A stretch of DNA of 64,000 nt from Hasllibacter sp. MH4015 (GTDB lineage Bacteria; Pseudomonadota; Alphaproteobacteria; Rhodobacterales; Rhodobacteraceae): assembly GCF_020177575.1 (NCBI RefSeq), contig NZ_JAHTBK010000001.1, positions 2,663,875 to 2,727,874 of the forward strand, given 5' to 3'. The translations under genes were made by a program, and so were the position numbers. The notes beneath the pieces were generated by a model. It did no database searches and was not told where the DNA came from. It saw only the letters and a program-made list of their open reading frames with translations. Positions 1-64,000 of the stretch are shown in pieces; within the stretch, counting starts at the first letter, position 1; each line of letters opens with the position of its first letter.

Positions 1-2
1 TC

Positions 3-1100
3 GACGGACTCGACCTGCCTACCTTCATGGTGATCCTCAAGGAAGACGGGACGCTGGAATTCGCCCATGCCAACGGCGCGCTTGGGCGGATGTCCGGTAT
101 TCCACCGGAAATGTTCAATGGCCGAAACGTCAGCGACCTTTTCCCGACGCGAACGGCGGCCCGGCTGGAGAAGAATTACCGACAGAGTTTCGAGACCGGG
201 GAGCCCGTTTCCTACGAGGAGTGCCTTTTGATCGAGGAGCGGGAGACATGGTGGCAAACCACCCTGTCGCGCCCCGACGGGTTCGACGGGCGCGTCGTGC
301 TTGGTGTGGCGGTGCCCATTACCGAGCGCAAGGAACGCGAATTCGCCTCCGCCAAGGCGCTGGCCGACCTCAATGCCCGTTTCGACGAATTGCGCCTGTT
401 TTCGACAATGGCCGCCCACGATGCCCGCAGCCCGCTGGCCACCGTATCGAGCCTGATCGATCTCGTCCTGGACGGGTTCGAGGATATGGGGGACGGCAAG
501 GCGGAATTGCTGCGCCTGTGTTCCAGCACGGTGGACGAGGCGCTGACCCAGATCAGTGCCACCCTCGACCGTGGGCAGAGCCTCAATTCCGGTGTCGAGT
601 TGAACAGCCGCGTCGATCTTGGTCGCCTGTGCGGGGACATCGCCGCGATGCTTGACCCGGAGATGAGCCTTTCAATCACGACGCCGGACCTGGTGGTTAT
701 CTGCGACGAAGTGGTCGTGCAGATGGCGGTGCGCAACCTGATGTCGAACGCGGCGCGGTTTTGCAGGTCGCGCATTGCCGTGGAAGCGCGGATCGACCCT
801 GACCGTCGCCAGATGATCCTGGACGTGACGGACGATGGTCCCGGCATGCCCCGAGGCAGCACCTTGCGCGATCTAACCAAGTCCGCGGAGACACGCGACG
901 GCACCCACGGCGTCGGCCTTGCCTCCATCGCGACCCTGCTGCGCAGTCGCGGCGGCGCGTTGGATATCGTGCATAGCGGCGGCGATCAGGTGCTTGGTGG
1001 CGCGCGGTTCCGCGTGACGTTGCCGGCGGAGAAGTACACGGGCGCGACGGCGGGCGTCGGGGTTGATGTGAATCCGATCGCGTCGATTGTAAATGAATGA
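3..1100 (+). CDS. PAS-domain sensor histidine kinase, 5'-truncated by window edge
   Basis: The frame is open from the window edge (codons from base 3), so the true start probably lies upstream; the first ATG is at 27. Counting from that ATG, residues 1-100 look like a PAS sensor domain. An H-box follows with MAAHDARSPL (H131), the expected autophosphorylation site. The ATPase domain shows an N-box (NLMSNAARF, N237/N241), a G1 box (DVTDDGPGMP) and a G2 box (GTHGVGLAS). No membrane segment or receiver domain is visible in the part present, so it is probably a soluble kinase or the C-terminal part of a larger sensor. No cognate response regulator is in the window. The kinase call is firm; the signal is unknown. 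Confidence 0.85.
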   Translation, partial: DGLDLPTFMVILKEDGTLEFAHANGALGRMSGIPPEMFNGRNVSDLFPTRTAARLEKNYRQSFETGEPVSYEECLLIEERETWWQTTLSRPDGFDGRVVLGVAVPITERKEREFASAKALADLNARFDELRLFSTMAAHDARSPLATVSSLIDLVLDGFEDMGDGKAELLRLCSSTVDEALTQISATLDRGQSLNSGVELNSRVDLGRLCGDIAAMLDPEMSLSITTPDLVVICDEVVVQMAVRNLMSNAARFCRSRIAVEARIDPDRRQMILDVTDDGPGMPRGSTLRDLTKSAETRDGTHGVGLASIATLLRSRGGALDIVHSGGDQVLGGARFRVTLPAEKYTGATAGVGVDVNPIASIVNE

Positions 1101-1240
1101 CCCGCGCGGCTGCGCAAGGGCGTCGGGCCATTAGGCGAAGGACAGGCGTCGAGCGTAGAGTGCGCTCGATCCCGTCACGTTGGATGGGACCGCGCGCCGA
1201 AGGCCGTACGCAGTTCCACGCAGGCGAAGAGCGTGCGCGT

Positions 1241-1675
1241 CTATTCCGGCTGTACCGGCCATTTCGCATCGAGGTTGCGCAGACCGGCGCGGATCAGTTC
1301 TTCCAGCACGGCCGTGTCGATATCCGCCAACTTGTTCACGTAGAGGCAGGATTTGCCCATCTTGTGCTTGCCGAGCCGCGCGAGTATGTCGCCAAAATCC
1401 GCGTATCCGGGCATAATGTAGATAGACAAATTCGCCTTGCGCGGGCTGAAACCGGTGGCGAGGTAGGATCCTTCGCGCCCGCTTTCGTAGACGTAGTGAT
1501 ACCGCCCGTAGCCCACCATCGTGGGGCCCCACATCCGGGGGGTGAAGCCCGTAACCTCACGGAAAAGCGCATCGAGCGCGAGGCCATCGGCGCGCCGCGT
1601 CGGATGCTCGACACTTTCGAGAAACGCGATCACGTCGGCCTCGGTCGCGCGGGTTTTGTTGTCGGCCTTGGTCAT
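1241..1675 (-). CDS. DUF1801 domain protein
   Basis: A 144-residue protein read from an ATG at 1675. It resembles the DUF1801/YdhG-like family: an N-terminal helix (ADVIAFLESVEHPTRRAD), a central block ending in WGPTMVGYGRYHY, then SYLATGFSPRKANLSIYIM and GKSCLYVNKLADID. Family members are small cytosolic proteins of uncertain biochemical role; some relatives are described as frataxin-like iron chaperones. No signal peptide or membrane segment is visible. It is convergent with the kinase gene and separated by about 385 bp from the photolyase gene, so it is probably a single-gene unit. Family call good, function unknown. Confidence 0.75.
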   Translation of the reverse strand: MTKADNKTRATEADVIAFLESVEHPTRRADGLALDALFREVTGFTPRMWGPTMVGYGRYHYVYESGREGSYLATGFSPRKANLSIYIMPGYADFGDILARLGKHKMGKSCLYVNKLADIDTAVLEELIRAGLRNLDAKWPVQPE

Positions 1676-2060
1676 GGCGCGGTCCTTCAGTCAGTCTGCG
1701 GATCGTGTAAAGGCTAACACATCCAGCGGGTCAGAAAAATGAGGGCGGATTTCGGGCGGTCGAGCAGCGCGTGCGGGCGTACCGATTTCGGTGGCATCCG
1801 CCGCGTGCACAGCGTCAAGCGCGCCGCTTGACCCGGACGAACGCGATCCGTCAGGGAGGGTGCGAAGGGCCGCGATTTGGCTCAACCCCGTGTCGTCTTG
1901 GACCTGCTCGGGGGGTCGCCTCACAGGACATCAAGCGCGGCTTGCCGTTGGCCGTCCGGCCGGTTGCAGCGCACGGCAGAACAGTCAAATAGACGCGACC
2001 GACGACGAATGTGCGTCTGTGGAACCGGTGGTGGGGTATAACGGCCCGAAAGCGCGTCGG
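1676..2060. other. Intergenic region with one perfect inverted repeat
   Basis: No convincing gene was found in these 385 bp. Short open frames here have no recognisable motif or good ribosome binding site. The one clear structure is a perfect 8-bp inverted repeat with a 3-bp spacer at 1814-1832 (GTCAAGCG, CGC, CGCTTGAC). It may be a protein-binding dyad or a small hairpin. It is not followed by a T-run in either direction, so it is not a standard terminator. Confidence 0.4.
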
Positions 2061-3587
2061 TCAGACGCGGTCGCCGGCGGAAAGCCTGTCCAGGAACTCC
2101 TCCGCGCTTTGCAACGTATCCGCGCGTTTCTCGTCGGACATGCGCATCCAGGTGCGATACATCTGCGCCATACGGGGGTTCTTGCCGAAGCGGTCCTTGT
2201 GGCGGTCGAGGAAGGCCCAGTAGAGGTAGTTGAAGGGGCAGGCCCCCTCCCCTGTCTTGACCTTCACGTCGTAGGCGCAGTCCTTGCAGTAGTCGGACAT
2301 CTTGTTGATGTAATTCCCGCCCGAAACGTATGGCTTGGAGCCGACGATGCCGCCATCGGCAAACTGGCTCATCCCGATGACGTTGGGCGCTTCGACCCAT
2401 TCATAGGCATCAGCGTAGACGGCGAGGTACCATTCGTGGACCTCGTAGGGGTCGACACCCGCAAGAAGGGCAAAGTTGCCGGTGACCATGAGGCGCTGGA
2501 TGTGGTGGGCGTAGGCCTCATCCCGGGTCTGGGTGATGGCCTCGTTGAGGCAGGTCATGCGGGTGTCCGCGTCCCAGTAGAAGCCGGGCAATTTGCGTTG
2601 GTGGTTGAGAATGTTGCGGCGCGTGTAGTCGGGCCCTTCACGGAAATAGATCCCGCGCATGTATTCCCGCCAGCCGATGATCTGGCGGATGAAGCCTTCG
2701 ACGGCGTTGAGTGGGGCGTGGCCGGTCTTGTAGGCGTCTTCGGCGGCGTCGCAGATTTCACGCCAGCCGAGGAGGCCTGCGTTGAGGTACATGGAAATGA
2801 CCGAGTGGTAGAGGAAGCGTTCGCCCACCATCATCGCGTCCTGAAAATCGCCGAACTTCGGCAGGGCGCACTTGATGAAATGGCTGAGCGCACGGCGGGC
2901 CTGCCCGGTGTCAGTGGCGAACCAGAAGCCATCAAGCGTGCCGAAATTATTGTCGAATCGGGATTTGACCAGCGCCAGCACCTCTTCGACCGTTTCGTCC
3001 GGGGTGAATTGCATGGGCGCCGCGTCGACCGATCCCGGCGGCGGTTTGCGGTTCTCGTGATCGTAATTCCACTTGCCGCCTTCGGGTGTCTCGCCATCCA
3101 TGAGCAGGCCGGTTTTGCGGCGCATCTCACGGTAGAACCATTCCATCCGCAGCTCTTTGCGATCCGCCGCCCAATCCTCGAATTCCGCGTGGGAACAGAG
3201 GAACCGATCGTCGGGGAAGATGTGGACCGGGATCGGCATCTCTTCGAGGGCTTCGATCAGGCGGAACTCGCCGGGTTCGGTGGCCAGTACCTCCTCGGCC
3301 TTGGCCTCGTCGCAGGCGCGCAGGATTTCGCCGGGGATCGAGCGTGAATTCTCGGAATCGTCGAGCTTGCTATAGCGGACCTGCCAGCCGTCGCTTTCGA
3401 GTTTAACGGCGAATTTGCGCATGGCGGCGAAGAGGAAGGCGATCTTCTTGGGGTGATGGGGGACGTAGGACGCCTCATCCGCGACCTCGGCCATCAGAAG
3501 GATATCGCGGGCCTTGTCGGCTTCGCGCAGCGCGCGGATATCGGGTGAGAGTTGATCGCCGAGGATCAGGATGATGCGGGGCTTCAC
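2061..3587 (-). CDS. phrB: FeS-type (6-4) photolyase / cryptochrome-related protein (PhrB family)
   Basis: This 508-residue protein belongs to the deoxyribodipyrimidine photolyase-related (FeS-BCP) family, which repairs UV (6-4) photoproducts with FAD, a lumazine antenna and a 4Fe-4S cluster. The N-terminus (KPRIILILGDQLSP) is the typical Rossmann-like antenna domain. Four cysteines sit at about 346, 434, 437 and 450 (TRMTCLNE, SDYCKDCAY, GACPF). Their spacing of 88, 3 and 13 residues is, from memory, that of the cluster ligands in Agrobacterium PhrB. I chose the GTG at 3587: it overlaps the SDR stop codon by 4 bp (GTGA) and has GAGGTG just upstream. A TTG at 3590 is the alternative. It is probably co-transcribed with the upstream SDR gene. 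Confidence 0.9.
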   Translation of the reverse strand: MKPRIILILGDQLSPDIRALREADKARDILLMAEVADEASYVPHHPKKIAFLFAAMRKFAVKLESDGWQVRYSKLDDSENSRSIPGEILRACDEAKAEEVLATEPGEFRLIEALEEMPIPVHIFPDDRFLCSHAEFEDWAADRKELRMEWFYREMRRKTGLLMDGETPEGGKWNYDHENRKPPPGSVDAAPMQFTPDETVEEVLALVKSRFDNNFGTLDGFWFATDTGQARRALSHFIKCALPKFGDFQDAMMVGERFLYHSVISMYLNAGLLGWREICDAAEDAYKTGHAPLNAVEGFIRQIIGWREYMRGIYFREGPDYTRRNILNHQRKLPGFYWDADTRMTCLNEAITQTRDEAYAHHIQRLMVTGNFALLAGVDPYEVHEWYLAVYADAYEWVEAPNVIGMSQFADGGIVGSKPYVSGGNYINKMSDYCKDCAYDVKVKTGEGACPFNYLYWAFLDRHKDRFGKNPRMAQMYRTWMRMSDEKRADTLQSAEEFLDRLSAGDRV

Positions 3588-4249
3588 CAAGGCACCTCGG
3601 CCCCGGAATAGTCGTAGAAGCCGCCGGTCTGGTCGGGGCGCAGGCGTTCCATCACGTCGCAGAGCATCTTTGCGGTTTCATCGGCGGGCACGGTCTTGTG
3701 AGTGGCGGCGTAGTCTTCCGTGAAGGGGGTCGCGACGGTGCCGGGATGAAGCGCGACGGCGATGGCGTCCTTGTGGGTGCGCTTCAGTTCGATCGCCGCG
3801 CCGTGCACAAGCATGTTCGCTGCCGCCTTGGACGCGCGGTAGCTGTGCCAGCCGCCGATCCTGTTGTCCCCGATGGAGCCCACACGGGCCGTCAAGACGG
3901 CGCTGACCGACCGGCCCTGTTTCGGCAAGAGGCGCGGCAGGTGACGCAGGATGTTGGCGGTGCCGATGGTGTTCACCGCAAAGACCTCTGCCATGGCGCG
4001 CGGCTCGATCGCGGAGAGTTGTTTTTCGGGGGCATGACCTTGGGCGGCGAGGATGCCGGTGGCTACGAAAATCGTCTGGAACGGGCCTTCGAGGTCGCCG
4101 AGGATATCATCGACGGTTTCCGCATCGGTGATGTCCAACCCGTCCGCGCTGCGCGACAGGCCGGTGACGTTGCCGCCGCGCGCGCGCATCTCGCCCGCCA
4201 CGGCCTGCCCGATCCCGCCGGACGCACCTATCACAAGAGCATCAATCAT
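3584..4249 (-). CDS. SDR-family short-chain dehydrogenase
   Basis: A 221-residue protein of the short-chain dehydrogenase/reductase superfamily. It starts with the nucleotide-binding loop IGASGGIGQAV, has an N-terminal DITDAE acidic turn, and carries the catalytic YRASKAA (YxxxK) motif preceded by SIGDNRIGGW. The ATG at 4249 puts the glycine motif about nine residues from the N-terminus, as usual for the family; an upstream TTG at 4285 is less likely. It resembles the C-factor-like SDR subgroup, whose substrates are mostly unknown. Its 3' end overlaps the photolyase start by 4 bp, implying translational coupling. NAD(P)-dependent oxidoreductase is secure; the substrate is not. Confidence 0.85.
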   Translation of the reverse strand: MIDALVIGASGGIGQAVAGEMRARGGNVTGLSRSADGLDITDAETVDDILGDLEGPFQTIFVATGILAAQGHAPEKQLSAIEPRAMAEVFAVNTIGTANILRHLPRLLPKQGRSVSAVLTARVGSIGDNRIGGWHSYRASKAAANMLVHGAAIELKRTHKDAIAVALHPGTVATPFTEDYAATHKTVPADETAKMLCDVMERLRPDQTGGFYDYSGAEVPW

Positions 4250-4325
4250 GGAGGGGCGAGGTAAGGCCGTGCGCACTTGCGTCAAGCGCCGGGCACGTTA
4301 GGAGGAGCGCGAAGGAGTGAGAACT

Positions 4326-4970
4326 ATGGGCGAATTGATCCTTGTCCGGCACGGGCAGGCAAATTCCGGGGCGACCACGGAGGAGGCGTACGATCGGCTG
4401 TCAGCGTTGGGGCATCGCCAGGCCGGATGGTTGGGCGATTGGTTTGCCGCGCAGGAAGCGCCCTTCGATCAGGTCTATCGCGGCACGATGCGGCGGCATC
4501 GCGAGACGGCAGAGGGGATCGGGGTTGAGGCGCAGGCGGACGCGAGGCTGAACGAGTTGGATTATTTTGCGCTGGCCCGCGACATGGAGATCACCCACGG
4601 CATGCCGATCCCCGCGACCCAGCAGGATTTCGCGGATCATATCCCCCAGACGCTGAAGGCGTGGCACGCGCAGGAGATTGCGGGCGCGGAGCCCTTCGCG
4701 GCGTTCGAGGCACGGATCGCAACGGTTCTGGCGGAGGCCGCGACGCCGGGCCGGCGGGTTTTGTGTGTGACGAGCGGCGGCGTGATCGCCATGTCGCTGC
4801 GAATTGCGTTGGGGTTGGACATGGACCGGTTGGCGCAGGTTTTGCTGCCGATCTTCAACTCGTCCGTGCACCGGTTTCGGGTGGTCGAGGGCGGTACGTT
4901 CCTGACCAGCTTCAACGCCGTGCCGCATCTGGAGGGGCCGGAGCGTGTTGAGGCGCGGACCTGGGTTTGA
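4326..4970 (+). CDS. Histidine phosphatase family protein (phosphoglycerate mutase-like)
   Basis: A 214-residue cytosolic protein with the branch-1 histidine phosphatase signature LILVRHGQAN near the N-terminus (H9 is the phospho-acceptor), followed by LSALGHRQAGWLGDWF and RGTMRRHRETAEG. The second catalytic histidine usually lies in a late GVI/GH motif; here the region reads VTSGGVIAMSLRIAL, so that histidine is replaced and the exact activity is uncertain. The ATG at 4326 is preceded by AGGAG with an 8-bp spacer, which favours it over the GTG at 4317. It is divergent from the SDR/photolyase pair and stands alone before the leu leader. Confidence 0.8.
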   Translation: MGELILVRHGQANSGATTEEAYDRLSALGHRQAGWLGDWFAAQEAPFDQVYRGTMRRHRETAEGIGVEAQADARLNELDYFALARDMEITHGMPIPATQQDFADHIPQTLKAWHAQEIAGAEPFAAFEARIATVLAEAATPGRRVLCVTSGGVIAMSLRIALGLDMDRLAQVLLPIFNSSVHRFRVVEGGTFLTSFNAVPHLEGPERVEARTWV

Positions 4971-5190
4971 GGCGCGCGTCGTCGGGCCGCGGTGCGGCGA
5001 TCTAACGTGGATTTCGGCCACTTTATGCCCGCCAAGTCGCCCTTCGCCTCATTGAAACATCAAGACCAGCCAATTCGCCGTGCCGGGGGGGCGGCCCGAC
5101 GATGCGCGGCGGCTTCGCCTTGGTCCCGCGCAGGGTGGCAACGCCGGGTAGGGGCTTTTCATTTACGTTTTCCGAGGTATGGTGCCTCCT

Positions 5191-5277
5191 ATGTTGACCA
5201 AGCAGCCTCATATCCTTTTGCCCGCGGATCGTCCGCGTGCCGCCCTGCTTGGCCTTCTTCTCCTTAGCCGCCTCTGA
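5191..5277 (+). CDS. leuL: leu leader peptide (attenuation leader upstream of leuA)
   Basis: A 28-codon reading frame lies 75 bp before leuA and contains ten leucines, six of them in the last ten residues (the run LLGLLLL near the end). Five are CTT codons, which are generally disfavoured in GC-rich genomes like this one. Size, position and composition fit a leader whose stalled translation reports leucyl-tRNA shortage. An in-frame ATG at 5179 would add four residues; GAGG at 5174-5177 is 13 bp from the ATG used here. The stop codon lies inside the first arm of a hairpin (5271-5306), as expected for ribosome-dependent RNA switching. Role is inferred from sequence and position. Confidence 0.75.
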   Translation: MLTKQPHILLPADRPRAALLGLLLLSRL

Positions 5278-5320
5278 GCGTGCCATTCGGCGCGACCGCT
5301 CAGGGGAGGACAGCGCCGGA
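5271..5320 (+). promoter_or_regulatory. Candidate leuA attenuator: two mutually exclusive hairpins
   Basis: Stem A pairs 5271-5280 with 5297-5306 (10 bp, one G-T wobble) and its 5' arm covers the leader stop codon. Stem B pairs 5286-5293 with 5313-5320 (8 bp, one wobble) and uses the loop of stem A, so both cannot form simply together. Neither is followed by a T-run, so control may act on leuA translation or on Rho rather than by intrinsic termination. The leuA AAGGA site lies at 5339-5343, downstream of both stems. Confidence 0.55.
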
Positions 5321-5351
5321 GAGACACCCAAAACGCCTAAGGATATGAACG

Positions 5352-6911
5352 ATGACCTCTGAAAACCGAGTCCTGATTTTTGACACCACCCTGCGCGACG
5401 GTGAGCAATCGCCCGGCGCCACGATGTCCCACGATGAGAAGCTGGAGATTGCCGGGCTGCTCGATGAGATGGGCGTGGATATCATCGAGGCGGGCTTTCC
5501 GATTGCCAGCGAGGGCGATTTCGCCGCCGTCTCGGAGATTGCGAAGAACGCCAAGAATTCCACGATCTGCGGGCTGGCCCGCGCGAACTTCAAGGATATC
5601 GACCGCGCGTGGGAGGCGGTGAAGCACGCGAAATCGCCCCGCATCCACACGTTCATCGGGACGTCTCCGCAGCACCGGGCCATTCCGAACCTGACGATGG
5701 ACGAGATGGCGGATCGCATCCACGAGACGGTGACGCATGCCCGCAACCTCTGTGACAACGTGCAGTGGAGCCCGATGGATGCGACGCGGACGGAGTGGGA
5801 TTACCTGGCGCGCACGGTTGAGATTGCGATCAAGGCCGGTGCCACGACGATCAACATTCCCGACACCTGCGGATATACGGCTCCGGTTGAAAGTGCGGAT
5901 TTGATCCGGCGTTTGATCGCCGAAGTGCCCGGCGCGGATGAGATCATCTTCGCCACCCATTGCCATAACGATCTGGGTATGGCGACGGCGAACTCTTTGG
6001 CCGCTGTGGCCGGTGGTGCGCGGCAAATCGAATGCACGATCAACGGCTTGGGGGAACGCGCGGGCAACACGGCGTTGGAAGAGGTCGTGATGGCCATGAA
6101 AGTCCGCCACGACATCATGCCGTACACGACCGGCATCGACTCCACCAAGATCATGCATCTCAGCCGCCGGGTCGCGACCGTGTCGGGCTTCAACGTGCAG
6201 CCCAACAAGGCGATTGTCGGCAAGAACGCCTTCGCCCACGAAAGCGGTATCCACCAGGATGGGATGCTGAAATCAGCCGATACGTTCGAGATCATGCGGC
6301 CCGAGGATGTGGGCCTGGCCGAGACCAATATCGTCATGGGCAAACATTCGGGGCGCGCCGCGCTGCGGAGCAAGCTGAAGGATCTGGGCTATGACATGGC
6401 CGACAATCAACTCAACGATCTGTTCGTGCGGTTCAAGGCGCTGGCGGATCGGAAGAAAGAGGTCTTCGACGATGACCTGATCGCGCTGGTGACGGATGCG
6501 GGGTCCGATGGCGAGGGGCATCTGGAGGTCAAGTTCCTGCGCGTGATCTGCGGGACGGAAGCGCCGCAATCGGCGGATTTGACCTTGCGTGTCGGGGATA
6601 CGGATCAGCAGGCGACCGCGCAGGGCGACGGGCCGGTGGATGCGGCGTTCAACGCGGTGAAGCAGCTGTTCCCGAACGAGGCTTCGTTGCAGCTCTACCA
6701 GGTGAGCGCCGTGACGGAAGGAATGGACGCGCAGGCGACCGTGACTGTGCGCATCGAGGAAGACGGACGGATCGCCACGGGCCAGTCAGCGGATACCGAC
6801 ACTGTGGTGGCAAGCGTGAAGGCTTACGTGAACGCGCTCAACCGCCTGATCGTCCGGCGGGAGAAGACCGGCGGAGACGTCAAGGAAGTCAGCTATAAGG
6901 ATGTGGGATGA
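5352..6911 (+). CDS. leuA: 2-isopropylmalate synthase
   Basis: Catalyses condensation of acetyl-CoA with 2-oxoisovalerate, the committed step of leucine synthesis. The 519-residue length is normal for the long LeuA form. The N-terminal TIM barrel opens with DTTLRDGEQSPGATM, and the metal ligands are visible in THCHNDLGMA (H203, H205) and NGLGERAGNT (N239), with LGKHSGR-type sequence MGKHSGRAALR further on. Residues from about 395 form the C-terminal leucine-sensing regulatory domain, so feedback inhibition is expected. AAGGA stands 8 bp before the ATG. The Leu-rich leader upstream suggests additional control by leucyl-tRNA supply. The stop overlaps the next gene by 4 bp. Confidence 0.97.
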   Translation: MTSENRVLIFDTTLRDGEQSPGATMSHDEKLEIAGLLDEMGVDIIEAGFPIASEGDFAAVSEIAKNAKNSTICGLARANFKDIDRAWEAVKHAKSPRIHTFIGTSPQHRAIPNLTMDEMADRIHETVTHARNLCDNVQWSPMDATRTEWDYLARTVEIAIKAGATTINIPDTCGYTAPVESADLIRRLIAEVPGADEIIFATHCHNDLGMATANSLAAVAGGARQIECTINGLGERAGNTALEEVVMAMKVRHDIMPYTTGIDSTKIMHLSRRVATVSGFNVQPNKAIVGKNAFAHESGIHQDGMLKSADTFEIMRPEDVGLAETNIVMGKHSGRAALRSKLKDLGYDMADNQLNDLFVRFKALADRKKEVFDDDLIALVTDAGSDGEGHLEVKFLRVICGTEAPQSADLTLRVGDTDQQATAQGDGPVDAAFNAVKQLFPNEASLQLYQVSAVTEGMDAQATVTVRIEEDGRIATGQSADTDTVVASVKAYVNALNRLIVRREKTGGDVKEVSYKDVG

Positions 6912-7528
6912 TGCGGATTTGGATGTCTCGATGCGCGGGACTGGCCCTTGGGTTTCTCACTCTTTTCGGGGTCAATCACACCGCGCACGCGCAAAGCGCG
7001 TGTCCGAATGCCGCGGACCTGCGCGGCGGGATCGCTCTGATCCGGGATGAGCCGTTCTATTCCAACGTGATGACGACGGTGAACGGTGGCCTTGCCGAAG
7101 CGCGCGTCATGCAACGTGGTGCGACTCCGGAGGTTGTATCCACCACCTATTCCCATGCCCTGACAGTCACACGTCGGGTGGGAGCGAATGGCGTACTCGA
7201 GCTGGTCTACGACGACGACACGGCAATGCTCGACCGCTTGGCGCAGATCGGGTCCTGGACCACGGGCGTGACGCTTCTGTCCGGTGGCGTGCAGCAAGGC
7301 ACCGGTACATTTACCGCCCGGTATGTGGACACCGTGTCCCTGCCACTCGGCGATTGCACCTACGAGACCTGGCACGTCCGCACCGCGCTGGCTCTCGAAG
7401 GGCGAGATACGATCTTGCAGGATCGCTACTTCGCCCCGGTGCTCCGGCTTTCGCTTGCCACTGTGTCACTCGATGCCGGTGGGAACCCGGTCAGCGGCGT
7501 GGTCTACGATCGGATCGAGGCGCGCTAG
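6908..7528 (+). CDS. Secreted hypothetical protein
   Basis: A 206-residue protein with a clear Sec signal peptide (hydrophobic core LALGFLTLFGV, cleavage probably after HTAHA before QSACP). The mature part is rich in beta-type sequence and has two cysteines (SACPN and GDCTYE) that could form a disulfide in the periplasm. No catalytic motif is recognised. The ATG overlaps the leuA stop by 4 bp (ATGA), so it is likely translated from the leuA message although a role in leucine synthesis is not evident. A hairpin with a T-run follows at 7642, before mreB. Function unknown. Confidence 0.75.
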   Translation: MMRIWMSRCAGLALGFLTLFGVNHTAHAQSACPNAADLRGGIALIRDEPFYSNVMTTVNGGLAEARVMQRGATPEVVSTTYSHALTVTRRVGANGVLELVYDDDTAMLDRLAQIGSWTTGVTLLSGGVQQGTGTFTARYVDTVSLPLGDCTYETWHVRTALALEGRDTILQDRYFAPVLRLSLATVSLDAGGNPVSGVVYDRIEAR

Positions 7529-7641
7529 GGGCGTTGAACCGGCCGGATGCGGCAGCCCGCCGCCGATCCGCGCAGCCTCCGCCCCTTGCAGGCTAAGGGG
7601 GTAGACGTCTATATGCCGAGTCTCAGGTGGGCGTCCTCGTG

Positions 7642-7659
7642 AAGGGGAGGCCCCTTTTT
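7642..7659 (+). terminator. Hairpin with T-run before mreB
   Basis: AAGGGG (7642-7647) pairs with CCCCTT (7651-7656) around a 3-nt loop, and the run continues to five Ts ending at 7659. It could end the leuA message, about 115 bp past the secreted-protein gene. A weak promoter-like pair, TTGCAG (7586-7591) and TATATG (7610-7615) with an 18-bp spacer, lies upstream; if it is used, the hairpin would instead be an attenuator in the mreB leader. Confidence 0.5.
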
Positions 7660-7666
7660 GAATTGA

Positions 7667-8725
<1,059 letters not shown>

Positions 8726-8752
8726 TCCGTCCGACGACCCGAAAGGCGATCC

Positions 8753-9700
8753 ATGGCCCGGGACAGCTACGACGATTCCTATTCCAGACCCGTCCGGCGC
8801 TTGCTGTTGGCGGTGCTGGTGCTGTTCCTCGTCTCGCTGGTGCTGGTCTGGCGCATCGACAATCCCAGGGTGGAACGCATGCGCGCGGCGATTGTGGATC
8901 GCTATGTGCCCAACATGGAATGGATGCTGGCACCTGTCACCGGGATCGCGCGGATGGCCGAGGATTTCCAAAGCTACACACGCCTTTTCGAGCAAAATCA
9001 GGAGCTTCGCCGCGAGTTGCAGCAGATGCGAGCCTGGCGGGAGGCCGCCCTGCAGCTGGAGCAGGAGAATGCGCGTCTGCTGGACCTGAACCGCGTGCAA
9101 CTGGACCCGGAATTGACCTTCGTGACGGGGATCGTGCTGGCCGATAGCGGATCGCCCTTCCGCCGCTCCGTGCTTCTGAACGTGGGCGGGCGCGATGGCA
9201 TCCTCGACGGATGGGCCACGATGGACGGGCTTGGCGTGGTCGGCCGCATCTCGGGCGTGGGAGAGCGGACAAGCCGTGTCCTGCTTCTGACCGACGCGGC
9301 GAGCCGTATCCCAGTGACGATCCAGCCATCAGGGCAACAGGCGCTGCTGATGGGCGACAACACCGCCAACCCGATCCTCGATTTCGTGGAAGACCCCGAA
9401 GACATCGCGGCGGGCGACCGGATCGTGACCTCCGGTGACGGTGGCTTGTTCCCGCCGGGCTTGCTGGTGGGACAGGTCGTCTTCACCTCCGACGGACGCC
9501 TGCGCGCGCGTTTGTCGGCGGATTTGCAACGGCTGAACTTCATGCGCGTGATGCGCAGCCACCCGGGCACGACGCTCAACGACCCCGCGGGCCTGATCGG
9601 TCCGCCTTGGCCGCCGACGGGCATGATGCTGGACGAGGAAGGCGTGCTGGTCCCCGATCCGTCCGCGCGCGCGGCGGCACCGATCGAACCGGAGCAGTGA
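8753..9700 (+). CDS. mreC: Rod shape-determining protein MreC
   Basis: A 315-residue bitopic membrane protein that links MreB to periplasmic wall enzymes. One membrane segment (LLLAVLVLFLVSLVLVW, about residues 20-38) is followed by a coiled-coil region rich in Glu/Gln (LFEQNQELRRELQQMR) and the beta-barrel MreC domain, with typical VGRISGVGERTSRVLLLTD sequence. The C-terminal tail is proline- and alanine-rich. AAAGGCG lies just before the ATG. It sits 27 bp after mreB and 1 bp before mreD, as in a single operon. Confidence 0.95.
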   Translation: MARDSYDDSYSRPVRRLLLAVLVLFLVSLVLVWRIDNPRVERMRAAIVDRYVPNMEWMLAPVTGIARMAEDFQSYTRLFEQNQELRRELQQMRAWREAALQLEQENARLLDLNRVQLDPELTFVTGIVLADSGSPFRRSVLLNVGGRDGILDGWATMDGLGVVGRISGVGERTSRVLLLTDAASRIPVTIQPSGQQALLMGDNTANPILDFVEDPEDIAAGDRIVTSGDGGLFPPGLLVGQVVFTSDGRLRARLSADLQRLNFMRVMRSHPGTTLNDPAGLIGPPWPPTGMMLDEEGVLVPDPSARAAAPIEPEQ

Positions 9701-9701
9701 C

Positions 9702-10229
9702 ATGAGCGCGCTGACCGCCCGCCATGTCTGGACCTACCGGTTCCTCTATTTCGTGCTCGGTCTGGTGCTGATCACGCTGAAGCTCTTGCCGCTGAACCTG
9801 GCGGCAGGTGGCATCCCGGGACCCGACCTGTTGGTTCTTGTGACCTTCGCCTGGCTGGTGCGCCAACCCAATGTTGTACCGCTGGGGCTTGTCCTGATCC
9901 TGTTTCTGTTGGCCGATTTCCTGTTCCAACGTCCGCCGGGGCTTTGGACCCTCCTGGTCATCCTGGCCTGCGAAAGCCTGAGGCGGAGGCGCCTGACGAT
10001 GACGGAGTTCCCATTTCTGGTGGAATGGGGCGCGGCGGCGATGGCGATCATCGGCATGGTTCTGCTCAACCGCCTCGTCCTTTGGGTGCTGCTGGTGGAC
10101 CTCGATCCGCTGGGGCTTACATTGGCGCACGGCCTTGTGACCATCGTGTTCTATCCGGTGGTCGTCGGCATCTCGAAATACATCTTCGGATTGCGTAAAC
10201 TCGGCCCGGCTGAGCTGGAATCCTTCTGA
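9702..10229 (+). CDS. mreD: Rod shape-determining protein MreD
   Basis: A 175-residue polytopic inner-membrane protein of the elongasome. About five hydrophobic segments are visible, beginning with FLYFVLGLVLITLKLLPL, then LLVLVTFAWLV, VPLGLVLILFLLADFLF and WGAAAMAIIGMVLLN. MreD is poorly conserved in sequence, so the call relies on size, hydrophobicity and position between mreC and mrdA. The ATG follows the mreC stop after one base, implying coupled translation. Confidence 0.9.
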   Translation: MSALTARHVWTYRFLYFVLGLVLITLKLLPLNLAAGGIPGPDLLVLVTFAWLVRQPNVVPLGLVLILFLLADFLFQRPPGLWTLLVILACESLRRRRLTMTEFPFLVEWGAAAMAIIGMVLLNRLVLWVLLVDLDPLGLTLAHGLVTIVFYPVVVGISKYIFGLRKLGPAELESF

Positions 10230-10245
10230 AAGCACGACCCCGCAC

Positions 10246-12207
10246 ATGAAGAAGACCCAAAGAGAGATCGAGGACAGCGCGCGCCAGATCGGACGCCGCG
10301 CCCTTGTCGTGGGCGGCATCTTCGTGGGCACCGGCGCGATCCTTGCCGGGCGCATGCGGTATCTTCAAGTGGAGCGCGCGGATGATTTCCGGCTACTGGC
10401 CGAGGAAAACCGCATCAACCTGCGCCTGTTGCCGCCCGAGCGGGGGCTGATCTTCGACCGTGGTGGAGTATTGCTGGCCGGGAACGAGCAGAACTATCGC
10501 ATCACGCTGGTGCGGGAGGATGCAGGCGATGTCGATGTCGTCCTTGATGAGGTCGCGCGGCTTGTGAACCTTGATCTGCGCGCGTTGGAGCGCGCACGAG
10601 AAGAAATTCGCCGCCGCCCGTCCTTCGTGCCCGTCACTATCGCCGACCGACTGAGCTGGGAAGAGATGTCGGCAATCGCGGTCAACGCGCCCGCCCTGCC
10701 CGGGGTCAATCCGGAAGTGGGGCTCAGCCGTGCCTACCCCTTGGGGGCCGATTTCGCCCATGTGGTGGGTTATGTGGGCCCTGTGTCGGATTGGTATCTG
10801 GAACAGACGGGCGACACGGACCCGGTTCTGCAAATCCCGGATTTTCAGGTCGGGCGTTATAACGTCGAGGACAAGGCGGAAGGTCTTCTGCGCGGGCGCG
10901 CCGGGACCAGCCGGGTGGAGGTCAACGCCTCGGGCCGGGTGATGCGGGAACTGGACCGCGACGCGCCGATACCCGGCCGCGACGTGCAGCTGACGGTCGA
11001 TGCGGGGCTTCAGAATTACGTCGAGGCGCGGATGTCCGGCGAAAGCGCCGGTGCGGTGGTGATGGATTGCACGACGGGCGAGGTGCTGGCCGTGGCCTCC
11101 GCCCCCACATTCGATCCGAACCTCTTCGTGCGCGGCATCAGCCAGACCCAATGGGCGGGCCTGAACGAAGATCCGTATCGCCCCTTGGCCAACAAGGCGA
11201 CCCAGGGCCTTTATCCGCCGGGATCGACCTACAAGATGGTCGTGGCCCTGGCCGCGCTTGAGGGTGGGTTCATCACCGCCGATGAAACCGTGCCCTGCCC
11301 CGGGCATATGGAAATCGGCAACCGGCGCTTTCATTGCTGGCGACGCGGCGGGCACGGGCGGATGAACCTGCTGGAGAGCATCAGCCAATCCTGCGACGTC
11401 TACTATTACGAGCTGGCCCAGAGGGTCGGGATCGAGAATATCAGCGCCATGGCCATCCGCCTTGGCTGTGGTGTCCGCCATGATCTGCCGCTAAGCGGAA
11501 TCGCTGAAGGTCTGGCGCCCACGATGGAGTGGAAGCGGCGGCGGTTCGAACAGGATTGGGTCGTGGGCGATACGCTCAATGCGTCCATCGGACAGGGTTT
11601 CGTGCTGTCCTCTCCGCTGCATCTAGCGGTGATGACGGCGCGGATCGCAAGCGGCCGGGCGTTGGAGCCATCCCTGATCCGGTCCGTCAACGGCGTCCCG
11701 CAGGTGCCGACGCAACACCCCGACCTCGGCATCGACCCCGCCCATCTGGCGTTGATCCACCGGGGCATGTGGCAGGTCAACAATGACCGACGCGGGACGG
11801 CCTATCGCAGCCGGGTGATGAATGACGCCTATGCCATCGCGGGCAAGACCGGCACCAGCCAGGTCCGCAACATCACTGCCGCCGAACGGGCCGCGGGCGT
11901 GATCCGGAACGAGGATCTGCCTTGGGAACGCCGCGACCACGCGCTTTTCGTAGGCTTCGCCCCCTTCGACAATCCGCGCTACGCCGTGTCGGTAATCGTG
12001 GAACATGGCGGGGGCGGGTCCGTCGCTGCAGCCCCGATTGGCCGCGACATCCTGCTGCGGGCGCAAGTCGGTGACATTCCGCCATCCGACCTCTACCCCG
12101 TCAGCCAGCGGCGGGAGATCGACGACATGCATGACCGCCTGCCGATCTTTCCGGAGCCGCCCCAACCCTCTGGCCGCGAATTGTCCCGCGCACGGGGTCG
12201 CCGATGA
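10246..12207 (+). CDS. mrdA: Penicillin-binding protein 2, peptidoglycan transpeptidase
   Basis: Class B PBP that crosslinks peptidoglycan during elongation with RodA as glycosyltransferase partner. The 653 residues comprise a short cytoplasmic tail, one membrane anchor (RRALVVGGIFVGTGAILAG), the pedestal domain (PERGLIFDRGGVLLA) and a transpeptidase domain. Catalytic motifs are STYK at S327-K330 (PPGSTYKM), SQSCD as the SxN-like motif, and KTGTS at 534-538. Its ATG is 16 bp after mreD and its stop overlaps rodA by 4 bp. No unusual change in the active site is seen. Confidence 0.96.
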   Translation: MKKTQREIEDSARQIGRRALVVGGIFVGTGAILAGRMRYLQVERADDFRLLAEENRINLRLLPPERGLIFDRGGVLLAGNEQNYRITLVREDAGDVDVVLDEVARLVNLDLRALERAREEIRRRPSFVPVTIADRLSWEEMSAIAVNAPALPGVNPEVGLSRAYPLGADFAHVVGYVGPVSDWYLEQTGDTDPVLQIPDFQVGRYNVEDKAEGLLRGRAGTSRVEVNASGRVMRELDRDAPIPGRDVQLTVDAGLQNYVEARMSGESAGAVVMDCTTGEVLAVASAPTFDPNLFVRGISQTQWAGLNEDPYRPLANKATQGLYPPGSTYKMVVALAALEGGFITADETVPCPGHMEIGNRRFHCWRRGGHGRMNLLESISQSCDVYYYELAQRVGIENISAMAIRLGCGVRHDLPLSGIAEGLAPTMEWKRRRFEQDWVVGDTLNASIGQGFVLSSPLHLAVMTARIASGRALEPSLIRSVNGVPQVPTQHPDLGIDPAHLALIHRGMWQVNNDRRGTAYRSRVMNDAYAIAGKTGTSQVRNITAAERAAGVIRNEDLPWERRDHALFVGFAPFDNPRYAVSVIVEHGGGGSVAAAPIGRDILLRAQVGDIPPSDLYPVSQRREIDDMHDRLPIFPEPPQPSGRELSRARGRR

Positions 12208-13343
12208 GTTTTCTGGAATACAACGTCAAGTCGACCCCGACGGGATGGCGCAAAATCCTGCACCTGAACTGGGCGCTGGCGCTTTTACTGGTCAGCGTGG
12301 CCAGCGTCGGGTTCCTGATGCTCTATTCCGTGGCCGGGGGGTCATTCTCCCCGTGGGCAGAGACACAGATGCAGCGGTTCGCCCTTGGCTTCGTGGCAAT
12401 GATGATCGTGGCGATGGTGCCGATCTGGTTCTGGCGCAACATGTCGGTCCTGGCCTATATCGTGGCGATTGTCCTGCTGCTATACGTGGAATTCTTCGGT
12501 TCCACATTCGGCGGCGCGCAGCGGTGGATCGACCTGGGGTTCATGCGGCTGCAACCGTCCGAGGTCGCCAAGATCACGGTCGTGATGATGCTGGCCGCCT
12601 ATTACGATTGGCTTGACCTGGGCAAGGTGTCCCACCCGCTTTACGTGGCCATTCCGCTTGTAATCATCGGGATTCCGGTCGGGCTTACATTCATCCAACC
12701 GGACCTCGGCACGTCGCTCCTGATCCTGATGGGGGGCGGTGCGGTGATCTTCATGGCCGGCGTCCATTGGCTTTACTTCGCCACGGTTATCGCACTCGGC
12801 CTCGGGGCGATCACGGCCGTCTTGGCAAGCCGGGACACCCCGTGGGCGTTGCTCGCCGATTACCAATATGCGCGGATCGACACCTTTCTCGACCCGACGA
12901 GGGATCCCTTGGGCGCGGGGTATCACATAACCCAAAGCCAGATCGCCCTCGGCTCGGGCGGATGGACGGGGCGCGGGTTCATGCAAGGCACGCAAATCCG
13001 CGGCGACTTCCTTCCCGAAAGCCACACGGATTTCATCTTCCCCACCCTGGCGGAGGAATTCGGCTTTGTCGGGGCAGCGTCGTTGTTGCTGCTCTATGTG
13101 CTCATCCTGATCTTCTGCATCGCCACGGCGCTGATGGTGCGGGACCGCTTCGCCTCGCTCATGGTGATGGGGGTTGCGGTGACGTTTTTCCTCTATTTCG
13201 CCGTGAACATGGCCATGGTCATGGGATTGGCCCCGGTTGTGGGTGTACCGCTGCCCCTGGTCAGCTATGGCGGGTCGGCGATGCTTGTGCTGATGGTGGG
13301 CTTCGGGCTGGTGCAATCGGCCCATGTCCACCGCGCGCGCTAA
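12204..13343 (+). CDS. rodA: RodA, SEDS-family peptidoglycan glycosyltransferase
   Basis: A 379-residue multi-spanning SEDS protein that polymerises lipid II into glycan strands for cell elongation. Hydrophobic segments occur along the whole length, and family motifs are present: GAQRWIDLGFMRLQPSE, QPDLGTS, and the C-terminal PLVSYGGSAM. Its start overlaps the mrdA stop (ATGA), consistent with the obligate PBP2-RodA complex. It is the last gene of the elongasome block; the next gene begins 16 bp later and may be read on the same message. Confidence 0.96.
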   Translation: MSFLEYNVKSTPTGWRKILHLNWALALLLVSVASVGFLMLYSVAGGSFSPWAETQMQRFALGFVAMMIVAMVPIWFWRNMSVLAYIVAIVLLLYVEFFGSTFGGAQRWIDLGFMRLQPSEVAKITVVMMLAAYYDWLDLGKVSHPLYVAIPLVIIGIPVGLTFIQPDLGTSLLILMGGGAVIFMAGVHWLYFATVIALGLGAITAVLASRDTPWALLADYQYARIDTFLDPTRDPLGAGYHITQSQIALGSGGWTGRGFMQGTQIRGDFLPESHTDFIFPTLAEEFGFVGAASLLLLYVLILIFCIATALMVRDRFASLMVMGVAVTFFLYFAVNMAMVMGLAPVVGVPLPLVSYGGSAMLVLMVGFGLVQSAHVHRAR

Positions 13344-13359
13344 TCCCAAGGAAACCCCG

Positions 13360-14295
13360 ATGCCGAAAATTCTGTTCGCAGCCCTGCCGGAGCGATGGGC
13401 CACCTACGAGCCGCATCTGCGCCAAGCACTCGCCGATGCTGGTGTGACCGATGCCGATCTGGTGCTGGCGGCTGATCCGGCGGAGGTCGATTACATCGTC
13501 TATGCGCCCAATTCCGACGTGCAGGATTTCACCCCTTACACAAGGCTCAAGGCGGTCCTGAACCTGTGGGCGGGGGTGGAGGATGTTGCGCCGAACACCA
13601 CCCTGGCCGTGCCGTTGGCCCGCATGGTCGACGAGGGGCTGACCGAAGGCATGGTCGAATGGTGCGTGGGCCATGTGCTGCGCCACCATCTCGGGATGGA
13701 CGCGCATATCCACGGGCAGGACGGGGTCTGGCGCAATGGCGATGTACCGCCGCTGGCGCGGGATCGGGCTGTCGGTATCCTCGGCCTCGGCGCATTGGGG
13801 CAAGACGTTGCCAAGGCACTTGCGGCGCTGCGCTTCGATGTCGGCGGATGGGCGCGGTCGGAGAAGTCGATTGCGGGGGTGCGGACGTTTCACGGACCAG
13901 ACGGGTTGGACAAGATCCTGTCGCGATCCGAAATTCTGGTCCTGCTTCTGCCCGACACGCCCGCGACGCGAAATGTTCTTAACGCCGATAGGATGGCGCG
14001 ACTGCCCAGGGGGGCCGTGATCATCAACCCCGGGCGCGGGCCATTGATCGACGATGAGGCACTGATCGTCGCGCTGAATTCCGGGCAGATCGCCCATGCG
14101 ACGCTTGATGTGTTCCGCGAAGAACCCCTGCCTGAGACCCACCCGTTCTGGGCCCATCCCGGCGTAACCGTCACGCCCCATATCGCGTCCGAGACACGCC
14201 CGGACACGGCCTCCCAAGTCATTGCGGAGAATATCAGGCGGGGCGAGGCCGGAGAGCCGTTCTTGCACCTCGTCGACCGGACGCTGGGGTATTAA
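13360..14295 (+). CDS. ghrA: D-2-hydroxyacid dehydrogenase, GhrA-type glyoxylate/hydroxypyruvate reductase
   Basis: A 311-residue NAD(P)H-dependent dehydrogenase. The Rossmann motif GILGLGALGQDVAKAL is in the middle; GRGPLIDDEAL and the catalytic histidine region PHIASETRPDTA follow. The lack of the longer catalytic domain and the overall order resemble GhrA, which reduces glyoxylate and hydroxypyruvate; substrate specificity is inferred. The ATG at 13360 is used because AAGGAA lies 6-7 bp before it; an ATG at 13324 lies inside rodA. The last bases overlap tail-to-tail by 4 bp with the opposite-strand SseB gene (shared TTAA). Confidence 0.85.
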   Translation: MPKILFAALPERWATYEPHLRQALADAGVTDADLVLAADPAEVDYIVYAPNSDVQDFTPYTRLKAVLNLWAGVEDVAPNTTLAVPLARMVDEGLTEGMVEWCVGHVLRHHLGMDAHIHGQDGVWRNGDVPPLARDRAVGILGLGALGQDVAKALAALRFDVGGWARSEKSIAGVRTFHGPDGLDKILSRSEILVLLLPDTPATRNVLNADRMARLPRGAVIINPGRGPLIDDEALIVALNSGQIAHATLDVFREEPLPETHPFWAHPGVTVTPHIASETRPDTASQVIAENIRRGEAGEPFLHLVDRTLGY

Positions 14296-15077
14296 CGCAG
14301 GCGTGGCGGCCTGTCGGGGTCGCTGCCCGGCGCGGACCGCTCCGGCGGCGCCACCAGTTCCGGCAGATCAAAGCGCAATCCGACCTTGGCAAGACGTGCG
14401 CAGATCGGGTCGGCGGATTTGAAGAAACCGACATCGAGGCTGGCCGCTTCCAGCCCCGAGAAACTCAACGCCTCCCCCACCAATTGCGCCAATCCGCCCT
14501 CCGCCCCCGGAAGGTGATCGACGAAGGCCAGAAGGTGTCCGCGCCGCCCCGCATCGGTCTTGGTTGCCACGAGATACGCAAGCCGCGCCCGCCCCTCCGC
14601 CGCCGCAAGCCGCGCGTCCAGCGTCGTGAGCAGCGTGTCGGGCAATCCGTTGGGGGCAAGGATTTCGTCCGGGCGATCCTCCACCGTTTCGGGCCTGTGG
14701 GAGAGGGTTCCGGCCAGCCACGCCACCGCCTCAACCTCCAGCACCGTTTCGGCCGACGTCCCCAGGTTCACTGCCATGCCAAGCCCGGCCTCCGTCAGCA
14801 TACCCGCCAAGGCCCGCCCCGACAGGGCCACGAAGGGCGCGACGTCGCCCGCGAAGGCGGACAAACGCTCCTCCCGATCAAAGGCAAGCACAAGGTCGGC
14901 GCCGTCGACCGCGAAGACCTTCGGTTTCACGCTGTCGGCGCCCGCTTCGTCCTCCAACAGCAGAAACATCTCCGTTGCGGCGAGGCGGTCGAACCAGGCC
15001 AGCCGAGCTTGCGTGTCGTCTGGGGCCGCCTCCATCGCGGCATGGGCCTGGTCGAGCGGGGTCGGATCCGATGTCAT
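14292..15077 (-). CDS. SseB-family protein
   Basis: A 261-residue soluble protein with SseB-like N-terminal features (LDQAHAAMEAAPDD and FLLLEDEAG) and the downstream VFAVDGADLVLAFDREERL block. A second half (residues about 130-255) resembles the C-terminal extension of SseB-type proteins. Family function is poorly known (named from an enhanced-serine-sensitivity phenotype). The ATG at 15077 overlaps the stop of the glycosylase gene by 4 bp, so the two are probably co-translated. A longer open frame upstream lies over the glycosylase gene and is rejected as start. Confidence 0.75.
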   Translation of the reverse strand: MTSDPTPLDQAHAAMEAAPDDTQARLAWFDRLAATEMFLLLEDEAGADSVKPKVFAVDGADLVLAFDREERLSAFAGDVAPFVALSGRALAGMLTEAGLGMAVNLGTSAETVLEVEAVAWLAGTLSHRPETVEDRPDEILAPNGLPDTLLTTLDARLAAAEGRARLAYLVATKTDAGRRGHLLAFVDHLPGAEGGLAQLVGEALSFSGLEAASLDVGFFKSADPICARLAKVGLRFDLPELVAPPERSAPGSDPDRPPRLR

Positions 15078-15670
15078 GTTGCCAGCACCTCTGCCACGCG
15101 GGCGCGGAGGGCGGGCAAAAGCTCCTCGTTGAACCACGGATTGCGTTTGAGCCACCCGGTATTGCGCCATGACGGGTGAGGCAAGGGAAAGACGTGGGGC
15201 GCATAGCTCCGCCAATTGGCGACGCGGTCCGTCACGGTCATCTTGTCGCTGAATTCCCAAGCCTGCGCGTGGCCGCCAACCAGCAGCGTCAGCGGCACGT
15301 CGCCCAGATGCGCAAGAAGCGGGGCGCGCCACGTTTCGGCGCAAATCTTGGGGGGCGGCAAGTCTGACCCCTTGGCATCGTATCCGGGGAAGCAGAACGC
15401 CATGGGTACGATCGCAACGCGCGAGAGGTCGTAGAACGTCGCCTCATCCACGCCCATCCACGCGCGCAGTCGGTCGCCGGACGGATCAGTGAACGGTTGG
15501 CCGGACTGGTGCACCCGCATCCCCGGCGCCTGTCCCGAAACAATGACGCGCGCGCCGGATCGGAACCACACCACGGGGCGAGGGTCGTGGGCGGTATTTG
15601 TCGCGGCGAACCTGTCGGCACAGATCCGGCACGCGGCGATTTCCTTGGCCAAGGTTTCAACAAACGACAT
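15074..15670 (-). CDS. Uracil-DNA glycosylase superfamily protein with FeS-cluster cysteines
   Basis: A 198-residue base-excision repair enzyme candidate. Motif 1 reads VSGQAPGMRVHQSG and the C-terminal motif reads LPHPSWRN (HPS). A CxxC (C14, C17) near the N-terminus and a later C-x16-C pair (FCFPGYDAKG through PPKICAETW) match the cysteine layout of the 4Fe-4S uracil-DNA glycosylases (family 4/5 type). The ATG at 15670 gives a normal N-terminus (MSFVETLAKEI). Which damaged base is removed cannot be told. It is transcribed away from arsR, with the ArsR dyad between the two start codons, so it could share that control. Confidence 0.8.
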   Translation of the reverse strand: MSFVETLAKEIAACRICADRFAATNTAHDPRPVVWFRSGARVIVSGQAPGMRVHQSGQPFTDPSGDRLRAWMGVDEATFYDLSRVAIVPMAFCFPGYDAKGSDLPPPKICAETWRAPLLAHLGDVPLTLLVGGHAQAWEFSDKMTVTDRVANWRSYAPHVFPLPHPSWRNTGWLKRNPWFNEELLPALRARVAEVLAT

Positions 15671-15728
15671 GTGTGCGAGGGTAGAGGCGCGAACGGCGGA
15701 GAAAAGGGGCTTGTCCACATTTCGTCAT

Positions 15729-15744
15729 TTCTATAATAATAGAA
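15729..15744. promoter_or_regulatory. Candidate ArsR operator, perfect inverted repeat
   Basis: TTCTAT and ATAGAA flank a 4-bp AATA spacer, a perfect 6-4-6 dyad in an AT-rich island. It ends 2 bp before the arsR ATG and lies 58 bp from the divergent glycosylase start. Size and AT-rich symmetry suit a winged-helix ArsR dimer, so autorepression is likely. It also overlaps where the arsR ribosome binding site would be; no purine-rich site is visible there. Confidence 0.6.
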
Positions 15745-15746
15745 TC

Positions 15747-16097
15747 ATGAAACAGATTGCCCTTCCCCCTCCGGAATTGACACTCGCCGCCACGGCCTTT
15801 GCCGCGCTTGGGTCCGAGCAACGCCTTGCCATCGTTCGCCGTCTCGTGCGCGCGGGCCCCGATGGTTTGGCCATGGGCGATCTGGGGGAGGATGTGGGCG
15901 TGACCGGGTCGGTGTTGACCCATCATCTCAAGCAGCTCGTCTCTGCCGGCTTGGTGGCACAGACCCGTGATGGGCGACGTATCCTATCCCGCATCGACCA
16001 CCCGGCAATCGAGGCATTGTCCGCATTCCTGATCGCTGAATGTTGTGCCGATGCGGGCGGCCACGGGGAACCGGGCGAAAGGGGCCATGATGTCTGA
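15747..16097 (+). CDS. ArsR-family metalloregulator
   Basis: A 116-residue winged-helix repressor. It has the ArsR core ALGSEQRLAIVRRLV, the recognition-helix region VTGSVLTHHLKQLVSAGLV and the wing QTRDGRRILSRID. The C-terminus carries vicinal cysteines (AECC, C99-C100) and a His-containing tail (GGHGEPGERGH), a plausible site for a thiophilic metal or arsenite; the usual ELCVCDL site on helix 3 is absent. The ATG at 15747 follows a perfect dyad. Its 3' end overlaps the permease start by 11 bp, so both are translated together. The inducing metal is not determined by the sequence. Confidence 0.88.
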   Translation: MKQIALPPPELTLAATAFAALGSEQRLAIVRRLVRAGPDGLAMGDLGEDVGVTGSVLTHHLKQLVSAGLVAQTRDGRRILSRIDHPAIEALSAFLIAECCADAGGHGEPGERGHDV

Positions 16098-17118
16098 CCA
16101 GACCCTACCCCCCCGCCTGCTGCCCGATCTGTGGCAACGCGTCGACAAGGTGGCGCTGACCGGCATCCTGATCCTGTTGGTCCTCGCCATATTTGACCGG
16201 CCTGCCGTCGTCCCGACAATTCAGGAAACGGCTGAACACTTCTGGGGCACACTTCCCTTCATCGTCTTCGCTGTTCTGGCCATCGGATACCTCAAGGCCA
16301 CAGGATCCGAGCGTCTGCTCGACGGCGCGTTCAAGGGGAGGGAGACGCGGATGATCCTTATGGGAGCGCTGGTGGGCGGCCTGTCGCCCTTCTGCTCGTG
16401 CGAGGTGATCCCGTTCGTGGCAGCCCTTCTGGCCGCCGGTGCGCCCTTGTCGGCGGTGATGGCATTTTGGCTCGCCTCTCCCCTGATGGACCCGGCCATG
16501 TTCGCGATCACGGCAGGCGGGCTGGGATTCGATTTCGCGGTTGCGAAGACCATCGCTGCCGTGGGCCTTGGCGTGATGGGCGGGCTGACCGTGAAGATGT
16601 TCGCCCAAAGCCCTGTCTTCGCCGATCCGCTTCGCGCGCAACCCGCTGTGGGCGGTTGTTGCAGTGCGAAGAAGCAGACGTTGAACTGGCGGTTCTGGCA
16701 AGACGGAGAGCGGCGCACGATTTTCGGGCGCACGACGTGGGACAATTTCGTCTTCCTCGGCAAATGGCTGCTGCTTGCCTACCTGCTGCAATCACTGCTG
16801 ATCGGCTATGTCCCGGCGGAGCTGATCGCGCAGGTCATCGGAGGTGACGGCGTGGGTCCGATCCTTCTGGGCGCTTTGGTGGGGGCGCCCGCCTACCTCA
16901 ACGGCTATGCCGCCGTGCCGTTGGTCGCGGGTCTTCTGGAACAGGGGATGAGCGCGGGTGCCGCGATGTCCTTCGTGATCGCAGGTGGCGTCAGCTGCAT
17001 CCCCGCCGCTGTGGCCGTCTGGGCGCTCGTCAAGCCGCGCGTGTTCATCGCTTATCTCGGCCTTGCCATCGTCGGCGCGATGATCGCGGGCGTGGTCTGG
17101 GGCATGATCGCGGCCTGA
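16087..17118 (+). CDS. Permease of the ArsP / DUF318 (UPF0718) family, likely metal(loid) efflux
   Basis: A 343-residue membrane protein with eight or so hydrophobic segments. The family signature GGLSPFCSCEVIPFVAALLAAG is split by a conserved CSC, and a second symmetrical half has GAPAYLNGYAAVPLVAGLL. A cytoplasmic loop holds GGCCSAKK, a possible metal-binding vicinal cysteine pair. Relatives include ArsP, which exports organoarsenicals, and SO_0444-type permeases linked to metal efflux. The start overlaps arsR by 11 bp, supporting control by thiophilic metal or arsenic. The substrate is inferred only. Confidence 0.85.
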   Translation: MMSDQTLPPRLLPDLWQRVDKVALTGILILLVLAIFDRPAVVPTIQETAEHFWGTLPFIVFAVLAIGYLKATGSERLLDGAFKGRETRMILMGALVGGLSPFCSCEVIPFVAALLAAGAPLSAVMAFWLASPLMDPAMFAITAGGLGFDFAVAKTIAAVGLGVMGGLTVKMFAQSPVFADPLRAQPAVGGCCSAKKQTLNWRFWQDGERRTIFGRTTWDNFVFLGKWLLLAYLLQSLLIGYVPAELIAQVIGGDGVGPILLGALVGAPAYLNGYAAVPLVAGLLEQGMSAGAAMSFVIAGGVSCIPAAVAVWALVKPRVFIAYLGLAIVGAMIAGVVWGMIAA

Positions 17119-17352
17119 GTCTCGTACCCGATCGCCGGCCCCGCGCCGCAATTGTCGCGAGCCGGAAGACTATCCGCCCTTGCGTCGCGGGCGATCACAT
17201 CACCCGACAGCACGCATTTGTGCGAATTTCCCCTGTAATAAAAGCGGGAAACTGGCCATAATGATGCCCTAAAGGGACGTTATGTTTCCAAAATGGTGAC
17301 GCGCCGCATGTAAGAGAGCGCGCATCGGCGGGCTTATTTGGGCGGCTATGGT

Positions 17353-18012
17353 ATGTTGGCATTTGAAGGGGTTTCCAAATCCTTCTGGACGGGCGAGCGC
17401 CGCAAGGTGATTCTCGACCGTGCGTCGTTTCGTGTCGACATCGGCTATTCCATGGGCATCCTGGCCCCGAACGGCACCGGCAAGACGACCCTTATCAAGA
17501 TGATGTGCGGATTGGAAAAGCCCGATGAAGGCACGATCACGCGCAATGCCCGGATCTCCTTCCCCCTCGGTTTCATGGGCGGTGTCATCAGCAAGCTGTC
17601 GGCGATGGAGAATTGCCGCTACATCGCTCAGCTCTACGGCCTCGACCCCGATTATGTGGAGGCGTTCTGCCGCTGGGTCTGCGGGATCGAGGAATATTTC
17701 GACATGCCGATCGGCACCTATTCGTCGGGCATGCGCGGGCGGTTCAACTTCTCGCTCCTGCTGGCGCTGGAATTCGACATCTACCTGATCGACGAAGGCA
17801 TGCCGGCCTCCACCGACGCGGAGTTCAACCGGCGAGCGGGCAACATCCTGGCAGAGCGGTTGAAGAATGCGACCGTGATTATCGTGTCGCACCAAGCGGC
17901 CACGTTGGAAAAATTCGCCCGCCACGCAGCGGTTCTGCGCGACGGGAAGCTCTATCAATTCGACACGCTCGAAGAGGCGAAGCAGTTATATGACTACGAG
18001 ACCCAAGGCTAG
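17353..18012 (+). CDS. kpsT: Capsule polysaccharide export ABC transporter ATP-binding protein (KpsT family)
   Basis: A 219-residue ATPase, the exact usual length of KpsT/BexA/CtrD proteins. The Walker A is APNGTGKTT (residues about 37-45), the signature is YSSGMRGRFNFSLLLA, Walker B is DIYLIDEGMPAST and the H-loop is IIVSHQAA. It drives export of capsule polysaccharide across the inner membrane with a KpsM permease, which is not found next to it. The ATG at 17353 gives MLAFEGVSKSF, the normal N-terminus; a weak site precedes it. The 3' end overlaps the KpsE-like gene by 23 bp, indicating one operon. Confidence 0.9.
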   Translation: MLAFEGVSKSFWTGERRKVILDRASFRVDIGYSMGILAPNGTGKTTLIKMMCGLEKPDEGTITRNARISFPLGFMGGVISKLSAMENCRYIAQLYGLDPDYVEAFCRWVCGIEEYFDMPIGTYSSGMRGRFNFSLLLALEFDIYLIDEGMPASTDAEFNRRAGNILAERLKNATVIIVSHQAATLEKFARHAAVLRDGKLYQFDTLEEAKQLYDYETQG

Positions 18013-19744
18013 GAAGTTCCGCATCCGCCGCAGCGATGCCGTGGCACCCGCCGGGGAAACCCGCCGGGCCGAAGCCGCGTCCGAGCAAGAGATTGACGTG
18101 AATGTAACGCCGCCGCCACCGCGCGCGCCCCGGGCCCCGCAGGCCACGGGAGACGATGACAATGCCCTGCCCAACGTGACGGAAGACGGGTTCGGCGCGG
18201 GCCCGTTCCCCGGATCCGCCGCCCATGCACAACAGACGGGCGCAGCCGTCGGTGACGGAGCGAGCATCGAGGAAGAATTGGCCGCGATCCGCGCCGAAGG
18301 ATTGACCGGGCGGCAATTGCGCATGGCCCGTCGCGTCGCCCAGAAACAGGGGTTGCAGCCCTCTTCCGATTTCGACGCGGTGCGCCTGTTGCGCAAGCGC
18401 GGGATCGACCCGTTCGGGCAATCCAGCATGTTGGAGCTCGTGGTCAACGACCCCAATGCCGCCGCGGCCGGGACGACCGGAGCTACGGGCGCGGGTGCTG
18501 CGGCTGGCGGCGCACAATTGCCTGTCCGCGCCGCGACCGCCCAGGTGCCCGCCCCTGCCATTCCGCCGGGCGCCGTTCACACCGCCGAAAGCCGCGCGGC
18601 GGAGATCATCAACGTGCAGCGCGACATCGCACGCCGCCGCCGCCGCAAGCTGATCCAGCTGGCCACGCGGTTGGCCTGTTTCGTCCTGCTGCCCACGATG
18701 ATCGTCAGCTATTACTACTACGCCGTCGCCACGCCGCTTTACGCGACCCACACGGAATTCGTGATCCAGAAGGCCGAAAGCTCCCCCGGTGGCGCCGGTG
18801 GCCTTGGTGGGCTTCTGGGCGGCACGAGCTTCGCCACGGTGCAGGAATCCGTGACCGTTCAAAGCTATCTCGAAAGCAGGGAGGCGATGCTACGGCTGGA
18901 TGAGGAGCTTGATTTCAGAGGGCATTTCTCCTCCGACGCGATGGATCCGCTGAACCGCCTGGCGCCGGATGCGTCCGTCGAGCAGATGTACGACGCCTAT
19001 CTGCGCAGCCTGACCATCGGTTATGACCCGACCGAGGGCCTTATCCGGATGGAAGTTCTGGCCGCGGACCCGGCAAGCAGCCAAGCGTTTTCCGAGGCGC
19101 TGATCGGCTATGCCGAAGAGCGTGTCGACCAAATGTCGTCCCGTCTGCGCGAAGACCAGATGGCAGGCGCCCGAGAGGCGTTCGAGGAGGCGGAGGTGCG
19201 ATCCCAGGCTGCGCAGTTGCGCGTGCTGGAATTGCAGGAACAACGTGGCGTTTTGTCGGCAGAGGCCGAGGTGAGCCAGGTCTTCAACCAGATCGGCACG
19301 TTCGAGGCCCGCTTGGCCGATGAACGTCTGCGCCTGTTGGAAATCAATGCCTCTCCCCGCCCCAACCCCACACGGGTGGAGGTGGCCGAGGCGCAGATCG
19401 AACGGCTGGAAGCCGTCATTGCCGACCTGCGCGCCTCGCTCACGGAAGAAGACCAGGGGCAGGCGTCTCTGGCGCGCATCCAGTCTGAATTGGTGATCGC
19501 ACAGGCCGATCTCGAAACCCGGCAACTCATGCTGACCGAGGCGATGCAGGCAATGGAATCCGCTCGCACCGATGCCAACCGGCAATCGCTCTATATCTCC
19601 ATGGGGGTGTTCCCGATCGCGCCCGATGAGGCGGCCTATCCCAAGGCGTTTGAGAATACACTGCTTGCGCTCGTCGTCTTTTCTGGCATCTACCTGTTGA
19701 TATCAATGACCGCCTCGATCCTGCGTGAACAGGTTAGCTCCTGA
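17990..19744 (+). CDS. kpsE: Capsule polysaccharide export inner-membrane protein (KpsE/CtrB/BexC family)
   Basis: A 584-residue polysaccharide co-polymerase-type protein. A long Pro/Ala-rich cytoplasmic N-terminus (about 210 residues, longer than E. coli KpsE) contains GLTGRQLRMARRVAQKQGL and a GIDPF motif. It is followed by a membrane segment (RLACFVLLPTMIVSYYYYAV), a Wzz-like periplasmic domain with strong coiled coil, and a C-terminal membrane segment (LLALVVFSGIYLLISM). It probably bridges the KpsT exporter to the outer-membrane channel. It overlaps kpsT and is followed 39 bp later by kdsA. Confidence 0.85.
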   Translation: MTTRPKARKFRIRRSDAVAPAGETRRAEAASEQEIDVNVTPPPPRAPRAPQATGDDDNALPNVTEDGFGAGPFPGSAAHAQQTGAAVGDGASIEEELAAIRAEGLTGRQLRMARRVAQKQGLQPSSDFDAVRLLRKRGIDPFGQSSMLELVVNDPNAAAAGTTGATGAGAAAGGAQLPVRAATAQVPAPAIPPGAVHTAESRAAEIINVQRDIARRRRRKLIQLATRLACFVLLPTMIVSYYYYAVATPLYATHTEFVIQKAESSPGGAGGLGGLLGGTSFATVQESVTVQSYLESREAMLRLDEELDFRGHFSSDAMDPLNRLAPDASVEQMYDAYLRSLTIGYDPTEGLIRMEVLAADPASSQAFSEALIGYAEERVDQMSSRLREDQMAGAREAFEEAEVRSQAAQLRVLELQEQRGVLSAEAEVSQVFNQIGTFEARLADERLRLLEINASPRPNPTRVEVAEAQIERLEAVIADLRASLTEEDQGQASLARIQSELVIAQADLETRQLMLTEAMQAMESARTDANRQSLYISMGVFPIAPDEAAYPKAFENTLLALVVFSGIYLLISMTASILREQVSS

Positions 19745-19783
19745 GACGTGGGGCCCGGGGCACGGACCCGGGAGAGAGAGCGG

Positions 19784-20617
19784 ATGAAAACGGTTGAGGT
19801 TGGCGAGCTTGGCATAAGCAATGCCGCCCGCCTGACGGTGATCGCGGGGCCGTGTCAGCTGGAAAGCCTCGACCACGCGCGCATGATTGCCGGGGCAATG
19901 GTGCAGGCCTGCGCGGATACCGGCGCGCAATTCATCTTCAAGGGCAGCTATGACAAGGCGAACCGCACCTCCCTCGGGGGACAGCGCGGCCTGGGGATGG
20001 AGGCGGGCCTGTCGATCCTGTCTCAGATCCGGGACGAGTTCGGTTGCCCGGTCCTGACCGACGTCCATGCGCCCGACCAATGCGCCCCGGTGGCTGAGGC
20101 GGTCGACATCCTCCAAATCCCCGCATTCCTCTGCCGTCAGACCGACCTGCTGCTGGCGGCTGGCGAAACCGGGGCGGCGATCAACGTCAAGAAGGGGCAG
20201 TTTCTCGCTCCATGGGACATGGCCAACGTGGTGGGAAAGATCGAGAGCACCGGAAACACCCGGATGCTGCTGACCGAGCGGGGGGCGTCGTTCGGCTACA
20301 ACGCGCTGGTGGCCGACATGCGATCCCTGCCCGAAATGGCGAAGACCGGATACCCCGTGGTGATGGACGCGACCCATGCGGTCGCACAGCCCGGCGGCCT
20401 TGGCGGATCATCGGGAGGACAGCGGGAATTCGCGCCGGTCCTGGCGCGCGCCGCCGTCGCCGTCGGCGTGGCAGGCGTGTTCCTGGAGACCCACCAGGAC
20501 CCCGACAACGCACCGTCAGACGGGCCGAACATGATTAGAATGGATGAGATGCCGGACCTGATCCGCACCCTGATGGCACTTGATGCTATCGCGAAGGCCG
20601 CTCCGGTTGGTGTGTAG
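19784..20617 (+). CDS. kdsA: 3-deoxy-8-phosphooctulonate synthase
   Basis: Makes Kdo-8-phosphate from arabinose 5-phosphate and phosphoenolpyruvate, for lipid A-core and, in group 2 capsules, a Kdo linker. The 277 residues show IAGPCQLESLDHARMIAG, FKGSYDKANRTS, VLTDVHAPDQCAPVAE and MDATHAVAQPGGLGGSSGGQ (split here), all typical. The ATG at 19784 follows GGGAGAGAG. A CCCGGG/CCCGGG hairpin (19754-19759, 19767-19772) partly covers that site and could lower translation. Location next to kpsT/kpsE fits a Kdo-linked capsule, though a role in LPS alone is equally possible. Confidence 0.95.
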   Translation: MKTVEVGELGISNAARLTVIAGPCQLESLDHARMIAGAMVQACADTGAQFIFKGSYDKANRTSLGGQRGLGMEAGLSILSQIRDEFGCPVLTDVHAPDQCAPVAEAVDILQIPAFLCRQTDLLLAAGETGAAINVKKGQFLAPWDMANVVGKIESTGNTRMLLTERGASFGYNALVADMRSLPEMAKTGYPVVMDATHAVAQPGGLGGSSGGQREFAPVLARAAVAVGVAGVFLETHQDPDNAPSDGPNMIRMDEMPDLIRTLMALDAIAKAAPVGV

Positions 20618-20627
20618 GGGGAACGCG

Positions 20628-21947
20628 ATGATCCGATTAATCCTGACCGTGTGCGTCTTGCTCACGCTTGGCGGGGCGGCACTCGCCCAGACCGAAGGCA
20701 CCCAGCCCGACGGCGCAATCTCCGTCGAAAGTGACCGAGCGCAGGATTTCGCGACGCGGGATCGGATCATGGCGATCCTCGGCCAACTGGATGGTTATGA
20801 CGATGTGCGCGCGACCGTGTCCAACGGCATCGTGACGCTGCGCGGCACCGTCGTGGATGCCAGCCGCATCGAGGCACTCAACGAGCTTGTCGCGCGGGTC
20901 GACGGCGTGGTCGCGATCGAGAACACGGTCAGCGAAAGCACAGATGTGGTGGAGCGTCTGAACCCCGCAATCGAGCGAATGCGGGACCGGGCGGAACAAT
21001 TCGTGGCGTTCTCTCCGCTGATCCTAGTCGCCTTGTCCGCTGGTGCGCTGATGATGGTCTTCGGGTTCTGGCTAGCCCGCCGCAGCTGGCCGTGGGACCG
21101 GATCGCGCCCAATGCCTTCATCGCCGATATCTATCGGCAAATCGTGCGCCTTGCCTTTGTCGTACTCGGCATCGTGCTTGCGCTTGACCTGCTGAACGCC
21201 ACCGCCCTTCTGGGCACGATCCTTGGCGCTGCCGGTATCGTCGGGTTGGCCATCGGCTTCGCCGTGCGCGACACGGTTGAAAATTTCATCTCGTCGATCA
21301 TGTTGTCGATCCGGCAGCCGTTCCGCCCAAAGGATCTGGTGGAGATCGAGGGCGATACCGGCCACGTGATCCGCCTCACGAGCCGCGCCACGATCCTGCT
21401 GAGCCTTGACGGGAACCACATTCGCATTCCGAATTCGACGGTCTTCAAATCCCGGATCATCAACTACACCCGCAATGACGAACGGCGATTCACGTTCACG
21501 CTCGGGGTAGAGCCTGAGGCCGACATTTCCTCAGCGCAACAAATCATCCTCTCAGCGCTCAACGAGCTGCCCTTCGTCCTTGCGGCCCCCGGCCCCGCCG
21601 TCTGGGTGGAGGGGCTTGGCGCGTCGACCATCGACATCACCGCCGCGGGCTGGATCAAGCAGCATGAGACCGGCATCGGCATGGCCAAGGGGGAGGCCAT
21701 TCGCGTCGTCAAGGCGCGCCTTGAAGAGGCGGGGATTTCCCTGCCCGAGCCGACCTACCGCCTTCTGGGTGTCGGCACGTCCGACAGCGCACCCAGCGCC
21801 CCCAAACGCACGCCCGCGCCAGTCACGCCCCTTGAAGCGAAGGACGTAGGCACGGATGAGGCGGCCGCGCTGGAGACCATGATCGAGGCCGAGCGCGAAG
21901 CCCTGCCGGACGACGACCTTCTGCGCCGCGAAGCCCCGCAGGAATAG
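20628..21947 (+). CDS. MscS-family mechanosensitive channel with N-terminal BON domain
   Basis: A 439-residue protein with a Sec signal peptide (MIRLILTVCVLLTLGGAALA), then a BON domain of about residues 45-110 (VRATVSNGIVTLRGTVVDAS, split), followed by membrane segments (FSPLILVALSAGALMMVFGF; LAFVVLGIVLALDLLNATALL) and the MscS pore and beta domain (AAGIVGLAIGFAVRDTVENF; PFRPKDLVEIEGDTGHV). The tail is Pro/Ala-rich. MscS channels release solutes on osmotic downshock; the periplasmic BON domain might bind envelope lipids. The ATG at 20628, preceded by GGGGGA, gives the signal peptide. Confidence 0.88.
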   Translation: MIRLILTVCVLLTLGGAALAQTEGTQPDGAISVESDRAQDFATRDRIMAILGQLDGYDDVRATVSNGIVTLRGTVVDASRIEALNELVARVDGVVAIENTVSESTDVVERLNPAIERMRDRAEQFVAFSPLILVALSAGALMMVFGFWLARRSWPWDRIAPNAFIADIYRQIVRLAFVVLGIVLALDLLNATALLGTILGAAGIVGLAIGFAVRDTVENFISSIMLSIRQPFRPKDLVEIEGDTGHVIRLTSRATILLSLDGNHIRIPNSTVFKSRIINYTRNDERRFTFTLGVEPEADISSAQQIILSALNELPFVLAAPGPAVWVEGLGASTIDITAAGWIKQHETGIGMAKGEAIRVVKARLEEAGISLPEPTYRLLGVGTSDSAPSAPKRTPAPVTPLEAKDVGTDEAAALETMIEAEREALPDDDLLRREAPQE

Positions 21948-22022
21948 AGGAAAACCGGTGCCATAAATGCGCAGACGGGGCTTGATCCCGTCGCAATGGC
22001 GTCGTATCTCCGCTGGCACGGT

Positions 22023-22097
22023 TGGGGTGTAGCCAAGCGGTAAGGCATCGGTTTTTGGTACCGTGTATCGTAGGTTCGAATCCTACCACCCCAGCCA
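22023..22097 (+). tRNA. tRNA-Gln (anticodon TTG)
   Basis: A 75-nt cloverleaf with 3' CCA encoded. Acceptor TGGGGTG (22023-22029) pairs with CACCCCA before the discriminator G (22094). The T-loop is GGTTCGAATCC, the D arm contains AGCCAAGCGGTAAGG, and the anticodon loop TTTTGGT places TTG at 22055-22057. The T1 and last acceptor base A pair as in bacterial tRNA-Gln. The first base pair of the anticodon stem is a T-T mismatch. It stands alone between the MscS gene and the IclR regulator. Confidence 0.97.
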
Positions 22098-22149
22098 ATC
22101 TTACCCATTCGAAACGGCGCGGCGGTTGGCTGACTTGCGGGCCCCGGTC

Positions 22150-22932
22150 TCAGGCCTCGTCGGTGGATGAGATCAGCAGGGACAATTCACTGGACGCGCT
22201 TTGCAACGCTCCAAGGAACACCATGGCGCGTTCAACGTCGAAGCGTTGGGTCGGTGCGTGGAAGGACAGGGTTGCCATGAGGCGACCGTTGGGATCGAGG
22301 ATCGGGACCGCAAGGGCGATCATGTCTTCCATGAACTCCGCGCGATCCACGGCAAAGCCCTGGCGCTTGATGTCCCGCAATTCCGCCATCAGGGCATCGC
22401 GGTCGGTGATCGTGTTCTCGGTTTCTGCCTTCAGCTCCATCGCATTGAGGAACCTGAGCTGGTGGGTCCCCACGAGGGAGCTGAGGTACATCTTGCCCGA
22501 CGCGGTGCAGTGGAACGGCACCCGCGTGCCTTGGGGCAATTGAATCCGCAGCGGCCATTCCGTCTCCACCCGTTCGAGGTAGAGCATCGCGTCACGATCC
22601 GGCAGCGCGATATTGCACGTCTCCCCCACTTCGCGGCTCAACCGCTGAAGGATTGCCTGACGTGCGGTCCGGATGCGTAGCGACGACATGGTCGACGCGG
22701 CCAGCACCCGCATCCGGGGACCGGGCGAATACGTCCGCCCGTCCAGATCCTTTTGCAGGAACCCCTCCTCCTCCAGCGTGGCGAAAAGCCGGTGGATCGT
22801 CGGCTTGGGAAGTTCCAGGCTGGCATTGACCTCGGTCGGTGTGACGGGGACGCCTGCCTTGGCGACCTCCTCCAGCACAAGCAGCAAGCGCAGGTTCGTG
22901 GGTATCGTCTCTTTCGGACTATCCCCGTCCAT
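22150..22932 (-). CDS. IclR-family transcriptional regulator
   Basis: A 260-residue regulator with an N-terminal winged helix-turn-helix (LRLLLVLEEVAKAG; VTPTEVNASLELPKPTIHR) and the IclR effector-binding GAF-like domain (VGETCNIALPDRDAMLYLER; CTASGKMYLSSL; FAVDRAEFMEDMIALAVPI). The ATG at 22932 is 13 bp downstream of the dctM stop, so it is the last gene of the TRAP operon and likely controls it. The effector is probably the transported substrate or a derived metabolite, not readable here. Upstream in-frame codons lie inside dctM and were not used. Confidence 0.88.
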   Translation of the reverse strand: MDGDSPKETIPTNLRLLLVLEEVAKAGVPVTPTEVNASLELPKPTIHRLFATLEEEGFLQKDLDGRTYSPGPRMRVLAASTMSSLRIRTARQAILQRLSREVGETCNIALPDRDAMLYLERVETEWPLRIQLPQGTRVPFHCTASGKMYLSSLVGTHQLRFLNAMELKAETENTITDRDALMAELRDIKRQGFAVDRAEFMEDMIALAVPILDPNGRLMATLSFHAPTQRFDVERAMVFLGALQSASSELSLLISSTDEA

Positions 22933-22945
22933 GTCCCTTACTCCA

Positions 22946-24328
22946 TCAACCGATTTCCGGTAGCAGCATCGTCGAGAGCGACGGCACCAGCGCCACAATG
23001 ATCCAGATCGTGATCAATGCGATCAGGTACGGCCACGTATAGCGCAGCAAACGGAAGTATGGCACCCCAGTTACCCCGGACGCGACATAGAGGTTGAGGC
23101 CGTAAGGCGGCGTGATGAAACCGATGGACGCGCCCACCAGGAAGATGACGGCGAATTGCACCGGCTCCACCCCGATATCGTGGGCGATGGGGGCCAGGAT
23201 CGGCGCAAGGATGATCGTCACCGGCAGGGATTCCAGCACCATCCCGGAGATGAAGACGATGATCATCGCGGTGAACAACACCGCGTAATACCCGCCCATC
23301 GACGTCACAAATTCCGTCAGGAAAGCCTGCGCGCCAAGCACCGAGAGGATCTGCTGCATCACCACCGAAACGGCGATCAGCGGCGCAAGGATGCCGGTGA
23401 TCTGGGCCGAGCGCATGGTGATCGACGGAAGCTCCAACGGGCCGAACCCGTTCACCACCAACATCCCGCCGAAGCTCCGCTCGTCCACCGGACGGTCTTC
23501 GCGGGTGGCAAATTCGGGATTGCGGATGGAGATGATCTTGGTAATTGCCAGGCACAGAAAGCCCACGATCACGCAGAACCCGACGGTCACGCCCGCCGCC
23601 TCGGTGGGGGAGAACTTGCCGGTGTAGATACCCCAGAGCACAAGGCCGATCGCGAAAAAGCCAAGCCACGCGCCAAGTCCGGTCTTCATCATGCGGATGA
23701 TGTTGAGGTCGATGATATAGCCCCACTTGTTGCGGAAGCAGACGAGGAAGCACGCGGTCATCATGGCGAGGACCATCAAGGTGCCGGGTATGATCCCCGC
23801 AACGAACAGGTCGGAGATCGGAAGGTTCATCAAGAAGCCGTAGACGATGAAGATGATCGACGGCGGGATAATGATGCCCACCGTGCCGCCCGCCGCGGCC
23901 GTCGCGGCCGAGAAGCGTTCGTCGTAGCCACCCTTCACCATTTCCGGGTGAAGCATGGAGCCGATCGTGGCCGTCGTGGCGGAGTTCGAGCCGGAGATCG
24001 CGGCGAACAGGCCGCAGGCCCCGAGGGCTGCCATGGCAAGGCCGCCCCGAATCCACCCAAGACAGGCATAGGCGTAGTCGGTCAATCGCCTCGCGATGCC
24101 GGATCGGTTGATCAGGTCGCCGGTCAGGATGAAGAGCGGCATGGCCAAAAGCGCGAAGCCATCGGTGAACACCCGCGACAGGGCCGCGGCCATGTTGTCG
24201 AGCGGCAGACCAAGAACGAAGGACATGCCGATGACCCAGTAGCCGATCACCAGGAAGACGGGCACGCCCATCATGAACAGGAATGTCACCCCAAGCGACA
24301 GGAGCGTGATGAGGGTTCCGTCGGTCAT
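22946..24328 (-). CDS. dctM: TRAP transporter large permease (DctM family)
   Basis: A 460-residue membrane protein with about twelve hydrophobic segments, the transport subunit of a TRAP system that imports carboxylates or related acids with Na+. Typical sequence is seen: PVFLVIGYWVIGMSFVLG, MPLFILTGDLINRSGIA, AISGSNSATTATIGSM, GTVGIIIPPSIIFIVYG and GFITPPYGLNLYVASG. Its start overlaps dctQ by 4 bp. Together with DctP and DctQ it forms a complete TRAP transporter. Confidence 0.95.
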   Translation of the reverse strand: MTDGTLITLLSLGVTFLFMMGVPVFLVIGYWVIGMSFVLGLPLDNMAAALSRVFTDGFALLAMPLFILTGDLINRSGIARRLTDYAYACLGWIRGGLAMAALGACGLFAAISGSNSATTATIGSMLHPEMVKGGYDERFSAATAAAGGTVGIIIPPSIIFIVYGFLMNLPISDLFVAGIIPGTLMVLAMMTACFLVCFRNKWGYIIDLNIIRMMKTGLGAWLGFFAIGLVLWGIYTGKFSPTEAAGVTVGFCVIVGFLCLAITKIISIRNPEFATREDRPVDERSFGGMLVVNGFGPLELPSITMRSAQITGILAPLIAVSVVMQQILSVLGAQAFLTEFVTSMGGYYAVLFTAMIIVFISGMVLESLPVTIILAPILAPIAHDIGVEPVQFAVIFLVGASIGFITPPYGLNLYVASGVTGVPYFRLLRYTWPYLIALITIWIIVALVPSLSTMLLPEIG

Positions 24329-25035
24329 GTGTCACCTCCGATCACGGCCTGGCTGATGATCTCCTCACCCGAGCGGTAGTTCCGCAAATCCTCGAACCAA
24401 TTCTCCAGAACCCGCGCGACGAGGAAGATGAAGGAGATCGGGACAGCGAGAATGAACCACCATTGCATCAGGTCGTTTGTACCCGGCACGATCTGGAAGT
24501 TGTTGGCAGCATTGGCCACGACGCGGCTGCCGGTGACGATGACCACCCACGAAAAGCCGATCCAGAGCAGCGCATCAACCGTCAGCATCACGATCTGGCC
24601 AATGCGCGGCAGGTTCGTGCGAAACTCGCTGAAGGCCAAATGGGTGCGCAGCTTGACGTTGTAGCTGCACCCGACCCACGTCATGACCAGGAACAGGAAC
24701 GGCGGCAGGGTCGTCGTCCAGGGCCAAGGCCGTAGCCAATTGGGCGTATTGGAGAAATCCATACCCAGCATCCCCGGCACGAACCGCTGGATCACCCCGA
24801 AAAAGATGATGCCCCCAATCGTCAGATAGGAAATCACCATCACGTAGCCTTCAAGGTGCCGCTCCACGAAAGGCGACAGCCGATAGAGGCCCATGATGAG
24901 GAACCCGCCGACCATCAGGATCGCCAATCCCACGACCCACGCCGCCTCATGCTCCAACGCTTCGCTGATCAGCCAGCTGTCGTTTGCGGCGAAGGCTGCA
25001 AGTATCTCTCCGATACCGCTGAATAAGTCTCCCAT
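24325..25035 (-). CDS. dctQ: TRAP transporter small permease (DctQ family)
   Basis: A 236-residue membrane protein with four main hydrophobic segments (AAWVVGLAILMVGGFLIMGL; VMISYLTIGGIIFFGVIQ; VDALLWIGFSWVVIVTGS; WWFILAVPISFIFLVARVL). It is longer than common DctQ proteins because of N-terminal and loop extensions, which is typical of the longer TRAP subgroup. It overlaps dctM by 4 bp. A 222-bp gap with a strong hairpin separates it from dctP, suggesting less of this subunit is made than of the binding protein. Confidence 0.9.
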   Translation of the reverse strand: MGDLFSGIGEILAAFAANDSWLISEALEHEAAWVVGLAILMVGGFLIMGLYRLSPFVERHLEGYVMVISYLTIGGIIFFGVIQRFVPGMLGMDFSNTPNWLRPWPWTTTLPPFLFLVMTWVGCSYNVKLRTHLAFSEFRTNLPRIGQIVMLTVDALLWIGFSWVVIVTGSRVVANAANNFQIVPGTNDLMQWWFILAVPISFIFLVARVLENWFEDLRNYRSGEEIISQAVIGGDT

Positions 25036-25193
25036 CGGCCCCTCCCGGCGGCTGAAAACGCATCATGTTCGGGGGTCTTTGGCGCCCCGTCTGGAACGAT
25101 TTGTGGAAGGCCCGGCGTCTTCGGGCTTTTCAGAAAGCGCCCCGTTCCCGCTGCAATCGTCCGCCGTTTGAGGGGACGTGCCTTAGGGGAAAG

Positions 25194-25224
25194 CGGCGGC
25201 CCCACATCTGCCATGGGGCCGCCG
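25194..25224 (-). terminator. Hairpin between dctP and dctQ (partial terminator / stabilising stem)
   Basis: Perfect 11-bp stem: 25194-25204 with 25214-25224 around a 9-nt loop. Reading the minus strand, the stem is followed by CTTTCCCC, a poor T-run, so termination would be partial. This is the usual arrangement for making more periplasmic binding protein than membrane subunits. Confidence 0.6.
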
Positions 25225-25257
25225 TCAATCAGGTCAGGTTCGATCCGGCAACCCGGA

Positions 25258-26490
25258 TCAGCCGCGCCACCAGCGGCGGGGCTCCACATTCTCGGCCAGC
25301 GTATCCTCGGGGATCTGACGCGCGATGTCGTAGATCTCCTGGTAGGTGTCGGCGCCGCCGGCCCATCCGTTGAGACGCTCGCGCCACTGGGCCCAGGGCT
25401 CGGGGTTGTACTCGGGCGAGCACATCTCGCGGGCGATCTGGATCTGATCCTCGCCAAGGCGCGCCACCCGCACGTCGTTCTCGGCAAAGATCGTGCCGGG
25501 CATCGGCGGGTCGGTGAAGCCGACGGTGTTGACCAGCGCCGCTTCGTTCGCGGCCTGCACATGCACCTGCGTGAGGTAGGACGATTCCATGATCGCGTCC
25601 TGAAGATGCCCTTCAAGGCTGTCGAACAATTCGGCGTTCATGCCGGTATGCTCGGTGCCGCAGAAGAATTTCAGGTCGACCGACTGGCTGACCACCGGGC
25701 TCATGTTGGCGTAGGCCACGGCGGAGGCCCAGGTCTCTGCACCATCCACGAGGCCCTGGCGCAGACCATCGAGCGTCTCTTCCCATGCGATGGGCGTCGG
25801 GTTGAGGTTCATCAGGTTCATAGCGATCCGGCCAAGCTGCGTGCCGGTCACGCGGTTGCGCGTTCCAAACAGCTCTTCCAGCGTTGTGACCGTCGGACGA
25901 TCCGCGAAGGATGCCCCCATCTGAAGGCCCCGCAATTCCGCGTGGCTGAACAGGAATTTCACGCCATGGCGGCTTTCCAACGGCTCGCGCAGAAGGCGCA
26001 TGGATTCGGGGCTGTAGAGGAAGTGATATTGGTCCGCGCGACTGCGGAACATGTAGGCATAGTCCAGAACGTTCAGATACGGCGCGGAACCGGCGGAGTT
26101 CTGGGTCGAGGCAGAGTAAAAATCCACCACGCCAAGCTGCGCCCGCTCAAGGCAATTCAACTGCCCGCAAATCTGGTTGTCGCCGATGAATTCCATGCGG
26201 ATTTCGCCATCGGTCCGTTCCTCGAGGTCACGGGCGAATTCCAGCACACCGGCGCGCTCGATCAGGAGGTTACGCTGGTTGAAGCCCGCAGCACCCATCT
26301 TGAGTTCATAGCGGGCCGGGGTGCTGAGGCGACGGTCGTAGGTCGATTCAACCGCGCGTGCCAGCGTCGGCAATGTCACCGCACCTGTCAGCGTCGCCGC
26401 GCCCATCATCACCGAAGACAGGCCATAGGTGCCGGTCAATTTCATCAGGTCCCGACGCGAGATCTGATTGAGGACTTTTGAAGCCTTCAT
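25258..26490 (-). CDS. dctP: TRAP transporter substrate-binding protein (DctP family)
   Basis: A 410-residue periplasmic binding protein, first gene of the TRAP operon. The N-terminus has a Tat-type signal (SRRDLMK followed by a hydrophobic stretch and LARA), so it may be exported folded. The mature part shows DctP-type sequence: GQLNCLERAQLGVVDFYSAS, PYLNVLDYAYMF, TLDGLRQGLVDGAETWASAV. At 410 residues it is longer than classic C4-dicarboxylate DctP. The substrate is unknown; the neighbouring GMC oxidoreductase suggests an alcohol- or acid-type compound. The promoter must lie in the 122-bp divergent region before the GMC gene. Confidence 0.92.
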   Translation of the reverse strand: MKASKVLNQISRRDLMKLTGTYGLSSVMMGAATLTGAVTLPTLARAVESTYDRRLSTPARYELKMGAAGFNQRNLLIERAGVLEFARDLEERTDGEIRMEFIGDNQICGQLNCLERAQLGVVDFYSASTQNSAGSAPYLNVLDYAYMFRSRADQYHFLYSPESMRLLREPLESRHGVKFLFSHAELRGLQMGASFADRPTVTTLEELFGTRNRVTGTQLGRIAMNLMNLNPTPIAWEETLDGLRQGLVDGAETWASAVAYANMSPVVSQSVDLKFFCGTEHTGMNAELFDSLEGHLQDAIMESSYLTQVHVQAANEAALVNTVGFTDPPMPGTIFAENDVRVARLGEDQIQIAREMCSPEYNPEPWAQWRERLNGWAGGADTYQEIYDIARQIPEDTLAENVEPRRWWRG

Positions 26491-26612
26491 TTTTCATTAC
26501 CTCCCAATAATGCGCAAAATTGATACTTGTGGTCTCAATCTTGCTCAACTTATGGTCGCATGCGCAAGGAAAAACTTCGGCGTGCCGGAAATCAGTGCAG
26601 AGGGTCCGAATT

Positions 26613-28229
26613 ATGTCGGAAGTTTCAGCGGATTACGTAATCATCGGGGCCGGATCGGCGGGTTGCGTCCTTGCCAACCGCCTCTCCGCCGACCCTCGCA
26701 ATTCCGTGATCCTCCTCGAAGCGGGCGGTCGGGATTGGAACCCATGGATCCACATCCCGGTCGGATATTTCAAGACGATCCACAACCCCACCGTGGACTG
26801 GTGCTACAAGACCGAGCCCGACCCCGGGTTGAACGGACGATCCATCGAATGGCCGCGGGGGAAAGTCCTCGGCGGCTCATCCTCGCTCAACGGGCTACTT
26901 TACGTGCGCGGGCAGCCCCAGGACTACGACCGATGGCGCCAGATGGGCAATGCGGGTTGGGGCTGGGACGACGTGCTACCCCTTTTCAAACGGGCCGAGA
27001 GAAACGAGCGTGGGGCCGACGAATTCCATGGCGACCAGGGACCGCTTTCGGTGTCAAACATGCGCATTCAGCGCCCCATCACGGATGCATGGGTCGCGGC
27101 GGCGCAATCGGCGGGATACAAGTTCAATCCCGACTACAACGGGGCCGAGCAGGAGGGGGTGGGCTATTTCCAACTGACCTCCCGCAACGGGCGGCGCTGT
27201 TCTGCGGCGGTGGCGTATCTTAAGCCGATCAAGGATCGCGATAACCTTCGGATCATCACGCATGCTCAGGTTGAACGGATTTTGCTGGACGGCACCCGGG
27301 CCGTCGGCGTGACCTACACAGATCGCGGCGGTGCGCAGCAGGTCGTGAAAGCCGGGCGGGAAATCATCCTGTCGGGCGGCGCGATCAATTCCCCGCAGCT
27401 TCTGATGCTGTCCGGGATAGGAGAGGCGCAGCAGCTGGCGGAGCATGGGATCGAGGTGATCCGCGATTGTCCCGGTGTGGGCAAGAACATGCAGGATCAT
27501 CTTCAGGCGCGCCTTGTCTACAAATGCAACGAGCCGACGCTCAACGATGAAGTGTCGAGCCTGCTTGGCCAGGCGCGCATCAGTCTGAAATACCTGATGT
27601 TCCGGTCCGGTCCGATGACCATGGCGGCAAGCCTTGCCACCGGGTTCATGCGCACGCGCGACGATCTGGAAACGCCGGACATACAGTTCCACGTGCAGCC
27701 CCTGTCTGCGGAAAATCCGGGCAAGGGGGCGGACAGGTTTTCCGCATTCACCATGTCGGTCTGTCAGCTTCGCCCGGAAAGCCGCGGGGAAATCCGGCTC
27801 AACTCCGCCCGGCCCCTCGACTATCCGAAGATCATACCGAATTACCTGTCGACCGACACGGATTGCAGAACGATCGTGGCCGGTGTGAACATCGCCCGAA
27901 CGATCGCGCGCCATGCGCCCCTGACCTCCAAGATCTCTGAGGAATACCGTCCGAATCCCAGCCTCGACATGGCGGATTACGATGCGACGCTGGACTGGGC
28001 GCGCAACAACACCGCCTCGATCTATCACCCTACGGGGACATGCAAAATGGGCAGCGGTCCGGACAGTGTGGTGGATGCGCGATTGCGGGTGCACGGCATT
28101 CATGGGTTGCGGGTGGCGGATTGCTCCATCATGCCGGAAATCGTGTCCGGCAATACGAATGCGCCCGCGATCATGATCGGCGAGAAGGCATCCGACATGA
28201 TACTGGAGGACGCGCGCGGGGCGGCGTGA
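26613..28229 (+). CDS. GMC-family FAD-dependent oxidoreductase (choline dehydrogenase-like)
   Basis: A 538-residue flavoenzyme that oxidises an alcohol to an aldehyde. It opens with the dinucleotide fold VIIGAGSAGCVLANRLS and the ribose-binding Glu in VILLEAGG. GMC signature 1 lies in GRSIEWPRGKVLGGSSSLNG and signature 2 in GREIILSGGAINSPQLLMLSG (both split here). The active-site His is in IYHPTGTCKMG and the second catalytic residue is in SGNTNAPAIMIGEKAS. The ATG at 26613 gives the normal N-terminus. It is divergent from dctP and probably acts on the imported TRAP substrate; specificity is inferred. Confidence 0.9.
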   Translation: MSEVSADYVIIGAGSAGCVLANRLSADPRNSVILLEAGGRDWNPWIHIPVGYFKTIHNPTVDWCYKTEPDPGLNGRSIEWPRGKVLGGSSSLNGLLYVRGQPQDYDRWRQMGNAGWGWDDVLPLFKRAERNERGADEFHGDQGPLSVSNMRIQRPITDAWVAAAQSAGYKFNPDYNGAEQEGVGYFQLTSRNGRRCSAAVAYLKPIKDRDNLRIITHAQVERILLDGTRAVGVTYTDRGGAQQVVKAGREIILSGGAINSPQLLMLSGIGEAQQLAEHGIEVIRDCPGVGKNMQDHLQARLVYKCNEPTLNDEVSSLLGQARISLKYLMFRSGPMTMAASLATGFMRTRDDLETPDIQFHVQPLSAENPGKGADRFSAFTMSVCQLRPESRGEIRLNSARPLDYPKIIPNYLSTDTDCRTIVAGVNIARTIARHAPLTSKISEEYRPNPSLDMADYDATLDWARNNTASIYHPTGTCKMGSGPDSVVDARLRVHGIHGLRVADCSIMPEIVSGNTNAPAIMIGEKASDMILEDARGAA

Positions 28230-28249
28230 TCCACATGTGCCACCGGCCT

Positions 28250-29089
28250 TCAGCTATGGCGCAACGGTACTTCGCGGGCATTGTCGAGCGCCGGGATCTG
28301 GGCGCGCGCGCTGGCAACGCGGGTCAGGTCGAGTTCGACCACGCGCAACTTGGGTGCGCCCGCTTCCAGATCTGCCAGCACAGTGCCCCACGGGTCGACG
28401 GCCAGCGAATGCCCGTAAGTCGTGCGCCCGTCATCGTGGTGCCCAGATTGAGCGGGCGAAATCACGAAGGACCCGGTTTCGATCGCGCGGGCGCGCATCA
28501 GGACGTGCCAATGGGCCTCTCCGGTCGGGACGGTGAACGCGGCGGGAATGAACAGCACCCGCGCACCGTGACTGGCCAAGGCATTGTACAATTTCGGGAA
28601 CCGCAGATCGTAGCAAATGGAAAGGCCAAGCCCGCCCCAGGGCGTCTCGGCCACGACGGCGGCGTCACCCGGCGCAAAGGCCTTGGATTCAGTGAATACC
28701 ACCTTGCCTTCGATATTCACGTCGAACAGGTGGATCTTGTCATATTCCGTGACGATATCGCCTCCGCCGTCGATCAAAGTGGAGCGGTTGAAGAAGCGCC
28801 CATCGGGCGCGCGAACCGGCGTAGACCCGGTGTGAATCCAGATGCCGTGCCGCGCGGCCAGCTCCCTGCATCCGTTGATGAACGGATCGTCGGCGGCCGC
28901 GACGACCAATGCGTCCGCGGCCTTGCGGTCGGCATTCATCATGCTTGCGACTTCTGGCAGGGCCAGCATCTCTGCACCCTGCCCTTTCGCATCGGAGACA
29001 AGCGGCGTTACCATCGCAAGGTTCTCCGCCTGCGTCCGGGCGGAGCAGAGTTGCCCGATGGCGATGCGCAGGGTGTCGCGCTTATCCAT
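28250..29089 (-). CDS. Carbon-nitrogen hydrolase (nitrilase superfamily, Nit2-like amidase)
   Basis: A 279-residue hydrolase with the superfamily triad: Glu in [10 protein letters not shown], Lys in [11 protein letters not shown] and Cys in [14 protein letters not shown]. Sequence order and length match Nit1/Nit2 proteins, which act on omega-amides or repair deaminated glutathione. The start overlaps the glpK stop by 8 bp, so the gene is the last of the glycerol operon, although a role in glycerol use is not obvious. The 3' end is convergent with the GMC gene 20 bp away. Confidence 0.88.
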
Positions 29090-30554
29090 GGTCGCTCAAC
29101 GTGCGGGCCACGGCATCCTTCCACCCGGCATAACGTGCCGCCCGCGTGTCCTCGTCCATCTGCGGCTCGAAGGTCTTCTCCAACGCCCATGTCGCGGCGA
29201 ACCCGTCCTGATCGGGATAAATCCCCGCCCGATGCCCGGCAATCCACGCGGCACCCAGCGCCGTCGTCTCAAGCACATGGGGACGATCGACCGGCGCGCC
29301 GAGGATGTCGCTGAGAAATTGCATCGTCCAATCGGACGCGGTCATTCCGCCATCTACCCGGACATTGCCGGTCTCAGCCGCGGAATAATCGGCGAGCATC
29401 GCCTCCAACAGATCGCGGGTCTGGAAACCGACCGATTCAAGCGCCGCCCGCGCAATCTCCGCCGGGCCGGAATTTCGCGTCAGCCCGAAGATCGCACCCC
29501 GTGCGTCCGGGTCCCAATGCGGTGCGCCAAGGCCCGTGAAGGCCGGGACGAGGTAGAGCGATTGGGACGGATCGGCGGCCTCGGCCAAGGGGGCGCTTTG
29601 CGGTGCGTCGTCGATGATCTTGAGCCCGTCGCGCAGCCACTGAACCACGGCACCCGCGATGAAAATGGAGCCTTCAAGCGCATAGGTCGGTTTGCCGTCG
29701 AATTGATAGGCGATGGTCCCCAGCATCCGGTTTTGCGACGTGACCAATGTGTCGCCCGTGTTCAAAAGCGCAAAGCAGCCCGTGCCGTAGGTGGATTTCA
29801 ACATACCCGGCTGGAAACAGGCCTGGCCCACGGTCGCGGCCTGCTGATCGCCCGCAACGCCGAGGATCGGGATCGCGTCGCCGAACAAGGTCGTCTCACC
29901 GAAATCCGCGCCGCTGTCGAGGACGTCGGGAAGGATCGCTTCGGGGATGTTTAGCATCGACAGGATATCGTCGTCCCAGCGCCCGTCCCTGATGTTGTAG
30001 AGCAGCGTGCGCGCGGCGTTCGTGGCGTCGGTGACGTGCCGCGCACCCTTTGTCAGCCGCCAGATCAGGAAGCTGTCGATGGTCCCGAACGCCAGTATCC
30101 CGGCCTCGGCCCGCGCGCGGACGCCGTCCACATTGTCAAGCAGCCAGGCCAGCTTGGTGCCACTGAAGTAGGGGTCAAGCAGCAGGCCGGTCTTTTCCTG
30201 CACCATCGCCTCGTGCCCGTCCGCCTTCAGGCGCGCGCAAAGCTCCGCCGTGCGGCGATCCTGCCAGACGATCGCGTTGTGAACCGGCTCCCCACTCTCC
30301 CGATCCCAAAGAACGACGGTTTCGCGTTGGTTGGTGATGCCGATCCCCGCCACCGCGCCGCCCTTGTCCAGTGCGCCCTTGCAGGTTTCCACGACCGTAT
30401 CCCAGATCTCATCCGGGTCATGCTCCACCCATCCCGACGCCGGGTAATACTGCGTGAATTCCTTCTGCGCGCTCGCCTTGGGCCGCAGATCGCCATCAAA
30501 GACGATGGCTCGGCTTGATGTCGTGCCCTGGTCGATGGCGAGGATCTGGGTCAT
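29082..30554 (-). CDS. glpK: Glycerol kinase
   Basis: ATP-dependent glycerol kinase, giving glycerol 3-phosphate. The 490-residue sequence begins [15 protein letters not shown], the FGGY-family phosphate motif, and contains [46 protein letters not shown] and [19 protein letters not shown]. It is the third gene of glpD-DUF805-glpK-nitrilase and begins 12 bp after the DUF805 gene. Regulation by the GlpR sites upstream of glpD is likely. No glycerol facilitator or glpSTPQV-type ABC genes are nearby. Confidence 0.96.
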
Positions 30555-30566
30555 GGTGCGGCGTCC

Positions 30567-31325
30567 TTATCCGAAGCGGTTGGGGCCGGGCGTCCCCTTG
30601 GTGCAGAGGAAGACGATCAGCACAATCGCGTAGACCAGCACGCCGATGCCGAAGAGGCCGAAAAGGGCGATAATACCTTCGGGTTCACCGACGCCCGGAT
30701 CGACCGCGATCAACGCGCCCAAAATCACCCCGAATACGACCATGGCAAGGTAGAATGCACCGATCCACCACCCCGATCGGTTCGTGTCATGCAGACGCCG
30801 GATGGCCACCGCGAGCCCGGGCAGAAACAGGATCAGGTTCGCGACGGAGTTGAGGGGCGACAACTCGACCATATTCGGGAAGACAGCCAGGTCGATGACG
30901 CTTGTCACGATGCCCACGAGCACAGTGAAAAGGACGAAGAACCAGTATTCAGATCGACTTGCCCGGCCCTGGAACGTGACGAATTTGGAAAAGCAGACAG
31001 AGATCGCCTCCCCGAAGGAGCGCGAGGGGGCGCCGACATAAAGCCCGTCCGAGCCAAGATCCCCTCCGGCGTCCGATGGCGCCGTGCGCGCGGTCATCGG
31101 CGTGGTGGCACCGGCGGGCTGTCCCTGTGCCGGCATGGGCGGCGGTGCCGTCGTCCCACCGCCGGCAGAGGCGAATTCAGACGATGCGTCGACCCAGCCG
31201 TCCAGCCCTTCGCGCCAGACAAGCGTTGTCGCCGTGATCGTGCCGTTTTCGATCAGGCGCTCCATCTCGGCTGCGTCCACGGGGCCGAACCTGTCCTGCC
31301 CGTCGGAATAATACCATTTTGTCAT
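30567..31325 (-). CDS. GYF_2 / DUF805 membrane protein
   Basis: A 252-residue protein. Residues 1-50 form a GYF_2 module (KWYYSDGQDRFGP; TLVWREGLDGWVD), which in related proteins binds proline-rich peptides. A low-complexity linker with many Ala, Pro and Thr follows. The C-terminal DUF805 part has four membrane segments (EYWFFVLFTVLVGIVTSVID; VANLILFLPGLAVAIRRLHD; WWIGAFYLAMVVFGVILGAL; IIALFGLFGIGVLVYAIVLI). The ATG at 31325 follows AAGG. It sits between glpD and glpK, so it is likely made with them; its function is unknown. Confidence 0.85.
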   Translation of the reverse strand: MTKWYYSDGQDRFGPVDAAEMERLIENGTITATTLVWREGLDGWVDASSEFASAGGGTTAPPPMPAQGQPAGATTPMTARTAPSDAGGDLGSDGLYVGAPSRSFGEAISVCFSKFVTFQGRASRSEYWFFVLFTVLVGIVTSVIDLAVFPNMVELSPLNSVANLILFLPGLAVAIRRLHDTNRSGWWIGAFYLAMVVFGVILGALIAVDPGVGEPEGIIALFGLFGIGVLVYAIVLIVFLCTKGTPGPNRFG

Positions 31326-31392
31326 GCTCGGCCCTTCGTCTTGTCGTGTCTGGCCTTGATCGCCGGTTTTGCGGAGGATGGTCAAGCCACCC

Positions 31393-32958
31393 TTACGCCG
31401 CCCTGCCCGCCTGCGTGTCGGCCATGAACCGGTCCAACGCTGCAATCTGGTCCGCGTCGAGTTTGAGTCCGAGCTTGGATCGCCGCCAAACCACGTCCGC
31501 CGCCCGCCGGGCGTATTCTCGGTGCATGAGCCAGCGCACCTCAGCCTCCGTCAGGGTCGCGCCGAAATCCCGGCCCAGATCGTCGATTGATTTGGCAAGG
31601 CCCAGAAGGTCGCTGGCCTGCGTGCCATAGGCGCGGATCAATCGCCTGGCCCACCGATCGGACAGAAAGGGATAGGCAGATTTCAGTTCGCGGATAAGGG
31701 CATCCACCCCATCGACGGGAAAATCGCCACCGGGCAACGCCACCCCAGCCGTCCACTTACCGTTCGCTTCGGGGAAATAGCGCGCCAGCTTGTCCCACGC
31801 ATCTTCGGCCAGCACCCGATACGTGGTGATCTTCCCGCCGAAGACGTTGAGCATCGGCGCGCCCTTGTCGTCGAGGGACAAGACGTAGTCGCGGGTCGCT
31901 GCCGTCGCGGATTTCGCCCCATCGTCATAGAGCGGTCGCACCCCTGAATAGGTCCAGACCACATCGTCCACGCTCAAGCTTTCCTTGAAGTATTCGTTGG
32001 CGAAAGCCAGCAGGTAATCCCGCTCTTCCGGGGTACATTCCGCCGCGCGCGGGTCGTCCAGGTGCTCGGCATCCGTGGTGCCGATCAGGGTATAATCCGT
32101 CTCGTATGGGATGGCGAAGATGATGCGACCGTCGGTGCCTTGGAAGAAATAGCATTTGTCGTGGTCGTAAAGGCGGCGCGTCACGATATGGGAGCCGCGC
32201 ACGAGCCGCACGCCTTCACTGGAATTCTGCCGCGCCACGTTGCGCACGACATCAGCGACCCATGGGCCGCCGGCATTGACCAGCGCGCGGGCGTAGATCG
32301 TCTGCGGCCCCCGTTCTCCGTCGGTTTCGATCCGCCAAAGTTCTCCGTCCCGCTCCGCGCTCTTTACTTCCGTCCGCACCATGATACGCGCGCCGCGATC
32401 TTCCGCGTCGCGGGCGTTCAGGACAACGAGCCGCGAATCCTCAACCCAGCAATCGGAATATTCATACGCCTTGTTGAATTTATCGAGGAGCGGTGCGCCC
32501 TCCGCCGTGCCGTCCAGCGACACCGATTTGGTGCCGGGCAGGATCCTTCGCCCACCCAGATTGTCGTAAAGGAACAGCCCCAGCCGGATCAGCCAATTCG
32601 GCCGGCGTCCCTTCATCCACGGCATCACGGCGCCAAGGATGCGGGAGGTCGGCGTCGTATTGTCGAAGCGCATGTCCTTGCTGAGCGGAAGGACGAACCG
32701 CATCGGCCACGAGATATGGGGCATCGCGCGCAGAAGTGTTTCGCGTTCCTCCAGCGCGTGGCGGACCAGTTTGAATTCGAAATATTCCAGGTACCGCAAT
32801 CCGCCGTGGAACAGCTTTGTGGACGCACTCGACGTCGCGCCTGCCAGATCACCCATTTCCGCCAGGCACACGCGCATGCCGCGACCCTGCGCATCACGTG
32901 CGATGCCGCAGCCGTTGATGCCGCCGCCAATCACAAACAGGTCGTAAGGCGCGTCCAT
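31393..32958 (-). CDS. glpD: Aerobic glycerol-3-phosphate dehydrogenase
   Basis: FAD-dependent membrane-associated enzyme that oxidises glycerol 3-phosphate to dihydroxyacetone phosphate and feeds electrons to quinone. The 521 residues start with LFVIGGGINGCGIARDAQGRG and include SSASTKLFHGGLRYLE, VNAGGPWVADV, GTDGRIIFAIPYE and VDDVVWTYSGVRPL. The ATG at 32958 is preceded by AAGGGA. First gene of the glp operon, 91 bp from divergent glpR, with GlpR-type half-sites in between. Confidence 0.96.
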   Translation of the reverse strand: MDAPYDLFVIGGGINGCGIARDAQGRGMRVCLAEMGDLAGATSSASTKLFHGGLRYLEYFEFKLVRHALEERETLLRAMPHISWPMRFVLPLSKDMRFDNTTPTSRILGAVMPWMKGRRPNWLIRLGLFLYDNLGGRRILPGTKSVSLDGTAEGAPLLDKFNKAYEYSDCWVEDSRLVVLNARDAEDRGARIMVRTEVKSAERDGELWRIETDGERGPQTIYARALVNAGGPWVADVVRNVARQNSSEGVRLVRGSHIVTRRLYDHDKCYFFQGTDGRIIFAIPYETDYTLIGTTDAEHLDDPRAAECTPEERDYLLAFANEYFKESLSVDDVVWTYSGVRPLYDDGAKSATAATRDYVLSLDDKGAPMLNVFGGKITTYRVLAEDAWDKLARYFPEANGKWTAGVALPGGDFPVDGVDALIRELKSAYPFLSDRWARRLIRAYGTQASDLLGLAKSIDDLGRDFGATLTEAEVRWLMHREYARRAADVVWRRSKLGLKLDADQIAALDRFMADTQAGRAA

Positions 32959-32996
32959 TTCGATCCCTTTCCGGTGTCGGATCGGTCTTTTCACTC

Positions 32997-33029
32997 CATG
33001 TTCGCTTTGTCAATTTTCATGTTCGTTTT
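32997..33029. promoter_or_regulatory. Candidate GlpR operator: tandem CATGTTCG half-sites
   Basis: CATGTTCGCTTT at 32997-33008 recurs as CATGTTCGTTTT at 33018-33029, exactly 21 bp (two helical turns) apart. The ATGTTCG core equals the E. coli GlpR half-site as I remember it. The pair sits between divergent glpD and glpR, ending 20 bp before the glpR ATG, so one bound repressor could control both. The direct orientation, rather than inverted, is unlike the classic palindrome. Confidence 0.65.
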
Positions 33030-33049
33030 TTTTCGTTATACGCAGCACC

Positions 33050-33808
33050 ATGCCCCTGAGCCCACGCCAATCCGATATTCTTGCCCTTGCCCGTGACATG
33101 GGTCGCGTGACAGTGGATGGCCTTGCCGCATCCTTTGGCGTGACGGTCCAGACAATCCGCCGCGACCTGACGGAATTGTGCGATGCCGGAGTTCTGGACC
33201 GGACCCATGGCGGCGCGGCCCTGCCGTCTGGCATCACCAATATCGGGTATGAGGATCGCCGCCGCCTGAATGCCGACGCAAAGGAGGCGATCGCGAGAGC
33301 CGCCGCCGCCCTGATCCCGGCCGGCGCGTCCCTGTTCCTCAACATCGGCACAACGACAGAGGCCGTCGCGCGCGCCCTGCGCGATACGCCGAACCTGATG
33401 GTCGTGACCAACAACATGAACGTGGCCCAGATCATGGGGGGGCATCCAAGTGCGGAAGTGATCGTCACGGGCGGTCGCCTGCGCCGCGCCGATGGCGGAT
33501 TGGTGGGCGACATGGCGGTCCAGACGATCCGGCAATTCAAGGTCGACATCGCGGTGATCGGGGCCTCCGCCCTTGATCCGGAAGGCGATGTGCTCGACTT
33601 CGATCCGGACGAGGTGCGGGTCAGCCGCGCGATCTTGGGTCAGGCGCGGAGCTCCATCCTCGTGGCGGATCAGGGAAAGCTGGCGCGCGTGGCACCGGTG
33701 CGGATCGGGAACCTGTCCGACCTCGATCAATGGGTGACAGATCGCGCACCGCCCGCTGCACTGGCTCAGATATGCAGGGCGGCGAAGACATCAATCATTC
33801 TGCCGTGA
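33050..33808 (+). CDS. glpR: DeoR-family regulator, likely glycerol-3-phosphate regulon repressor GlpR
   Basis: A 252-residue repressor. The N-terminal helix-turn-helix shows the DeoR pattern (LSPRQSDILALARDMGRVTV; FGVTVQTIRRDLTELCDAG; LDRTHGGAALPSG). The C-terminal DeoRC sensor domain has LFLNIGTTTEAVARAL and VVTNNMNVAQIM. Divergence from glpD and the half-sites between them support the GlpR name. No ribosome binding site is visible before the ATG; a short or leaderless message is possible. The 3' end overlaps the opposite-strand esterase gene by 14 bp. Confidence 0.88.
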   Translation: MPLSPRQSDILALARDMGRVTVDGLAASFGVTVQTIRRDLTELCDAGVLDRTHGGAALPSGITNIGYEDRRRLNADAKEAIARAAAALIPAGASLFLNIGTTTEAVARALRDTPNLMVVTNNMNVAQIMGGHPSAEVIVTGGRLRRADGGLVGDMAVQTIRQFKVDIAVIGASALDPEGDVLDFDPDEVRVSRAILGQARSSILVADQGKLARVAPVRIGNLSDLDQWVTDRAPPAALAQICRAAKTSIILP

Positions 33809-34478
33809 TCCGCGCGATCAGGTCTTCGACCCGGGGGCCAAGCGCCTCCACGATCAGGATCACACCGTTTGCGTTGGGATGGATGCCATCGGGCTGCATC
33901 AGGTCGGCAAGCGATCCGGGATCGCTGACCGGATCGCCCAAAAGACCCTCGAAAAAGCTCTCCACGTAAAGCACGTCATGTTGCTCAGCCAATTGCGGGA
34001 ACATCTCGTTGAAGGCCTGCTGGTAGTCCGGCCCGTAATTGCCCGGCACCTCCATGCCAACCAACAGAACCTCCACACCATCCGCCGCCTCAAGGATACC
34101 GGACAGATTCGCGCGGGAGGATTCGGGCGGCAACCCGCGCAGGAAATCGTTGCCACCCAGCGCCACGATCATCCCATCCACATCGTCCGTCAGCGTCCAT
34201 GCGACCCGCGCCAGACCGCCCGCCGTCGTATCGCCCGAGACGCCTGCATTGATGACCCGAACGTCGTAGCCCCGCTCCTGCAACCAATTCTGCAGCTGTG
34301 GCACGAACCCGTCTTCCGCCACCAATCCGTAGCCTTGAGTGAGACTGTCGCCAAGCGCCGCTATCGTGACCTCCTGCGCGTTAACCATGGCGGGCAGGCA
34401 AATCAGGACGGCCACCTTGCCCGCTTCCCGGACGGCCCCATATGCCAAGGACCAAGGTGAACGAAGGCGTTTAGACAT
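33795..34478 (-). CDS. tesA: GDSL arylesterase / acyl-CoA thioesterase (TesA family)
   Basis: A 227-residue SGNH hydrolase. A hydrophobic N-terminus (GKVAVLICLPAMVNAQE) is a Sec signal peptide, so it works in the periplasm. Catalytic blocks are IAALGDSLTQGYG (S45), VALGGNDFLRG and QPDGIHPNANG (Asp/His). Homologous TesA is a broad esterase, thioesterase and lysophospholipase. The ATG at 34478 has AAGGA 8 bp upstream, lying inside the divergent ABC gene; the two start codons overlap within CATG. TesA is likewise divergent from ybbA in E. coli. Confidence 0.9.
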   Translation of the reverse strand: MSKRLRSPWSLAYGAVREAGKVAVLICLPAMVNAQEVTIAALGDSLTQGYGLVAEDGFVPQLQNWLQERGYDVRVINAGVSGDTTAGGLARVAWTLTDDVDGMIVALGGNDFLRGLPPESSRANLSGILEAADGVEVLLVGMEVPGNYGPDYQQAFNEMFPQLAEQHDVLYVESFFEGLLGDPVSDPGSLADLMQPDGIHPNANGVILIVEALGPRVEDLIARITAE

Positions 34479-35166
34479 GGATCAGGTCCTTTCCCTGACG
34501 GAGGCCAAGCTGTCGCTTGATGGAAATGCGGGCCGTGTCGACATCCTGCACGGGATCACGCTGGACGTGCAACGCGGTGAGACGCTGGCGCTGACAGGGC
34601 CGTCGGGGTCCGGCAAGTCGTCTCTCCTCATGTTGATGGGCGGGTTGGAACGCGCCACGGGCGGTCGTGTTACGGCACTTGACCATGATTTGTCCGCGAT
34701 GACCGAGGATCAGTTGGCCCGGTTTCGCAGGGATCATATGGGGGTGGTGTTTCAATCCTTCCACCTGATCCCCACCATGACAGCGTTGGAGAATGTCGCG
34801 ACGCCGCTGGAATTGGCGGGTACGTCGGACGCATTCGACCGCGCAGCGGCGGAGTTGGATTCCGTGGGCCTTGGTCATCGCATGGGCCATTACCCGTCCC
34901 AGATGTCCGGCGGTGAACAACAGCGCGTGGCGCTTGCCCGCGCCGCTGCGCCACGCCCCGACATCCTTCTGGCCGATGAACCAACCGGCAACCTCGACGG
35001 AACGACCGGCGCACAGATCATGGATTTGTTGATGGACTTGCGCGAAAGCCACGGGGCGACCCTGATCCTCGTGACCCATTCGCCCAGTTTGGCCGCGCGA
35101 TGTGACCGGGAGGTGCGATTGCGCGACGGGTTGCTGGACACCGGATTGAGGGACGCGGCCGAATGA
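34477..35166 (+). CDS. ybbA: ABC transporter ATP-binding protein (YbbA / LolD-like)
   Basis: A 229-residue MacB/LolD-type ATPase. Walker A is GPSGSGKSSLLML, the signature is MSGGEQQRVALARA, Walker B is ILLADEPTGNLDG and the H-loop is LILVTHSPSLA. The ATG at 34477 is preceded by AAGG within the tesA coding sequence on the other strand. Its stop overlaps the permease start by 4 bp. Together with the next gene it forms a YbbAP-type exporter, a group related to lipid or lipoprotein extraction; the substrate is unknown. Confidence 0.92.
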   Translation: MDQVLSLTEAKLSLDGNAGRVDILHGITLDVQRGETLALTGPSGSGKSSLLMLMGGLERATGGRVTALDHDLSAMTEDQLARFRRDHMGVVFQSFHLIPTMTALENVATPLELAGTSDAFDRAAAELDSVGLGHRMGHYPSQMSGGEQQRVALARAAAPRPDILLADEPTGNLDGTTGAQIMDLLMDLRESHGATLILVTHSPSLAARCDREVRLRDGLLDTGLRDAAE

Positions 35167-37682
35167 ACGTGGCCCTGCGCATCGCGCGACGCGAATTACG
35201 CGGCGGCCTGCGCGGATTTCGCGTGTTCCTCGCCTGCCTTGCCCTCGGGGTCGCCGCCATCGCCGCGGTCGGCTCGGTTCGCGTCTCCATCGAAGAGGGT
35301 CTGGCCCGCGAGGGGGCGGTCATCCTCGGCGGCGATGCGGAGATGTCGTTCACCTATCGCTTCGCGTCAGACGAGGAGCGGGCCTTCATGGAGCGCATCG
35401 CGCAGGTCGTGTCCGAAACCGTCGATTTCCGCTCCATGGTCGTGGTCGACCGGGACGAGGTGGAACGTGGCCTGACCCAGGTCCGCGGTGTGGATGCGGC
35501 GTGGCCGATCTACGGTCAAGCCGGTCTTGACCCGCCGATGAGCATGGCCGAGGCGCTGGAATTGCGGGACCTGCCCGGCGCGGTGATGGCGCCATTGCTC
35601 GCCGACCGTCTGGCGCTTTCCGTTGGCGACACCTTCCGCCTCGGCACGCAGGAATTCGAGTTGCGCGCGATCCTCACCGAGGAACCCGACGGTGCCTCGT
35701 CCGGCTTCGGGCTGGGACCGCGCACCATTGTATCGCTGGAGGGATTGGATGGATCAGGCCTTCTGGAACCCGGCACCTTGTTCGAAAGCCAGTACCGCCT
35801 TGGGTTTGTGGACGGCGCAAACCTCGACGCTTTGCAGGCAGAGGCGCTGGCCTTTGAGGATACGGGCGCACGGTGGCGCGATGCCCGCAACGGCGCGCCG
35901 GGCGTGGCGGAATTCGTAGACCGGATCGGAGCGTTCCTTGTTTTGGTCGGCCTTGCCGGTCTGGCCGTGGGCGGCGTCGGGATTTCGTCTGCCGTGCGCG
36001 CCTATCTCGACGGGAAAATCGCCACGATCGCCACGCTGAAAACCCTGGGCGCGGAGGCGCGGGTGATCTTCACCGCCTATTTTGCGCAGGTGGGGGCCCT
36101 GACCCTCGTGGGTATCGCCCTTGGCCTGATCCTCGGCGCTGTTGCCCCGATCCTGTTCGGACCATTGATCGAGGCTCAGCTGCCCGTACCTGTGGCCATC
36201 GGCGTCTATCCCGCGCCCTTGGCCGAAGCCGCCCTTTACGGCGTGTTGACCGCATTGATCTTCACGCTCTGGCCCCTTGCTCAGACGGAACATGTCCGCG
36301 CCGCGACCTTGTTCCGGGACGCGGCGGGCGGGGTGGAGGGCTGGCCCTCCGCCGGATACATCCTTGTGACGTTTGGCGCCTTTCTGACCCTTCTGGGCGC
36401 GGCGACTTGGTTTTCAGGTACGCCGCGACTGGCCTTGGGAACGGCAGGCGGGCTGCTTCTGGCGCTTCTTCTCCTTGCGGGTGCGGCCTGGGCGATCCGT
36501 GCGGTGTCGCGCGGCCTGTCGCGCGGGCGATGGGTGCGGGGCCGGACGATCTGGCGCACCGCGCTGGGGTCCGTCGGCGGATCGGGCAAGGAGGCCGCGT
36601 CGGTCGTCCTGTCCCTCGGGCTTGGCCTGACCGTGCTGGCCGCGGTCGGTCAAATCGACACCAACCTGCGCTCCGCCATCCAGCGGGATCTGCCGGAGGT
36701 CGCGCCATCGTTCTTTTTCGTGGATATTCAGCCCGACCAACTCGCCCCGTTCCTTGCGCGGGTGGAGGGGGACGATCAGGTCAGCCGCGTGGAAACTGCC
36801 CCGATGCTGCGCGGGATCATCACGCGGATCAACGGTCAACGGGCGCAGGACGTCGCGGGCGACCACTGGGTGCTGCAAGGCGACCGGGGCGTGACCTACA
36901 CGTCCACCGCCCCGCCGGAGGAAGAGATCGTCCTTGGGTCCTGGTGGCCCGACGATTACGCCGGTCCGCCCCTTGTCGCCTTCGCGGCGGAAGAGGCGTT
37001 GGAAATCGGGATTTTCGTCGGCGACACCATCACGATCAATATCCTCGGCCGCGACATAGAGGCGGAGATCGCGGCGCTCCGGGATGTGTCGTTCGAGAAT
37101 GCAGGGATCGGCTTCATCGTGACCATGAACGAGGCTGCCCTTGCCGGCGCGCCGCATACCCATATCGCCACCGTGTACGCGGAGGCGGAGGCAGAGGCGC
37201 AGATCTTGCGTGACGTGGCAGGCGACGCTCCGAACATAACCGCAATCCGGGTCCGCGATGCGCTTGATCGCGTGGCGGAGGCATTGCGCGGGATCGCATC
37301 GGCCACCTCCTACGCTGCCCTGGCAACGCTTCTGACGGGTTTCATCGTCCTGATTGGGGCCGCCGCCGCGGGAGAGCGGAGCCGCGTGTTCGAGGCCGCG
37401 GTGCTGAAGACCCTTGGGGCGACACGCGGCACCATCCTGGCCAGTTTTGCCCTGCGCTCCGGCCTTCTGGGCGCGGCGGCGGGGATCGTTGCGATTGCGA
37501 TGGGCGCGCTTGGCGGATGGGCGGTGATGACTTTCGTGATGGAAACAACGTACCGCTTTGAACCGCTCTCGGCCCTCGCGATTGTCCTGGGCGGGGCATT
37601 GGCCACCCTGCTGGCCGGCCTCGCCTTCGCCTGGCGTCCGCTGGCGGCGCGACCTGCGCGGGTTCTGCGCGCCCGGGAATAG
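35163..37682 (+). CDS. ybbP: ABC transporter permease, FtsX/YbbP family
   Basis: An 839-residue protein with one N-terminal membrane segment (VFLACLALGVAAIAAVGSV), a large periplasmic domain, and two FtsX-type membrane cores. The first core has FLVLVGLAGLAVGGVGISSA and the last has LATLLTGFIVLIGAAAAGER and FALRSGLLGAAAGIVAIAMG. Length and order match E. coli YbbP (about 800 residues). It partners the ATPase just upstream. E. coli lacks a settled substrate for this exporter; the link to TesA suggests lipid or thioester handling in the envelope. Confidence 0.92.
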   Translation: MNVALRIARRELRGGLRGFRVFLACLALGVAAIAAVGSVRVSIEEGLAREGAVILGGDAEMSFTYRFASDEERAFMERIAQVVSETVDFRSMVVVDRDEVERGLTQVRGVDAAWPIYGQAGLDPPMSMAEALELRDLPGAVMAPLLADRLALSVGDTFRLGTQEFELRAILTEEPDGASSGFGLGPRTIVSLEGLDGSGLLEPGTLFESQYRLGFVDGANLDALQAEALAFEDTGARWRDARNGAPGVAEFVDRIGAFLVLVGLAGLAVGGVGISSAVRAYLDGKIATIATLKTLGAEARVIFTAYFAQVGALTLVGIALGLILGAVAPILFGPLIEAQLPVPVAIGVYPAPLAEAALYGVLTALIFTLWPLAQTEHVRAATLFRDAAGGVEGWPSAGYILVTFGAFLTLLGAATWFSGTPRLALGTAGGLLLALLLLAGAAWAIRAVSRGLSRGRWVRGRTIWRTALGSVGGSGKEAASVVLSLGLGLTVLAAVGQIDTNLRSAIQRDLPEVAPSFFFVDIQPDQLAPFLARVEGDDQVSRVETAPMLRGIITRINGQRAQDVAGDHWVLQGDRGVTYTSTAPPEEEIVLGSWWPDDYAGPPLVAFAAEEALEIGIFVGDTITINILGRDIEAEIAALRDVSFENAGIGFIVTMNEAALAGAPHTHIATVYAEAEAEAQILRDVAGDAPNITAIRVRDALDRVAEALRGIASATSYAALATLLTGFIVLIGAAAAGERSRVFEAAVLKTLGATRGTILASFALRSGLLGAAAGIVAIAMGALGGWAVMTFVMETTYRFEPLSALAIVLGGALATLLAGLAFAWRPLAARPARVLRARE

Positions 37683-37729
37683 GGTTTGCCCCCTTGCAAA
37701 ACAGGCCTCAAACGCGCACCTCTTACACC

Positions 37730-38533
37730 ATGTTGAGGTCAATGCGGTCCCTGCTGGGGCGTAAATCCGAGGGCCCGTCGCCTGCATCTCCGCAGGTGCC
37801 GCAGGACGTGCCGCAACCGGCGCAACCGACGTACGTGGTTGGGGATATCCACGGGCGCGCCGATCTTCTGGAACTGATGTTGGAGCTGATCGACGCCCAT
37901 ATCGGCGGCACGGCCGCGGAAAACCCCAAGCTTGTTTTCGTGGGCGATTACATCGACCTCGGCCCGGATTCCGCCGTGGTTTTGGCGCGGATGCAGGAGC
38001 TTCAGGAAGGCTTTCCCGACAACGTCATCTGCCTGATGGGCAATCACGAACGCATGATGCTTGATTTTCTGGACGATCCGGCGACCCGGGGCCCCCGCTG
38101 GCTGCGCGCCGGGGCGGCGGAAACATTGCAGAGTTTCGGGGTCGCCACGGCAGATCTGGAAGATGGTGCGGAGTTCGACGCTTTCCCGGCGGCCGCCAAT
38201 TCCCTGCGTCGCCGAATGCCCAAGGGATGCCTGAAATGGCTGGAGAATCTGCCGCTTATCTGGTCATCGGGGAACGTGTGGGTCACCCATGCCGGGGCCG
38301 ATCCGGGGCGCGATATGGAGGATCAGACCGCCCGGGTGATGCTGTGGGGGCATCCGGAATTCGACTCCGCACCACGGGGCGATGGCACTTGGGTAGTCCA
38401 CGGCCACACGGAACTCGATGCGCCGCTTGCCGCCGATGGGCGGATCTCGACCGATACCGGCGCGTGGCGGACGGGGCGGCTGACAGCGTGCGCTATCCGC
38501 ACAGACGGACGTCACGACTTCCTCCAGACCTGA
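37730..38533 (+). CDS. Metallophosphoesterase, PPP-family serine/threonine phosphatase-like
   Basis: A 267-residue protein with the PPP blocks YVVGDIHGRADLLE, FVGDYIDLGPDSAVV, LMGNHERMML and WVTHAGADPGRD plus WVVHGHTELDAP. The second block has Leu where protein phosphatases have Arg (GDYVDRGP), which may change specificity toward a nucleotide substrate, as in Ap4A hydrolase relatives. The N-terminal 35 residues are Pro/Gln-rich. The ATG at 37730 was chosen; an ATG at 37742 is also possible. It is convergent with the mnh operon. Confidence 0.85.
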   Translation: MLRSMRSLLGRKSEGPSPASPQVPQDVPQPAQPTYVVGDIHGRADLLELMLELIDAHIGGTAAENPKLVFVGDYIDLGPDSAVVLARMQELQEGFPDNVICLMGNHERMMLDFLDDPATRGPRWLRAGAAETLQSFGVATADLEDGAEFDAFPAAANSLRRRMPKGCLKWLENLPLIWSSGNVWVTHAGADPGRDMEDQTARVMLWGHPEFDSAPRGDGTWVVHGHTELDAPLAADGRISTDTGAWRTGRLTACAIRTDGRHDFLQT

Positions 38534-38554
38534 CGCAAGCGTGGGGCGCGCCGC

Positions 38555-38887
38555 TCAGCGGCTCAACTTCTCCTGCGCGCCCTCTTCGATCTTTGTCTTC
38601 CACAATGGCACACCGGACCGGAACGCCGCGCGCCCGATCATGTGCGCCGCCACGGGCGCGGTTATCAGCAAGAACACGACGGTCGCCACCGCCCGCGTGA
38701 TCGTCGCCGTATCACCAAAGAAGATGGCGGCAGCGATCAGGATCAGGCCGGCGCCAAGTGTGCCCGCCTTGGTCGAGGCGTGCATGCGGATCAGCACGTC
38801 GGGCAAGCGCAAGACACCAAGGCCCGCCACGAAGCAGAAGAACCCACCCAGAACGACAAGCGCGGCCATGACATATTCAAGGATCAT
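38555..38887 (-). CDS. mnhG: Mrp antiporter subunit G
   Basis: A 110-residue subunit with three hydrophobic segments (MAALVVLGGFFCFVAGLGVL; LGAGLILIAAAIFFG; TVVFLLITAPVAAHMIG). It is the last gene of the seven-gene Mrp/Mnh Na+/H+ antiporter operon. It contributes to the assembled complex rather than carrying the main ion path. The start overlaps mnhF by 4 bp. Confidence 0.92.
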   Translation of the reverse strand: MILEYVMAALVVLGGFFCFVAGLGVLRLPDVLIRMHASTKAGTLGAGLILIAAAIFFGDTATITRAVATVVFLLITAPVAAHMIGRAAFRSGVPLWKTKIEEGAQEKLSR

Positions 38888-39219
38888 GGCGCGTTCTCCG
38901 GTGGGGTGTCCGATTTCTGGGCAACGCTTCCGGCGCGCGTCGAGCTGCGCCTTTGCTGGCGGTCGACAAAGCGTGCCAGCGCCACGGTCGCCAGAAACCC
39001 GATCAGCGCCAGAACGATCGCCACGTCAACGAACGCTGTGTCGCCTGACAAGATAGCGTAAAGGCCGCAGAAGCTGACGATCAGGACCGTCATCATGTCA
39101 AGCGCCACGATACGGTCCGGCAGGCTCGGGCCTTTGACCAGGCGGATGAACCCGGCCACAACTCCCAGAACCACAAGGATGAAGGAGATGTCGACGGCGA
39201 GGGACAGGATCGGGCTCAT
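38884..39219 (-). CDS. mnhF: Mrp antiporter subunit F
   Basis: A 111-residue subunit with three membrane segments (SFILVVLGVVAGFIRLV; MMTVLIVSFCGLYAILSG; FVDVAIVLALIGFLATVALARF). The C-terminal tail (RQQRRSSTRAGSV) is basic and longer than in the smallest MnhF proteins. It overlaps mnhE and mnhG by 4 bp each, fitting fixed-ratio synthesis of the complex. Confidence 0.92.
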   Translation of the reverse strand: MSPILSLAVDISFILVVLGVVAGFIRLVKGPSLPDRIVALDMMTVLIVSFCGLYAILSGDTAFVDVAIVLALIGFLATVALARFVDRQQRRSSTRAGSVAQKSDTPPENAP

Positions 39220-39688
39220 TCAAAGGCCTCCCTTACACGCGCTTCGACGCCTTCCTTGATCTGGCGGCGGATCTCCCCGGGATCATCGGCGAACATGGCG
39301 TGGATATAGAGGGTATTGCAATCCTCCGTCACGTCCAGCGACAGCGTTCCGGGCGTAAGCGAGATGTAGTTGGTCAGGACCAGCACCGCCATCTCCCCCT
39401 CCACATCAAGGGGCACGGACACGATGCCGGGGCGCGATTTCTGCTGCGGGGTCAGCACGTCCCACACCACTTGCAGGGAGGACACGATCAATTCCCAGAT
39501 GAACCGGATGATGAGGGTGATCCAGCTGAAGGTCCGCGTGAAATAGCTGTCGCAACCGGGAAAAAGCGGGCGCGTCACGAACAACGCGGCAGAGCCGAGG
39601 CCGAAGCCGACAAGAAGGTTGAGAAGCGTGATCTCCCCTGTCAGGGCCGCCCAGATCACGGCGAGTGCGATGTTGAGGCCGAAGATAT

Positions 39689-39692
<4 letters not shown>
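39216..39692 (-). CDS. mnhE: Mrp antiporter subunit E
   Basis: A 158-residue subunit with an N-terminal two-segment membrane part (ALAVIWAALTGEITLLNLLV; FGLGSAALFVTRPLF) and a cytoplasmic beta-rich domain typical of MnhE (LVLTNYISLTPGTLSLDV). It overlaps mnhD and mnhF by 4 bp. The length is normal for the family. Confidence 0.93.
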
Positions 39693-41208
<1,516 letters not shown>

Positions 41209-41212
<4 letters not shown>

Positions 41213-41631
41213 GGTTTGGCCCCCGTCCCCTGCGCCGGGGCAGCGATGTAGGTCTTGGAGGTGGCGGCGGGCTCCGCATCATCCACCGGTTCGGCCAACC
41301 GCATCTCATCGGAATTCAGCGTGCCGAGGTTCTGGTATGTGCGGTAAACCAGCGTGAGCGCGAACGCGAACAGGCCGAAACCGATCACGATCGCCGTCAG
41401 CACAAGTGCTTGCGGCAAGCCGTTGGCCACACCTTCGGCGGCCACATAGGCATCGCCTTCGATCAGGGGCGGGTTCTGCGGCGTGAGCCGACCGGAGACG
41501 AAAATCGTCAGGTTGGCCGCGTTGGAAATCAGCACCAGCCCGAAAATGAACCGCAACACGTTGCGGGCCAGCATCAGGTGGACGGCGGTGGCGACCAGGA
41601 CGCCGACCATGATGGCAACGAACAATTCCAT
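41209..41631 (-). CDS. mnhC: Mrp antiporter subunit C
   Basis: A 140-residue NuoK-like subunit with three membrane segments (FVAIMVGVLVATAVHLMLAR; IFGLVLISNAANLTIFVSG; ALVLTAIVIGFGLFAFALTL). The ATG at 41631 follows GGAGGT at a short distance and overlaps the mnhB stop by one base (TGATG). A longer upstream frame overlapping mnhB was rejected. The hydrophilic tail of about 35 residues is somewhat long. Confidence 0.94.
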
Positions 41632-42052
41632 CAGACCTCCTCCTCCAGTGCCAGAACGAGGGTCAGGATCGACCCGAACACGACCAGGTAAACGCCGATG
41701 TCGAAAAACAGGACGGAGGAGATGGGGATATAATCCCCGGAGGCGAAATCGCCGATGAACCACCATTGGCCGGTGAAGAAGGCATCGTTGAAGAAGACGG
41801 CATAAACGCCTGAGGCCAGCGCAATGCCTAGCCCGACCATGGCGATATTCTGCGGCTCCGCCCTCAGCGCATCTCGCGTGGCCTGCGCGCCCTGGGCAAT
41901 GGCGTAAAGGATGAAGCCCGTGGACCCGATCAGCCCGCCGATGAACCCGCCACCGGGAAGATTATGGCCCCTTAGAAGCATGTAGACGGAAAACAACAGC
42001 AGCAGCGCGGTCAGAAGCCGGGTCGCGGCCTTGAGGATGATCGAATTCACCA

Positions 42053-42053
<1 letters not shown>
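41631..42053 (-). CDS. mnhB: Mrp antiporter subunit B
   Basis: A 140-residue subunit with four hydrophobic segments (LLTALLLLFSVYMLLRGHN; GFIGGLIGSTGFILYAIAQG; IAMVGLGIALASGVYAVFF; VLFFDIGVYLVVFGSILTLV), including the family GGGFIGGL motif. Its start overlaps the mnhA stop by one base (TAATG). Normal length and position. Confidence 0.94.
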
Positions 42054-44386
<2,333 letters not shown>

Positions 44387-44870
44387 GTCTTGTCGTCCCT
44401 CGGATCATTGCGCCGTATCGCTGCTGCGCGTCGTGTCTTTACTGGCCGGTCTTCACGTTATTTGGCGCGACGGACGGGAACGTCCAGCACAAAGCGTGAC
44501 TTGTAACCTGCTGTGATCGTGAAACGCGAGATAGGCTGAGCCTATTGATAGGTCAATCCTACGGGCGAAGGTTTTTTGATAGTTAATGACTATCACTCTA
44601 GCGCACCGGACAGGGAAGCGGAGACCCGAGTTACCCCGGATGATGCGCTGCAGCTGACGGCAGGAGCCACAGCACATCATCCAAGGGCGGCGTTCGCGAC
44701 GTGTATGAGCACTGGGAAGGGACAACTTTCCAGCCCCGCGAACCCCCAATCGGATGCCACCGCGTGCAGGCGCATCCAATCCGATCTCTCGGTGCAATTG
44801 ATTTAGCCTGATGACGGCATAGTTTGGAGTCACGGACATCTAAAGTTTCCATTGGAAAAAACTATTGGCC
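44387..44870. promoter_or_regulatory. mnhA / LysR divergent region with clustered ATAG-N7-CTAT dyads
   Basis: These 484 bp hold no convincing gene. ATAGGCTGAGCCTAT (44531-44545) is a perfect 7-1-7 palindrome. ATAG-N7-CTAC follows at 44548-44562, and TGATAGT/ACTATCA with a TAATG spacer lies at 44577-44595. The ATAG-N7-CTAT form is the OxyR half-operator pattern, and the divergent gene is OxyR-like, so these are likely its binding sites. The motif-to-motif distances (17 and 31 bp) differ from the 22-bp step of the classic tetrameric OxyR site. A smaller GGACG/CGTCC repeat lies near 44472. Confidence 0.55.
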
Positions 44871-45809
44871 ATGCAAACAAGCTCCCTCCCCTTCACGTTG
44901 CGGCAGTTGCGGTATCTCGTGGCGTTGGAAGACACCCGGCACTTCCGGGAAGCGGCAGAGGCCTGCGGTATCTCGCAACCGTCCCTGTCGGTTCAGATCA
45001 AATCGCTGGAGGAATCCCTTGGCCTCACGCTCGTGGAACGGGGGCGCGGGCCGGTGCGCCTGACGCAGGCGGGGCGCGAGATTTGCCGCCGCGCCCGTGA
45101 CATGCTCGATGCGGGTCAAGGCATCCTGGACCTCACCGCGACCTTGCAGACCGGGCTGGGGGGCACGTTGCGCATGGGCACATCCACGACGCTCGGCCCC
45201 TACCTGATGCCCCATGTCGTCGGGGACCTGCACAAATCCCACCCCGAATTGCGCCTTTATATCCGTGAGGCTGCGCCGCGCGATCTGCTGCGGGAGTTGA
45301 ACGACGGGGTCCACGACCTGATCCTGACGCAATTGCCCGTGGCGGGCGCGACCCTGTCGGTGGCGCGCCTGTTCCGCGAACCCCTTGGCCTCGCGATGCC
45401 CGTCGACCACGCGTTGAGTGCCGTTGACAACGTCGATGGCCCCGACCTTACCGGCCAGACGATCCTGTCGCTGTCGCCGAATTACGCGCTCCATGACCAG
45501 ATCAGCGCAATCTGCATGGAAACCGGCGCCCACGTGTCCCGCGAGTATGAGGGGACGTCGCTGGATGCCCTGCGGCAGATGGTTGCGCTCGACATGGGGC
45601 TTACCTTCCTGCCCGCGCTCTATGTCCGCTCCGAGATCGAAGGGCGGGCGAATGACGTCGTGGTTCGGCCGTTCCGGGGGCGGCGCTTTTCCCGGTCCAT
45701 CGGGCTCGTCTGGCGCGCAAGCTCGGGCGCGACCTCCGCGTTCGAGGGGCTCGCCTCCGCCATTCGGGACACGGCGCGCAGGTTCCCCGAACTGGTACTG
45801 GAGGGGTAA
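44871..45809 (+). CDS. OxyR-like LysR-family regulator lacking the peroxidatic cysteine
   Basis: A 312-residue LysR regulator closest in pattern to OxyR: FTLRQLRYLVALEDTRHFREAA, ACGISQPSLSVQIKSLEE, and the late block LDALRQMVALDMGLTFLPAL. In E. coli OxyR the sensing cysteines are C199 (HCLRDQ) and C208, nine residues apart. Here the first position is Ala206 (NYALHDQ) and only the second is kept (Cys215, SAICMETG). Disulfide-based peroxide sensing should therefore not work. The ATG at 44871 is preferred over a TTG at 44865. ATAG-N7-CTAT dyads lie about 280-340 bp upstream. Confidence 0.85.
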   Translation: MQTSSLPFTLRQLRYLVALEDTRHFREAAEACGISQPSLSVQIKSLEESLGLTLVERGRGPVRLTQAGREICRRARDMLDAGQGILDLTATLQTGLGGTLRMGTSTTLGPYLMPHVVGDLHKSHPELRLYIREAAPRDLLRELNDGVHDLILTQLPVAGATLSVARLFREPLGLAMPVDHALSAVDNVDGPDLTGQTILSLSPNYALHDQISAICMETGAHVSREYEGTSLDALRQMVALDMGLTFLPALYVRSEIEGRANDVVVRPFRGRRFSRSIGLVWRASSGATSAFEGLASAIRDTARRFPELVLEG

Positions 45810-45893
45810 GGCACACGGGCGCAGGATCGCCGGGATCGCCGGTGGGCGGGGACGGCCATTGACCTCGGCAAACCTCCAGTAAACACTGCGGGC

Positions 45894-46595
45894 ATGAGCC
45901 ATCTTTACGATCTCGCCGATTTGGAAATGTTGGCCCACGATTGCCTGACCCGCACCGGCGTTGCACAGGACGCAGCCCGCGCTGTCGCACGGGACGTGTC
46001 CCTGGCGGAGGCATATGCCCTCCCCGATGGCGGTTTCGTGTCTCTGTTGAGGGATATTCGCCTGATCCGGTACGGGCGGCTCCTGCCCTCGGCTGATGTG
46101 GAGATCAGCCGCCCTGCCCCCACCATTCTGCGCGTTGCAGCGGGTCACGGATTTGCCGCCGCCGCCCTCGGGGACGCCCTACCGGAGCTTTGCGAACGCA
46201 CATTGCGGGAGGGGATGGGGATGATCCACCTGACCCAGGCCAGTGATCCCGGGCCGATGGCGGGCACCATGATGGCGCTGGCGGAGAACGGACTGGCCGC
46301 GATCGGTGTCTGCGCCCAGGGCAAGACCTATGCGGTAGGGCCCAACGGAATGCGCGTGACACCGCTTGATCAAGGCACGGGCGGAATGCTCGACGCGCTT
46401 CTGTCGCTGGCCCCACCAAGCGAGGATTCCCCGCTGGACGGGCCGGTCGCGCATACGGCGTGGCTTGCGGCAATCGATCCTGCCGTCACGTCGATCCATG
46501 ACCTGATGGACCGCCTGCCCCTGGGCGACGTCACCCGCCCGGCGGGCGGCATCCCCGTTGCGCCGGAGTTGCTGGCGCAAATCGTGAACGCCTGA
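45894..46595 (+). CDS. Shortened Ldh-family (malate/L-lactate dehydrogenase type 2) protein
   Basis: A 233-residue protein resembling the PF02615 family, whose enzymes are about 330-360 residues. The N-terminus (LEMLAHDCLTRTGVAQDAAR) and the middle (RVAAGHGFAAAALGDALPEL; IHLTQASDPGPMAGTMMALA) fit. The motif usually reading SHG with a catalytic His is replaced by LPDGGFVSLLRD, and most of the NAD-binding region is missing. Probably catalytically dead or altered. It ends 3 bp before the next LysR gene, so the two may be co-transcribed, and could serve as a ligand-binding partner. Low certainty on function. Confidence 0.6.
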   Translation: MSHLYDLADLEMLAHDCLTRTGVAQDAARAVARDVSLAEAYALPDGGFVSLLRDIRLIRYGRLLPSADVEISRPAPTILRVAAGHGFAAAALGDALPELCERTLREGMGMIHLTQASDPGPMAGTMMALAENGLAAIGVCAQGKTYAVGPNGMRVTPLDQGTGGMLDALLSLAPPSEDSPLDGPVAHTAWLAAIDPAVTSIHDLMDRLPLGDVTRPAGGIPVAPELLAQIVNA

Positions 46596-46598
46596 GCC

Positions 46599-47564
46599 AT
46601 GCCGACACCGCTTCTCAAAGGACTGACGCTTCGCGGGTTGGAGGTCTTCGAGACGCTGGCGCGGACCGGATCCGTTGCGGCGACGGCGGCCGAGCTTGGC
46701 ATGAGCGCGCCCGCTGTCAGCCAGCAGATGAAGAACCTGTCCACGGCTCTGGGCGTGGAACTGGTCGACGCCTCCCGCCGCCCGATGAAAGTGACGCCGG
46801 CGGGGCGGCTTTTCCTGGCGCAGGCGCAGACCGCGCTGAGGGCCTTGCGGGCGGGGCAGAGAGACCTCAAGGCGCTCGACCTGACGGAGCTAACCTCCCT
46901 CTCACTTGGGGTGATTGAGGATTTCGAGAACGAGGTGACACCGCTTCTGGCGACGCGGCTGGCCGAAGCGATGGTTCAGTGCGAATTCGTGCTGCAAACC
47001 GGGCCGAGCCACCTCTTGCAGCGCCGGATCGCCGATCGCGCACTGGACATGGTGATCTGCGCCGAGGGGGCGCAGCCGCCGGGGGGCGCGGTCACACTGC
47101 CGCTGGTGGAGGACCCTTACGTGCTTGCTGTGCCCAAGGGCGAGACTGTGACCGGCGGGTTGAGCGGATTGGACCATCTTCCGCTTCTCAGGCGCGATCT
47201 GGATCAAGTCATGGGACGTCAGATCGAAGAGTACCTCGAACGCGAAGGCGTTCTTCCGGCCAAACGGTTCGAGATGGATTCCAACCAGTCGATCAGCGCG
47301 CTGGTGGCCGCCGGAAAGGGCTGGACGATCACGACGCCCTTGTCGCTGCTGCGCGGTGGACGCTTTGCCGGGAATATCGACGCCCATCCCTTGCCTGGCG
47401 CGCCCATGGCGCGGCGGATCGTGCTCTATGCCACGGCGGATTGGTCGGGCGGCATTCCGGGACAGATCGCGGAACTGGCGCGCGAGTTGATCGGCCAACA
47501 TTTCTGGGAGCCGGGGCAGGAACAAATGCCGTGGCTGGGGAAGAGCTTTCGCGTGCTGGGGTGA
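46599..47564 (+). CDS. LysR-family transcriptional regulator
   Basis: A 321-residue LysR regulator with the N-terminal winged helix (LRGLEVFETLARTGSVAATA; LGMSAPAVSQQMKNLSTALG) and a periplasmic-binding-like effector domain (LSLGVIEDFENEVTPLLATR; MVICAEGAQPPGG). It follows the shortened Ldh gene by 3 bp, with no space for its own promoter, suggesting one message. Its target is not evident. A 7-bp hairpin begins 2 bp after the stop (47567-47584). Confidence 0.85.
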   Translation: MPTPLLKGLTLRGLEVFETLARTGSVAATAAELGMSAPAVSQQMKNLSTALGVELVDASRRPMKVTPAGRLFLAQAQTALRALRAGQRDLKALDLTELTSLSLGVIEDFENEVTPLLATRLAEAMVQCEFVLQTGPSHLLQRRIADRALDMVICAEGAQPPGGAVTLPLVEDPYVLAVPKGETVTGGLSGLDHLPLLRRDLDQVMGRQIEEYLEREGVLPAKRFEMDSNQSISALVAAGKGWTITTPLSLLRGGRFAGNIDAHPLPGAPMARRIVLYATADWSGGIPGQIAELARELIGQHFWEPGQEQMPWLGKSFRVLG

Positions 47565-47877
47565 ATGGTTGCAGGGTTGCAACCACGGGTTAAGAACCTG
47601 AAAATCATACCTTTTCAGATATTTGGTAAGTTTTTGTTAACCACGACAGGGCCGTGACGCTGCTCTTGCGCCGGGCCATATTGCCGGACGATCGCCATCA
47701 CGCGAAGCGGCGGCAGATGGTCTATCCAACCACTTCACGGCGGGAAAACGTGCGCTCGATAGGGGCAGAGAGCCTGCATTACGCGGCCCCACACCGGGGG
47801 ACGCAATAGCGAACGACCGGCGGCCTGTGGCCTAGTCTCGAGCCTAGCCCGGCGTGAAACAAGGCCGATCCGGCGAC
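47565..47877. other. Convergent intergenic region with stacked hairpins
   Basis: No gene is seen in 313 bp. Two hairpins lie near the lysR end: GGTTGCA/TGCAACC with a 4-nt loop (47567-47584), and CTGAAAA/TTTTCAG with a 7-nt loop (47598-47618), the latter followed by TTTGGTAAGTTTTTG. They may terminate the lysR message. The remaining part up to the ABC permease stop shows nothing recognisable. Confidence 0.45.
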
Positions 47878-49038
47878 TCAGCCCTTCACAGCGCCCGCCG
47901 TCAGTCCGCTCACGATCTGGCGCTGGAAGACCATCACCAGCAAGAAGAGCGGCGCGATGATCGAGACTGCTGCGGCCACCGCCACGACCTGATCGGTCGT
48001 CGTCGTCTCGCGGTTGAAGAAGCCCGCGATGGCCGGAACCATGGTCTGGTTCGTGCTATCCAGCAGAAGCGCCGTGATCAGGTAATCGTTGTAAGCCAGA
48101 AGGAACGAGAACAGGCCCGTGGTGATGACGCCCGGCCACATGACCGGCATGATGACCCAGCGGAACGCCTGGAAATGGGTGCAGCCATCGACGCGCGCGG
48201 CCTCATCCAGTTCATTCGGGATGTTCTGGAAGAAGGATCGCAGCATCCAGATCGTGAAGGGCTGGTTAATCGACACGAGCACCGCGATCACGGCCAACGG
48301 CTGACCATAGAGCGTGGGCGCGTTTTCACCCAGCCACGGCCGAAGGATCTCGGCGGAATTGACGAAGACGGGAAGGTAGCCCGCCAAGAGCACCGAATGC
48401 GGCAGCGCGCGGAAGATCAACGCGACGATCAGGATCCAGAACGCGATGTTGGACCCGGACCGGGCCAGGCCATAGCCCGCCAATGTCCCGATGGTGAGGG
48501 AGATCGTGACCGTACCGCCCGTCACGATCAGGGAGTTGATGAAATTGTTGTAGAACCCGCGTTCGACCCAGATCGTCTGATAATGTTCGGTCGTCAGCCC
48601 GACGATGGGCGTGCCGAGCGGCCCGAGGATCGGGTTCAGGAAACCGAGGATCGTGGGGAGGATCAGGAAAAACACGAAGATGAAGGCCACGCCATAGGCC
48701 ATGGCGCCGATAATCCATCCGGCCCAGACCTGGCCCTTCGGACTCCAATCCGCGACCTTTCCGGGCAGCCATGAGAAGGCCAGTTTGATCGCGAAAAACA
48801 GCACCACGATCCCGACGATCAGGTCGAGCGCCGAAAGGCCATTGCCCCGATCCCGCGTGACAGGCCCGAGGATCACGTCGAACGGGTTGGACGCGAACGC
48901 ATCCACCGGCGACTTGAAGCTCATCAAGGTGATCCAGACGATCGGGAAGGCCGCCAGGAGACACCAGAACGCCAGGAAGGCGGCGGAGCCCAATTTCAAG
49001 CCGAAGGGCTGGCGCATGGCGCGGGGGGTATCGCTCAT
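47878..49038 (-). CDS. Carbohydrate-type ABC transporter permease (MalG-like)
   Basis: A 386-residue inner-membrane permease. The binding-protein-dependent transport motif is clear (EAARVDGCTHFQAFRWVIMP), as is the C-terminal VVAVAAAVSIIAPLFLLVMV. It is about 100 residues longer than MalG because two extra membrane segments (LDLIVGIVVLFFAIKLAFSW; IIGAMAYGVAFIFVFFLILP) are inserted after the first segment. The ATG at 49038 follows GGAGGG. Third gene of the binding protein-permease-permease operon; no ATPase gene follows. Confidence 0.88.
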   Translation of the reverse strand: MSDTPRAMRQPFGLKLGSAAFLAFWCLLAAFPIVWITLMSFKSPVDAFASNPFDVILGPVTRDRGNGLSALDLIVGIVVLFFAIKLAFSWLPGKVADWSPKGQVWAGWIIGAMAYGVAFIFVFFLILPTILGFLNPILGPLGTPIVGLTTEHYQTIWVERGFYNNFINSLIVTGGTVTISLTIGTLAGYGLARSGSNIAFWILIVALIFRALPHSVLLAGYLPVFVNSAEILRPWLGENAPTLYGQPLAVIAVLVSINQPFTIWMLRSFFQNIPNELDEAARVDGCTHFQAFRWVIMPVMWPGVITTGLFSFLLAYNDYLITALLLDSTNQTMVPAIAGFFNRETTTTDQVVAVAAAVSIIAPLFLLVMVFQRQIVSGLTAGAVKG

Positions 49039-49101
49039 TTCAAGCCCTCCGTGGAGGCGTGCACGCGTGCACAAGTGGCCAAGATATTGAAAACCAACAT
49101 G

Positions 49102-50130
49102 TTAGTGCGAGCTCCCTTTGTGGTCGCGCCAGGTGCGGCGCAGGAGCGGGATCAGCAGGATCACGATCCCCACCATGGTCAGCATCGAGGAGGCGGAGGC
49201 CCGGCTGAACGCCCGGTTGCCCGCATCGTCCGGTTCGAGAAAGTCGAATGTCAGGTACTGGAGCGAGGTGACATGCGCCTCGGCCCGGAAGCCCACGATC
49301 TCGTCGAAGACACGGTAGGCGTCCATCAGGTGGATGAGCGCGATGAACACGATCAGCGGCATCAGGTGCGGGATAACCACGTATTTCAGGCGATCCCAGC
49401 GCGACGCCCCGTCGATGATCGCCGATTCCAGCGTATCCTGGTTCACCGTTTGCAGGCCCGCGTAGAAGATCACGAAGGCGAAGGGCGCGACGTGCCAGAC
49501 ACGGTAGAACAGCATGAGCAATTCGATCGTCCAGGCCTGGGCGAACATGGCGATGTCGCGGTCGAGCCAAGCCTCGATCCCGCGGGTCAGGATGCCGTCG
49601 CCGACAAATAGCCAGTAGATCGACAGCGACCCGATGACGGGCGTGATGATGAACGGCAGGAGCGAGATGAAGATGATCGGGCCGCGGATGGATTTCGCGG
49701 CGTTGTTGACAGTCAGCGCGATGGTGAGCCCGACACCGATCACCAGCGGCAGGGTAACGAAGGTGAACATGAGCGTGAAGCGGAGCGCGGCCCAGAAGTC
49801 GATCTGCATGAGCGCGCCGTAATCGAGGTTGCGGATCGCCTCCCACGCGCGCTGGGGTTCAAGCACCCGCTCGTAGCTGAGCCAGCCGACCCACTCGGTC
49901 GTCGTGATCATCTCGCCGGTTTCTTCGTCGAGCAGCGGGATGGTGCGTAATTCGGTGGTGCAGGTCTGGGTCAGGAACCCGGCGGAGCAGGTTTCGACCT
50001 CCACCTGTTCGGTCACGGGCTGCGTCACCTGGAACGAGCCGGTGAGCACCGCGTAGAGCGGCAGCGCGATGAACAGAAGCATCAGGAACAGCGACGGTCC
50101 GACGAACCAAATGAATGTCCGGAATTTCAT
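49102..50130 (-). CDS. Carbohydrate-type ABC transporter permease (MalF-like)
   Basis: A 342-residue permease with an N-terminal segment (WFVGPSLFLMLLFIALPLYA) and a periplasmic loop of some 70 residues containing two cysteines (VETCSAGFLTQTCTT), likely disulfide-bonded. The coupling motif IIDGASRWDRLKYVVIPHLM is present. It pairs with the MalG-like permease 63 bp downstream and follows the binding protein by 118 bp. The P2-like loop may contact the binding protein, as in MalF. Substrate unknown. Confidence 0.88.
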   Translation of the reverse strand: MKFRTFIWFVGPSLFLMLLFIALPLYAVLTGSFQVTQPVTEQVEVETCSAGFLTQTCTTELRTIPLLDEETGEMITTTEWVGWLSYERVLEPQRAWEAIRNLDYGALMQIDFWAALRFTLMFTFVTLPLVIGVGLTIALTVNNAAKSIRGPIIFISLLPFIITPVIGSLSIYWLFVGDGILTRGIEAWLDRDIAMFAQAWTIELLMLFYRVWHVAPFAFVIFYAGLQTVNQDTLESAIIDGASRWDRLKYVVIPHLMPLIVFIALIHLMDAYRVFDEIVGFRAEAHVTSLQYLTFDFLEPDDAGNRAFSRASASSMLTMVGIVILLIPLLRRTWRDHKGSSH

Positions 50131-50248
50131 GGGCCCGTGCCCTCCCCCGCTGAGCGCGCCGCGCGTGTGTCGGCGGCTTTTGTCGGTGTGGTCGGGGCCT
50201 GGTGGTGGCCCCGACCGGGTGTTGCGTGAGTGATCGCGTGTCGGAGGG

Positions 50249-51481
50249 TTACTCCAGCAGGCCCGCTTCCTGTGCGGCGACCGTATAGGCGGCCTCCACG
50301 GCGGCGAGTGCCTCTTCCGCCGACACTTCGCCGGTGAAGAAGGCAGGCAACTCGTTGCCCAGCGCCGTATGCATCAGGCCCATCTGCGTGGTGGACGGGT
50401 ATGCGGGCGGTGCAGGGGTGGCGGTGGCCGACGCGATGGCGCCGGTGGCCATATCGTTGGGCTCATAGCCTTCGATCAGCCAGATGGCCGCATCGGGTGC
50501 CGCGGCCACGGTTTCGCTGTCGAGACCTTCCATCGCCAGCCGGAAGGCGTTGTCGGCCTCCTCGTCAGTGATGTTGGCCGCGACGACGATGCCGTCCCAC
50601 CACAGCGTGGTGGCCGGTGCGCCGCCTTCCATGGCGAGCGGTGCAGCGGCGGAAGCGACGAGGCCCACGACCTGGCTTTCCGCCTCGTCATTCATCGCGC
50701 CGCCACGGGACGCCCAGAGGTTCGCCATCGCGATGGAGCCCTGCTGGAACTGCTGCTGCACATAGGTGGAATCGGACACGAGGAATTCGGGGTCCATGTA
50801 TTCCGTCATGCGCATCATCATGTCGAGCGCGGCAAGGCCCGCTTCGCCGTTGACGGCAGGCGTGTTGTCATCGTTGACGAATGTGCCACCGAAGCCGCTG
50901 AACATGTTCACGAAATCCTGCGCAAGGTTCCAGCCGGATTTCATGGTGGCACCCAGCGGGTAATCGACGACGCCCGCTTCCTGGATTGTCGCGGCCGCGG
51001 CCAGAACCTCTTCCCAGGTGGTGGGCACGTCGATGCCGAGATCGTTGAGGATATCCTCGCGGTACATCAGGTGCTGGACGTTGACCATCATGGCCACGGC
51101 CATGGTCTGACCGTCGATCTGGATCAACTGGTTCGGCGTGAGGCTGTCGCCGTGGGCGGCGATCAGGTCGTCGAGGGGACGGATCGTGCCCTGGTTGAGA
51201 AGCGGCGTGATGGTGCCGTTGGATACCCCACCCAGCGCGTAGAGCGAGGGATCGGCGGCGAAGCCTTCGGGCTGCTTGGTGCGGAATTCCTGGTCCAGCT
51301 CGGGCGAGAAGTTGCCGCAGGCGGACATGCCGTCGGCCACGGCAACCCACGCTTCGAACGCGGCGGAAAGCATCGTGACTTCGGTGGTGTTTTCCCAATC
51401 GCAGGTCGCGTGACCGTCGGCATAGGCGGCGGTGGCCGCGACGCTGACCGCACCCGCGAGGGCAAGGCGTTTGACGAACAT
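50249..51481 (-). CDS. Extracellular solute-binding protein, family 1 (ABC importer)
   Basis: A 410-residue periplasmic binding protein with a Sec signal (VKRLALAGAVSVAATAAYA). The mature protein has CDWENTTEV near its start and a second Cys in MSACGNFSP that could pair. Family 1 sequence is seen: YREDILNDLGIDVPTTWEEV, GWNLAQDFVNMFSGFGG and MANLWASRGGAMNDEAESQV. AGGGAGA precedes the ATG at 51481. First gene of the operon. Chemistry suggests a sugar or sugar alcohol, but this is not proven. Confidence 0.9.
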   Translation of the reverse strand: MFVKRLALAGAVSVAATAAYADGHATCDWENTTEVTMLSAAFEAWVAVADGMSACGNFSPELDQEFRTKQPEGFAADPSLYALGGVSNGTITPLLNQGTIRPLDDLIAAHGDSLTPNQLIQIDGQTMAVAMMVNVQHLMYREDILNDLGIDVPTTWEEVLAAAATIQEAGVVDYPLGATMKSGWNLAQDFVNMFSGFGGTFVNDDNTPAVNGEAGLAALDMMMRMTEYMDPEFLVSDSTYVQQQFQQGSIAMANLWASRGGAMNDEAESQVVGLVASAAAPLAMEGGAPATTLWWDGIVVAANITDEEADNAFRLAMEGLDSETVAAAPDAAIWLIEGYEPNDMATGAIASATATPAPPAYPSTTQMGLMHTALGNELPAFFTGEVSAEEALAAVEAAYTVAAQEAGLLE

Positions 51482-51678
51482 TGTTGGTATCTCCCTGTGT
51501 GTCGTTTGGCCCTTGGGTTCGCGCCCTTCGGACCGGGTCTTTTTTGGTGCTGTTCGGGGTCGACGTGGACCCGTGTGGGGCACAGTCTGCCGAATTTGCA
51601 TAGGATTGCAATATTAGGCTAGTGCCGTCCGCTGCCTTCTGGCAAGCCTTTGTCTGAGCCAATTCCGAGAGACCTTCC

Positions 51679-52680
51679 ATGACCGACACGCGCCGCATCG
51701 TCCAAGACGCCCTCGACTCACTCTATAAAGTTGACGCAGACGGGCTAAGCGCATTGGCTGAAACGACATTTGCGGCGGATGCGACGCTTTCGATTTCCGA
51801 TCCGATCGGCGATCTGACCGGGCCCGACGCGATCCTTGCGGGCCTTGTGCAGCCGCTTCGTGACGCCCTGAGCCCGGCCCGCAGGCGCGACCTCATGGTG
51901 ATCGGCGCAGAGAATCGGCGCGATTACGGTGGCACATGGGTCGCCACGATCAGCCACATGACCGGCCTGTTCGCCGCGCCGCTATGGGGCATCGCGCCCA
52001 CGGGCAAGCTGGTGCATCTGAGGATGGGAGAATTCTGGCGGGTCGAGGACGGCAAGATCGCCGAGGGGCGGATCATCGTGGACCTTCTGGACCTGCTGCA
52101 CCAGGCCGGGCGCTGGCCCCTGGCCGAGGCCCATTACGGGGCACCGATTGCCTTCCCCGCCCCCGCGACCCAGGACGGTCTTTGCCCCGTGAACCGGGAG
52201 GACGGCTCTGCCAGCCTCGACGTGGTGGAGGCGATGCTGTCGGCGTTACATGTCTATGACCCGGAAAGCTTCGGCTCGGACGGGCAAGTGGGCGCCGGCG
52301 GCACATGGGCGCCGGATTTCGCGTGGTACGGGCCGGGTGGCATCGGGTCCACCGTATCATGGTCGGGCTTCGTCGATCACCATCGCGGACAGTTCCTTCG
52401 CGCCTTCCCGGACCGGAAGGGCGGCAACCATTATTGCCGGATCGGCGACGGGGCCTATGCCGCCGTGTCCGGTTGGCCCTCCATGACCATGACGCATCAC
52501 GACACCTTTCTGGGGGTTCCGGCGACGGGGAAGGCCCTGACCTTGCGGGTGATGGATTTCTACCGCTGCGCCGGCGGGTTGATCGCGGAGAACTGGGTTT
52601 TGCTGGATTACGTCCATCTGCTGCGACAGATGGGTGTCGACGTGATTGCCGAGGCCGCGGCGCTGAACGCGGAGCAATGA
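51679..52680 (+). CDS. Tandem SnoaL-like (NTF2-fold) domain protein
   Basis: A 333-residue protein built of two SnoaL-like halves (about residues 5-150 and 175-325). Each half ends in a matching strand block: LVHLRMGEFWRVEDGKIAEG in the first and LTLRVMDFYRCAGGLIAENW in the second, both followed by a hydrophobic DLLDLLHQAG / DYVHLLRQMG element. SnoaL-like proteins include polyketide cyclases and many small-molecule-binding proteins. It is divergent from the ABC binding-protein gene 197 bp away, so it may act on the imported compound. Activity unknown. Confidence 0.8.
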   Translation: MTDTRRIVQDALDSLYKVDADGLSALAETTFAADATLSISDPIGDLTGPDAILAGLVQPLRDALSPARRRDLMVIGAENRRDYGGTWVATISHMTGLFAAPLWGIAPTGKLVHLRMGEFWRVEDGKIAEGRIIVDLLDLLHQAGRWPLAEAHYGAPIAFPAPATQDGLCPVNREDGSASLDVVEAMLSALHVYDPESFGSDGQVGAGGTWAPDFAWYGPGGIGSTVSWSGFVDHHRGQFLRAFPDRKGGNHYCRIGDGAYAAVSGWPSMTMTHHDTFLGVPATGKALTLRVMDFYRCAGGLIAENWVLLDYVHLLRQMGVDVIAEAAALNAEQ

Positions 52681-53156
52681 TCAAGACGGGGAGCGGTTCG
52701 GTAGGGCCGGATTTTGGTCGACGAATCGATCAGTTTCGCCCGTCCGGGTAGTAAACTTTTTTACAATCAACCGTCACGTGTGTAAAACCACCTTACATGA
52801 TTTGGCGTGACCCTCGCGTTCGGTCCCCGGTCGCCTTGAACTCGTGGCATGGTTAACGGGCACATCAAGTCGTGGGGCCCGGCCCCGGACGTGCAGGCCG
52901 GAGGGGCGGCATCGCGAGAGGGGAGGCCTCGCGCACCGCCAAGAGGACCCCCGGACATCCGCGATGAAGGTTGGAGGGAGGCCAACCGGATCAACCCAAT
53001 TCCCAGAGCAGCATTCGGGCCAAGGTCGCAGCAAAACGCGCCACGCCCCATCCACGGCGAGATCGGATCAGGCGCTTCACGCGTGTCTGGGACGGCCCGA
53101 TCCCGAAAGCCAAGCTGCAACCGGTCGTCCGACATACGATATTAGGAGAGAGACAC
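52681..53156. promoter_or_regulatory. acs upstream region with two GTAA/TTAC dyads
   Basis: No gene is seen. Two AT-rich inverted repeats lie at 52751-52764 (GTAAA, CTTT, TTTAC) and 52781-52797 (TGTAA, 7-bp spacer, TTACA). Their centres are about 31 bp apart, three helical turns, in an otherwise GC-rich stretch. They are probably binding sites of the regulator that controls acs. If the promoter is here, the acs message has a leader of about 350 nt. Confidence 0.5.
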
Positions 53157-55094
53157 GTGCCCAACGACATGACCCCTGCCCTGCTGCCCAACGCGCATAT
53201 CGACGCTGCCAAATACGAAGAGATGTACGCCGCCTCCATCAACGATCCCGAGGCGTTCTGGGGGGAGCACGGCAAGCGCATCGACTGGATCAAGCCCTAC
53301 ACGAAGGTCAAGGACACCTCCTTCGCCCATGACGACGTGCATGTGCGGTGGTTCGAGGACGGCACGCTGAACGTCAGCGCTAATTGCATCGACCGCCACC
53401 TGGAGACACGCGGCGACCAGACCGCGATCCTGTTCGAGCCCGATGAGCCGAGCGACGAGGCGCAGCACATCACCTACAAGCAACTCCACGAGGAAGTCTG
53501 CAAATTCGCCAATGTCCTGAAGGGCCTGGGCGTGGAGCGTGGCGACCGCGTCGTGCTCTACATGCCGATGATCCCCGAGGCGGCCTATGCGATGCTGGCC
53601 TGCACGCGGATCGGCGCGGTGCATTCCATCGTGTTCGCGGGCTTCTCCCCCGACGCGCTGGCGGCCCGGATCAACGGGTGCGACGCGAAGCTGGTCGTCA
53701 CCACCGATGGCGCGCCGCGCGGCGGCCGGGTGACGGAGCTGAAGGATAACGTCAACAAGGCGCTTCTGCACAACCAGATCAAGACGCAATGCCTGGTGGT
53801 GAAGCGCACGGGCGGTCAGGTCGCCTGGGTCGAGAACCGCGATCACTGGTATCACGAGCTGGCCGAAGGTGTGTCCACCGAGTGCGCGCCCGAGGAGATG
53901 AATGCCGAAGACCCGCTGTTCATCCTTTATACGTCCGGGTCCACCGGTATGCCCAAGGGCGTGGTGCATTCGACGGGCGGCTACCTCGTCTATGCGTCGA
54001 TGACCCATGAATACACGTTCGATTACCATGACGGGGACGTCTTCTGGTGTACCGCGGATGTGGGCTGGGTCACGGGCCACAGCTATATCGTCTATGGCCC
54101 GCTGGCCAATGGCGGCACGACGCTGATGTTCGAGGGCGTGCCGACCTATCCCGATGCCGGGCGGTTCTGGCAGGTTTGCGAAAAGCACAAGGTCAACCAG
54201 TTCTACACCGCGCCCACCGCCATTCGCGCGCTGATGGGCAAGGGGACGAGCTTCGTCGAGAAATACGACCTGTCATCCCTGAAGTTGCTGGGCACCGTGG
54301 GGGAGAACATCAACCCCGAGGCGTGGAACTGGTACAACGAGAATGTCGGCAAGGGCCGCTGCCCCATCGTCGACACGTGGTGGCAGACGGAGACGGGCGG
54401 TCACATGATGACGCCCCTGCCCGGCGCCCATGAATTGAAGCCCGGCTCGGCGCAGAAGCCGTTCTTCGGCGTCAAGCCGCTGGTGCTGGACCCGACAAGC
54501 GCCGAGGTGATCGAGGGCAATGACGTCGAGGGCGTGCTGGTCATCGCCGACAGCTGGCCCGGCCAGATGCGCACCGTATGGGGCGATCACGAGCGGTTCG
54601 TGAAGACCTATTTCAGCGATTACAAAGGCTACTACTTCTCCGGCGACGGCTGCCGCCGCGACGCTGACGGGGAATACTGGATCACGGGCCGCGTGGATGA
54701 CGTCATCAACGTGTCGGGCCACCGCATGGGCACGCCCGAAATCGAGTCCGCGCTTGTCGCCCATGAGACGGTCAGCGAAGCCGCCGTGGTGGGCTATCCC
54801 CACCCCGTGAAGGGCCAGGGCATCTATTGCTACGTCACCTTGATGAGCGACGAGACGCCATCGGACGAGTTGAAGGCCACGCTACAGGCCTGGGTTCGGC
54901 AGGAGATCGGACCGATCGCGAAGCCGGACGTCATTCAATGGGCGCCGGGCCTGCCCAAGACACGCTCGGGCAAGATCATGCGCCGCATCCTGCGCAAGAT
55001 CGCCGAGAACGATTACGGATCATTGGGGGATACCTCCACGCTCGCCGACCCGTCGGTGGTGGATGATCTGATTGCGAACCGCGCCGACGTCTGA
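53157..55094 (+). CDS. acs: Acetyl-CoA synthetase
   Basis: Converts acetate, ATP and CoA to acetyl-CoA. The 645 residues carry the AMP-binding loop [40 protein letters not shown] and the C-terminal [13 protein letters not shown] with catalytic Lys606, the residue that is inactivated by acetylation in other bacteria. I chose the GTG at 53157 because AGGAGA stands 6 bp before it; the ATG at 53169 is too far from that site. Downstream genes encode a two-subunit acetate/short-chain acid symporter, so uptake and activation are linked. Confidence 0.96.
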
Positions 55095-55111
55095 GGCGGC
55101 GCGCACGAAGT

Positions 55112-55142
55112 CCTGCCGTCCGAACACCGACTGGGCGGCAGG
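55112..55142 (+). promoter_or_regulatory. Hairpin between acs and the symporter genes
   Basis: CCTGCCG (55112-55118) pairs with CGGCAGG (55136-55142), a 7-bp stem with a 17-nt loop starting 18 bp after the acs stop. No T-run follows, so it may set message stability or partial readthrough to the symporter genes rather than stop transcription. Confidence 0.4.
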
Positions 55143-55201
55143 GGTAAACCGAGGGGACCGGAGGGGCCCCAGAGGCAAAAACCTTGAAGGGAGAACATCG
55201 A

Positions 55202-55453
55202 ATGTCGGAAAACAACAATGCGTATTGGTCTGCGAACATGCGCCTGATCACCATCTGCTTGGTGATCTGGGCGCTTGCGTCGTACGGCTTCGCTATCCTG
55301 CTCCGGCCGCTGATCAGCGGTATCGAAGTGGGCGGCACCGATCTGGGCTTCTGGTTTGCCCAGCAGGGTTCCATTCTCGTGTTCTTGTTCCTGATCTTCT
55401 TCTACGCCTGGCGTATGAACAAGATCGACAAAGAACATGGCGTGGACGAATAG
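55202..55453 (+). CDS. DUF4212 small subunit of sodium/substrate symporter
   Basis: An 83-residue protein with two membrane helices (LITICLVIWALASYGFAILL and FAQQGSILVFLFLIFFYAWR) ending in RMNKIDKEHGVDE, the standard DUF4212 ending. These small proteins pair with the VC_2705-type symporter encoded directly downstream, and are required partners in that family. AGGGAG precedes the ATG at 55202; an in-frame TTG at 55184 is a weaker option. It lies 16 bp before the symporter gene. Confidence 0.92.
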   Translation: MSENNNAYWSANMRLITICLVIWALASYGFAILLRPLISGIEVGGTDLGFWFAQQGSILVFLFLIFFYAWRMNKIDKEHGVDE

Positions 55454-55468
55454 GGAGCGCCGAGGGAC

Positions 55469-57211
55469 ATGGATCAAACAACACTCAATTTTATCGTCGT
55501 GGGGCTGTCTTTCGCGCTCTACTTCGGTATCGCGATCTGGGCCCGCGCTGGGTCCACATCTGAATTCTACGCGGCCGGCCGGGGTGTGAACCCGGTGGTC
55601 AACGGGATGGCCACCGCTGCTGACTGGATGTCGGCCGCGTCGTTCATCTCGATGGCGGGCCTCATCGCGTTCACCGGCTACAACAACTCGCTCTTCTTGA
55701 TGGGTTGGACGGGCGGCTACGTGCTGATGGCGATGCTGCTGGCACCCTACCTGCGCAAGTTTGGCAAGTTCACCGTGCCGGAATTCGTGGGCGATCGCTA
55801 TTACTCCAACACGGCGCGCGTTGTGGCCGTGGTCTGCCTCATCATCATCTCGACCACCTACGTGATCGGCCAGATGACGGGTGCGGGCGTTGCGTTCTCG
55901 CGCTTCCTGGAAGTGAACTCCACCATGGGTCTGATCATCGCGTCCTGCGTTGTGGCGGTCTATGCGGTTCTGGGCGGCATGAAGGGCATCACCTACACCC
56001 AGGTGGCGCAGTATTGCGTTCTGATCGTGGCCTACACGATCCCGGCCATCTTCATCTCGCTGCAACTGACCGGCAACCCGATCCCGGGCCTGGGCCTGTT
56101 CAGCACGATGAACGAAGGTCTGCCGGGTGGCGTTGAGGCGGGCACACCGCTTCTGGTGACGCTGGACGGTCTGCTGACCGATCTGGGCTTCAACGAGTAC
56201 ACCGCAACCACGAACCCGTGGCTGATGGCGCTTTACACCCTGTCGCTGATGATCGGTACCGCGGGCCTGCCCCACGTGATCATCCGCTTCTTCACGGTGC
56301 CCAAAGTGTCTGACGCCCGCTGGTCCGCCGGTTGGGCGCTGGTGTTCATCGCGCTTCTGTACCTGACGGCACCTGCCGTGGGCGCAATGGCCCGCCTGAA
56401 CATCATCACCACCATGTGGCCGGAAGGCACGCAGGCCGAAGCGGTTGCCGTGGACGATCTGCCCGACTGGTTCCGTACGTGGGAGGTCACTGGCCTTCTG
56501 GGTGTCGAGGATCTGAACGGCGACGGTCGTATCCAGTACACCGCCGGTGAGGACAACGAACTGACGACCTTCAACCGTGACATCCTGGTTCTTGCGAACC
56601 CGGAAATCGCCAACCTGCCGCCCTGGGTGATCGCATTGATCGCAGCGGGTGGTATCGCGGCGGCCCTGTCCACGGCGGCGGGTCTGTTGCTGGCGATCTC
56701 GTCGGCGATCAGTCACGACCTCATCAAATCGGTGATCAACCCGAGCATCTCGGAAAAGGGCGAGCTTACGGCGGCCCGGATCTCGATGATCGTGGCGATT
56801 GTCGGCGCAACGCTATTGGCGCTGAACCCGCCGGGCTTTGCGGCGCAGACGGTGGCACTGGCCTTTGGCCTCGCGGCAGCCTCGCTGTTCCCGACGCTGA
56901 TGATGGGGATCTTCTCCAAGCGGATGAACGCGGCCGGTGCAATTGCCGGTATGCTGGCAGGCATCATCTCGACCTGCCTGTACCTGTTCACCTACCTGGG
57001 CTGGTTCTTCATCCCCGGCACGGCCATGCTTGACAGCTCCCAGTATATCCTGGGTATCCCGCCGACCCATTTCGGGCCGATCGGTGCGCTGTTCAACTTC
57101 GGTGTGGCGTTCCTGGTGTCCCGTGCAACCGCGGCCCCGCCGCAGCACATCGTGGACCTCGTCGAATCCGTCCGTATCCCCCGGGGTGCAGGCGCGGCAA
57201 CCGACCACTAA
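55469..57211 (+). CDS. Sodium:solute symporter, VC_2705 / ActP-like (acetate or short-chain acid)
   Basis: A 580-residue SSS-family transporter with about thirteen hydrophobic segments. It has family sequence SEFYAAGRGVNPVVNGMATA, AADWMSAASFISMAGL and GTAGLPHVIIRFFTVP. A hydrophilic loop between membrane segments contains EDLNGDGRIQYTAGEDNE, an EF-hand/dockerin-like calcium-loop pattern (D348, N350, D352). Placement next to acs supports acetate, propionate or related acid uptake. A strong terminator follows the stop. Confidence 0.93.
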   Translation: MDQTTLNFIVVGLSFALYFGIAIWARAGSTSEFYAAGRGVNPVVNGMATAADWMSAASFISMAGLIAFTGYNNSLFLMGWTGGYVLMAMLLAPYLRKFGKFTVPEFVGDRYYSNTARVVAVVCLIIISTTYVIGQMTGAGVAFSRFLEVNSTMGLIIASCVVAVYAVLGGMKGITYTQVAQYCVLIVAYTIPAIFISLQLTGNPIPGLGLFSTMNEGLPGGVEAGTPLLVTLDGLLTDLGFNEYTATTNPWLMALYTLSLMIGTAGLPHVIIRFFTVPKVSDARWSAGWALVFIALLYLTAPAVGAMARLNIITTMWPEGTQAEAVAVDDLPDWFRTWEVTGLLGVEDLNGDGRIQYTAGEDNELTTFNRDILVLANPEIANLPPWVIALIAAGGIAAALSTAAGLLLAISSAISHDLIKSVINPSISEKGELTAARISMIVAIVGATLLALNPPGFAAQTVALAFGLAAASLFPTLMMGIFSKRMNAAGAIAGMLAGIISTCLYLFTYLGWFFIPGTAMLDSSQYILGIPPTHFGPIGALFNFGVAFLVSRATAAPPQHIVDLVESVRIPRGAGAATDH

Positions 57212-57257
57212 GCGATCTTGGCAGGCCCTGCGACCTTGCGGGGCCTGTCGGATACAG

Positions 57258-57290
57258 GGCGCATCCCGACACGTTCGGGGTGCGCCTTTT
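57258..57290 (+). terminator. Intrinsic terminator after the symporter gene
   Basis: A 12-bp stem with one G-T wobble (57258-57269 with 57275-57286), a 5-nt loop and TTTT directly after. It is the clearest rho-independent terminator in the window. A second stem, CAGGCCC/GGGCCTG (57222-57228, 57241-57247), lies just before it. It ends the acs-symporter message 24 bp before the next gene, so the DUF294 gene depends on readthrough or its own promoter. Confidence 0.85.
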
Positions 57291-57313
57291 CATAAAGTGA
57301 CCGACATCCGATC

Positions 57314-59137
57314 ATGCCCCACACACCCATAGATCAGCTTCTGGCCCGCACGCATCCTTACGATGCCCTGTCCGACGAGGACCGCGTGGCGCTGGCGAAA
57401 GTGGCGGGCGTGCAGGAGGTCGAGGCCGGTCACCTGATCTATCGCCTCGGCGCACCGGTGACGGCCCTGTGCCTGATCGAGCGGGGTCAGGTGAATATCA
57501 CCGACGAACACGCAGAGGTCCTGTCGATCCTGGGGCCCGGAAATTCCTTCGGAGAACGCGGTTTGATGCGCGACGGGATCGCCCCCGTGAACGCGATCAC
57601 GACCGAGGCGAGCCGGATCATCACGATCCCCGCGGATGTCTTCCACTCGCTGATCAAGAACAACCCGACCGCGCGACGGTTCTTCGACCGCACGCGGCCC
57701 GCGGCGACCAAGCAGCAGGACATCACCACCATGGCGGTGGCCGACCTGATGACGCCCGCGCCGCTGACCTGCCGCCCCGACACGCCGTTGATCGAAGCTG
57801 CGGGCCAGATGCGGGACCGCCACGTGTCGTGTATCATCGCGACCGAGGCCGAGGACGGCCCGGTGCGCGGCATCCTGACAACCGGCGACATCACCGCACG
57901 CGCCGTGGCGGAGGGGTTGGACAACCACGTTCCTGTTGGCGACATCATGACGCCCGATCCCCTGACGCTGCCGCCCAGCGCCCTCGTGGCCGATGTCCTG
58001 CACACGATGGTGGAGCGCGGCATCACCCATATGCCGGTGGTGGAGGCCGGGCGGCTGGCCGGTATCCTGACCCAGACCGACCTGACACGGTTCCAGGCCA
58101 CGTCGTCCGCTGCCCTGATCCGCGACATCGTAACCGCCCCCGATGCGGACGCCATCGCCAAGGTCACGGCAAAGATCCCCGAATTGCTGGTCCAATTGGT
58201 CGGAGCCCAGAACCCACACCAGGTCGTCACCCGCCTGATTACGGATATTGGCGATGCGGCCACGCGACGGCTTCTGACGCTGGCCGAGGCGGAGCTTGGC
58301 CCGCCGCCCTGCCCCTATCTGTGGCTTGCCTGCGGCAGTCAGGGTCGGCAGGAGCAGACCGGCGTCAGCGATCAGGACAATTGCCTCATCCTCTCAGACG
58401 AGATGGCGGAGGGCGACGACGCCTATTTCGAGGCGCTGGCACGGTTTGTCAGCGACGGGCTGGACAAGGCCGGTTATTTCTTCTGCCCCGGCGACATGAT
58501 GGCGACGAACCAGAAATGGCGCCAACCCCTGCGCGTCTGGCGCGACTATTTCCAAGGCTGGATCGACCGCCCCGACCCCGAGGCGCAGATGCTTGCCTCC
58601 GTCATGTTCGATTTGCGGGCGATCGGCGGGGCCGCTGACCTGTTCGACGGCCTGCAGGCGCGGGTGCTGGAGGCGGCGGCAGGCAATTCGATCTTCGTGG
58701 CGCATATGGTGGCCAATTCGCTCAAGCATCAACCGCCGTTGGGGTTGTTCCGGGGCTTTGCCATGGCACGGTCGGGGGAACACAAGAACACCATCGACAT
58801 GAAACATGCAGGCGTCGTGCCCATCGTCGATCTGGGGCGCATCTACGCGCTGACCGGCAAGCTGACGATTGCCAATACCCGCGCGCGGATCGAGGCGGGG
58901 ATGGAGGCGGGCGTCGTGTCGGGCTCCGGCGGGAGGGACCTGCTGGACGCGTACGATTTGATCGCGGAGATGCGGCTGGAGGACCAGGCCGCCCAGATCA
59001 AGCGTGGGGAGAAGCCGGACAATTTCATGGCCCCCGCCAGCCTGTCCGATTTCGAGCGGAGCCACCTGCGCGACGCCTTCGTCGTTGTGAAAACCATGCA
59101 ATCGGCCGCCCAATCGGGCCGCGGATACCTGAGCTGA
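57314..59137 (+). CDS. cNMP-binding / tandem CBS / DUF294 nucleotidyltransferase-like protein
   Basis: A 607-residue soluble regulator. Residues 10-130 form a cyclic-nucleotide-binding domain (ILGPGNSFGERGLMRDG). Two CBS domains follow (about 142-200, VADLMTPAPLTCRPDTPLIE; about 205-262, VGDIMTPDPLTLPPS). A GlnD-like nucleotidyltransferase core has GSQGRQEQTGVSDQDN (G341, S342, R345, E347, D353, D355), and a DUF294 C-terminal helical domain ends the protein. It could modify a partner protein in response to nucleotide or energy status. Family members usually sit next to DnaQ-like exonuclease and acs/symporter genes, as here. Target unknown. Confidence 0.9.
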   Translation: MPHTPIDQLLARTHPYDALSDEDRVALAKVAGVQEVEAGHLIYRLGAPVTALCLIERGQVNITDEHAEVLSILGPGNSFGERGLMRDGIAPVNAITTEASRIITIPADVFHSLIKNNPTARRFFDRTRPAATKQQDITTMAVADLMTPAPLTCRPDTPLIEAAGQMRDRHVSCIIATEAEDGPVRGILTTGDITARAVAEGLDNHVPVGDIMTPDPLTLPPSALVADVLHTMVERGITHMPVVEAGRLAGILTQTDLTRFQATSSAALIRDIVTAPDADAIAKVTAKIPELLVQLVGAQNPHQVVTRLITDIGDAATRRLLTLAEAELGPPPCPYLWLACGSQGRQEQTGVSDQDNCLILSDEMAEGDDAYFEALARFVSDGLDKAGYFFCPGDMMATNQKWRQPLRVWRDYFQGWIDRPDPEAQMLASVMFDLRAIGGAADLFDGLQARVLEAAAGNSIFVAHMVANSLKHQPPLGLFRGFAMARSGEHKNTIDMKHAGVVPIVDLGRIYALTGKLTIANTRARIEAGMEAGVVSGSGGRDLLDAYDLIAEMRLEDQAAQIKRGEKPDNFMAPASLSDFERSHLRDAFVVVKTMQSAAQSGRGYLS

Positions 59138-59147
59138 GGAAGACGAG

Positions 59148-59678
59148 ATGTTCTGGACCTTAATCGCCGCGATCTTCGGGGGCCTGGCCGGGGCCGGGAT
59201 CGGGATGGGGCTGCGCAAGCTGTCGCGGGGGCGGCTGAATGCCGGGATCGTGCCGGTCTGCGCGGGCATCATGATGGTCATCACCACGGTCTCCACGGAA
59301 TACAGCTGGTACAACAGCTCGCTGGCGCAACTGCCCGCCGACACGGTCGTCGTGACGGAGCGGGAGCAGCAGGCCTGGTACCAGCCCTGGACGTTCGTAC
59401 GGCCCTGGGTGCGGGGCTTCATCGCCTTTTCGCCATCCGAAACCGTGGAAGTGGCGGAAGACAGCGGCGTTTACGCCGCGCAGATGCAGGTGCGCGAACG
59501 CTGGCAGCCCGCGATGGTGCGCCCGGTTCTGGTCGATTGCCCCAGGGAGCTGCGCTTCGACGTCACCCCCGAGACAGAGTTTAACGAGGCCGGTCAACCG
59601 ATCGGCGCGACCGCCGTGGGCGAAGGCGAGGACGATCCGATCATCACATCGGTCTGTACCGCGTCGCCGCCCGGCTGA
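59148..59678 (+). CDS. Hypothetical membrane protein
   Basis: A 176-residue protein with two N-terminal membrane helices (FWTLIAAIFGGLAGAGIGMG; LNAGIVPVCAGIMMVITTV) and a hydrophilic C-terminal part of about 110 residues with two cysteines (VDCPRELRF, TSVCTASPPG). No known domain is recognised. It starts 10 bp after the DUF294 gene and ends 66 bp before the exonuclease gene, so it belongs to the same block. The likely orientation puts the C-terminal part in the periplasm. Confidence 0.75.
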   Translation: MFWTLIAAIFGGLAGAGIGMGLRKLSRGRLNAGIVPVCAGIMMVITTVSTEYSWYNSSLAQLPADTVVVTEREQQAWYQPWTFVRPWVRGFIAFSPSETVEVAEDSGVYAAQMQVRERWQPAMVRPVLVDCPRELRFDVTPETEFNEAGQPIGATAVGEGEDDPIITSVCTASPPG

Positions 59679-59744
59679 CACCCTGCCCCGGCGCTGCGCG
59701 ACCGCCGGGACGGGCAAGATGGGGCAAGGAGGAGGCCCCGATCC

Positions 59745-61712
59745 ATGTTCCAGCATCTATCCCTGCGTCTGCGCATATTCCTGTTCTTCGCCTTCCTAGC
59801 CGTCGCCACGTCCGGCCTTGCCATCGCGGGGCTGATCCTGGGCTACGTGCGGTTGGGAGAGGATCACGCCCTGTCGGCCTTTGTCATCGCCGGTCTGATA
59901 GGTGTCTTCGCCATTTTCGGGCTGACCGCCTGGGTCTGGACGATGTTCGACGAGAACGTCGCCAAACCCGTGGAACGGCTGGCCGCCGAGATGCGCGCGC
60001 GGGTCCATGCGGGGGTGGACCGGGACCTTGATGAGCGTGCGGCGCAGCATCTGGGGGATCTGGGGCCCGCGGCGGCAGCGGTGACGCAGAACCTAAACGA
60101 GACGCGCAATGCGATGGCCATGGCCGTGGCGCGCGAGACCGCCCGCATGACGACGGAAAAGGCGCGGCTGGAGGCCTTGTTGAGTGAGATGCCGGATGGC
60201 GTGCTGTTCTGCACACCCGACCACAAACTCGCCCTCTATAACGGACAGGCGCGCGACGTGCTTGGCGCGTCCGACGCCCTCGGCCTTGGCCGTCCGCTGT
60301 CGGCGCTCCTGCGCATGGCCCCGGTAGAGATGGCCTATGACCGCCTGGCGGAGGAGGCTGAGGATGTCGGGACGGATATCCTGGTCACAACGCGTGCAGG
60401 CGCGCGGCTGCTTGAGGCGCGGATGCGGCTTTTGCGGCTGGAAGGGCAGGAAACGACGCGACCGGGCTATGTGCTGGCGCTGCGCGATGTCTCGGGCGAT
60501 CTGCCGGTCCTGGCGGAACGCGCGCATCTGCTGGAGGAGGCGATTGCCAATCTGAAAGAGGCGGGGCGTGAGGACCTGGCCCGCGACATCAGTGAGCGCA
60601 AGGCCGCGACCGACACGAAATGGTGGCCGATGGAGGCATTGCGGGCCAGTGACCTGGGTGCGGCCCTGTCGGCGCGATTGACACGGAAGGGCGTGGCGCT
60701 GGACTGCGATCTGGGAACGCAACGTTTGCGCTGTGACGGCTTTGCGATCACCCGCTTGCTGGAGCGCCTTGCGCTGGATTGGACCAACGCCGGGGCCGCC
60801 GATCTTTGCCTTACCTTCGCCCGTGAGACGCCGGATGCCGCCGTGCTGAGCCTGGAGGCCACGGGCGATGCGCCGGATGGGTGGGAGGTCTGGCTGACCA
60901 CACCCCTTTCGCCCGGCCTGTCGGGCTTCGCCGGACGCGATGTCCTGATCTGCCACGGCGCGACCCTGACAATGGAACCGGCGGGCGACGGGCGCGCGGC
61001 CTTCCGCTTTGGTCTGCCGATGGCCGAGCCGGGCGTGCGCGGACCCATGCGAGAGGTCCTGTACGATTTCGACCTGCTCCACACCCCGCTTTCCGCGAGC
61101 CTTGCCGAAGCGCCGCTTTCCGCGCTCAGCTACGTGGTTTTCGACACCGAGACCACCGGGCTGAACCCGGCGGTGGACGAGGTTTGCCAGATCGCCGCCG
61201 TGCGCATCGTCAACGGCAAGATGCGCGCGGAGGAGCGGTTCGACATGTTGGTCAATCCAGGCCGTCCGATCCCTGCCGCCTCCACCGCTGTGCATCACAT
61301 CACCGACGACATGGTGGCCGATGCGGTGCCCGTGGGCGAGGCGCTGGCCCGGTTCCACACCTTTGCCGAAGGGGCCGTCCTCGTGGCGCATAACGCGCCG
61401 TTCGACATGGCTTTCCTGCGGCGGCGCGAGGCGGAGATCGGGGCGCGGTTCGATCAGCCGATCCTCGACACGGTCCTGTGTTCCGCGATTCTGTTCGGGC
61501 AATCGGCGGACCACACGCTCGATGCGCTGTGCGACCGGCTGGGTGTCACCATCCCCGAGGCCGAACGCCACACGGCATTGGGGGACGCGATCGGCACGGC
61601 GGATGCCATGGCGCGCATGATCCCGATGCTCAAGGCGGTCGAGATCGGGTCCCTGTCCACCCTGATCCGCACATTCGATCAGCACAAACGCCTGATCGAG
61701 CACCTCAATTAG
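59745..61712 (+). CDS. Membrane PAS protein with degenerate kinase region fused to DEDDh (DnaQ-like) exonuclease
   Basis: A 655-residue fusion. Two membrane helices (FFAFLAVATSGLAIAGLILG; FVIAGLIGVFAIFGLTAWVW) are followed by a HAMP-like linker, a PAS domain (LLSEMPDGVLFCTPDHKLAL, about 145-250) and a region shaped like a kinase ATPase domain but without H-, N- or G-boxes. Residues 462-630 are a DEDDh exonuclease: FDTETTGLN (D467, E469), LVAHNAPFDMAFL, HTALGDAIGTADAM. The exonuclease motifs are intact. AAGGAGGAGG precedes the ATG. The exonuclease may act on RNA or DNA at the membrane in response to a PAS ligand; this is inference. Confidence 0.9.
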   Translation: MFQHLSLRLRIFLFFAFLAVATSGLAIAGLILGYVRLGEDHALSAFVIAGLIGVFAIFGLTAWVWTMFDENVAKPVERLAAEMRARVHAGVDRDLDERAAQHLGDLGPAAAAVTQNLNETRNAMAMAVARETARMTTEKARLEALLSEMPDGVLFCTPDHKLALYNGQARDVLGASDALGLGRPLSALLRMAPVEMAYDRLAEEAEDVGTDILVTTRAGARLLEARMRLLRLEGQETTRPGYVLALRDVSGDLPVLAERAHLLEEAIANLKEAGREDLARDISERKAATDTKWWPMEALRASDLGAALSARLTRKGVALDCDLGTQRLRCDGFAITRLLERLALDWTNAGAADLCLTFARETPDAAVLSLEATGDAPDGWEVWLTTPLSPGLSGFAGRDVLICHGATLTMEPAGDGRAAFRFGLPMAEPGVRGPMREVLYDFDLLHTPLSASLAEAPLSALSYVVFDTETTGLNPAVDEVCQIAAVRIVNGKMRAEERFDMLVNPGRPIPAASTAVHHITDDMVADAVPVGEALARFHTFAEGAVLVAHNAPFDMAFLRRREAEIGARFDQPILDTVLCSAILFGQSADHTLDALCDRLGVTIPEAERHTALGDAIGTADAMARMIPMLKAVEIGSLSTLIRTFDQHKRLIEHLN

Positions 61713-61713
61713 G

Positions 61714-61756
61714 GCGTTTCGAGGCAAGCCTAGTACATTGGCTTGTCTCGAAACGC
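61714..61756. terminator. 17-bp near-perfect hairpin after the exonuclease gene
   Basis: Starting one base after the stop codon, 61714-61730 pairs with 61740-61756 (17 bp, one G-T wobble) around a 9-nt loop. The stem is very long and has no T-run, so it may block 3' exonucleases and stabilise the message, or act as a terminator through another signal. The same words (CGAAACGC) recur about 90 bp further on. Confidence 0.55.
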
Positions 61757-61905
61757 GCGCAACGTCCAAACGTGGCGGACGCTCCGAATTGATCTTCTGA
61801 CGCAGGTTCAAACCGAAACGCTTTAGGCCTGCGACATCGCGAAGGATTGCGAGACATGCTGCACTGCGGCATAGTCGTGCCAACGTTACCTCGGAGCCCG
61901 ATATC

Positions 61906-62595
61906 ATGGCGCGTACCCCCCTCTACAAGGCCGCAGAAACCCAGATGATCGCCCGGATCAAGGAAGGCGATTGGGAGGTCGGTCGCCGTCTGCCCAACGA
62001 ATTCCAACTGGCCGATGAATTCGGGGTCAGCCAGGGCACGATGCGGCGCGCGCTGATCAGCCTTGAGGATATGGGATACCTCAACCGAAAGCCCGGACGC
62101 GGCACGCTTGTGGCAACCAATATGCCCACGAAGCCGAGCGCGCCCGCGCCGGTGCCACGCCTCTTGACGGAAGACGGCACGCCCCTGGTGCTTGATCCCT
62201 TCCGGGCACGCACCGACACACGCGGCGCGACCCCCGGGGAGGCGGATCTGTTCGGGTCCAACCGTCTTGCCACGATGGAACGGACGCTGAAGTGCAATGG
62301 CACGCGGGCCGCGGTGGACGAGGTTGTGGTGCCCGAGGCCTTGATCCCGGCCTTGGACGAGGATGCCCCCGCAGACCTCGCGTCGCTCTTGCAGGCCCAT
62401 GGCCAGGAGGCCGCGCGGATCACCGCCACCGCCCGCGCAGAGATGACGGACATGGCGCTCTCCGTTGCGCTTTCGACCGACCGGCACACGCCGCTTCTGT
62501 GCGTCACCAGCGTGGCGCTGGACGGCAGCGGTGCAGCAATCGCCAGACAGGTGTTGCGCATAGCCATGCGCGGCGTCACCCTCGCCCACGAATAG
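61906..62595 (+). CDS. GntR-family transcriptional regulator (HutC type)
   Basis: A 229-residue regulator with an N-terminal GntR winged helix (LYKAAETQMIARIKEGDWEV; LPNEFQLADEFGVSQGTMRR; GYLNRKPGRGTLVATN) and a C-terminal UTRA-like domain that binds a small molecule. The effector is not recognisable. It stands alone between the exonuclease hairpin and the tRNA-Met, and its target genes are not evident; the nearest operons are the acs block and the aldolase/RidA pair. Confidence 0.88.
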   Translation: MARTPLYKAAETQMIARIKEGDWEVGRRLPNEFQLADEFGVSQGTMRRALISLEDMGYLNRKPGRGTLVATNMPTKPSAPAPVPRLLTEDGTPLVLDPFRARTDTRGATPGEADLFGSNRLATMERTLKCNGTRAAVDEVVVPEALIPALDEDAPADLASLLQAHGQEAARITATARAEMTDMALSVALSTDRHTPLLCVTSVALDGSGAAIARQVLRIAMRGVTLAHE

Positions 62596-62664
62596 CGCCG
62601 GCACGCCGCCCTTTTTTGATGTTGACGCACGACCCGCGCTGTCATACCCACAGCGCGCTTAGAT

Positions 62665-62741
62665 GGCGGAGTAGCTCAGTTGGTTAGAGCAGCGGAATCA
62701 TAATCCGCGTGTCGGGGGTTCAAGTCCCTCCTCCGCTACCA
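62665..62741 (+). tRNA. tRNA-Met, elongator type (anticodon CAT)
   Basis: A 77-nt cloverleaf with CCA encoded. Acceptor GGCGGAG (62665-62671) pairs with CTCCGCT; the anticodon stem GCGGA/TCCGC holds the loop ATCATAA with CAT at 62699-62701. T-loop GGTTCAAGTCC is canonical. The G1-T72 wobble and lack of the initiator C1-A72 mismatch and GGG/CCC anticodon stem indicate the elongator form; tRNA-Ile2 with a lysidine-modified CAT is the alternative. Confidence 0.93.
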
Positions 62742-62891
62742 TTTCCCGACCGAACGTATCCGGTTCCAACGCAGTGCCATAAGGCGCGCCCGACCGACGC
62801 GCATCGCTGCAAGATGCTCTGGGTCGGGGGGTCAAGTCCCTCCTCCGCTACCATTTCCCGAACCGCACGTATCCTGTTTCAACGCGGTGCC
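62711..62891 (+). repeat. Imperfect direct duplication of the tRNA-Met 3' end and its flank
   Basis: Bases 62711-62778 recur at 62823-62891 with five substitutions and one inserted base (about 91 percent identity); 112 bp separate the copies. The unit starts in the variable/T-arm region, includes the acceptor end and CCA, and continues 37 bp past the tRNA. A block from TCAAGTCCC to the end of TTTCCCGA is identical. The second copy lacks the D and anticodon arms and is not a functional tRNA. It is a relic of tandem duplication or of element integration at the tRNA. The remaining bases up to 63109 hold no recognisable gene. Confidence 0.85.
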
Positions 62892-63109
62892 CGTCGGCAG
62901 CCGCGATCGAACAGTCGAGGCTGGGAATCAGGCCGGTCAGGCCGCGGTCCTGTCCTGAAATTGTGTTGCTGATAGGATCGGCACAGGTCCGCGCCGCCCC
63001 TGCGGCTTAAATCAATTCGATTGGACCGGTTCGCGCGCGGTCGCGTTGCGTCGATGCTCCGACCACGTGGCACGGTCGGGTGGGGCCGTGCATCCAACAT
63101 GGACCGACA

Positions 63110-63892
63110 TCAATCGCCCGTGAGAGCTTGGGTCCAATTCGCGAAGGCGGTCGCGATCAGGATCTTGTCCGAGCCGATCACGAATGTGCGTACGCCCCGC
63201 TCGCGCCATCCAGCCACCAGATCCGCACATTCCGACGGGTCGGGCGAAAAGACGGGCATGATGACCGGCAGATCCGCATCAAGCGCGGTGGCCACCATCC
63301 CCTCCACCGCCAACCGCACATCGGCATGGCGCCAATCGCCGTTCAGGCCCATGGAGACGGACAGATCGAACGGACCGACCATCACGGCGCGCAGGCCTTG
63401 GGTCGCGCAGATGTCCTTGATGTTGCGATGCCCTTCGGCTGTTTCGACCAAGGCGATGATGCCGACACGCGCCTCCTCTTCGGCCACGTAGTCCGTCCAG
63501 TTGCGGATGAAGTGCCCGCCCGAACGGCAACAGGGGCAGGCCCCGCGCAGACCCTGTGGGCCGAAGCGTGTTGCCGCGACCGCCTGAGCGGCGTCGGCCC
63601 CCGAGGAGAGGTTCGGGACGACGACATGTCGGATGCCCGCATCCAGCGCCTTCATGATGAGCACCGGATCATTGCGCGGCACCCGGACGGCGCAAGCGAT
63701 GTCATTGGCGTCCGCGGCACGGGCGAGGTTCTCGGCAGTCTCCATCCCGAAGACGCCGTGTTCGCAGTCGATGATCGTGAAGCCGAACCCGTTCAAGCCG
63801 ATCAGGTCCACCATTTCGGGTGCCGCGATCTGCGACCACGTGCCAAGCGTCACCGCGTCTGATGCGAGAAGCGTTCTGAGGTCGCGAGTCAT
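63110..63892 (-). CDS. HpcH/HpaI aldolase family protein
   Basis: A 260-residue class II pyruvate-dependent aldolase. It has LGTWSQIAAPEMVDLIGLNG, the metal/base region IIDCEHGVFGMETAENLARA, VVVPNLSSGADAAQAVAA, GIIALVETAEGHRNIKDI and MVGPFDLSVSMG, all in family order. Substrates are 4-hydroxy-2-keto acids of various chain length. The ATG at 63892 overlaps the upstream RidA-like stop by 4 bp (ATGA), so the two genes are coupled. The longer upstream frame lies over the RidA-like gene and was not used. Confidence 0.9.
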   Translation of the reverse strand: MTRDLRTLLASDAVTLGTWSQIAAPEMVDLIGLNGFGFTIIDCEHGVFGMETAENLARAADANDIACAVRVPRNDPVLIMKALDAGIRHVVVPNLSSGADAAQAVAATRFGPQGLRGACPCCRSGGHFIRNWTDYVAEEEARVGIIALVETAEGHRNIKDICATQGLRAVMVGPFDLSVSMGLNGDWRHADVRLAVEGMVATALDADLPVIMPVFSPDPSECADLVAGWRERGVRTFVIGSDKILIATAFANWTQALTGD

Positions 63893-64000
63893 GCGTCTGA
63901 CAGGCCGAGGATGGCCTTGCATTTGATCTCGACCAATATGCCAGGCATCGAGAAACCCTTGACCGAAAAGCCTGTCCAAGTCGGGTATCGGTTGGTGAAG
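63889..64000 (-). CDS. RidA/YjgF-family protein, 3' end only
   Basis: The window edge cuts this gene; only the last 36 codons are seen. They read through RYPTWTGFSVKGFSMPG and ILVEIKCKAILGLSDA to a TGA at 63889-63891. The PG-x-LVEI-x-x-x-A pattern is that of the C-terminal strand of RidA proteins, which hydrolyse reactive enamine/imine intermediates. The stop overlaps the aldolase start by 4 bp. The match is based on a short segment. Confidence 0.65.
   Translation of the reverse strand, partial: FTNRYPTWTGFSVKGFSMPGILVEIKCKAILGLSDA

Follow-up and report, generated by a model that had tools for sequence, protein, structure and literature searches.

The gene block that runs from acs to a PAS-exonuclease gene in Hasllibacter sp. 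MH4015 is conserved within its order, and the exonuclease protein was found to carry, at residues ~252–426, a degenerate histidine kinase DHp-CA core that was absent from the first-pass annotation of this DNA. This kinase-derived core is new here, whereas the DUF294–exonuclease pair itself has already been published. The anatomy of the protein is well supported, but its chemistry is not; its features suggest that an enzyme pair in which the removing enzyme forms part of a membrane sensor may be a way to tune carbon uptake. The window referred to below is the whole stretch of 64,000 nucleotides that was analyzed.

The gene block and its conservation

The coordinates, gene calls, and strand of all genes of the six-gene block held on re-examination, and the gene calls and protein families confirmed the one-strand order from acs to the PAS-exonuclease gene that had been annotated first. 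The terminator that had been placed after the symporter gene is plausible by structure, as the fold of the spacer 57212–57313 had a dG of -55.6 and a z of -6.2, with none of 200 shuffles as good, but a simple consensus terminator scan did not list this spacer. A comparable signal was found by a crude hairpin-plus-T criterion in 14 of the 67 loci with a spacer of 30–400 bases, against 9 of 345 random windows taken as a control, and the terminator was therefore rejected as a conserved feature, although it is present at this locus. An anti-phage defence island was likewise rejected, the PADLOC matches being to generic domains only (DEDDh, cNMP, receiver).

Features of the block and its surroundings, with positions in the window
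Feature	Position	Strand	Evidence
acs, acetate--CoA ligase, GTG start	53157..55094	+	TIGR02188 1012.7 bits, NF001208
DUF4212, symporter small subunit	55184..55453	+	PF13937 1.2e-32, TIGR03647
VC_2705-family sodium/solute symporter	55469..57211	+	TIGR03648 798 bits
Terminator-like: two strong hairpins, then TTTT	57220..57290	+	sequence and fold z -6.2
cNMP-binding / two CBS / DUF294 nucleotidyltransferase / DUF294_C protein	57314..59137	+	PF00027, PF00571 (2 stretches), PF03445 8.9e-47, PF10335
Two-helix membrane protein with C-terminal soluble domain	59148..59678	+	AlphaFold2 model and alignment
Membrane PAS – degenerate histidine kinase – DEDDh exonuclease protein, 655 aa	59745..61712	+	domain matches, alignment, structure model
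Two N-terminal helices, predicted transmembrane, residues ~7–66	59763..59942	+	AlphaFold2 helices 7–37, 42–89
PAS domain, residues 147–250	60183..60494	+	PF08448 7.2e-06
Degenerate kinase core, residues 252–426	60498..61022	+	profile, Foldseek, alignment
DEDDh exonuclease domain, residues 464–620	61134..61604	+	PF00929 5.3e-35
GntR-UTRA regulator, candidate member of module	61906..62595	+	domain match; downstream in window's clade only

A gene-order survey bore out the conserved neighbourhood within the order: DUF294 was found in 89 of 148 sampled order genomes, and in the same 89 (89/89) the PAS-exonuclease gene followed on that strand, no more than 6 kb downstream. DUF4212 was located upstream in 87 of these 89; it was missing in genomes G006 and G114 and at the named locus L026, where an ActP-type symporter adjoins the pair instead. 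Among the named loci, L069 had no DUF294 (the L073 locus is incomplete). In the window, one small gene separates the DUF294 gene from the exonuclease gene. The DUF294 linkage is looser outside the order, where 10 of 13 sensor-exonuclease loci had DUF294 and 4 had it on the same strand.

We also examined 20 DUF294 loci chosen among genomes that lack the long exonuclease form; these were high-ranking matches and not a random draw. In all 20, a DEDDh match on the same strand started 84–226 bases past the stop codon of DUF294, and three of the 20 exonuclease matches lay in longer open frames (444–862 aa, stop to stop). Ten of the 20 had Glu instead of Asp at Exo II, and two failed to align at Exo III. 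The window's symporter had no match in ~11 kb around six of the 20 loci.

The product of the DUF294 gene carries the signature GSQGRQEQ...DQDN. All 88 order relatives had it, as did 75 of 78 named loci, the three misses being short fragments. At the picked short-form loci the first motif pattern proved too narrow and matched 1 of 20; a wider pattern matched 15 and left five unmatched. Across the phylum, 144 of 398 sampled genomes encoded DUF294 proteins. As DUF294 is thus widespread, the mechanism of the DUF294–exonuclease pair matters, and no assigned mechanism was found in the literature searched. To our knowledge, no activity is known for either partner.

The first-pass annotation had described the small intervening gene as encoding a two-helix protein of no recognised family, and this stood: nothing was found above cut-off in Pfam or NCBIfam. 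The AlphaFold2 model (pLDDT 94.4) showed helices at residues 2–25 and 34–60, and despite this good model the fold had no PDB match at E <= 0.001. E51, W54, P80, R118, C131, and C170 were invariant in the 71 aligned rows (alignment A4, 71 of 73 rows; L042 and L049 left out).

The exonuclease protein and its degenerate kinase core

The membrane-sensor architecture that had been read from the DNA was supported, and the catalytic residues of the DEDDh domain are intact. The N-terminal helices are probably inserted in the membrane, judging from their hydrophobic sequence. D467, E469, D554, H609, and D614, which we take to be the DEDDh catalytic set, were invariant in the 80 rows of alignment A1 (the window and 79 of 80 named loci; L049 left out), and the same five residues were found in 89/89 order genomes and at 80/80 named loci, two sets that share genomes and whose counts are not independent. 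The exonuclease site is intact in sequence, and nuclease activity is predicted. The best named families of the domain include DNA polymerase III domains, and RNase T structures were among the Foldseek matches of the protein. The domain resembles PolC/DnaQ-type DEDDh domains in fold and catalytic residues; unlike these, it is fused to a membrane sensor and not to a polymerase or helicase.

When compared with the PDB, a profile of 12 relatives of the middle region matched ZraS (1.4e-9) and DivL (1.6e-7). The first Foldseek match was WalK (E 1.1e-13), with a low global TM-score of 0.19, as for multi-domain chains; HisKA was matched weakly, by 6 of 19 members and at best at 0.0056. Designed-ankyrin matches of the core profile were weak (E 0.0098 and above) and were taken as chance. 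In the window, the core comprises a short helical hairpin (252–293) without an H-box and a CA-like part (297–426) without N and G boxes.

This clear homology to kinase cores would fit a working kinase with some other protein as its substrate and the exonuclease as a passenger, a reading that the residues make highly improbable. The phospho-His position was Asp or Glu in 108 and His in none of the 117 relatives, and no such His is present in the window. The G1 Asp was replaced by Trp in 117/117, the ATP-site motifs being lost, and no N-box Asn was conserved among the 117 (both positions taken from the ZraS alignment). Moreover, the whole core is missing in 55 of 89 order relatives, yet the exonuclease residues are invariant. 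Since 55/89 relatives do without it, the kinase core is dispensable. An Arg at H+3 was found in 113 of 117 relatives with a full core, where the limit between ‘eroded’ and ‘full’, a 203-residue linker, was set after the data had been seen and is barely exceeded by some full-core rows (206–212); in the window, this stretch is eroded.

The adjoining response regulator and the likeness to DivL/DivK

An intact gene for a single-domain response regulator lies directly upstream in nearly all examined complete-core relatives. All 24 order relatives with a full core had it; outside the order, the receiver survey covered 27 of the 37 full-length relatives. The 103 aligned receivers include genomes fetched twice, and their counts are not independent. 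No such regulator was found beside the window's gene; the window's lineage lacks it and appears also to lack the kinase docking motif. A search by sequence match did not bear out the possibility that the receiver had moved elsewhere: there were 22 receiver matches in the window's own genome, none of them inside the window, the best of the 22 being 44 percent identical to the L016 receiver. The joint loss of REC and DHp rests on three groups, and an independent-pairs sign test was not significant (median p 0.5). REC was missing without loss of DHp at L077, L080, L082, and L106, and at L207 it was present though degenerate.

A close comparison is with DivL/DivK of Caulobacter crescentus. According to the available part of PMC4211667, DivL likewise joins a PAS sensor to a histidine-kinase core without phospho-His, and DivK~P binding requires its R553, which lies three residues beyond Y550; the relatives of the window protein correspondingly have an adjoining single-domain response regulator and keep the H+3 Arg. 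The two also differ: in the window's family, the output is a nuclease domain and not control of another kinase, and the window's copy has neither the regulator gene nor the H-box region.

Carbon-source genetics, a proposed mechanism, and its alternatives

In Pseudomonas putida, the RNase_T exonuclease gene PP_0353 follows the CBS-domain gene PP_0354 within a single operon, and such a pair adjoins actP and yjcH in some Pseudomonas (PMC9927547, in part). The P. putida pair is located close to glcB and at a distance from actP, and ErdR binds both the pp_0354 and the actP-I operon promoters (PMC9927547); the two genes are targets of MxtR/ErdR, which are CrbS/CrbR, as stated in the extracts of PMC9927547, PMC8402216, and PMC5715377. 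The window resembles this system in having a DUF294/CBS gene and then an exonuclease gene on the same strand. It differs in that the published exonuclease is described only as an RNase_T protein (PMC9927547). We assume, going by the short forms at the picked loci, that PP_0353 is without membrane, PAS, and kinase parts. The control also differs. A search of the window's own genome for SSF (PF00474) at E <= 1e-5 returned the window's symporter alone and thus revealed no SSS-fused sensor kinase; CrbS/CrbR control, which acts through the SSS-STAC sensor kinase CrbS/MxtR, was rejected for this genome, and the analogy that had been drawn with it does not carry over. A paper on a Xanthomonas regulator (PMC7698356) was unrelated.

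The suggestion that the last three genes control acetate metabolism stands in part. In the available text of PMC9927547, strains deleted for pp_0354 or pp_0353 grew without a defect on 20 mM acetate, whereas growth on pyruvate was delayed in the absence of pp_0353; it is also impaired by loss of ActP-I and not by loss of pp_0354. A role at low acetate is left open there, as actP-I and pp_0353 had similar transposon fitness at 5 mM. In P. fluorescens, deleting pflu5625, the DUF294 gene, made almost no difference on acetate (PMC5715377, in part).

We propose, tentatively and as one possible reading, that the last three genes form a regulatory module on the sodium-coupled monocarboxylate symporter, consisting of a writer/eraser enzyme pair and a membrane sensor. 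The DUF294 protein, with its cNMP and CBS sensor domains, would add a nucleotide to a target, the DEDDh exonuclease would remove it by the opposite phosphodiester chemistry, and the balance of the two would set symporter activity or monocarboxylate use. The exonuclease would be the output of a sensor made up of two membrane helices, a PAS domain, and the former kinase core, which, with kinase chemistry lost, may act as a signal-transmitting and probably dimeric scaffold. In complete-core relatives, the upstream response regulator probably docks on the core, as DivK~P does on DivL; the window's lineage would function without this input.

DUF294 is a member of the polymerase-beta superfamily to which GlnD and GlnE belong, and DUF294_C is grouped with a GlnD/GlnE-type domain (PMC3710099, in part); unlike GlnD/GlnE, the DUF294 proteins of this block add cNMP and CBS domains. 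The P. putida pyruvate phenotypes are those that an exonuclease erasing an inhibitory mark would give, and the absence of a pp_0354 phenotype is equally expected if DUF294 is idle there. GlnD and GlnE modify PII and glutamine synthetase. Against the writer/eraser pair, the best named families of the exonuclease include nucleic-acid-acting DNA polymerase III domains, and no DEDDh enzyme is known to us to take nucleotides off proteins. The effect seen in P. putida, moreover, was a delay in one condition in the available part of PMC9927547. The looser DUF294 linkage beyond the order, the six picked loci where the symporter had no match, the dispensable kinase core, and the non-significant joint loss of REC and DHp also weigh against the proposal. 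With bond-making and bond-breaking partners and published single-mutant phenotypes, the proposal is testable genetically in one strain.

An extended form of the proposal, which is unlikely, is a two-component branch ending in a nuclease, in Alphaproteobacteria and other classes of the phylum: a phosphorylated receiver would dock on the PAS pseudo-histidine-kinase and gate the DEDDh exonuclease, which would erase the DUF294 mark on a carboxylate uptake system. The window would be a derived stage, with regulator and docking site gone and PAS alone gating. No receiver/pseudokinase/exonuclease chain as a two-component output was found in the literature searched. If true, a full core with receiver, an eroded core without receiver, and no core would be natural stages.

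It is also conceivable, if somewhat unlikely, that the exonuclease, on a PAS signal, breaks down particular mRNAs at the membrane (those of acs, the symporter, and the glyoxylate shunt), DUF294 adding RNA 3' nucleotides or being unrelated. The intact DEDDh active site and the RNase T structures among the Foldseek matches would agree with this, whereas DNA proofreading domains match the exonuclease as well or better. For P. putida, mRNA degradation has been put forward as a speculation; the growth of the exonuclease mutant there was unchanged on 20 mM acetate, which speaks against it (PMC9927547, in part). This explanation is close to the RNA-decay idea of the first-pass annotation and to the published speculation.

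The polymerase-beta superfamily also holds messenger synthases, and DUF294 could make a linear oligonucleotide or dinucleotide messenger that the exonuclease breaks down, the cNMP and CBS domains letting synthesis answer energy state. The gene linkage and the conserved catalytic residues of both partners suit this equally, but we know of no messenger of the pair. We regard it as quite improbable; membership in the polymerase-beta superfamily agrees with it, and the grouping of DUF294_C with a GlnD/GlnE-type domain points rather to protein targets (PMC3710099, in part). Finally, the block genes may be co-regulated members of a carbon-use regulon that act independently of each other. The P. putida pair lies away from actP and yet shares ErdR binding with it (PMC9927547, in part), and beyond the order the long exonuclease and DUF294 often do not share an operon. 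Independent action is nevertheless rather unlikely, as the same-strand order in 89/89 genomes and at 20/20 picked loci is stricter than a shared regulon needs.

Gene content of the block

The first-pass annotation had placed acs, a DUF4212 subunit, a symporter, a DUF294 protein, a two-helix membrane protein and a PAS-exonuclease fusion on one strand, and all of these genes were found where it had put them, on the + strand. TIGR03647 and TIGR03648, a pair of NCBIfam models, matched the DUF4212 subunit and the symporter, respectively. The consensus terminator scan did not list the hairpin-containing spacer. The DUF294 protein comprises cNMP, two CBS, DUF294 and DUF294_C domains. The 176-aa membrane protein was modelled (pLDDT 94.4) with two helices and a C-terminal domain rich in beta structure, and the protein resembled no solved fold at E <= 0.001. 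Two of its cysteines do not vary across 71 aligned rows and would be compatible with a periplasmic disulphide.

Features of the acs-linked block (window positions)
Feature	Position	Strand	Remark
acs start codon	53157	+	GTG
acs-DUF4212 gap			89 bases
Spacer	57212-57313		two strong hairpins, then TTTT (fold z -6.2)
Exonuclease gene (655 aa)	59745-61712	+	PAS, kinase-like core, DEDDh exonuclease
GntR-UTRA regulator gene	61906-62595

In one relative's locus (L016:4433-5110), acs and DUF4212 are separated by a gene judged by eye to encode adenylate kinase. Relatives of this gene occupied the gap in 51 of the 54 named loci where both flanks were seen, and were not in the gap of L040, L043 and L079. 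Since Acs produces AMP, the adjacency of acs and adenylate kinase may be functional.

Conservation of the DUF294-exonuclease pair

DUF294 was present in 89 of the 148 sampled Rhodobacterales genomes, and the exonuclease protein (E < 1e-90) in exactly those 89; 15 more genomes gave weaker matches only (1e-31 to 1e-33) and were excluded as carrying other exonucleases. The neighbourhood had been predicted to be conserved, and this was borne out in the order, as in 89/89 genomes the exonuclease gene lay within 6 kb 3' of DUF294 and shared its strand. DUF4212 lay 5' of the pair in 87 of them; the two genomes without it (G006 and G114), together with the named locus L026, carried an ActP-type symporter in its place. 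The named relatives included Rhodobacteraceae, Pusillimonas and Neopusillimonas (Alcaligenaceae), and Ciceribacter (Rhizobiaceae).

Among the 80 named loci, DUF294 was not found in L069, and the L073 locus ends early. The L069 record, titled Exiguobacterium profundum MAG, contains a Rhodobacteraceae-like exonuclease gene and receiver gene without DUF294, and is probably mislabelled. In G007, a genome of the window's genus, DUF294, DUF4212 and the PAS-exonuclease were all unmatched at the thresholds used, and the block seems to be absent from this close relative.

Across the phylum, the long protein was matched at 1e-40 in 56 of 398 genomes (six of these matches, 9.5e-41 to 1.4e-47, covered the exonuclease domain only) and DUF294 in 144. 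The linkage between DUF294 and the long exonuclease is looser outside the order: of 13 long-form loci from beyond the sampled order set, 10 had DUF294, which shared the strand of the exonuclease gene in four (L113, L117, L118 and L125), and L115, L119 and L123 gave no DUF294 match. We also examined 20 high-ranking DUF294 loci, hand-picked from genomes without a long-form match. In 20/20, a same-strand DEDDh exonuclease match started 84-226 bases past the DUF294 stop; the stretches fetched also matched the window symporter in 14 and DUF4212 in 11. Thus the pair occurs widely, and the sensor front elaborates on it. At L228, the exonuclease is followed by a protein related (46 bits) to the small membrane protein.

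The kinase-like core and the adjoining receiver gene

Pfam matched PAS (7.2e-06) and RNase_T (5.3e-35) in the exonuclease protein and assigned nothing to the stretch between them. A profile of 12 such middle regions, run against solved structures, matched the histidine kinases ZraS (1.4e-9), 9m08 (3.4e-9), 3a0r (9.5e-9), 4i5s (5.7e-8) and DivL (1.6e-7). An AlphaFold2 model from the 80-row alignment (pLDDT 85.6, pTM 0.70) retrieved WalK with Foldseek (1.1e-13, though with a low global TM-score), as well as the PolC and DnaQ exonucleases. In 117 complete-core relatives (some genomes counted in two sets), with positions placed by alignment to ZraS, the phospho-His position was Asp in 73, Glu in 35 and never His, the Arg three residues further on was kept in 113, and the G1 Asp was Trp in 117/117. 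Judged from these His and G1 replacements, the core is a pseudokinase. The window copy has its H-box stretch eroded to a short helical hairpin. The exonuclease residues D467, E469, D554, H609 and D614 did not vary across the 80-row alignment and were kept in 89/89 order relatives.

In full-core relatives, an open frame of ~130 aa immediately 5' of the exonuclease gene encodes a receiver domain, and two examples matched PF00072 at 4.3e-27 and 3.7e-29; in 103 aligned receivers, the phospho-Asp was kept in 102, Thr/Ser in 99 and Lys in 100. With the eroded/full boundary at a 203-residue linker, chosen after inspection of the data, the receiver was present in 24/24 full-core, 1/10 eroded-core and 0/55 core-less members of the order set, and in 63/66 full-core and 0/14 eroded-core members of the overlapping named set. 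Outside the order set, it accompanied 26 of the 27 full-length relatives examined out of 37. A full core without an adjoining receiver occurred in L077, L080, L082 and L106. The one eroded-core order genome with a receiver, L207 (G131), has a degenerate one.

In a 115-row tree built with the core left out, the core-less forms were a single group (support 99), and eroded cores fell in the window's clade, an Alcaligenaceae pair and L207. The receiver was missing from the window's clade, the Alcaligenaceae pair and the core-less group. Because nearly all distant relatives carry both core and receiver, we infer that these absences are losses; an independent-pairs test of co-loss, with three supported pairs, gave a median p of 0.5 and was not significant. 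The L207 receiver scores only 46 bits beside a shortened kinase core, and this locus is possibly an intermediate of joint decay. In 12 named loci, the exonuclease gene is followed by a gene related to that of the window's GntR-UTRA regulator; these loci make up the Rhodobacteraceae clade in which the receiver gene is missing.

Proposed mode of action

The output of the protein would most likely be the exonuclease domain, as this is the part with conserved catalytic residues. We favour a reading in which it works in opposition to DUF294, since the two genes keep a strict arrangement both in Rhodobacterales and at the short-form loci, catalytic residues are kept in both, and DUF294_C has been grouped with the GlnD/GlnE-type domain (PMC3710099). 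PMC9927547 points the same way: in P. putida growing on pyruvate, loss of the exonuclease (pp_0353) caused a delay, loss of the DUF294 counterpart (pp_0354) caused none, and loss of ActP-I impaired growth. The favoured interpretation of this pattern, which comes from one condition in one species and in which the DUF294 null is weak evidence, is that the exonuclease would act as an eraser of an inhibitory mark.

The pair itself is already published as part of the CrbR/ErdR regulon (PMC8402216 and PMC5715377). The suggestion that the last three genes of the block control acetate metabolism is weakened by the Pseudomonas data and by the window's own genome, in which no SSS kinase was found. We found no report of the PAS-pseudokinase-exonuclease fusion or its receiver in the open-licence literature, the search leaving out most subscription journals.

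According to PMC4211667, DivL is a pseudokinase whose docking surface binds DivK~P, and R553A, three residues past Y550, lowers binding. Since full-core relatives retain an Arg at the R553-like spacing and have an adjacent receiver gene, the receiver would likely dock on their core as DivK~P does on DivL.
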